A program made the translations under genes and the position numbers. From a virus, in IMG/VR virus record IMGVR_UViG_3300030385_000490, positions 1 through 25,892 of that record: a stretch of DNA of 25,892 nucleotides; one strand, given 5' to 3'. Under the pieces are notes generated by a model. It saw only the letters and a program-made list of their open reading frames with translations. It was not told where the DNA came from and did no database searches. Below are positions 1-25,892 of this stretch, piece after piece (the stretch's first letter is position 1; each line of letters starts with the position of its first letter).

Positions 1-317
1 CCCGACTCGACCCCCTGTCGGTTCCAATTCCACTCCGTATCCGTTCCCGGGTCTCTGTACGCCCCCGTCTGGCCCGGGTAATGGGGACTGCTCAAGGCCC
101 AAGGGCTGATCTGGTTGTACCAGTCATGATGAACGAATGCCGCAGGATCACCCACTGAAAGATTATTCCCTGGCCCAGGCGGCCCAGATCCTGGGCCTGG
201 GCCTGGGCCTCTGGAGGAATACATCTGGGGTGCGGGCTGCTGGAAGCCGTAGTTTTGCTTGGAGGGAACCCCAAACAAGTGGCTCTGGTATCCCTGTTGC
301 CCCCCGCCGCTTGCCAC
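1..317 (-). CDS. Partial Gly/Pro/Gln-rich protein, 3' end cut off by window edge
   Basis: This frame stays open from a GTG at 317 to the left edge of the window, about 105 codons with no stop, so the gene continues outside. It begins just after the TAG of the preceding internal-protein gene. A GGAGG at 327-331 sits 9 bases before the GTG, which supports this start. The product begins MASGGGQQGYQ and is low in complexity: a Gly/Gln/Tyr-rich start, then a run of alternating Gly-Pro (about residues 40-55), then a Trp/Tyr-rich part containing HHDWYNQ. I do not recognise a family. Position and style suggest another virion or tail-tip protein of the same operon. A different frame (92-274) encodes a 60-residue ORF with no ribosome site and is probably a shadow of this gene. 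Confidence 0.55.
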   Translation of the reverse strand, partial: MASGGGQQGYQSHLFGVPSKQNYGFQQPAPQMYSSRGPGPGPGSGPPGPGNNLSVGDPAAFVHHDWYNQISPWALSSPHYPGQTGAYRDPGTDTEWNWNRQGVES

Positions 318-320
318 TAC

Positions 321-2096
321 CTATCGCCTCCGCATACGGGGGTGCATGTACCCGCCGCCTACATAACCAAAGGGATTGACGTACCCACCGCCTGCGTAAC
401 GAAAGGGATTGATGTACCCACCGTTAGCCGCTTGGGTATATCTGTCATGAGCATACGGGTTAAACTGATCCACATACCACTGATCTTCCCAGTCTTCGGG
501 GCTTTCCATTCCTTGGAAAGTGGGTATGACCTGCATCTGGTAGTCGTCGCTCCAGATCTCACCGGGGCCCGTACCCTTGCTCTTCATGTCCTTGGCCCAA
601 TCGGGCACCTCTCGGGGATCTTGCATGGCCTTATCAAGCATGTAACCACCACCCAGAACAAGCATGGGGTTCTCTGCGGCAAATCCCGGGGCAGCCTTGA
701 TTCCCTCCCCGACCTTACCGGCTCCCCACTTGGCCGCACGTTCACCCATCTTGCCTAGCTTCCCGAGACCCTGGCCTATTTTGCTGGCTTGAGGCGCGTT
801 TGATATGATAGATTCACTTGAAGGATATTCTAAGTTCAATTTTGTGAAGTCTGGAGAAAGCATCCCTTCGCCACGAACACCCGGTGGTAGTAGACTACTG
901 GATTGATTTGTAACTCCGGACAAATTTGTACCACGAACGGGCAACATCGTAGATGCATCCACGCCCGGGGGGTTGTAAAGGTTTGTCCCGCCCGGAACAT
1001 TCAACCCCGGCGTATGACCCAAATTACTAACCCCAACCCGGGCCCCATCGGGAATAGGTGAGATCTGTAGCCCGGATCCGGGAACGCCAGTGGGCAAGCC
1101 TCCTTGACCAGTCGCCACTGGTCCGAGATCAGGCACATTGGCTACCTTCGGGATATTCACCTGACCCTTGGCCGCAGCGAGTCCCTCTTTAATGGAAGAC
1201 GTTGAGATGTCGAGGGGAGACTTTGCGGCTTCGATGCCAGCCTGTATACCCTGACTGAGTTGCGGATCGATAGCAGCCTTCACTGCCTCCTGTGATACCG
1301 TCACAGGACTGGGCGCGGGAGTACCAATGGGAGTACCAACGGGAGTACCAACGGGACCGCCTACGGGCACTGGGGTAGTCGCTCCCGGAGCTATTGCTGC
1401 ACCCTCAATGCCCCCTTCAGTCCCAACACTCCCAAGTTTGGCAATGCCTGAAGCTACCTTGTCGATACCAGTCGTGAGAAGGTCTGTGGGACCCGTTATC
1501 TGACCCGTAAGGGCAGACCCCAACTTGCCTGCACCGGTCTCAATGGCCGAAGCCAACCCGGCGTCGATCCCCGTGGCTCCAGCAGTGCCTCCAGCAGTGC
1601 CTCCAGCAGTGGCTCCAGCAGTGCCTCCAGTGGCTCCAGCAGTGCCTCCAGCAGTGGCTCCGGCAGGGACAGCAAAACTCGGGCCCGCAACCACTGCGCC
1701 AGCCGGGGCACCGAGGGCACCAGCTAATCCACCCATTGAACCAGCAATGCCGCTCGTTCCACCAAGCGTACCAAGGCCCCCAGCCACAGCCGTCAGCGGA
1801 GAGGCGGCTAACGCACCGAGCGCGGTACTGCCAGTCACCCCAGCAACTCCACCAGCAAGCGCACCGCCGATACCTCCCACAGCAGTTCCAACGGTACCAG
1901 TCAAACCGGCAAGCAAGGCGGGCAACAGGAAGAAGAAGGCTTCGGGTTGACCCGTATCCGGATTGATGCTGATGCTACCCGGATGCATCTTTTCTATAGC
2001 CTGAACCTCTAGGGGGTTTATGTGCATCAGGATGGAGTCGCCATTGCGCCCCATTGCCCCCAGCTTCTCAGCCTCTTTCTGGTATTTGTAACCCAT
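321..2096 (-). CDS. Large hydrophobic, Gly/Ala-rich internal virion protein (candidate ejection protein)
   Basis: The 591-residue product starts directly after the TAG of its upstream neighbour (TAGATG). Residues 15-52 form a compact motif (MGRNGDSILMHINP, then GSISINPDTGQPEAF) that I recall at the N-terminus of large proteins late in marine phage tail operons. Residues 53-175 are almost entirely small and hydrophobic (Gly, Ala, Val, Leu) and include a GGTA/GATA tandem repeat at 146-176. They could insert in or cross membranes. The middle is Pro/Gly-rich and probably disordered. The C-terminus carries repeated GGGYxNPF units and ends in basic MRRR. Place in the operon and composition fit an internal or ejected protein, by analogy to podovirus ejection proteins. 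No enzymatic domain such as a transglycosylase is visible. The exact function is inference. Confidence 0.6.
   Translation of the reverse strand: MGYKYQKEAEKLGAMGRNGDSILMHINPLEVQAIEKMHPGSISINPDTGQPEAFFFLLPALLAGLTGTVGTAVGGIGGALAGGVAGVTGSTALGALAASPLTAVAGGLGTLGGTSGIAGSMGGLAGALGAPAGAVVAGPSFAVPAGATAGGTAGATGGTAGATAGGTAGGTAGATGIDAGLASAIETGAGKLGSALTGQITGPTDLLTTGIDKVASGIAKLGSVGTEGGIEGAAIAPGATTPVPVGGPVGTPVGTPIGTPAPSPVTVSQEAVKAAIDPQLSQGIQAGIEAAKSPLDISTSSIKEGLAAAKGQVNIPKVANVPDLGPVATGQGGLPTGVPGSGLQISPIPDGARVGVSNLGHTPGLNVPGGTNLYNPPGVDASTMLPVRGTNLSGVTNQSSSLLPPGVRGEGMLSPDFTKLNLEYPSSESIISNAPQASKIGQGLGKLGKMGERAAKWGAGKVGEGIKAAPGFAAENPMLVLGGGYMLDKAMQDPREVPDWAKDMKSKGTGPGEIWSDDYQMQVIPTFQGMESPEDWEDQWYVDQFNPYAHDRYTQAANGGYINPFRYAGGGYVNPFGYVGGGYMHPRMRRR
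349..423 (-). repeat. 33-base tandem repeat in 3' end of the internal-protein gene
   Basis: Two copies of a 33-base unit (349-381 and 382-414) and a partial third (415-423) encode successive GGGYxNPFxY units near the protein C-terminus. The first two copies differ at only a few bases, so the duplication is recent or maintained by selection. Confidence 0.7.
1317..1358 (-). repeat. 12-base tandem repeat encoding Gly-Thr-Pro units
   Basis: The plus strand shows about three copies of GGGAGTACCAAY in a row. They encode a Pro-Val/Ile-Gly-Thr series in the disordered middle of the large virion protein. Confidence 0.6.
1569..1661 (-). repeat. 12-base tandem repeat encoding Gly-Gly-Thr-Ala / Gly-Ala-Thr-Ala units
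   Basis: A run of near-identical 12-base units (plus-strand core CAGCAGTGCCTC and variants) encodes residues 146-176 of the large virion protein as GGTA and GATA tetrapeptides. Such a tract is prone to slippage, so the copy number may vary between related phages. Confidence 0.7.
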
Positions 2097-2510
2097 CTAG
2101 GTAACCTCTATTCCGAATACGTTGAATGCGAGCTTGCTAGCTACGCTTGGTTTGACTTTGATAACATTGCCCGCCGTCAGCGGTAGATTGAGATTCAGTA
2201 TCGCGGTGTTCGCGTTTGTCACTGAATTCGTGTAAAAAAGATATTCCTTGTCATTGTCCCCCACGGACGATGACTCCTTGAGTCTCATGTTAAAAGTCAC
2301 AGCCCCGCTGTGTACGTTGCAGACTGTGATCGCGGTGATGATTGTCTTTGTATTGACAGACACGGCCTTCGGGGCCACGGCAACCGTGAATCCACCAATG
2401 GTTGAGTGGGCAATGGTGGAGGCCGCAGCCGATGGCACCGTGTAAAGAACGGTGTCGTTGCTGGTGTCCGATGGCAGGAGCTGGGCGAGTATCTTCCCGT
2501 TGTCAGCCAT
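2097..2510 (-). CDS. Small beta-rich virion protein
   Basis: The 137-residue protein starts with ATG (MADNGKILAQ), two bases after the stop of its upstream neighbour. The pattern is LYTVP near residue 22, then strands rich in Val, Thr and Ile separated by turns, then KEYLFYTN, a Leu-rich strand (ILNLNLPL), and a closing FNVFGIEVT. It has no signal peptide, no Cys cluster and no enzymatic motif. I recall similar single beta-sandwich proteins beside tail genes in marine phages, where they are annotated only as structural. It lies between the nozzle-side small protein and the large internal protein. A head- or tail-decorating role is plausible but inferred. It resembles the 12147-12653 protein in general style, not clearly in sequence. 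Confidence 0.6.
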   Translation of the reverse strand: MADNGKILAQLLPSDTSNDTVLYTVPSAAASTIAHSTIGGFTVAVAPKAVSVNTKTIITAITVCNVHSGAVTFNMRLKESSSVGDNDKEYLFYTNSVTNANTAILNLNLPLTAGNVIKVKPSVASKLAFNVFGIEVT

Positions 2511-2512
2511 CG

Positions 2513-2719
2513 CTAACCCACCGTGACCTTGCCCACGACAGGTAACTCAAAAAATATTTTACGCACACTTGAGTTCGACTGGCTAGACTTACCAGCTTCC
2601 ATGGCGCTCAGTACGGAGGCAATCTCATTGATCGTATTCTCAAGCTCACGCCGAAACAGATCCTCCTCCTCGATGGAGTACTCTGGCCTCGCGAGCTGAA
2701 GGGGCTTGGGGGTTATCAT
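2513..2719 (-). CDS. Small protein with helical N-terminal half, downstream of the nozzle gene
   Basis: The 68-residue product overlaps the stop of the nozzle gene by one base (TAATG), which fixes the ATG start. It opens with a Pro-rich stretch (ITPKPLQLARPEY), then an acidic helix (EEEDLFRRELENTINEI), then a Ser/Gln linker and a short hydrophobic C-terminus. It has no membrane segment. Its translational coupling and position suggest a tail-tip or nozzle-associated structural protein. I do not know its function. An AAAATATTTT palindrome flanked by AACTCAA/TTGAGTT arms lies inside this gene. Confidence 0.55.
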   Translation of the reverse strand: MITPKPLQLARPEYSIEEEDLFRRELENTINEIASVLSAMEAGKSSQSNSSVRKIFFELPVVGKVTVG

Positions 2720-4737
2720 TACCGCCTACCGTCAGGCTTGGCATCCAATCGGATGTCTCCGAGCCTCCAAAGATAGGTTGTCATACCTACGCTATTGTAG
2801 AACTTGACCCGTATTGTACGGCCTCGCAGTCGGACGGAAGTGTTGTTTCCGAGGTAGCTACTGGTTCCGTCAACGGCTAATCCATCCTTTCCATCATCCG
2901 TGATGGACACCGTGGACAACTGGGTGTAGTCACTGTCCAGGGTCGTTGGAAAGTCCCTGCACCTCACATCAATATACAGGGCAACTTGAGCACCCAACTT
3001 GACCTTGGGGGTTTCAAGATCGGGTATCACTCGGGAAAGGAGCGTAAACGCATCACCCTCTGCAATGTCGATGTCGCCCGTCTCAACGTGGGAACCACAC
3101 TCGGCAAATGGGGCTGACTCGGCGGGCTCAAGTTCATGCAGGGCCAACTTCGACTTGAGCGTGTACGGAACCGTGTTCCTGTTGTACTCAGATATATACG
3201 TTGCAGAGGGAAAGGCTCTCGCCCCCACATCTTCCCAAGACGTTCGGTTGAAGCCCGTGGCGCTCGCATTCTCACCCACGGTAGACATATCAAAAGAGCC
3301 AGCCGACCAAGTATTTTCCGCGTAATTGAAGATGACGAACTTGTCACACTCGATAGAATTCTTTGAGGGATAAAACCAGTACACCTCGTTGTATGAGGAG
3401 TTGGATCCGGCGAAGCTCTTCTCCTTCTGGTCAAGGTTTAGATCTTCAAATACCAGTTTCGCAACAGGCGAAGGGATGGGCTGCACGGCTCCGGAATACA
3501 CATAAAAACCATCCATGCCCATATAAAAAATAGATCCCGCAACATTAACAGACACCTTCCTGCCCAGTATGTTGACGTTCTGGCTAATCAGGTTGAAGGA
3601 AAAGACATCGGGGGGACCAATAAACCTCATCGAATAGAGGGCTGAGTTGGTAAAGATCAGGATCTCGGACTTCGTTGCAACAGCACAAACGATCTTGGAG
3701 CCAACGCGAAGCATCTGACCGCCAGCCGTGTTTACAGCCGTAGGGTCCCAGTCGAATGGATTGTTTTGATCTGACCACCTTACAAGCAGGGTATTTTGGG
3801 TAGTTGTGCCGATATCGTTACATCCAAAAGCAATACAATGACCATCCCTCTCGGACACCAAGAAGCTATCTACTTTTTTGGGAACTTCTGCAAATCCAGT
3901 AAATTCTTCTAGGGACTGTGCCCTGTAGGTTATGCCAGTCTCTGGTTTTCCGGTATTCGCATTTATGCTGCGGCTTATATCGTAGTAAAAAAGGGGTCCA
4001 CCTCGATTACAGACGATCAAATCTTCGTTGTAGTTATCCATGAAGACTTGGCGGATCTCGTCCGTTATAAAAGCCACGCCCGGGGCATAATCCCAACTTA
4101 AACCAGTTGCATCCCAAGAACCCATACCCCAACCACCCAGAACCTGATCGGGCTGGCCCACGTTGATCTGGTAGTCGGCATCGACCCCGTCCCCGTCCCC
4201 GCTGTCGCCGCTAGTCGCGTCAACGGAGACAGCTATCGTGTATGTTCCCGAAGTTGGAACTGAAATTATTTGCTTTTCACCGTTTATGACCGCAGCCGTT
4301 ATGTCATCACCTAGGCTAACGGCGTTGCTGTATGTGACGAAATCACCCGGAACCGCACCGTGGCTGCTGTGTGCAACCAACAAAACATCCGATCCGGTCG
4401 TGGCTCCAAACGTGACCCCAGAGGTGACGGAGCTTCTTATCGGGGTGATATCAACAGCAGTGAGGCCGCCTATGGCGTAGAACTTCCAGTTGGTCCCAAC
4501 GCAGCCCAGCCTTCTGGAGGAGTAGTCACTCCAAGTCAGGACGCCCCTAGCCACACCCATCATGTCACTCTCAGAACCCTGATAGGTTGTTACGGTGCCA
4601 GAATCAGTCCAGCCACCAATAGACTCGGCATAACCACCCCTGAATCTGACGTTGCTCACGCTGTGCCAACTGGGTCCCGCCGCCAAGGAGGTGGACTCAT
4701 CTCTCAAACCCGGGGGTATGGTCAGCTTCTTGATCAC
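2719..4737 (-). CDS. Tail nozzle/hub-like structural protein
   Basis: The start is GTG at 4737, overlapping the TGA of the fibre gene by four bases (GTGA). The 672-residue product begins MIKKLTIPPGL, followed by NVRFRGGYAESIGGW at about residues 28-42. I associate this pattern with the large tail-hub or nozzle protein of marine podoviruses, comparable in role to P22 gp10. The rest is a long beta-rich protein with many short strands, an Asp/Gly-rich insert (DSGDGDGVD, about residues 175-185), a predicted beta-propeller-like middle, and a basic end (DAKPDGRR). No transmembrane segment or enzyme motif is visible. It would form the distal tube that closes the short tail. Assignment rests on N-terminal pattern, length and gene order; no search was run. 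Confidence 0.65.
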   Translation of the reverse strand: MIKKLTIPPGLRDESTSLAAGPSWHSVSNVRFRGGYAESIGGWTDSGTVTTYQGSESDMMGVARGVLTWSDYSSRRLGCVGTNWKFYAIGGLTAVDITPIRSSVTSGVTFGATTGSDVLLVAHSSHGAVPGDFVTYSNAVSLGDDITAAVINGEKQIISVPTSGTYTIAVSVDATSGDSGDGDGVDADYQINVGQPDQVLGGWGMGSWDATGLSWDYAPGVAFITDEIRQVFMDNYNEDLIVCNRGGPLFYYDISRSINANTGKPETGITYRAQSLEEFTGFAEVPKKVDSFLVSERDGHCIAFGCNDIGTTTQNTLLVRWSDQNNPFDWDPTAVNTAGGQMLRVGSKIVCAVATKSEILIFTNSALYSMRFIGPPDVFSFNLISQNVNILGRKVSVNVAGSIFYMGMDGFYVYSGAVQPIPSPVAKLVFEDLNLDQKEKSFAGSNSSYNEVYWFYPSKNSIECDKFVIFNYAENTWSAGSFDMSTVGENASATGFNRTSWEDVGARAFPSATYISEYNRNTVPYTLKSKLALHELEPAESAPFAECGSHVETGDIDIAEGDAFTLLSRVIPDLETPKVKLGAQVALYIDVRCRDFPTTLDSDYTQLSTVSITDDGKDGLAVDGTSSYLGNNTSVRLRGRTIRVKFYNSVGMTTYLWRLGDIRLDAKPDGRR

Positions 4738-6842
4738 CTAACGAGCCACTCCTCTGTGGTCTCCGAAACCTTACGGAGCTTGCGCCAAGCGGGATTCACG
4801 GCCTGACCGATAAGGATGTGGATCCGACCCACAAGACCCACCGGGGCCCACTCGGGCCTGTGCATTCGGGGCACATACACAGCCGCCTCATTGAACTCTG
4901 GATTGAGAACGGGACCGGGCTTGCCCGTCACGCTCCGATGAATGGTACGTCCGTACTCATCCTTGATAAATTTTTCGTCCCAGTGACTCCACGCCGTGTT
5001 CCCGACCATGCAGGCCGTACCTGTAATCACACCAAAAATATCTTCGGGGATGTCCCCCTCTCTGGAGGGCCTGATCTTCCCCTCGTCTCCAACAACGACG
5101 GTCATTCCAATTCTGTCCTCGGGGTCCGGGTTTCCGTCCTCCCATTCAAACATATCCGCATAGTCTGCGGACTGAACCGTGGTGTTCTGGGCGTAGACTG
5201 TGCCAGCCCCATTGACCCTGAATTGGTTTGCTGTATTTGCATCAGCCTTGATAAAGTCGAATCCAGCATCGGCAGCATCTGTAGTCTTGAGGTGCAAAAG
5301 GTCGCCCGTGTAGTCCGAGCTAGAAAAAGTGTTGTTTACGGTTAGCGTATTTGTATTTGCGTTTCCGTTGATCTGCACCTTATCGTTATCAAACTCTCCG
5401 TAGATCAGGGGGGCGGTGCTGGCGCTATTCTCGATGTACAGCTTGTTGGATCCAGTCTCTGCCTTACCCGACTCATAACCAATCATCACGTTCGCATCGC
5501 CACTCACAAGGGCATAACCCGAGTTGCTCCCGATACAGACGTTCTGCTCCGCACCTACGGCAGCCTTGAGGGCCTCAGACCCGATGGCGATATTGTTGGC
5601 CCCAGTGGGTACGCTGCTGCCGTCATAGATGGCCTTGAACCCAATCGCCACATTGTCATTGCCACTCGCAGACTTACCGAGGGCGTAAGACCCAATCGCC
5701 ACACATTCATCATTGTTCGTGTAGTCCTTTAGGGCGTAGGACCCAACCGCCACACAATCTCCACCCCCATCCGCAGAGTCGTCAGCTCCGGTCATTGTCC
5801 AAGCGCCAATTCCCACGTTCCTCAGGGCGTAATCACCCGAAGCACCCTTGTGGTACTTCCCGGCAGAAAACCCCACATACACAGAATGCTGCGTATAATT
5901 CGAAGTCTCCCCGGCATTAGACCCAATGAAGACATTCTGGGGGGATGATGTCGCGGTCTTGCCAGCCTCAAAGCCTATGGCGACACAGTTACTGTTGGCC
6001 GCCGTACCACCGCCGCCCGAGGCCATGGCCGAGCTTCCGACCGAAACAACCTCGTCCGTATTTGCGCTGAAGGCGGCCCCCGCACTTGCCCCCATCAGGA
6101 CATTGTTACTGCCCAAGCTGGAGGAATCGCCGATGGTCACGGCATCAACCGTACCTCCGTTAATATCCACCTTGGCGAACACGGCCTGATTGTTTGTCGA
6201 ATCGAACACAGCAAGGCTACTGGTTCCGTCCGTAATGGTCAGCGCGCTGGTCTGGCTGTCCGCAACAGTGATCTCTGCGGTTGTATCGTCCTGAAAGTCA
6301 AGGTTACTGATCTGGGGGTGGGCAATCGCATTGTTTACCGTGTTCGCGGCAATCTTGGTTCCCGTGCCCTTCGCCGTGGCGCTTGTGAACAGCACTGCAT
6401 ATCGGCCATTCCGAAGCGTATAGTCGGCGGAACCACTGCCTCCTAGATCGAAGGTAATGCTCTCGCCGCCCGTGAGATCGTTCTTTACGAAGAAGACTCG
6501 CTCAGGGTAGTCGGATGAAGTGTTGCCGCGAACTTGAACCGTCACCGTGCCGCCAAGGTCCGACGCGGCGTCCCCAAACACCACCATCTTCGCCCGACCC
6601 GCGCCCACAGCAGTAGATCCCGTAGTGCCGGAAGCCGCAGTGTTTTGCTGAAGCCAAGTAAGAGTCAAGGTGCCGGATGTCCAAGTGGAGCCAGAGGGAG
6701 GAGAAGTCACGTTGACTGCAACGCAACCACCCACCGCATTCTCGATGCGGCTGAGGTTCTCATTGGTGCTTGTGCCCCACGTTCCGGCCTCTTCACCCGA
6801 TGCTATCAGCTTGATTTGATATCCTGTTGAATATGAGGGCAT
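4734..6842 (-). CDS. Tail fibre/appendage with beta-roll repeats and C-terminal Peptidase_G2-type self-cleaving domain
   Basis: The 702-residue protein starts with ATG at 6842. Residues 1-40 (GYQIKLIASGEEAGTWG, then NLSRIENAVGG) look like a phage tail-fibre attachment region. Residues 246-460 hold twelve units of the form (N/C)(V/I)xIGxxA(G/L), spaced about 12-23 residues, as in stacked YadA-head-like beta-rolls of trimeric fibres. Residues 559-680 match the Peptidase_G2 intramolecular chaperone domain: YADMFEWEDGNP, then DRIGMTVVV, KIRPSREGD, FGVITGTA, VGNTAW and FIKDEYGR. In that family the domain aids trimer folding and then cleaves itself off. Cleavage just before YADMFEW is inference. 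The gene overlaps the nozzle gene and probably supplies the host-recognition fibre. Confidence 0.8.
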   Translation of the reverse strand: MPSYSTGYQIKLIASGEEAGTWGTSTNENLSRIENAVGGCVAVNVTSPPSGSTWTSGTLTLTWLQQNTAASGTTGSTAVGAGRAKMVVFGDAASDLGGTVTVQVRGNTSSDYPERVFFVKNDLTGGESITFDLGGSGSADYTLRNGRYAVLFTSATAKGTGTKIAANTVNNAIAHPQISNLDFQDDTTAEITVADSQTSALTITDGTSSLAVFDSTNNQAVFAKVDINGGTVDAVTIGDSSSLGSNNVLMGASAGAAFSANTDEVVSVGSSAMASGGGGTAANSNCVAIGFEAGKTATSSPQNVFIGSNAGETSNYTQHSVYVGFSAGKYHKGASGDYALRNVGIGAWTMTGADDSADGGGDCVAVGSYALKDYTNNDECVAIGSYALGKSASGNDNVAIGFKAIYDGSSVPTGANNIAIGSEALKAAVGAEQNVCIGSNSGYALVSGDANVMIGYESGKAETGSNKLYIENSASTAPLIYGEFDNDKVQINGNANTNTLTVNNTFSSSDYTGDLLHLKTTDAADAGFDFIKADANTANQFRVNGAGTVYAQNTTVQSADYADMFEWEDGNPDPEDRIGMTVVVGDEGKIRPSREGDIPEDIFGVITGTACMVGNTAWSHWDEKFIKDEYGRTIHRSVTGKPGPVLNPEFNEAAVYVPRMHRPEWAPVGLVGRIHILIGQAVNPAWRKLRKVSETTEEWLVR

Positions 6843-6851
6843 TTAATAATC

Positions 6852-7571
6852 CTATTGACTGGGGACTCTCTTGGTCCCGTCTGTGTATCCGTCTGCGTTC
6901 TGTCTTCCTTCACCAAGGTTCTTCATCATCCCGATCCCTTCTTGGAATTGAGACTGATATAGCTGTATGAGGTCAGGCTCACCCTTCATGTAGGTGTATG
7001 CCTCAACCAAGCAACCGTGGAGCAGCACTTGGGGGAATGTGGAGCTGAGCCATGTCAGGCCAGCGTCACCCTTCTCGGTAAGGGAATCGGCAGAAGCCTT
7101 CCCGTAATAGTCGATGGTAATCGCGTAAATGGCATTCGGTATGGGACCCAGACGAACAGTCAGGGTTGGGTCATCCGACGTAATCGACGCCGAGGAGACC
7201 GCGTAGTATTTGGGCACTCCGGTCTCTTTCGCAGAAGAGGATCCCGGATACGCCTCAAGCATGAAGTCGTAATCTTTTCTTAGGAGATACCGAACGGGAC
7301 CATCTTCTACTGTCCCGGCTCCCGTGACCGTAGCTTCCCCGATCCTCACAGAAAATATATCTACAGACCCAGCAGCAGCCGTGTACTCAGCAGTCCCATT
7401 GGCTGTGACCAGTGACGAATCGCTCTTCCAGAACGGAGCCATCTGAATAGCAGAAAATATTTTATCCTCAGCCGAGATGATAAAATCATCCAGGTGGGCG
7501 ACAAAACTCGTCTCTGAGTTCTGGCAATAGTCCTGTATTGCAGTCTTTAACTGCGTATAAGTGAACGACAA
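6852..7571 (-). CDS. Head-tail adaptor-like protein (SU10 adaptor type)
   Basis: The 239-residue product starts with TTG at 7571, immediately after the TAA of the small basic protein gene, with GGGAAG upstream as a weak ribosome site. The N-terminus (FTYTQLKTAIQDYCQN, then FIISAEDKIFSAIQ) is helical and matches the pattern I know for phage SU10-type adaptor proteins that sit under the portal. A beta-rich middle follows, with DGPVRYLLRKDY at about residues 89-100 and VPKYYAV at about 119. The C-terminal helices (LHGCLVEAYTYMKGEPDLIQLYQSQFQEG) are typical of these ring-forming adaptors. Its place next to the gp4-like gene and the tail genes supports the call. Which of the two adaptors touches the portal cannot be told from sequence alone. 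Confidence 0.65.
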   Translation of the reverse strand: MSFTYTQLKTAIQDYCQNSETSFVAHLDDFIISAEDKIFSAIQMAPFWKSDSSLVTANGTAEYTAAAGSVDIFSVRIGEATVTGAGTVEDGPVRYLLRKDYDFMLEAYPGSSSAKETGVPKYYAVSSASITSDDPTLTVRLGPIPNAIYAITIDYYGKASADSLTEKGDAGLTWLSSTFPQVLLHGCLVEAYTYMKGEPDLIQLYQSQFQEGIGMMKNLGEGRQNADGYTDGTKRVPSQ

Positions 7572-7784
7572 TTAGACACTTCCCTTTGTTTTGGTTCCCT
7601 TGGTCGCAGCTCCCACTCCGCGAGTGGTGAAGGGCTTGCTCTTCTTGGCCCCGTTCTTAACCAACCCACCCACGTTGTACCGCTGTTCAATTTCCATAGG
7701 GACTCCGGTCTTGGCTGCATGTTCGCGAGCCTTCTGGATTCCCTCTGCGTCATAACTGAATTTCTTGTTTCCTACCTTCGGCAT
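7572..7784 (-). CDS. Small basic phage protein (MPKVG family)
   Basis: A longer frame is open to 7892, but the likely start is the ATG at 7784. AAGGAG at 7791-7796 lies six bases upstream, and that site overlaps the stop of the zinc-ribbon gene. The result is a 70-residue protein beginning MPKVGNKKFSYDAEGIQKAR. It is strongly basic, with a helical first half (KAREHAAKTG) and a Gly/Lys-rich, probably disordered C-terminus (TKGTKTKG). I recall comparable very short proteins starting MPKVG in the tail region of marine podoviruses, where they have no assigned function. A DNA- or virion-associated role is a guess based on charge. Confidence 0.65.
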   Translation of the reverse strand: MPKVGNKKFSYDAEGIQKAREHAAKTGVPMEIEQRYNVGGLVKNGAKKSKPFTTRGVGAATKGTKTKGSV

Positions 7785-7794
7785 AGCTATCTCC

Positions 7795-9192
7795 TTAAAC
7801 TTCCAAAAATCTAATGTAATCAAGCTCAAATGAATCCGACTGCTGTACCCCACTTGTCGGGTAGTACTTGTACATAAGTATCCGCCACCCAAGAATGTCC
7901 CCGTTATCTTCCCAGGCCCCAGCCGTGTCCGCGTCCTTACTGTCCCAAGTCAGAATAAACCAATCATCCCCACCTCCGGACAGCCTGAAAAAGTCTGGCT
8001 CTGGAATAGATATGGAACAGCCGCTTTCGCCCGCTTCTTTGGTTGCGGTTCTCCACTTAAATTGACCGAACCACTCTCTTGTCCCATCGAAATCGGACTT
8101 GCCTATAGAGCTTGGCTTGATCAACCGTATTCTCATCTCAACCCTTTTGTACTTACCCGTGAGTGTCACATCGGCTTCGTAGGCGGTCAGATACGGAATA
8201 AAGCTGTTGTAATCAAGGCAATAAAGCTGGTTCCCAGAATACGGGATCGGTTTGATTAACGCATTCCGGGAATTGGTATCCAGAGTCATAACCGTCGCGT
8301 CCGGGACACCATCAGCAAGCTGGGTGCTGCCCACATAGGATATGCCATCAAGACCGTAGTAATAGTACTCCCAATCCGGACCACGGACAGAGGGTGGCTT
8401 GGTATAATTGACCCTGAACATGACCCAAACTATCCTCAGGGCAGCAGGAAAGCCCGAAAGGGTAATTTCAAATTCCATAGTCGAACCGATGAGGGAGTCA
8501 GGCTGAATTGAGCCGGATGTGGCAACTTGTGCAAAGGCCTTGTCGCTTATGGTTTCCCCACCCAACTTCACCGTCGCCGTCTCGGTGTCGTATGGGTAAG
8601 AAGCAGAAATCGGGTCCCCGTTTACATCATCATCATCAAACAAAATGGACATTTGGGCCGACACCACACCCGACATGGAAGAGCCATCCGGGAAACCAAT
8701 AGTGAACGTGTACGGCGTGTCCATCTCTGCGGTAAACGAATCCCCAAGGCCCTCACCCGCATGGGCAGTATTAGTTATAACTTCATCGATATGACCGTCC
8801 GAACTGAGGCGCGCCGTCAAATCCATGCGATAGTCTGGGGCAGTGGGATGGAGATCGGAAGTCATCACGCTCGCGAAATAGTTCAGTTCCTGATCTGCTC
8901 TTTTGACCGTAGCCAGACCAGTTATGAAGTTATAGACCTGACCCAAAAGACCGAATCGACTCGTCATCAGACTCGTATCCGGCCTCGGATTCCTCAGGGC
9001 CTGTGGATCATTGACGGGCTCTCGCCCCAGATGGTTCTGGGGATGATCAGGATCCCAGCATTCTTGGCAAACCAAGAGGCCGGTCTTGTCCATGTTCACA
9101 ACCTCAGACTTGAGGTCTCTCAGGGAATACCGGAACCCGCATCGGTCACAAAAGCCGAACGCTTTCCTGCCTGCGGCAAACGGCTGACCCAA
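7795..9192 (-). CDS. Zinc-ribbon protein fused to a long beta-rich C-terminal part
   Basis: The 465-residue protein uses a TTG start at 9192, four bases past the TGA of the gp4-like gene. No in-frame ATG precedes the first Cys pair, so this start is favoured, although its ribosome site is poor. Residues 12-72 form a treble-clef or zinc-ribbon module: FCDRCGF (C15, C18), VCQECWDPDHPQN (C42, C45), then VNDPQALRNPRPD. This module is familiar from the tail region of many marine phages, usually in shorter proteins. Residues 90-465 are a beta-strand-rich region with many Asp, Ser and Tyr, resembling lectin or jelly-roll modules in composition only. The Cys pairs probably bind zinc. The C-terminal part may be a receptor-binding or tail-surface domain, but that is inference. 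Confidence 0.7.
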   Translation of the reverse strand: MGQPFAAGRKAFGFCDRCGFRYSLRDLKSEVVNMDKTGLLVCQECWDPDHPQNHLGREPVNDPQALRNPRPDTSLMTSRFGLLGQVYNFITGLATVKRADQELNYFASVMTSDLHPTAPDYRMDLTARLSSDGHIDEVITNTAHAGEGLGDSFTAEMDTPYTFTIGFPDGSSMSGVVSAQMSILFDDDDVNGDPISASYPYDTETATVKLGGETISDKAFAQVATSGSIQPDSLIGSTMEFEITLSGFPAALRIVWVMFRVNYTKPPSVRGPDWEYYYYGLDGISYVGSTQLADGVPDATVMTLDTNSRNALIKPIPYSGNQLYCLDYNSFIPYLTAYEADVTLTGKYKRVEMRIRLIKPSSIGKSDFDGTREWFGQFKWRTATKEAGESGCSISIPEPDFFRLSGGGDDWFILTWDSKDADTAGAWEDNGDILGWRILMYKYYPTSGVQQSDSFELDYIRFLEV

Positions 9193-9195
9193 TGA

Positions 9196-9954
9196 TCAGT
9201 ACCCCGGGATGTACGGAACAAAACGGGCCGATGTCTTGACCCTATCCTCTTCCGAAGCTAGCTGGAACTGCTCTTCATATACCTGCTTTAGCATCATCGC
9301 CCTATCAGAAACCTCTGGGCGCTTCATAGCGATATGATAGGCAAGACCCGATACAAGGGCAGGAATGAACCTGTCGGGGACCTGCATGGTATTCGATGAA
9401 GCATCCCCGGTGTCGGCGATCCTCTTCACTCGCCAGTAGACGAGCTTGTACTTGGAGCTTTCGTCTGGAACGGGCCAAAGCGTGATAAGACTCTTCTGAT
9501 CCACACCCGCCGTGCCCGCACCCAGGATCTCTATGCGTTGGAGGTAGTACTGTAGCGGCCTGCCCTCGCTCAGCTTGTTGGGGATGGTCGCATAGGTCGG
9601 CTGGGATATCCTGCTCATATGGTAGTCGGACTGTAGGGTTGTATCCGTGTCATCCGTCCTGAGGACGATATCCAGAAGGCCCGTAGTTGCCACATCAAGC
9701 TCGTAGGATGCCGTTGACTTGTTTAGATAGTTAGTTGTAAGAGATGTCCCGTCCCCATCCTTTTCAACCTTACTCTCATCAATCGTCCATAGATTCAAGC
9801 CCCGGTTCTGCCACTCCAACGTGAGGAGATTCAGGCTACGGCGAGCCGTCTTCAGGTCATACCCCGAGCGCAGCTCAAGCCCCGCCCGCTCGTAGGCTTC
9901 CTCTACAATTTCCGTGATATCGGGGTTGAATGCATACGTTCCGCTAATCGCCAT
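9196..9954 (-). CDS. P22 gp4-like tail accessory / head-completion adaptor
   Basis: The 252-residue protein overlaps the TAA of the membrane-protein gene by one base (TAATG), fixing the ATG at 9954. The N-terminal pattern ITEIVEEAYERAGLE, then GYDLKTARRSLNLL and EWQNRGLNLWTID (residues 9-60), is a helical adaptor signature. I associate it with P22 gp4-type proteins that dock below the portal and close the head after packaging. A beta-rich centre and a helical C-terminal part follow (DRFIPALVSGLAYHIAMKRP, then EEQFQLASEEDRVKTSARFVP). P22 gp4 is about 166 residues, so this one is longer. No peptidoglycan hydrolase motif is obvious. Neighbours (adaptor-like gene, nozzle, fibre) fit a head-tail connector role. 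Confidence 0.7.
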   Translation of the reverse strand: MAISGTYAFNPDITEIVEEAYERAGLELRSGYDLKTARRSLNLLTLEWQNRGLNLWTIDESKVEKDGDGTSLTTNYLNKSTASYELDVATTGLLDIVLRTDDTDTTLQSDYHMSRISQPTYATIPNKLSEGRPLQYYLQRIEILGAGTAGVDQKSLITLWPVPDESSKYKLVYWRVKRIADTGDASSNTMQVPDRFIPALVSGLAYHIAMKRPEVSDRAMMLKQVYEEQFQLASEEDRVKTSARFVPYIPGY

Positions 9955-10241
9955 TATTCACCGCCCCTTAGTGCCTCTAAAATATTTTGCGTTGCTTCCC
10001 GCTGCTCAACTTGCATGGTCTTTATATCTTCCCGGACCTCTACAAGCATTTCAGAATTGTGCTGAACCGCCATCCCCATCCTCGCCACACCGATCTCAAT
10101 CTCAGAGACCCTGTTGGCAGACGCAGCCCCGGGATGGGTGCTTTCACCGGCATGGGTGACTGAAAAAATAAAAAGGCCGCCAAGAGCGGCAGCCACGATT
10201 GAGATCACGGACCAGAATGCGGTGTGGGAAACTTTCTCCAT
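9954..10241 (-). CDS. Small membrane protein with coiled-coil tail
   Basis: The open frame allows a GTG at 10244, but the ATG at 10241 makes a TGATG overlap with the preceding paralogue, in line with neighbouring junctions, giving 95 residues. One transmembrane helix lies at about residues 8-29 (FWSVISIVAAALGGLFIFSV) behind a short N-terminus. After a Gly/Ser/Ala linker comes a charged heptad-like helix (residues about 45-95: RVSEIEIG, HNSEMLVEVREDIKTMQVEQ). One membrane anchor plus a coiled coil is seen in inner-membrane spanins and in some pinholin or anti-holin proteins, but there is no neighbouring endolysin or lipoprotein spanin. It might also be a virion or ejection-associated membrane protein. 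Function unknown. Confidence 0.6.
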   Translation of the reverse strand: MEKVSHTAFWSVISIVAAALGGLFIFSVTHAGESTHPGAASANRVSEIEIGVARMGMAVQHNSEMLVEVREDIKTMQVEQREATQNILEALRGGE

Positions 10242-10612
10242 CACCCCGCCTCGTAGTAGATAATCATCTGGGTTTTTGCCGGGGCCGGGTCCGCCGAGGA
10301 ACTACCCCCTAATAGCGGAACAAAGATACCATCGGGAAAAAGAATGCGGCTATCGCCAAACATAAAGGTGTAGACCGTACATCCCGCCCCGTAGTATTGC
10401 TCTCTACCAATGGGGGCCGAAACCTTAAACAAGATACTCCCAGACGAAGACCCATTCTTGAATTCAAATGTTCTATTCGCAAGAGTACCGGTACCGGCAT
10501 ATATTGCACCTCCCGCGTCCTCCATTACGAACTGGATGCCCGAAAGCCTGCACCTGCCCGCTATTGTTTTATTTGCGTTCATAAAGAACTTCTCAGAGGT
10601 GAGTCTGGACAT
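10241..10612 (-). CDS. Paralogue array member 5: small beta-rich virion protein
   Basis: This is the last of five adjacent related genes. The ATG at 10612 overlaps the previous TAA by one base (TAATG). The 123-residue product shares the array's pattern: a leading CRLSGIQFV strand, FEFKNGSSSGSILFKV in the middle, ILFPDGIFV, and a closing MIIYYEAG. Between them lie Gly- and Ala-rich loops that differ fully from the other copies. It has no signal peptide, Cys motif or enzyme site. The shared core looks like a compact beta-sandwich of the kind found once in many marine phage structural gene blocks (recollection, not searched). A capsid or tail-surface decoration role is inferred from context. Confidence 0.7.
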   Translation of the reverse strand: MSRLTSEKFFMNANKTIAGRCRLSGIQFVMEDAGGAIYAGTGTLANRTFEFKNGSSSGSILFKVSAPIGREQYYGAGCTVYTFMFGDSRILFPDGIFVPLLGGSSSADPAPAKTQMIIYYEAG

Positions 10613-10968
10613 TAGGCCGCACTTCCCCCCTCAAAAAATATACACACACCGATTGTTCCACTGGTTGGATCCGCAGACCACCAAGCGGGGGATGCCACAT
10701 ACACTCCGGACGGGAAAAGAACGCCCTCGGAGGGCAAGTCCAAAGGAACGGGATTGTCATATACGTTTGTGGCAGTGCCGCTATATGAATTCAGTGCGTC
10801 ATTCGCGTAAAGAAGGGTGTCACCAGATGAGCCCCCATCCTTAAACTCAATCAGCGGCGTAGAAGCTCCCACCACAGTGCTGGCATAGAAGATGGAATAA
10901 ATCCTCGTTCTTCCATTTATTGCCTGACCGTTTGATCCAGTTATGTAAGTACTCTTGAGATTTTTCAT
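10612..10968 (-). CDS. Paralogue array member 4: small beta-rich virion protein
   Basis: The ATG at 10968 overlaps the preceding stop by one base (TAATG). The 118-residue product has the core seen across the array: RTRIYSIFY, IEFKDGGSSGDTLLY, VLFPSGVYV and a final CIFFEGG. The loop between the two main motifs (SYSGTATNVYDNPVPLDLP) is Asn/Pro-rich and unlike the other members. Tight coupling to both flanking paralogues suggests equal translation in a set ratio. Same inferred surface-decoration role; no enzymatic motif is seen. Confidence 0.7.
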   Translation of the reverse strand: MKNLKSTYITGSNGQAINGRTRIYSIFYASTVVGASTPLIEFKDGGSSGDTLLYANDALNSYSGTATNVYDNPVPLDLPSEGVLFPSGVYVASPAWWSADPTSGTIGVCIFFEGGSAA

Positions 10969-11393
10969 TAACTGTAGTCCGAGAACTCCGGGCCAGAGTA
11001 AAACAGTATGAGTGAAAAGTTGATAAGGGGGTGTTCTACCCCACCCGAAGCGGTTAGGTTTGTGGTGTCATTTAGATAAATCCCGTTCTCAAACAACACG
11101 CCGCCATCGTCGTCGGCCAACGAGACAAATGTATTCTGTGGGTATTGCCGCTGGGACACAACCGGAAACTGAACAACAACCGTCCCGGACGTAGTGGCCC
11201 TGTCGGAGTCAAGGTTTTCTAATTTAATGGTCCCGTTTGTGTTTACCAGTATGCTGCCAGACGAGAATAGTGGGCAGAGACCGAACCCGAGTAGTCTACA
11301 CCGTCCCTGTATTCTGCGATCTTCATCTGCCGTGGCAGAGCCACCGGTGGTAGTTATCGCACCAAACATATGTGAATTCACAGAGGACGACAC
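10968..11393 (-). CDS. Paralogue array member 3: longest and most diverged copy
   Basis: The start is GTG at 11393 with AAGGA six bases upstream; that ribosome site is made by the last codons and stop of member 2. At 141 residues it is the longest of the five. The core is still visible: RCRLLGFGL, IKLENLDSDRATTSGTVVVQF, VLFENGIYL, and a closing LILFYSG. Insertions are found before the second motif and in the C-terminal part (TNLTASGGVEHP), and there is an extra acidic-aromatic tail (PEFSDYS). The SSGD of the other copies becomes TSGT and the FPDG becomes FENG, so the fold is probably kept while surface residues changed. Confidence 0.7.
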   Translation of the reverse strand: MSSSVNSHMFGAITTTGGSATADEDRRIQGRCRLLGFGLCPLFSSGSILVNTNGTIKLENLDSDRATTSGTVVVQFPVVSQRQYPQNTFVSLADDDGGVLFENGIYLNDTTNLTASGGVEHPLINFSLILFYSGPEFSDYS

Positions 11394-11396
11394 AGG

Positions 11397-11735
11397 CTAT
11401 CCTTTCTGATACAAGAGTGTGGCCGTTTGGATCCTCAGGTTTTCACCGTTTCCGGAATCAAACCAAAGGCCATCTGGGAAAAGTATCCCGCCGCCGGGGA
11501 TCTCTATATTGGTGTTCGGTGACGGCCAAGGGCTGGCGGCCCAATCAAACTGCAACAAAACGTCTCCCGAAGAATCTTTGTTCTTCAATACAACTGTCGC
11601 CAGATCCGCGTGAGAGCCCCTCGTTAGCCATACATTGAATAGCCTAACCGCCCCGGTGATGGAGAAGGTGTCCTCGTCTCCACCGGAGTCTACTGGGATC
11701 TCATTCCAAGAATAGACCACATCCCTGCTAGACAT
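11397..11735 (-). CDS. Paralogue array member 2: small beta-rich virion protein
   Basis: The 112-residue protein has an ATG at 11735, two bases after the stop of member 1. It carries the shared core: VRLFNVWLT, VVLKNKDSSGDVLLQF, IEIPGGGILFPDGLWF, and ATLLYQKG at the end. The loop between SSGD and FPDG is Trp/Pro-rich (WAASPWPSP). It is the shortest copy and close to the minimal domain. As with the others, a virion-surface role is inferred from its place between the capsid genes and the connector genes. Confidence 0.7.
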   Translation of the reverse strand: MSSRDVVYSWNEIPVDSGGDEDTFSITGAVRLFNVWLTRGSHADLATVVLKNKDSSGDVLLQFDWAASPWPSPNTNIEIPGGGILFPDGLWFDSGNGENLRIQTATLLYQKG

Positions 11736-11737
11736 AT

Positions 11738-12094
11738 TCAGCCCTCATAGATAACGGTAACCCCCTTGACGTAGTTACCGATCTGGTCGAAATAAATCCC
11801 GTCAGGAAATCTTATCCCCCCGGACGGAATCTTTATGACATAACAGGCCGTTGCCGTTCCTAAGGCGCCAGTGCCAGTCGTATCCTGTATGTTGACTTTG
11901 AATAAAATATCACCCGAACTGTTCTCGTTCTTGAAATCAATGGGTCGAACACCCGGGGAGCCCCCACCATCCGGACAGATGATTAGGCCACGAAGTCGAA
12001 CGCCACCGCCAGTGGACGCGGGAACATAACGACCCGTTGTCGAGCCTCCCGAAACATCCGCAAAGTACTGACTTTTAACTCCAACCTGATACAA
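11738..12094 (-). CDS. Paralogue array member 1: small beta-rich virion protein
   Basis: This is the first gene of the array. The start is TTG at 12094, with GGAG five bases upstream and no in-frame ATG near it. The 118-residue product shows the clearest form of the core: VRLRGLIIC, IDFKNENSSGDILFKV, IKIPSGGIRFPDGIYF and VTVIYEG as the last residues. A stable UUCG-capped hairpin (12112-12133) lies between this gene and the one before it and may set the expression of the array against the 12147-12653 gene. Decoration or vertex protein is the most likely role, by inference. Confidence 0.7.
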   Translation of the reverse strand: MYQVGVKSQYFADVSGGSTTGRYVPASTGGGVRLRGLIICPDGGGSPGVRPIDFKNENSSGDILFKVNIQDTTGTGALGTATACYVIKIPSGGIRFPDGIYFDQIGNYVKGVTVIYEG

Positions 12095-12111
12095 GGCTAC
12101 TCCAGTGAATA

Positions 12112-12133
12112 GGGGACACCCGAAGGTGCCCCC
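12112..12133 (-). other. UUCG-capped RNA hairpin between virion genes
   Basis: Read on the minus strand, GGGGGCACC, loop UUCG, GGUGUCCCC form a nine-base-pair stem with one G-U pair. No U-run follows (next bases are UAUUCACUGG), so it is a poor intrinsic terminator. A partial attenuator, an RNA-stability element or a processing site fits better. It sits just ahead of the ribosome site of the first array gene. Confidence 0.55.
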
Positions 12134-12146
12134 GGGTTATTGATCG

Positions 12147-12653
12147 TTATGCACACTGGTCAAATTCAATAAGAAACGTAAATTCACCAGCCACAGACAC
12201 CGCAGTACTGGTTCTAATATTGCAGTAAACGCTTCTCTCGCTCGCGGCGTAATGAATTGAGGTCAAGTGAGTCGAACCACTAACAGTAGAACTTGCAACC
12301 AAAGCACAGGGAGTGACGGCACCAACCTGAACGGTGGTACCAGCATCCAGAACATCGTCCGTGACAGCCGCAACAATGTCAACGCCGCTACTGGTAGTAC
12401 CAACTTCGTATCCGATATCGCCACTGGTGATCGTGGGCGCGGAGGTGCAAACGATTGTAATCTTAGAAAGAAGTGTACTGGCTGGCTGTGTAAACGTCAC
12501 AATGCTGTCTGCACTGGCAGTGCAACCCACAGTGACTCTTCCAATCCTTTGCAAGTAATAAGTGTTATCTATCACACCCGTCGTAGCATTTTTGTCGAGT
12601 TGCTCAAAAGCATCCTCTGATCTTACCGGTCCACTAAAGGTTGTATTACCCAT
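12147..12653 (-). CDS. Beta-rich virion protein at the head of the second late block
   Basis: The 168-residue protein starts with ATG at 12653, with GAGG nine bases upstream. Residues 1-40 (MGNTTFSGPVRSEDAFEQLDKN, here shortened in meaning to a Gly/Asn-rich start and an acidic helix) lead into a beta-rich body. That body is dominated by Thr, Val and Ser, with regular strand-turn spacing and a final FLIEFDQ strand. Six Cys residues are scattered and form no metal motif. It is the first gene after the capsid terminator, in front of the five-paralogue array. I recall similar MGNTTFSGPVRS starts in phage structural proteins next to the capsid gene. A head-decoration or head-fibre role is plausible but not shown. 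Confidence 0.6.
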   Translation of the reverse strand: MGNTTFSGPVRSEDAFEQLDKNATTGVIDNTYYLQRIGRVTVGCTASADSIVTFTQPASTLLSKITIVCTSAPTITSGDIGYEVGTTSSGVDIVAAVTDDVLDAGTTVQVGAVTPCALVASSTVSGSTHLTSIHYAASERSVYCNIRTSTAVSVAGEFTFLIEFDQCA

Positions 12654-12681
12654 CTTGTATTACCTCGATGTACGCATCTAC

Positions 12682-12719
12682 CTCGTCAGTCCGCGTACTG
12701 TCTGATTAAGTCTGACGAG
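12682..12719. promoter_or_regulatory. Inverted repeat in the leader of the second late block
   Basis: CTCGTCAG (12682-12689) and CTGACGAG (12712-12719) are perfect eight-base inverted arms around a 22-base centre that itself holds CAGT and ACTG half-sites. It lies between the capsid terminator and the 12147-12653 gene. It may fold in the mRNA as a 5' stabiliser or processing stem, or serve as a protein-binding operator. No convincing sigma70-type promoter is seen beside it. Confidence 0.4.
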
Positions 12720-12726
12720 TTTGGTT

Positions 12727-12761
12727 AAAAGAAAAGGGCGGGGACCCGAAGGCCCCCACCC
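12727..12761 (-). terminator. Intrinsic terminator after the major capsid gene
   Basis: On the minus strand GGGUGGGGGCC, loop UUCG, GGUCCCCGCCC pair over eleven base pairs (two G-U pairs), and UUUUCUUUU follows directly. Strong stem, UUCG tetraloop and U-run make a textbook rho-independent terminator, 12 bases past the capsid stop. It would cap the highly expressed capsid transcript and reduce read-through into the tail genes. Confidence 0.85.
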
Positions 12762-12773
12762 ATAAAGCAACCA

Positions 12774-13694
12774 TCAAGTGATGGCGCCACTTCCGAAGAT
12801 ACCAAGGAAGTCGGAGACACCGAAACTGTATCGTTCCCGTGCCTTGTACCGAACATTGCCAGTATCAAAATCACCGTCCATGCCAGTTTGCAGGGCGGTG
12901 CGCTGGAACATCTTCATGCCATTCGGAATATCAGTCATGATGAACCAGAACTTCTTGTTCGTGGTCGTCAGGTAATGATTTACCGAGTAACCATCCGGGA
13001 TCGTCCCGTTGGTTCGCATGGCATTGATGTCGTTATCCGCAGTCCCGGGACGGAGTTCCGTCTCAAGAACACGGGTAGCCACGAACTGATTGTAAGGTGC
13101 AATAATCAGCTTGCGGGGTCGAGCTGCGATAAGCAGCCCACGATCATCGGTGAAAGCAGCAATATCAATTACTGCCTGCTCCAGACTCGTTTCATTGAGA
13201 TCAGAAGCTGTTACCAGCCTGTTCACAATGTCCGAGCCCTGAACAGCCGGGTGATCGGTTGCACACAGAGCCTTGCTGTCACCAGCCGAGAAGTTCCCAA
13301 CGGTGTAAGCATTGTTCAACGGAAAGGCCGCTTTGACCTGCTTCGTGTGCGCCATTGCTCGGGCGAGCGCCTTGGTGTAGCGAGCGGAAAGAGAATCATA
13401 GAGATTATCCTCCACTGCTTCCTCGGTGATCGAGAACCCCATCGCAATGGTTTCGTGATTGTAACGAGCCGTGAAATGCTCCTGTGCGGTGTCATACGAG
13501 ATCGAAGATCCCTCAGACTTGACAGGTGCAGCTCCGAAACCGGACAACTTAACTTCTTCTTCAAATGCTCTATCTGAAGATTCAGTCTCGTATACAGCTT
13601 CATGCTCGTTTTCGTAACGGTCGTACTCCAACCCAAAAAGGGCATTCAGCCCGGGAAGGAGTTCTTTCATCATTTGTGCGCGTGAAATTGCCAT
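12774..13694 (-). CDS. Major capsid protein (HK97-fold, Mu gpT-like type)
   Basis: The 306-residue protein starts with ATG at 13694 behind a GGAG ribosome site. The N-terminal half holds a conserved-looking series: PGLNALFGLEYDRYENEHE (residues about 15-33), then RAFEEEVKLSGFGAAPVK, the E-loop-like SYDTAQEHFTARYNHETIA, and the helix EEAVEDNLYDSLSARYTKALA. These match my memory of Mu gpT-like major head subunits found in many marine phages. The A-domain part includes RKLIIAPYNQFVATRVLETE and ends ERYSFGVSDFLGIFGSGA, typical of a capsid C-terminus. It follows scaffold and decoration genes and is closed by a strong terminator, as expected for the most abundant virion protein. No protease domain is fused. 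Confidence 0.8.
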   Translation of the reverse strand: MAISRAQMMKELLPGLNALFGLEYDRYENEHEAVYETESSDRAFEEEVKLSGFGAAPVKSEGSSISYDTAQEHFTARYNHETIAMGFSITEEAVEDNLYDSLSARYTKALARAMAHTKQVKAAFPLNNAYTVGNFSAGDSKALCATDHPAVQGSDIVNRLVTASDLNETSLEQAVIDIAAFTDDRGLLIAARPRKLIIAPYNQFVATRVLETELRPGTADNDINAMRTNGTIPDGYSVNHYLTTTNKKFWFIMTDIPNGMKMFQRTALQTGMDGDFDTGNVRYKARERYSFGVSDFLGIFGSGAIT

Positions 13695-13713
13695 GATTTA
13701 TTTACTCCTTTCC

Positions 13714-14322
13714 TTAGATGCCCGTGTCGGCAGTCCAGAGACTGACCGAAGGCATTAGAATGACCAAAGCGTAAGAATAGGTCGTAGCACGCACCGAATT
13801 GGTCGGACTTTCCGTACCATCGACACTGGTGAGACCGACGCACTTCAACTGGGCAATCGTAGTGGCCCCGGCAGTACCGGAGTCAAAACACATGCCGCTC
13901 AGTCCCGTGGTGGTATCTCCACCGTTGTACTCAATATCCCAATTCATACCGATTTCGACACGAGTTAACGTATCAACATTGGCATCACCGTTCGCAATAC
14001 GGATCCGATACACCTGATACGGATTCGTAACGATGTGGGCAATGGTACTCCCGTCTGTGATTGTCTCGTTATAAGTGTTAGAGAATTTCGTGTCACCATT
14101 ATTATCTACATACTGGCAACCCTGAAAAACTCCAATCGTCCTCAGGTCGTCTATAGCAGTGGAGGGTTGAATTTCTCCATTTGCATCAAGTAGACAGAGG
14201 TCGCCTTGGAAAAAATTGGCGGTCTCTGAGGCCTTGATGAAGAACTGCTGTGTGCCGGAAGAGCCCATTGCCCCGCCAAGCATATTAGAGTGGGGAATAA
14301 GCCCCCCCTTTGTAGCAGCCAT
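13714..14322 (-). CDS. Capsid decoration-like protein beside the major capsid gene
   Basis: The 202-residue product starts with ATG at 14322 behind AAGGAGA. It begins MAATKGGLIPHSNMLGG and is then beta-rich: FFIKASETANFFQGDLCLLDANGEIQP, then TIGVFQGCQY, YQVYRIRIAN, and a terminal YALVILMPSV strand. Phages often keep a decoration or stabilising protein directly before the capsid gene, and the FFQGDLC...G pattern is like small capsid-stabilising folds. This functional reading comes from position and strand content. It ends 20 bases before the capsid gene and would be co-transcribed with it. Confidence 0.6.
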   Translation of the reverse strand: MAATKGGLIPHSNMLGGAMGSSGTQQFFIKASETANFFQGDLCLLDANGEIQPSTAIDDLRTIGVFQGCQYVDNNGDTKFSNTYNETITDGSTIAHIVTNPYQVYRIRIANGDANVDTLTRVEIGMNWDIEYNGGDTTTGLSGMCFDSGTAGATTIAQLKCVGLTSVDGTESPTNSVRATTYSYALVILMPSVSLWTADTGI

Positions 14323-14375
14323 TTGGCTATCTCCTTAAAAGAAGATCAGCGATAGCCATCGTGGTACTTCCACCA

Positions 14376-14825
14376 TTAGTTATCGCCAAACGTGACCCGC
14401 GTCTTCCGCTCAGGACTGAGCAGAGGCATACGCGGATCTTGCTCTCTGAAGTAGTTTCGGTCGAGGGCATCCATCTGACCCTTGCTCTCCTTGTCCGCAA
14501 GCTCCTTAAACTTCTCACCGATTTCCTTTGGTCTTGCACAAAGCAAGAGGCCACCGATGAGGACGTTATCAGGATACTGACTGTCTCGATCTGAAATGAT
14601 TTGCAGCTCGGGATAGTCGCTCGATAGGACAGGTACCCATCCGTCACGGAATGCTTGGGAGACATTGATATTGTCTGCCTCGCCCCGTGATGAGGCCCTG
14701 ACATAACGATGATCCAACCCGGGTCTCGGGTTGGGTTGCGGAATAAGGGGAGCCGGTTTCCATTCGGTTTCCCTGACTTCACTATCGCGTGTTTCTGTAT
14801 CTCTCGGTGCGCGTTCTTCAGCCAT
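14376..14825 (-). CDS. Small head-region protein, acidic and basic N-terminus
   Basis: The 149-residue protein starts with ATG at 14825, sharing one base with the scaffold stop (TAATG). The first 35 residues are charged and Pro-rich (ERAPRDTETRDSEVRETEW, PLIPQPNPRPG) and probably disordered. The middle contains DGWVPVLSSDYPELQII and a hydrophobic segment, ILGGLLLCARP-like in spacing, at about residues 88-98. A helix (EIGEKFKELADKESKGQMD) leads to the end. I recall short proteins with this layout between scaffold and capsid genes of marine phages, with no known role. A completely different overlapping frame (14327-14782) lacks a ribosome site and is rejected. Confidence 0.6.
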   Translation of the reverse strand: MAEERAPRDTETRDSEVRETEWKPAPLIPQPNPRPGLDHRYVRASSRGEADNINVSQAFRDGWVPVLSSDYPELQIISDRDSQYPDNVLIGGLLLCARPKEIGEKFKELADKESKGQMDALDRNYFREQDPRMPLLSPERKTRVTFGDN

Positions 14826-15841
14826 TATCTGTTCTCTTTCGTGAGTTGTTTGGCGTACTGTTCTGGTGTGATACCCAAGCGCTTCGCGAGTGACACTTGA
14901 GTGGAGGTTAGCTGTACTCTGCGAGGTGGAGCGCCGCCTCTTCTGGCTGGCGCTACTACCGTCGTCATTCCCCGACCCACAGCAGGATCCCCCGATCCTT
15001 GGTCAGAAAATGTACCGGGAAATACTTCCCGCATTCTTTCATCTATTCTTGAATAGTACTCATTACTTCTAGGGTCGAGACCCTCTTTACTAACTAGGTT
15101 TTCATGAACACCCATAGCGAACTGGGTTTTTTCAGTGTCTTCGCCGAACCATCTATTACTGGACATCCAGTCCTTTAGGTTCGGATCTTCCTGGGCTTGC
15201 CGTTGGGCAAGTTGAGCCTGTTGGGCATGTTGCATCTGTTGGGCCTGTTGCATCTGGGCCCTGCGCTGCATAGCCACTTGCTGCATGTAGGCCTGCTGTT
15301 CCATGGCCTGTCTGTTCTGGTCTTCAACAACCGGCGTATACTGAGATGCCTGCTGGGCTTCGATGACCGTCCGATTCAGTTGCTCTTGTGCGTCAACAAT
15401 CTCATCGGAATCCCCGGACTCGTAAGCCTTCTTATACTTCTCTTTTGCCGCCGATAGCTGGCTGTCAGTGCGGGAATGGATCTCCGAAAGGAGAACCTTC
15501 TCGCCTCTTTCAAGAACGCCACGAAGATCCCTGTTCTGGGAATCTACCTGCTGGGCGTACCGGACAGCTTCTTCCTGCATACGGACGGCAGCTTCTTTGT
15601 TTCTGCGTTCCTCGTGGAACTCATACTTCAGTTGTTGGATCCGCTTACCGGCCCGACCGCCTACGTTTTCAATCTCTTCTGCGTTGGCATCATCCGGAAG
15701 CCTTGCTTCGTCTCTCGGCCCAACCTGATCCTCAACCGGTCGATCATCGACCACCTGCACTTCAACGTCTCTATCGTCTGACATATCTGAAATCGGCTCC
15801 GTAAGTGCGTTACCCATAAGATCATCAAGAGGCTGACTCAT
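14825..15841 (-). CDS. Scaffolding protein
   Basis: The 338-residue protein starts with ATG at 15841, overlapping the GroES-like gene's stop by four bases (ATGA). It is acidic at the N-terminus (DDRDVEVQVVDDRPVEDQ), then largely helical and charged (residues about 60-160). A Gln/Ala/Met-rich coiled segment follows at about 170-220 (QQAYMQQVAMQRRAQMQQ), and the protein ends in a short basic helix-turn (QVSLAKRLGITPEQYAKQL). Highly helical, acidic, low-complexity body with a small basic C-terminal domain is the typical build of phage scaffolds, whose C-terminus binds the coat protein. Position directly before the head genes supports it. No protease signature is seen, so scaffold exit rather than digestion is possible. 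Confidence 0.75.
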   Translation of the reverse strand: MSQPLDDLMGNALTEPISDMSDDRDVEVQVVDDRPVEDQVGPRDEARLPDDANAEEIENVGGRAGKRIQQLKYEFHEERRNKEAAVRMQEEAVRYAQQVDSQNRDLRGVLERGEKVLLSEIHSRTDSQLSAAKEKYKKAYESGDSDEIVDAQEQLNRTVIEAQQASQYTPVVEDQNRQAMEQQAYMQQVAMQRRAQMQQAQQMQHAQQAQLAQRQAQEDPNLKDWMSSNRWFGEDTEKTQFAMGVHENLVSKEGLDPRSNEYYSRIDERMREVFPGTFSDQGSGDPAVGRGMTTVVAPARRGGAPPRRVQLTSTQVSLAKRLGITPEQYAKQLTKENR

Positions 15842-16215
15842 ACTCTGGCTACCCCCATCGGATTCTCAACGACAGCCTCTACAGAGTCATCGTTGATGAT
15901 TCGGAATTCTTGACCGTGTACGCGGATCCGTGTTCCGGAGTATGCGCGCATTACGATCCAGTCTCCCACCTTGCACCAAGGTCCACTCGGGAATCTGTCC
16001 TCGTTGGCATAAGCCTCTGAGCCCATCTTGACAACGTACCCAACGATTGTGGCGACGGATTCTGCGTCTCGCCGTTCGTCGGTAACGTAAATGCCACCCG
16101 CTGTCTGCTCTTTGACTTCGGGCAGCGCTACGAGCAGTCGATAACCAGTGGGGTCAGGGACCTTCTTGGCCGAAACCTTCGGCTGCTCGTCGCTGTACTG
16201 AATTGCTTCAGACAA
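15838..16215 (-). CDS. GroES-like co-chaperonin
   Basis: The 125-residue protein uses a TTG start at 16215 with AGGAG seven bases upstream. It follows the Cpn10 plan: PDPTGYRLLVALPEVKE, then the mobile-loop-like KEQTAGGIYVTDE at about residues 34-46 that would bind GroEL, VATIVGYVVKMG, CKVGDWIVMRAYSGTRI, and INDDSVEAVVE at the end. Family knowledge: phage co-chaperonins such as T4 gp31 replace GroES so that GroEL can fold capsid proteins. Here it is translationally coupled to the scaffold gene, upstream of the capsid gene, which fits that job. About 25 residues longer than bacterial GroES, mainly at the N-terminus and in an insert (GSEAYANEDRFPSGP). Confidence 0.8.
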   Translation of the reverse strand: MSEAIQYSDEQPKVSAKKVPDPTGYRLLVALPEVKEQTAGGIYVTDERRDAESVATIVGYVVKMGSEAYANEDRFPSGPWCKVGDWIVMRAYSGTRIRVHGQEFRIINDDSVEAVVENPMGVARV

Positions 16216-16355
16216 TGATATTCTCCTGTTGCAGAGACTTTTTATGGAGCGTCTCAGTAGCTCCGCGCGCTCACATGAGCGAAAATATTTTGTATCTGTG
16301 CCGGATGTGTCACTTGGTCCCAGTTGCCTGAAAAATATTTTACAGGCACTAAAAC
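16216..16355. promoter_or_regulatory. 140-base non-coding gap with palindromes ahead of the GroES-like gene
   Basis: This gap contains two copies of AAAATATTTT (16282-16291, 16332-16341). The first directly follows a CGCTCA-CA-TGAGCG inverted repeat (16268-16281). The second is framed by GCCTG/CAGGC (16326-16347), making a 22-base near-perfect palindrome. On the minus strand the second copy reads TGTAAAATA, which could act as a -10 element, but no good -35 is visible. It may be an internal late promoter, an operator pair or an RNA processing region for the scaffold-capsid transcript. Confidence 0.45.
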
Positions 16356-16553
16356 CTATAAGTCTTCCTCGTCATGGGCAATCCTTGAGCCCAGCTCTTT
16401 AATTTCCCTCTCGGCCATAGAAAGCCCCTCAATCACACCACACATCTTCTTGTACTCAGCATAGTCCCCGAGGGAACCATCTGCAAGATGTTCGATGTAT
16501 TGGGCTTTGATTTCCAGCAAACGAGACAGCAGGGCATCTAGTACGGGATCCAA
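16356..16553 (-). CDS. Small helical protein following the portal gene
   Basis: The 65-residue product starts with TTG at 16553, directly after the portal TAG. The portal's last codons (AAGGAGGAG) provide the ribosome site. It is almost all alpha-helical (LDALLSRLLEIKAQYIEHLA, then YAEYKKMCGVIEGLSMAEREIKEL) with an acidic end. I recall small proteins containing a KxxCGVIxGL core next to portal genes in marine podoviruses; no function is known to me. Coupling to the portal suggests a head-vertex or assembly role. Confidence 0.6.
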   Translation of the reverse strand: MDPVLDALLSRLLEIKAQYIEHLADGSLGDYAEYKKMCGVIEGLSMAEREIKELGSRIAHDEEDL

Positions 16554-19244
16554 CTACTCCTCCTTGGCGGGCGGTGCCGTGGGCGTTTTGCTGTCTATCT
16601 TTTCCATCTCTTTCTGGAAGTCAATCAGCTTCTCCATGAGGCGAGAGCCCACCTTGGCTCCTTCGGTCTTCTCAACCCGCATCATGCCCTCGGCAGAAAG
16701 CATAAGCTCGGCAATCTTCAAAGCCATATCTGAACTTCTTTTTGCCTCAGCCATGGACAGTTCCCCATCCTTGGATCTTGCGCCGATGAGGGTCTTGACC
16801 AGATCCATGCCAGCCTCTCCCTCGGCCACCTTCTCCTCGGTGAGGATCTTGACCAGATCAATACCGGCGTTGCCCTCAGCCACCCTCTCGGAGGACTGGA
16901 TCTTCTCTCCCTGAATCCTCTCCTGAGACTGGATCCGGGACATTTCCACACCGCTCCGCTCCTGAGCCTTCATCTGATCAAGCTGCAATCGGCCCTGCTT
17001 GTCGGCCACGTTGGCCTCGGCCTCCATCCTCCGGATCTCCAGCTCCTGCTGTCGCATCTGGATAATGGGGTCTTCGGCCATCTCTTCGGCCTGAGCGTTC
17101 TGGCTTTCCATCTGGTGCTGCTGGAGGAGTCTCTCTGCCGCATCTCGGACCAAGCGAGAGAGCTGAACCTCCACATCGTCGGGGATGGGCTCTTCGGGCG
17201 GGGGGAGATCGACTCCCAGGTTGTCTTCGATTTGGCCTCGGTACTGAAAGGCCAGATGCTCACCCACATGGGCAGACAGGGCAGACTGGACAGACAGCGC
17301 GTTGGGATCTTTCTCAAGCATCTCAAGCAGGACCGGGTCTTCCGCTGCCGCCATGTGCGTAGTGATGTGAGCTTCGTGATCCTGCCACATGAAGGCCTTC
17401 ACGGGCTCGCCGCGAATGATGTCCATGTTCTCAAGCACGGGGTCCTTGACCGGTATCTCATCTTCAAGGGGGATGATCTTGTCTGTGTCTCGTATGCCCA
17501 GGACTTCCAGCATTTGGCGATGCAGGGTGGGCATATCGTATATTTCCGGGGATGTTTCTGCGAGTTGCATGGCTGCTTGGTACTGCATGATTCGCTGGGC
17601 CATCGTGGCTGAGTTCGGGTCAGATACGGGGAGTACGTCAATGCGGTCGTCGAAGTCCTCCGCTTTCATCATCTCGTCGCCCTCAAGATCGTATGGGTAC
17701 TCAAGGGGAGTGTGATCCCTGATGATCTCCTCAAGGATGCGGAATTCGTTTTTCATGGAGGCGTGGAGGCGTGATTGAATCGCAGCCATCACCTTCATGG
17801 ATCTCTCAAGCAAGGCAAGGGTAGTGCCCACCGGAGCCTGATTACTCATGTCGCTGATCTTGAGATCAGTCAGTGACGCGAACCTACGCCCCTCCTCAAC
17901 GATATTCCCCAGCAACTGGTAGAGTACGCTTGAGGGTTCCTTGTAGGGGAGGAAGGTGATGTTGTCTCGTATGGCGCCACCCGGGACATCCACATCCCGG
18001 AACTCACCGGGAGAGATCGGAGAGTCCTCGCCGCGAATCCTGAGCCCTCTGGACTTGAGACCGCCGGGAAGATTGGACAGGGTGCCTGCGTCCACGAGCT
18101 GGCGCAGCAAGGATGTGGCCGACTTGGCTAGTCCACCGATCATATGGACAAGGCCGAACCCATAGAAGCCGATGCCCGGGATATACTCGTAATGGACGAA
18201 GTGCCTGCGTCGGAGTTTGTCGGGGTCACCCTCGGCCCAGTTCCTGCGGATTGCGAGGATCTTACTAGATCCAAGCTCAACCGTAACCACATAAGGAAGG
18301 GCAATCCCCGTCTCTTCGCCATTCTGGATGTCTTCAAACCCAGCTAGGTCGATGTCGGCGTGGATCTCAAGAAGGGTGTATCGGTTGTCGAATTCGTGCG
18401 AGGGGCTGTCCCCGGTAAGCTCATCATATTTTTTCTGTATGTCGTCCGGGTCCATAGAGGGGTTGCCAAGGTCTACATCGGAATAGAAGCCACTCACCTG
18501 CATCTTCCGGACATCGTTCTGGCTTCTCTTCATCACATGCGTGATGCGCTCGGCCATATCCAGAGACGGGGCCCCATATGAAACAACGATGTCCTCTGAG
18601 GGTACAAACATCGCACAGGGCCTGTTCATTGTGGGATCCCAGTACACCTTCCGGAATGCGGAACCGGCGAGGGGAAGGCTGAACAACATCTTCTCTGTCT
18701 CGCCCCGGTATTCTTCCATCACCTCGGTGACAAGGTAATTGAGATAATCTTCAATCCGCTGGGCCTGCTTCGTCTTTTCATCGGTCGCCTTGCCCACAAT
18801 CTTTGTGCGAACCGGGCCACCGCTGGGAAATATTTCGCTGATAGCTTGGCTCTGGAACCGGATAACGGCCTCTGAGAGGATGGGGTGGGTGACACCGCAC
18901 GCCCCCTCCCAAGGAGTTGTTCTCTCCTCGATCTTCAGACCCAGTTGGTTAAGGCCCTTGATATAGGTCTCTTCCCATTCCTTTCGACTCCCCCTGTCGG
19001 ATGTGTAGGCTCCGACAAGTTCGGACGAAAGAGATGAGACATCTTTATCATCCATCTCTTCAACGAGGTTGGCATCAAAGGGCACATCCTCCGCAAGGGA
19101 CTCTCCCCCCGTGAAGTCGATCAACATCCCACCGTCTTCCGTCTCCATCGAAACGGCCTCGGGGTTCAGGATCTCGACCTCAACCTGCTCCTCAAAGTCG
19201 GAAATGTTAAGCGGTCCCTGATCAAGAGATCTCTCAATAGCCAA
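16554..19244 (-). CDS. Portal protein, long P22-type form with coiled-coil C-terminus
   Basis: The 896-residue protein starts with ATG at 19244. After an acidic N-terminal stretch (residues 1-75), the portal core begins with WEETYIKGLNQLGLKIEERT and WEGACGVTHPIL, then FQSQAISEIFP, and a membrane-free wing/stem region with FVHYEYIPGIGFYGFGLVH. It also carries SNQAPVGTTLALLERSMKV at about residues 480-500, in the stem helices of P22-like portals. P22 gp1 is 725 residues, so this protein is longer. The extra part is a charged C-terminal coiled coil (about residues 690-890, for example IQMRQQELEIRRMEAEANV) with an 18-residue internal duplication, comparable to the P22 portal barrel. It forms the DNA channel for TerL. 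Confidence 0.85.
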   Translation of the reverse strand: MAIERSLDQGPLNISDFEEQVEVEILNPEAVSMETEDGGMLIDFTGGESLAEDVPFDANLVEEMDDKDVSSLSSELVGAYTSDRGSRKEWEETYIKGLNQLGLKIEERTTPWEGACGVTHPILSEAVIRFQSQAISEIFPSGGPVRTKIVGKATDEKTKQAQRIEDYLNYLVTEVMEEYRGETEKMLFSLPLAGSAFRKVYWDPTMNRPCAMFVPSEDIVVSYGAPSLDMAERITHVMKRSQNDVRKMQVSGFYSDVDLGNPSMDPDDIQKKYDELTGDSPSHEFDNRYTLLEIHADIDLAGFEDIQNGEETGIALPYVVTVELGSSKILAIRRNWAEGDPDKLRRRHFVHYEYIPGIGFYGFGLVHMIGGLAKSATSLLRQLVDAGTLSNLPGGLKSRGLRIRGEDSPISPGEFRDVDVPGGAIRDNITFLPYKEPSSVLYQLLGNIVEEGRRFASLTDLKISDMSNQAPVGTTLALLERSMKVMAAIQSRLHASMKNEFRILEEIIRDHTPLEYPYDLEGDEMMKAEDFDDRIDVLPVSDPNSATMAQRIMQYQAAMQLAETSPEIYDMPTLHRQMLEVLGIRDTDKIIPLEDEIPVKDPVLENMDIIRGEPVKAFMWQDHEAHITTHMAAAEDPVLLEMLEKDPNALSVQSALSAHVGEHLAFQYRGQIEDNLGVDLPPPEEPIPDDVEVQLSRLVRDAAERLLQQHQMESQNAQAEEMAEDPIIQMRQQELEIRRMEAEANVADKQGRLQLDQMKAQERSGVEMSRIQSQERIQGEKIQSSERVAEGNAGIDLVKILTEEKVAEGEAGMDLVKTLIGARSKDGELSMAEAKRSSDMALKIAELMLSAEGMMRVEKTEGAKVGSRLMEKLIDFQKEMEKIDSKTPTAPPAKEE
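16791..16898 (-). repeat. 54-base tandem duplication inside the portal gene
   Basis: Two adjacent 54-base units encode VAEGNAGIDLVKILTEEK and VAEGEAGMDLVKTLIGAR. They lie in the C-terminal coiled coil of the portal and probably lengthen the barrel by one helical module. Confidence 0.75.
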
Positions 19245-19249
19245 TTAGA

Positions 19250-20821
19250 TTATCCCCTCCAACCCCTTCTTCGCTGACCCATGCCAGTACCCCGACCACC
19301 AAACGTGGGAGCCACTACGCTCTGGGGCACCGAACCCGGCAAGGAGCCTAGGCCAGGGATCCCAGGGATAGCCAAGGGGTTTCCTCCGGGCAGGGAGCCT
19401 ATCCCGGGCATTCCAGGGATAGCCAAGGGATTGCCACCGGGTAGGGAGCCTATTCCGGGGATTCCGGGGATAGATACGTTTGCTGGCAGGCCTAGTCCCA
19501 GCGGGGCCCCGTAGACAGACGATCCTATATTGGCGGCGGCTGTTGGTGTGGTTATTCCGAGTGGTGCTCCGTAGACAGACGATCCTAAATTAGCGTCTAT
19601 CGGTGTGGTTGTTCCCAGAGGTGCCCCGTAGACCGATGAGCCTAAATCGTCAAAATTCGGGGCTATTGGCGCCGCTATATCCCGATTAGTCAGCCTGCCG
19701 GGCCTTCGACCTCTTCCTCGCTGACCCATACCAGTTCCGGGTCCAGACATTCCAGGGACAATCGGGGCCGTTGCCTCGATTATATCCTGACTAGTCAGGC
19801 CGCCCTGCCTTCGCCCTCTTCCTCTCTGGCCCATGCCAGTTCCGGGGCCGGGGAACACTGCATCGGGAGTAAGCGGGCCCCTGTCTCCGCCGGGTTCGTT
19901 ACCGGACACCAACGGACTCGACGCAGGGTTGTTCAACAAATAGTTCGCAGCCATTGCGTCCGTACTCCCAACGCCGGCCCAACTCCCCTCGTCCATACCG
20001 GTAAACGGGGGAGGGGGAGGGGTTATATCACCCACTACGGGCGGGATATCACCCACTACGGGCGGGATGTCATCCACTACGGGCGGGATGGTACCAGCGT
20101 CTGGACCCAACTCAGTCCCCCCCGTGATCGCATTCAAGTACGCTCTCACCCTTTCCGGGTCATTCTTGAAGGAAGACATAAAGTTATTGACAAGACCCGG
20201 GTATTTAATTCCTTGAGTCTTTTGTGTCGGTTGAGCCTTCTGGAAAAGGTTACTCAGGATATAATTCATTTGCTGTTGGGTGTATTGTCCTTGAGGAGGG
20301 TACGCAGCTCTCTGCGGATACCCACCACCCATCTGGCCGTAACCTCCGTAGCCACCACCATACATGCCACCAGGGGGGCTATAACCATAGCCGCCAGGGT
20401 AGCTAGGACCACCACCGTAGCTAGGACCATAACCGCCGCCATATCCGCCGCCATATCCGCCGCCACCCATATAGGGCGCGGGAGGGCCGTACTGCGGAGG
20501 ACCGTACTGCGGAGGACCGTATCCTCCTCCATATTGCTGCCCGTAACCTTGATTGAAGCCACCACCGTATCCTCCGTAGTTCATTCCCTGCATGGGACTT
20601 CCCATACCGGATAGGAGGTTTCTCGGACCAATCATGGACCGAGAAGCATTGGGTTGTCGCGGAGAGCGGTTCAAAATATTCTTGGCTCTATTTTTGAAGT
20701 TGCTGATGCTGTTCGCAGACGCTGCCCTGTCGAACGGTTCCTGCGGAAGAGAACGTCCGCCATAGGCTTGACCCATGGACTCTCGCTGTTGTGCGCTCAG
20801 ATCACTATGTCCTGCACCCAT
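19250..20821 (-). CDS. Low-complexity Gly/Tyr/Pro-rich protein built from several repeat families
   Basis: The 523-residue protein's ATG shares one base with the TAA of its upstream neighbour (TAATG). Residues 80-170 are a prion-like Gly-Tyr-Gln domain (GGYGGG, YGPPQYGPPQ). Residues 178-235 form the only clearly ordered part, a small helical domain with MNYILSNLFQ and VNNFMSSFKNDPERVRAYL. After this come IPPVVGD three times (245-266), GPGTGMGQRGRGRR twice with a third variant at the C-terminus (325, 360, 510), LGSSVYGAPLG three times (393-442), and a 17-residue IPGIPGIGSLPGGNPLA unit three times (451-501). It has no transmembrane segment or catalytic motif. It lies between TerL/SET and portal genes. 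A disordered virion or assembly protein is likely; the true role is unknown. Confidence 0.65.
   Translation of the reverse strand: MGAGHSDLSAQQRESMGQAYGGRSLPQEPFDRAASANSISNFKNRAKNILNRSPRQPNASRSMIGPRNLLSGMGSPMQGMNYGGYGGGFNQGYGQQYGGGYGPPQYGPPQYGPPAPYMGGGGYGGGYGGGYGPSYGGGPSYPGGYGYSPPGGMYGGGYGGYGQMGGGYPQRAAYPPQGQYTQQQMNYILSNLFQKAQPTQKTQGIKYPGLVNNFMSSFKNDPERVRAYLNAITGGTELGPDAGTIPPVVDDIPPVVGDIPPVVGDITPPPPPFTGMDEGSWAGVGSTDAMAANYLLNNPASSPLVSGNEPGGDRGPLTPDAVFPGPGTGMGQRGRGRRQGGLTSQDIIEATAPIVPGMSGPGTGMGQRGRGRRPGRLTNRDIAAPIAPNFDDLGSSVYGAPLGTTTPIDANLGSSVYGAPLGITTPTAAANIGSSVYGAPLGLGLPANVSIPGIPGIGSLPGGNPLAIPGMPGIGSLPGGNPLAIPGIPGLGSLPGSVPQSVVAPTFGGRGTGMGQRRRGWRG
19319..19471 (-). repeat. 51-base tandem repeat, three copies
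   Basis: Three adjacent 51-base units encode IPGIPGIGSLPGGNPLA, IPGMPGIGSLPGGNPLA and a diverged third. They lie at residues 451-501 of the low-complexity protein. Confidence 0.75.
19496..19645 (-). repeat. Spaced repeat encoding LGSSVYGAPLG, three copies
   Basis: The units lie at residues 393-403, 412-422 and 432-442, with short variable Thr/Pro/Ala spacers. DNA copies differ mostly in third positions, so the peptide appears to be conserved. Confidence 0.7.
20024..20089 (-). repeat. 21-base tandem repeat encoding IPPVVxD, three copies
   Basis: The plus strand shows the core CCCACTACGGGCGGGAT recurring every 21 bases. It encodes IPPVVDD, IPPVVGD and IPPVVGD. Confidence 0.75.
20312..20584 (-). 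repeat. Gly-Tyr-Gly low-complexity tract
   Basis: This stretch encodes residues 80-170 of the low-complexity protein, nearly all Gly, Tyr, Pro, Gln and Ser. It includes doubled YGPPQ units and several GGYGGG units coded by short direct DNA repeats such as CCATATCCGCCG. Confidence 0.75.
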
Positions 20822-22050
20822 TAGATCAACCGCCTTCCGTATGCGTCAATAATGCCGCCGTGACCAAACTGCCGTCGTCTGTTCGGATGTGTTGGGCCAG
20901 AATTATATATGATATCTGACTCAGGTTGCTGATACCCACGCCGACCTCCTCCGGGTCTGCGTTGACCCCGTGTCTGGTTCCGCCCTTGTTGAGCCCATCC
21001 TCTGAAGCGAGGCCCGCTAGGCCCGCGAGGCGGTAGCTGGGGCACGGGGGTTTGGGGGCCGGGCGACTGGCCGATGTCATCTAGGTATTCGTCAATGGGA
21101 CGCGGATCAAACGGACTGTACTGAGGCTGACCACCATATTGTTCTCGGATTCCTTGCTGTCTGTCGAATCCTGCCTGCATATCATCCATACTAAGCTCGC
21201 CATACTGGCCCGCCGGGTCATACGCTCTTCCCGCAGCCTGAGCCTTCAGGGCCATGCCGAGGTCGTCTGCCCCCACTGCATTATCGAAGTTCAGATCGTA
21301 TTGGTTTGCCATGGCGGGGGTAGTAACGATGCCATCATCGGAGAGATTTCCACCATACAACCCCCCATACCCCCCTCTTGGCATACCGCCGGCGGCTTCG
21401 GGCCCGTAGATTGAATACTCAGTAGCATCTTGCGCATTGCCCTGACCCAACGCTTGCTGAACCATGTAGGGATCCACTACGCCCGCAGGTGTAGTCATCG
21501 GACCGCCGCCGTAGCCGCCGTAGCCAGAGCCGTAGAGTTGGGACGCCATCATCGGATATCCGCCCCGACCCATCCCTTGCATCGCCGCATTTTGGATAGC
21601 GCCTTGATTCAACCTATTCTGTAGGAGTTCTTGCCGGTCGGGGGCTACACCCCCTCGACCGCCGCCCATGCGTGCGACTTGCGTCGTGCCCTGGGGTTGA
21701 CCGGCCCAGCGCCCCCTGAAGGGAGAGTTACCAAAAGTTTCATTCAGCTCACTCATAAAGTCAGGAGTCTGGATGTTTGTCATGCCGGGGCGCGGCTGGC
21801 TCCCGTTCGGAGCCATCGAGAGTGGCGATCCGCCGCTCATCGGATATCCGCCGCCAAACATATTCTGCATCTGGTCGCCTGTACCTCCGCGAAGATGGCC
21901 TCTCCCGACGCCTCCCCTGCGACCACGGGGCATCGCAGAACCCTGGGTGAATCCTCCGGTGTTCTGGTTATACCCACCGCTGTTCGCTCTGTTCTGCTGC
22001 GATGCAATCTGCCTGTGGCTGCCAAAGGGATCGTTCTGTCCTTGACCCAT
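20821..22050 (-). CDS. RGG/Gly-rich disordered protein with one EF-hand-like (dockerin-type) loop
   Basis: The 409-residue protein starts with ATG at 22050 behind GAGGAG. The N-terminus is rich in Gln/Asn/Gly and carries RGG-type motifs (MPRGRRGGVGRGHLRGG, residues 40-56; GGGRGG, 129-134). Central Gly-Tyr stretches (YGSGYGGYGGG) recall its downstream neighbour. Residues 252-263 (DLNFDNAVGADD, followed by LGMAL) match a calcium-binding EF-hand loop of dockerin type: acidic or Asn at positions 1, 3, 5 and 12, then a hydrophobic helix. The C-terminus is Arg/Gly/Gln-rich (GRNQTRGQRRPGGGRRGY). No enzyme domain is seen. Basic RGG tracts suggest nucleic-acid binding or phase-separating behaviour, but this is inference. 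The gene is part of the TerL-portal operon. Confidence 0.65.
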   Translation of the reverse strand: MGQGQNDPFGSHRQIASQQNRANSGGYNQNTGGFTQGSAMPRGRRGGVGRGHLRGGTGDQMQNMFGGGYPMSGGSPLSMAPNGSQPRPGMTNIQTPDFMSELNETFGNSPFRGRWAGQPQGTTQVARMGGGRGGVAPDRQELLQNRLNQGAIQNAAMQGMGRGGYPMMASQLYGSGYGGYGGGPMTTPAGVVDPYMVQQALGQGNAQDATEYSIYGPEAAGGMPRGGYGGLYGGNLSDDGIVTTPAMANQYDLNFDNAVGADDLGMALKAQAAGRAYDPAGQYGELSMDDMQAGFDRQQGIREQYGGQPQYSPFDPRPIDEYLDDIGQSPGPQTPVPQLPPRGPSGPRFRGWAQQGRNQTRGQRRPGGGRRGYQQPESDIIYNSGPTHPNRRRQFGHGGIIDAYGRRLI

Positions 22051-22062
22051 TTTAGTACTCCT

Positions 22063-22398
22063 CTATTTCCAAGACTTGTATCCTTCGGGATCAAGGTCTT
22101 TAGGTTTCGCCACGAAGTCGGGCGTGTCGTTGTAATCCATTGTCAACTCTGAACCCGGCTCAATGTCGGAGAGAGACTTCAAGTAATACTGATCAACCGT
22201 GCCGGGCACGATCTCCATTCTTCCGTTGGGTCTCGATTGGTGGTTGAGATACTTCCCTAGCTCGGTTTGTTCGCCACCCAAAAGGCCCCCTGCGTTCAGC
22301 CCCGTGATCAAATGACCTACGGATTCGTTAGAGGGAATAACCTCTGAAGCGAAAGCCCCCGTGCCGTGAATGTTTGATGGAGCTGCGTGCCACTTCAT
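22063..22398 (-). CDS. SET-domain protein (candidate protein lysine methyltransferase)
   Basis: The 111-residue protein starts right after the TerL TAA. It is nearly a bare SET domain: SNIHGTGAFASEVIP (residues 8-22; typical SxIHGxGxFA opening), LGKYLNHQSRPN (48-58; corresponds to the NHSCxPN cofactor-binding motif, with Cys replaced by Arg), and DIEPGSELTMDYN (78-90; corresponds to the GEELTxDY end). Family knowledge: SET enzymes transfer methyl groups from S-adenosylmethionine to protein lysines. The post-SET Cys cluster is absent, as in most bacterial forms. The target is unknown. The tight link to terL suggests a virion protein or a host protein met during late infection. Activity is plausible but the altered motif needs testing. 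Confidence 0.75.
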   Translation of the reverse strand: MKWHAAPSNIHGTGAFASEVIPSNESVGHLITGLNAGGLLGGEQTELGKYLNHQSRPNGRMEIVPGTVDQYYLKSLSDIEPGSELTMDYNDTPDFVAKPKDLDPEGYKSWK

Positions 22399-23910
22399 TT
22401 AATAGTATTCAACCTTCTTGGAGCGGAACTTTTCCTGTTCCTCGTCGGATCCGAGGGAGACAAAGCCGCCCTGTCTAAATCGTAGTAATGCTTGGGTGGA
22501 TGAGTCTACAAGGTCATCATGCTCACCTACAGGGAACGCGGCGAACTCTTCCACCACTTCCTCTGCGAATCTTCTTGACGGTCGCCACACAGTCCCGGAT
22601 GCAAAGAGATCAGCCACAGCATTCACGCGGGCGATCTTGTCGTTGCCTCTCGACGGGGTGTATTCTTGGACCGGGATACCCATGGCTCTGAGTTCAAAGA
22701 TCAGAGGCATCCCTGCCGCCTTGGCTTCCACGATGAAGGCATCTGGCTTCCACCGCTTCCATTTCTTCATGGCCCTGGATTTGAGTTCGGGAAACTCAAG
22801 TCGCTCCTTGAGAGCATCCAGCAAAATAATATTGGCTCGTTTCCGGCCCCTCTCGTCGTCTTGGTAGAAGACACCCCACGTTGTACAGGCCGAGTAATCA
22901 GCGCGTTCGGATTTCAGGAAAGCCGTATCCCATGATTGAATGATGAACTCGCACTTGGGCGGGTCCTGCGGTTCCCACTCCTTCCACCATTCGCGCTTGA
23001 CAATCGCCCCCTCTTCCGAGGTGGGGTCCTGCTGGTACTGCGCTTCCCATTTTGCAACCGGGAGTTCCGCTTTGAGTTTCTCTAATTCCTCAAGTGACCA
23101 GAAACCGGGCCAAAGCGATTTTCCTGAGGGAAGTATTGCAGGGAGTTCGATAACCTCCCATCCGTCCATCCCCGTCCTCTCAACCGAGGACTTCAATATT
23201 TGCCCCGTCAGATCTCGCTTATGCCAACGTGTCATCACGATGACAATTGCCCCCCCAGGCTGCAATCTCTGACGAGGACCGGAGGTATACCACTCGTAGA
23301 CCCGATCGAACACTCCAGGGTCTACACTCTGGCCCTCCTGTTCGGAGTGGGGATCATCAATGATCAAGAGGTCTGCCCCCTTCCCAGTGACAGCACCACC
23401 CACCCCAATCGCGAAGTATTCTCCTCCCCCGTTCGTATTCCAACGACCTGCTGCCTTGGAATCTGCTTGGAGTCCTACTCCGGGAAACACTTCTTGATAC
23501 TCGTCGCTCCCCACAAGGTTACGAACCTTACGCCCGAAACCCACGGCCAGCTCTGCCGTATGTGAGGTCTGGATAACCTTCCCTTCGGGCTTCAATCCAA
23601 GAAACCACGACGGGAGTAAGTAACTGGCGAACTCACTCTTCGTATGGCGAGGAGGCATGTTGATAATGAGCCTCTTCAACTCACCTCTTGCCACTTTCTC
23701 AAAGGCCTCGGCCATCAACTTGTGATGGCTGCCCTCAATAAAGGCAGGCCACACGGTATGGGCGAATGAGAGAAAGCTAGCCTGATGCTGGACCCTCCCC
23801 TTGATCTCCTTCAGGTTCTGGAGCAGGGCATGGAGCCTCGCCAGGGAGGCGGGATCCAGTTGATCCAACTTATCTAGGTATTTGTCTATATCCTTGGACC
23901 CAGTGATCAT
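22399..23910 (-). CDS. terL: Terminase large subunit
   Basis: The 503-residue protein starts with ATG at 23910, overlapping the hydroxylase stop by four bases (ATGA). The ATPase part shows a P-loop variant MPPRHTKS (residues 85-92), Walker B with following acid LLIIDDPHSE (181-190), and a coupling-type motif TRWHKRDL (228-234). The nuclease part shows the RNase H-like acids: D328 in QSWDTAF, E395 in IVEAKAAG, and D465/D466 in GEHDDLVDS. Together these are the packaging motor and genome-cutting nuclease that docks on the portal. Length is typical for the family. A small terminase subunit is not recognisable nearby; the genes before it are the hydroxylase-like gene and a 64-residue unknown. Confidence 0.92.
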   Translation of the reverse strand: MITGSKDIDKYLDKLDQLDPASLARLHALLQNLKEIKGRVQHQASFLSFAHTVWPAFIEGSHHKLMAEAFEKVARGELKRLIINMPPRHTKSEFASYLLPSWFLGLKPEGKVIQTSHTAELAVGFGRKVRNLVGSDEYQEVFPGVGLQADSKAAGRWNTNGGGEYFAIGVGGAVTGKGADLLIIDDPHSEQEGQSVDPGVFDRVYEWYTSGPRQRLQPGGAIVIVMTRWHKRDLTGQILKSSVERTGMDGWEVIELPAILPSGKSLWPGFWSLEELEKLKAELPVAKWEAQYQQDPTSEEGAIVKREWWKEWEPQDPPKCEFIIQSWDTAFLKSERADYSACTTWGVFYQDDERGRKRANIILLDALKERLEFPELKSRAMKKWKRWKPDAFIVEAKAAGMPLIFELRAMGIPVQEYTPSRGNDKIARVNAVADLFASGTVWRPSRRFAEEVVEEFAAFPVGEHDDLVDSSTQALLRFRQGGFVSLGSDEEQEKFRSKKVEYY

Positions 23911-24563
23911 TCAACCGGCCTGAGGTTGGAAACCCCCTTGCCGTCCTTGAGGTCCATATAGAAAACCACCCGATCCTTGTCTGTTTTGTTCCAAGCTCGG
24001 TGGTTTTCGTTGTCATCGAAGACAACCCAGTCACCCCGGGCCTCCCAGGTGTGTTCGCCAGAAGAATGGGACAGTCCGATGTCTCCTTCGGGTATATCTA
24101 TGCCCATATGGAAGATCTTATGCCCCGGATTGTCATGACTATGCTCTTTTAGCTCCTGATTCCCTCTCAACCTTGAGAAAGCAGCCAATTCCACCTCAGA
24201 TGGGTTGAAATTGTCGAATATCAGGGCCCAAGTGGAGGGCCAGATCATAGCCAGGGGAGCAACCATCGCTTCCCACGCACATTCACTCCCCAAGCGCTTA
24301 TTCGCCAGCTCTCTGGAGGCATATACGGGGATAATTTGCCAATTGGCTCCATGGTCCCAGTCAGAGTCCCAATCAGACCATAAAGCATCCGCAGCACCAC
24401 AGGAAACTAGCTTGTCATACTCCTCAGCCACGACATCTACGCCCGAAACGATGGATCTTACTCCAGACACACTTCCCCCCAATAGCAACCCCACCAGAAA
24501 GCACCATACTAGTAATGAACTAAAAAGAAAATGCTCTTCCAGCCAAAACCCTGGGCTCAACAA
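23907..24563 (-). CDS. Membrane-anchored aspartyl/asparaginyl beta-hydroxylase-like protein
   Basis: The frame opens with TTG TTG at 24563-24558 after an in-frame stop, with GGAG very close; later GTG or TTG codons are possible, so the start is uncertain. From the first TTG it has 218 residues. One hydrophobic segment lies at about residues 12-30. The body matches the AspH family: NWQIIPVYA, WPSTWALIFDNFNPSEVELAAFSRLR, then EHSHDNPGHKIFHMGIDIP (H152 as first iron ligand), GDWVVFDDNENHRAWN (H188 as second ligand), and DRVVFYMDL (R198 as 2-oxoglutarate-binding Arg). Family knowledge: these iron/2-oxoglutarate enzymes hydroxylate Asp or Asn side chains. All key residues appear present, so it may be active. 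It is translationally coupled to terL; target unknown. Confidence 0.75.
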   Translation of the reverse strand: MLSPGFWLEEHFLFSSLLVWCFLVGLLLGGSVSGVRSIVSGVDVVAEEYDKLVSCGAADALWSDWDSDWDHGANWQIIPVYASRELANKRLGSECAWEAMVAPLAMIWPSTWALIFDNFNPSEVELAAFSRLRGNQELKEHSHDNPGHKIFHMGIDIPEGDIGLSHSSGEHTWEARGDWVVFDDNENHRAWNKTDKDRVVFYMDLKDGKGVSNLRPVE

Positions 24564-24586
24564 GCTCCATTGGGCTTAATATTAGC

Positions 24587-24610
24587 TAACTACCCGTGGT
24601 AGTTAACTAC
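24587..24610. promoter_or_regulatory. Overlapping palindromes (operator-like) in the leader of the hydroxylase-terL transcript
   Basis: TAACTACC-CGT-GGTAGTTA (24587-24605) overlaps the perfect 12-base palindrome GTAGTTAACTAC (24599-24610). Together they give three TAACTAC half-sites in alternating orientation. The site lies about 70-90 bases past a predicted promoter, before the hydroxylase start. It may bind a repressor or form an RNA stem (TAACTACC/GGTAGTTA). Confidence 0.5.
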
Positions 24611-24684
24611 GAAAGCAAACATCGCTTAGTAAGCAAAGCCCAATGTCCCGGAGATTTCTGGTACCTACGCTGTACTTATAGCTG

Positions 24685-24693
24685 ATTATAACA
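24685..24693 (-). promoter_or_regulatory. Extended -10 promoter for the leftward late operon
   Basis: The minus strand reads TGTTATAAT, a perfect TATAAT with the upstream TG of extended -10 promoters. No good -35 is found at 16-18 bases. Transcription would start near 24678 and run into the hydroxylase and terL genes. Confidence 0.5.
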
Positions 24694-24731
24694 AAATAGG
24701 GGGCTTGACAGCTTTCGTCAACTTTCGCCCC
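24691..24731 (-). terminator. Possible terminator of the 64-residue gene, overlapping the late promoter
   Basis: On the minus strand GGGG (24731-24728) and UUGAC (24721-24717) can pair with CCCC (24703-24700) and GUCAA (24709-24705), with an internal loop. A short UAUUUUGU run follows. The stem is interrupted, so termination would be partial. Confidence 0.35.
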
Positions 24732-24740
24732 AAAAATATA

Positions 24741-24935
24741 TCACTCGGGCGAGATTTCTTCATAAGTCATCTCAAAATCCTCTTCTGTTGTCATGGACGG
24801 TGGCGAATATGTGTTGTTCGCTCTCCATTTTTCAATTTCAGAGAAGGCTTCGTGTAAATCCTTTGTAAAATTCTTCCTCGACTGGCAAATATCCACTGTA
24901 GCCGTCAGGAAACGCCCCTTTTTGTACTTAACCAA
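24741..24935 (-). CDS. Small unknown protein upstream of the late operon
   Basis: The 64-residue product starts with TTG at 24935, with GGAGG seven bases upstream, a strong ribosome site that supports the gene. The N-terminus is basic (MVKYKKGRF), followed by a helix (KNFTKDLHEAFSEIEKWRA) and an acidic C-terminus (TTEEDFEMTYEEISPE). It has no membrane segment and one Cys. Its position before terL could suit a small terminase, but it is far too short and has no visible helix-turn-helix, so I leave the function open. The gene is more AT-rich than its neighbours. Confidence 0.5.
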   Translation of the reverse strand: MVKYKKGRFLTATVDICQSRKNFTKDLHEAFSEIEKWRANNTYSPPSMTTEEDFEMTYEEISPE

Positions 24936-25127
24936 CCCTATCCCTCCCTCAACGAATCTATTTTAACAATTTTTGCAGGGTATACACCCCATTTATGGTA
25001 CCTAGGGGCAATGTTTTATAAAAATATATATAGAAATAGTATATTGTCTTGATTTTTATAGCGATAGGGGGGTCATCGTTTGAGCAAACTACTGTGTGTC
25101 AAAAAAATAGCCCGGGCCATCACCGTA

Positions 25128-25181
25128 AGGGGGTGCGGGGTCGGCGCGTTGGCGGCGCTGACAGTTCTACCTCCGCCCCCT
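25128..25181. other. Two-tier GC-rich hairpin in the divergent intergenic region
   Basis: The inner stem is GTCGGCGC (25140-25147) with GCGCTGAC (25155-25162), eight pairs with one G-U and a seven-base loop. The outer stem pairs 25128-25139 with 25170-25181 (AGGGGG with CCCCCT, then G-U and one mismatch), with a seven-base bulge on the 3' side. About 19 pairs in total. No U-run follows on either strand, so it is not a simple terminator. Confidence 0.5.
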
Positions 25182-25220
25182 CTTTAGATAGTTAGTTAGC
25201 CTACCTATCTATATAATCTC

Positions 25221-25248
25221 TTGACATGCCTTGACTAGCTGCTATTGT
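25221..25248 (+). promoter_or_regulatory. Promoter candidate for the plus-strand gene
   Basis: A perfect TTGACA (25221-25226) is followed after 16 bases by TATTGT (25243-25248), four of six matches to TATAAT. A separate TATAAT (25212-25217) lies just upstream but lacks a good -35. Start of transcription would be near 25255, so the palindrome at 25264-25275 would be at about +10. Confidence 0.5.
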
Positions 25249-25263
25249 CTCTGATGTCGCCAA

Positions 25264-25275
25264 GGCAACGTTGCC
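25264..25275. promoter_or_regulatory. Perfect 12-base palindrome GGCAACGTTGCC, copy 1
   Basis: This palindrome lies between the predicted promoter and the ribosome site of the plus-strand gene. The same sequence recurs at the stop codon of that gene. Its position just past the predicted transcription start suits a repressor operator. Confidence 0.55.
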
Positions 25276-25315
25276 AAGGGGACGCGGGCAGGAAAGCCCA
25301 AAAGGAGAACCGAAA

Positions 25316-25882
25316 ATGGGAATCAATACCGTAGCAATAGCAGTGAAGACACGGACCGAGATACTCGTAGTGCAAGATGGAAACAAGAAGAGAGTGGATA
25401 GTATGCTCTTCGTCAACGCCTGCCAGAGTGGAGCCGCAGCAGTCGAGACAGGCGCCACAAACGGCCAGCTCCGGAAGGCTTACGAAGGGCTGGAGTTGCC
25501 GCAAAGCCCGGCACGGACGCTGGCTGACGACGGCTGCCGACTCCGCAAGGAGTTCGGAGACTGCGTCACAACTGAGGACTTTCTGGCGGCACTCAAGGAG
25601 CGAGACATTACGACCATCCGGGGCCTGCGCGAGCTGGGCAAGAAAGAGAAGACCGATAAGCAAATCGGGGACGCTGTTGCGGAGGCCATGTTCGCCGCGC
25701 AGGAGCGTTGGGCAGCCCTCACGGACGTCCAACGGAAGCACGCCGAGCGGAGGCTCCAGACCATCGCAGCCGAGGCCGAGCTGAAGGAGAAGACTCTCAG
25801 CGAGAAGAAGGCCAAGCTGGCCGAGCTGAAGGAAGCGGCCCGGCAGCTCGCGGTGGAGGTCAAGAAGGTACGGGCAGCCTAG
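25316..25882 (+). CDS. Unknown plus-strand protein with helical, charged C-terminal half
   Basis: An upstream in-frame TTG at 25271 is possible, but the ATG at 25316 has AAGGAG eight bases before it and is preferred, giving 188 residues. The N-terminus (GINTVAIAVKTRTEILVVQDGNKK) looks like a short beta-sheet. The middle (AYEGLELPQSPARTLADDGCRLRKEFGDCVTTEDFLAAL, read in parts) is mixed. Residues about 110-188 are a long charged coiled coil (AEAELKEKTLSEKKAKLAEL, EAARQLAVEVKK). There is no membrane segment or known catalytic motif. The gene is GC-rich compared with the gap before it. It is the only plus-strand gene here and likely starts the early or middle rightward region. Function unknown; possibly a DNA-metabolism accessory or regulator. 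Confidence 0.65.
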   Translation: MGINTVAIAVKTRTEILVVQDGNKKRVDSMLFVNACQSGAAAVETGATNGQLRKAYEGLELPQSPARTLADDGCRLRKEFGDCVTTEDFLAALKERDITTIRGLRELGKKEKTDKQIGDAVAEAMFAAQERWAALTDVQRKHAERRLQTIAAEAELKEKTLSEKKAKLAELKEAARQLAVEVKKVRAA

Positions 25883-25892
25883 GCAACGTTGC
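25882..25892. promoter_or_regulatory. Palindrome GGCAACGTTGC(C), copy 2, cut by the window edge
   Basis: The last 11 bases repeat the first 11 bases of the 25264-25275 palindrome, starting on the G of the TAG stop codon. The final base of a full copy would lie outside the window. Its placement at a gene boundary suggests an element repeated between early genes. Confidence 0.5.

Follow-up and report, generated by a model that had tools for sequence, protein, structure and literature searches.

Phage decorations are usually built from repeated copies of a single gene product. Cement proteins of the KHP30/KHP40/Pam1 type are homotrimers that occupy the quasi-threefold sites of the capsid in copies equal to the major capsid protein, and each comes from one gene that yields one kind of oligomer, unlike the five-gene array described here. 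The domain that makes up this array is found as a single gene in four cultured or named relatives, HTVC023P (gp42), HTVC027P (gp63), DSL-LC04 and 023Pt_psg01, in the same slot between the capsid/decoration genes and the adaptor. The single-copy homologues are about 92-106 amino acids long (the HTVC023P protein has 199 residues, with an extra N-terminal part), whereas the array consists of five longer, mutually diverged genes. PHROG 28102, to which no function is assigned, was matched by 12 of the 74 members of the family (best E 7e-8); proteins of that type occur once per genome, and the window and its clade instead carry five. In marine phages, hypervariable structural genes for host recognition have been described in otherwise near-identical genomes as metaviromic islands (PMC3909814). 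Such islands have been described mainly for genes of tail fibres and of C1q-like or lectin-like proteins. The five genes of the array, p1-p5, are likewise hypervariable between near-identical genomes, but they form an ordered set of paralogues that moves whole, and their place is next to the capsid genes, ahead of the adaptor, and not in the tail-fibre module. No earlier description of a five-copy array was found in the open-licence PMC papers searched. The domain itself is already known, if unnamed; what is new is its five-part, order-frozen, block-exchanged form, and the array is a feature of a clade.

The array was found in viral DNA from IMG/VR (record IMGVR_UViG_3300030385_000490, positions 1 to 25,892, one strand); this whole stretch of 25,892 nucleotides is called the window. 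It contains a minus-strand structural block of the short-tailed-phage type in the order large terminase, portal, GroES-like protein, scaffold-like protein, 202-aa protein, major capsid protein, TTFSGPV-type protein, p1-p5, 96-aa protein, adaptor and tail genes, with a tail-fibre-type gene at 4734-6842, apart from the array. The features around the array are as follows.

9196-9954, minus strand: SU10-type portal adaptor (PF24175, E 1.4e-9), conserved backbone and downstream flank of the array
9954-10244, minus strand: 96-aa protein, hydrophobic in its N-terminal segment, polar and probably coiled in its C-terminal part; 4-base overlap with p5
10241-10612, minus strand: p5, 123 aa, fifth paralogue
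10612-10968, minus strand: p4, 118 aa, fourth paralogue
10968-11393, minus strand: p3, 141 aa, GTG start, third paralogue
11397-11735, minus strand: p2, 112 aa, second paralogue
11738-12094, minus strand: p1, 118 aa, TTG start, first jelly-roll paralogue
12112-12133, minus strand: perfect 9-bp hairpin with a UUCG loop, located where the exchanged block begins upstream, in the gap that separates p1 from the decoration gene
12147-12653, minus strand: TTFSGPV-type putative decoration protein, 168 aa, encoded between the genes for the major capsid protein and p1
12774-13694, minus strand: major capsid protein (PHROG 371, E 4.7e-20), conserved backbone and upstream flank of the array

The major capsid protein has at least 598 relatives in IMG/VR, and the cultured phages among its relatives are HTVC023P, HTVC027P, CRP-901, Pag-Yong1 and DSL-LC04. 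Comparison by sequence with solved structures identified neither the capsid protein nor the TTFSGPV protein. At the other end of the block, a small SET-domain protein (22063-22398, PF00856, E 3.5e-8) directly adjoins the large terminase, and the end of a gene for an aspartyl/asparaginyl beta-hydroxylase-like protein (23907-24563, PF05118, E 6.2e-17) overlaps the start of the terminase gene. The stretch from the SET gene to the portal (19250-22050) encodes two low-complexity, glycine-rich proteins of 409 and 523 amino acids without a Pfam match.

A first-pass annotation, made from the sequence alone, had described five consecutive paralogous genes for products of 112-141 residues at 10241-12094, which share ordered motifs and overlap by 0-4 bases. 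Five such open reading frames are indeed present there on the minus strand. The motifs are as described in p1, p2, p4 and p5 and are degraded in p3 (ENLDSDRATTSGTVV, GVLFENGIY). The overlaps had been misjudged: p1 and p2 are separated by 2 bases and p2 and p3 by 3, and p3/p4 and p4/p5 overlap by 1. Small overlaps are by themselves no proof of the fixed stoichiometry that had been read from them. The proposed placement between capsid and connector genes is supported, with the TTFSGPV gene intervening on the capsid side of p1 and the 96-aa gene between p5 and the adaptor.

The five proteins are homologous beyond chance. Seven of the ten pairs (p1-p2, p1-p4, p1-p5, p2-p3, p2-p4, p3-p5 and p4-p5) gave shuffle Z scores of 8-14, and the remaining three (p1-p3, p3-p4 and p2-p5; Z 1.4-3.1) are joined to them by linkage. 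A profile of the family retrieved every copy with E < 1e-16, a single iterated profile recovered the single-copy proteins together with the five copies of the window (E < 1e-4), and p1 used as a query against the record matched p2, p5 and p4. Searches of p1-p5 against Pfam and NCBIfam gave no match and those against PHROGs nothing significant, the window copies alone falling short of PHROG 28102. No match was obtained for p1 among cultured phages or in back-translation searches with p1 alone as the query, or for the array family in a sequence search of the PDB. A weak match to Uro-adherence factor (E 0.055) disappeared with a deeper alignment. Two neighbours considered as a sixth copy, the 168-aa TTFSGPV protein and the 137-aa product of the gene at 2097-2510, were rejected, since their shuffle Z scores are mostly near 0 and the family profile matches neither; p4 with the 137-aa protein gave 3.9, likewise without a family-profile match.

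AlphaFold2 models of p2 (from an alignment of 74 sequences; mean pLDDT 86.3, pTM 0.78) and p3 (from 39 sequences; mean pLDDT 81.1, pTM 0.79) were built separately. Compared by strand order, both contain nine strands in identical succession, and the p3 model has longer loops; for these two, the predictions agree with the shared fold that the annotation had anticipated. The models point to a predicted nine-element jelly roll of the viral type. Foldseek comparison of p2 with the PDB placed the coat protein of satellite tobacco mosaic virus and nucleoplasmin-family cores at the top (E about 2e-3, none below 1e-3), and carbohydrate-binding modules occur among the matches. Among predicted viral structures, the best matches were unnamed proteins (E 1.4e-5). 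In VIA-align, p2 scored Z 8.7 with Ena1B, 8.6 with plant HDT nucleoplasmin domains, 8.0 with the trimeric cement protein of the Helicobacter phage KHP40, 7.7 with an NLP core and 7.6 with the cement protein of KHP30. For p3 the highest Z was at most 6.3, with 5.5-6.0 for proteins of the KHP30/KHP40/Pam1 type (6.0 for the Pam1 capsid chain 7eel_H) and 5-6 for the nucleoplasmin type. Values of about 8 or below are generic jelly-roll matches that take in trimers, nonamers and capsids alike; scores of this size reflect a common arrangement and indicate the kind of fold, not a function. The KHP30, KHP40 and Pam1 proteins are capsid-associated, and no sequence similarity of the array family to them was found. 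The nucleoplasmin/NPM/HDT cores, jelly rolls of about 100 amino acids (Foldseek probability with p2 1.00, E about 2e-3 to 8e-3, VIA Z 7-8.6), belong to eukaryotic histone chaperones known to build pentameric rings; they too are without sequence similarity and serve as an analogy for a five-membered ring only.

The slot that holds the array bears on whether these are virion proteins at all. In relatives without the domain (L009, L017, L041, L109 and others) it is often filled by an unrelated family of about 135 amino acids, many of whose members begin MADAVxTxTIxDG, so that the slot looks modular. Hidden, unrecognised copies in such phages were considered and rejected; the profile left no residual signal there, and many of them carry the 135-aa protein. 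In L134 (4198-6186), the place of the array between the capsid gene and the 96-aa gene is taken by a putative sulfatase-like protein of 663 amino acids (NIIWISVDDVGRDN..., judged by eye). The 96-aa gene follows every five-copy array that is not cut by a contig end, and a family search with its product gave no match; it is not exclusive to the array, since L006, L132 and L138 carry it with one copy. If p1-p5 were non-virion proteins, such as late-infection factors that merely happen to be located in the structural operon, the absence of any homologue known from a virion would be explained, and the 96-aa neighbour, with its hydrophobic N-terminus, could belong to lysis. We consider this reading very improbable, because in every relative the slot immediately follows the capsid and decoration genes, the predicted fold is a viral jelly roll, and another small protein family occupies the same slot where the domain is absent. 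The position of the slot, adjoining the capsid genes and preceding the adaptor, points rather to the head or neck.

The number of copies was determined by iterating a profile across the open reading frames of every fetched locus. Exactly five were found wherever both ends of the array are sequenced: in the window, L005, L085/L121, L086, L088, L097/L123, L117, L124, L125, L136 and L137, and probably in the diverged L106/L135, where five tandem genes fill the same slot, four of them at scores close to the limit of detection or under it. L091, whose contig begins at p1, also has all five, and fewer copies in L116, L101, L122, L129 and L130 result only from contigs that end inside the array. Among 79 loci spanning capsid to adaptor, 39 had no detected copy, 25 had one, 2 had two and 13 (repeats of the same contig included) had five; three, four or six were never found in this set, and searches of whole contigs (up to 55.6 kb) revealed no further copies elsewhere. 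A second sample, picked by similarity of the adaptor instead of the domain, agreed with the first and contributed the arrays of L136 and L137. Within the clade that carries the 96-aa gene, one copy is present in L006, L128, L132 and L138, and none was detected in L133 or L134. The first-pass annotation had called a five-copy array unusual, which holds outside this clade only; inside it, the array is a conserved feature. Two variant forms were also seen. The position-1 copy alone is enlarged to 302-314 amino acids in L097 (2516-3457) and L125 (1002-1907), with the domain at the end and extra sequence before it. In L019 (3944-4916) and L028 (8138-9110) there are two copies in tandem, each of 161 amino acids and interrupted in mid-domain by a long insertion, a two-copy form that looks independent.

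Each of the five copies has its own orthologues. We trained profiles for each position with the tested clade held out and then used them to score the copies of that clade. The profile of a copy's own position scored best for 60 out of 60 held-out copies, mostly by at least 20 bits, and p1, p2, p3, p4 and p5 of the window were each assigned to their own position by clade-excluded profiles. Later-found arrays and fragments behaved in the same way (13/13 copies), with L135 remaining without assignment. On a tree, the position labels need 5 changes, where the minimum is 4 and the mean after shuffling is 37. Support as single groups was 99/96 for p3, 92/96 for p5 and 92/66 for p1; p2 and p4 are not strictly monophyletic in this tree of about 118 columns, with one extra change each. 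The duplications therefore most likely happened before the clade spread, with no reordering, loss or homogenisation of copies since then in the assignable arrays. An independent five-fold expansion in L106/L135 was considered and set aside, as those copies are too diverged to tell.

The proposal that each copy occupies a distinct position thus agrees with a copy number fixed at five and position-specific orthologues for every copy. The annotation had offered a hetero-oligomeric assembly and a diversified set of surface adhesins as alternatives; the two turn out not to be mutually exclusive. A fixed, ordered set speaks against a loose collection of independent adhesins. Were the five proteins independent receptor-binding proteins for separate targets, retained for breadth, their hypervariability between near-identical genomes would resemble that of the host-recognition genes in metaviromic islands (PMC3909814), and the carbohydrate-binding modules among the fold matches would fit. 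Intact arrays are nevertheless invariant in copy number and never reordered, no tested array is of mixed source, and the genes lie before the adaptor and not with the tail genes, all of which makes this explanation improbable. Fixed number, fixed order and positional orthologues are equally predicted if each gene forms its own homo-oligomeric ring or knob without mixing, the five being either stacked in a fixed series, such as a collar at the neck, a whisker or a spike on the head, or distributed over five different sites of the virion. The KHP30/KHP40 cement proteins of this fold are homotrimers, Ena1C is a nonameric homo-ring, and the enlargement of p1 alone in L097 and L125 is what an end piece might show. 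Such an arrangement does not account for there being just five, and the exchange of whole blocks described below demands a co-adaptation that independent sites would not need; we regard homo-oligomers of this kind, stacked or separate, as unlikely.

Comparison of closely related contigs revealed how the array moves. L005 and L120 (the latter from the same contig as L088) share 97.6% DNA identity across the capsid and TTFSGPV genes as far as base 9229 of L005; identity resumes at 11071 (97.5% over 7.4 kb). It is mostly 100% near the array and at background level between the two points. In L005 the array extends from 9240, where p1 starts, to 11087, where the p5 gene ends. One breakpoint thus lies 10 bases ahead of p1 and the other 16 bases short of the end of the p5 gene; they coincide with the edges of the array, which means that the exchanged block consists of the array alone. 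In this pair p1-p5 are 27-34% identical in amino acid sequence, against 97% for the capsid protein, 100% for the adaptor and 98% for the nozzle. The window and L124 show the same pattern (capsid 97%, 96-aa protein 95% and adaptor 92%, against 34-40% for p1-p5), except that here the TTFSGPV protein was exchanged as well (35%), which it was not between L005 and L120. Between the TTFSGPV gene and p1 of the window and L124, a conserved island of 51 bases with the UUCG hairpin is left. The hairpin forms such an island in part of the clade (the window, L124, L121, L085, L005, L120 and L138, with a UACG loop in L005 and L120) and may be a recombination anchor, a terminator or an mRNA-processing site.

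Across array types, same-position orthologues are only about 27-49% identical, even on nearly identical backbones. Between L120 and L091, dS is about 0.03 for the neighbours (adaptor 0.03) and 0.66 to saturated for p1-p5, a contrast that indicates recombination and not just fast amino-acid change; where it could be measured, dN/dS of p1-p5 in this pair is 0.11-0.23, and the genes are under purifying selection. The arrays of L005 and L124 are sisters at all five positions (61-69% identity), with adaptors 75% alike, even though the L124 backbone is closer to that of the window than to that of L005; the five genes therefore move together. None of the arrays tested mixes copies from different sources. 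The comparison arrays are all metagenomic contigs, so that any one swap might have arisen as a chimera during assembly, but several pairs from different samples agree.

These observations are best explained, in our judgement probably correctly, if p1-p5 are five non-equivalent subunits of one surface-exposed, hetero-oligomeric virion structure that is swapped whole because its partners are co-adapted. Movement as a block would follow from the need of the subunits to match: contacts would be broken by bringing in one subunit of another type but not by replacing all five, so that such an assembly predicts a fixed number, a fixed order, separate lineages and joint exchange. Variable loops, together with exchange that is frequent relative to the divergence of the backbone, suggest an exposed surface under diversifying pressure, comparable to host-recognition genes (PMC3909814), and hypervariability of the whole set by block exchange is as expected of an exposed recognition surface. 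Binding to the host or to another surface may be the cause of the diversity. The site is most likely a head decoration, at the capsid vertex or beside the portal.

The ancestor of this five-subunit structure would have been a single-gene homo-oligomer of the type still present in HTVC023P, HTVC027P and DSL-LC04. Duplication to five would have taken place in the clade carrying the 96-aa gene, after which each copy may have become tied to its own place through specific contacts with its neighbours, freezing both number and order. The exposed loops would be the diversifying part, and variants would travel only as a complete five-gene block, by recombination in the conserved flanks. By analogy, a heteropentameric ring would be the simplest geometry, because the number of paralogues would equal the number of subunits and the closest folds include pentamers of the nucleoplasmin type. 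We propose only tentatively that the structure is an obligate heteropentameric ring derived from a homopentamer, for example a crown on the pentameric capsid vertices or on the portal vertex, that is traded whole. Multiplication of a neighbouring gene is seen in two single-copy members of the clade. L006 (3684-5291) has three tandem TTFSGPV types (A, B and C) beside its single jelly-roll gene, and L132 (102-3127) has at least five tandem TTFSGPV copies of the same three types, which read B, C, A, B, C when counted from the edge of the contig, with a single jelly-roll gene alongside. Three TTFSGPV paralogue types beside one jelly-roll gene may hint at a parallel case.

In this clade, a protein of homo-oligomer type has seemingly become a frozen set of five paralogues, in which the unit of exchange is the set and not the gene. 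The array would thus be a natural experiment in the change from a symmetric assembly to an obligate hetero-oligomer, and the positional orthologues make the question of hetero-oligomerisation testable with five small proteins. It is also an unannotated hypervariable module in an abundant group of aquatic phages, the capsid relatives of the HTVC023P-type pelagiphages.
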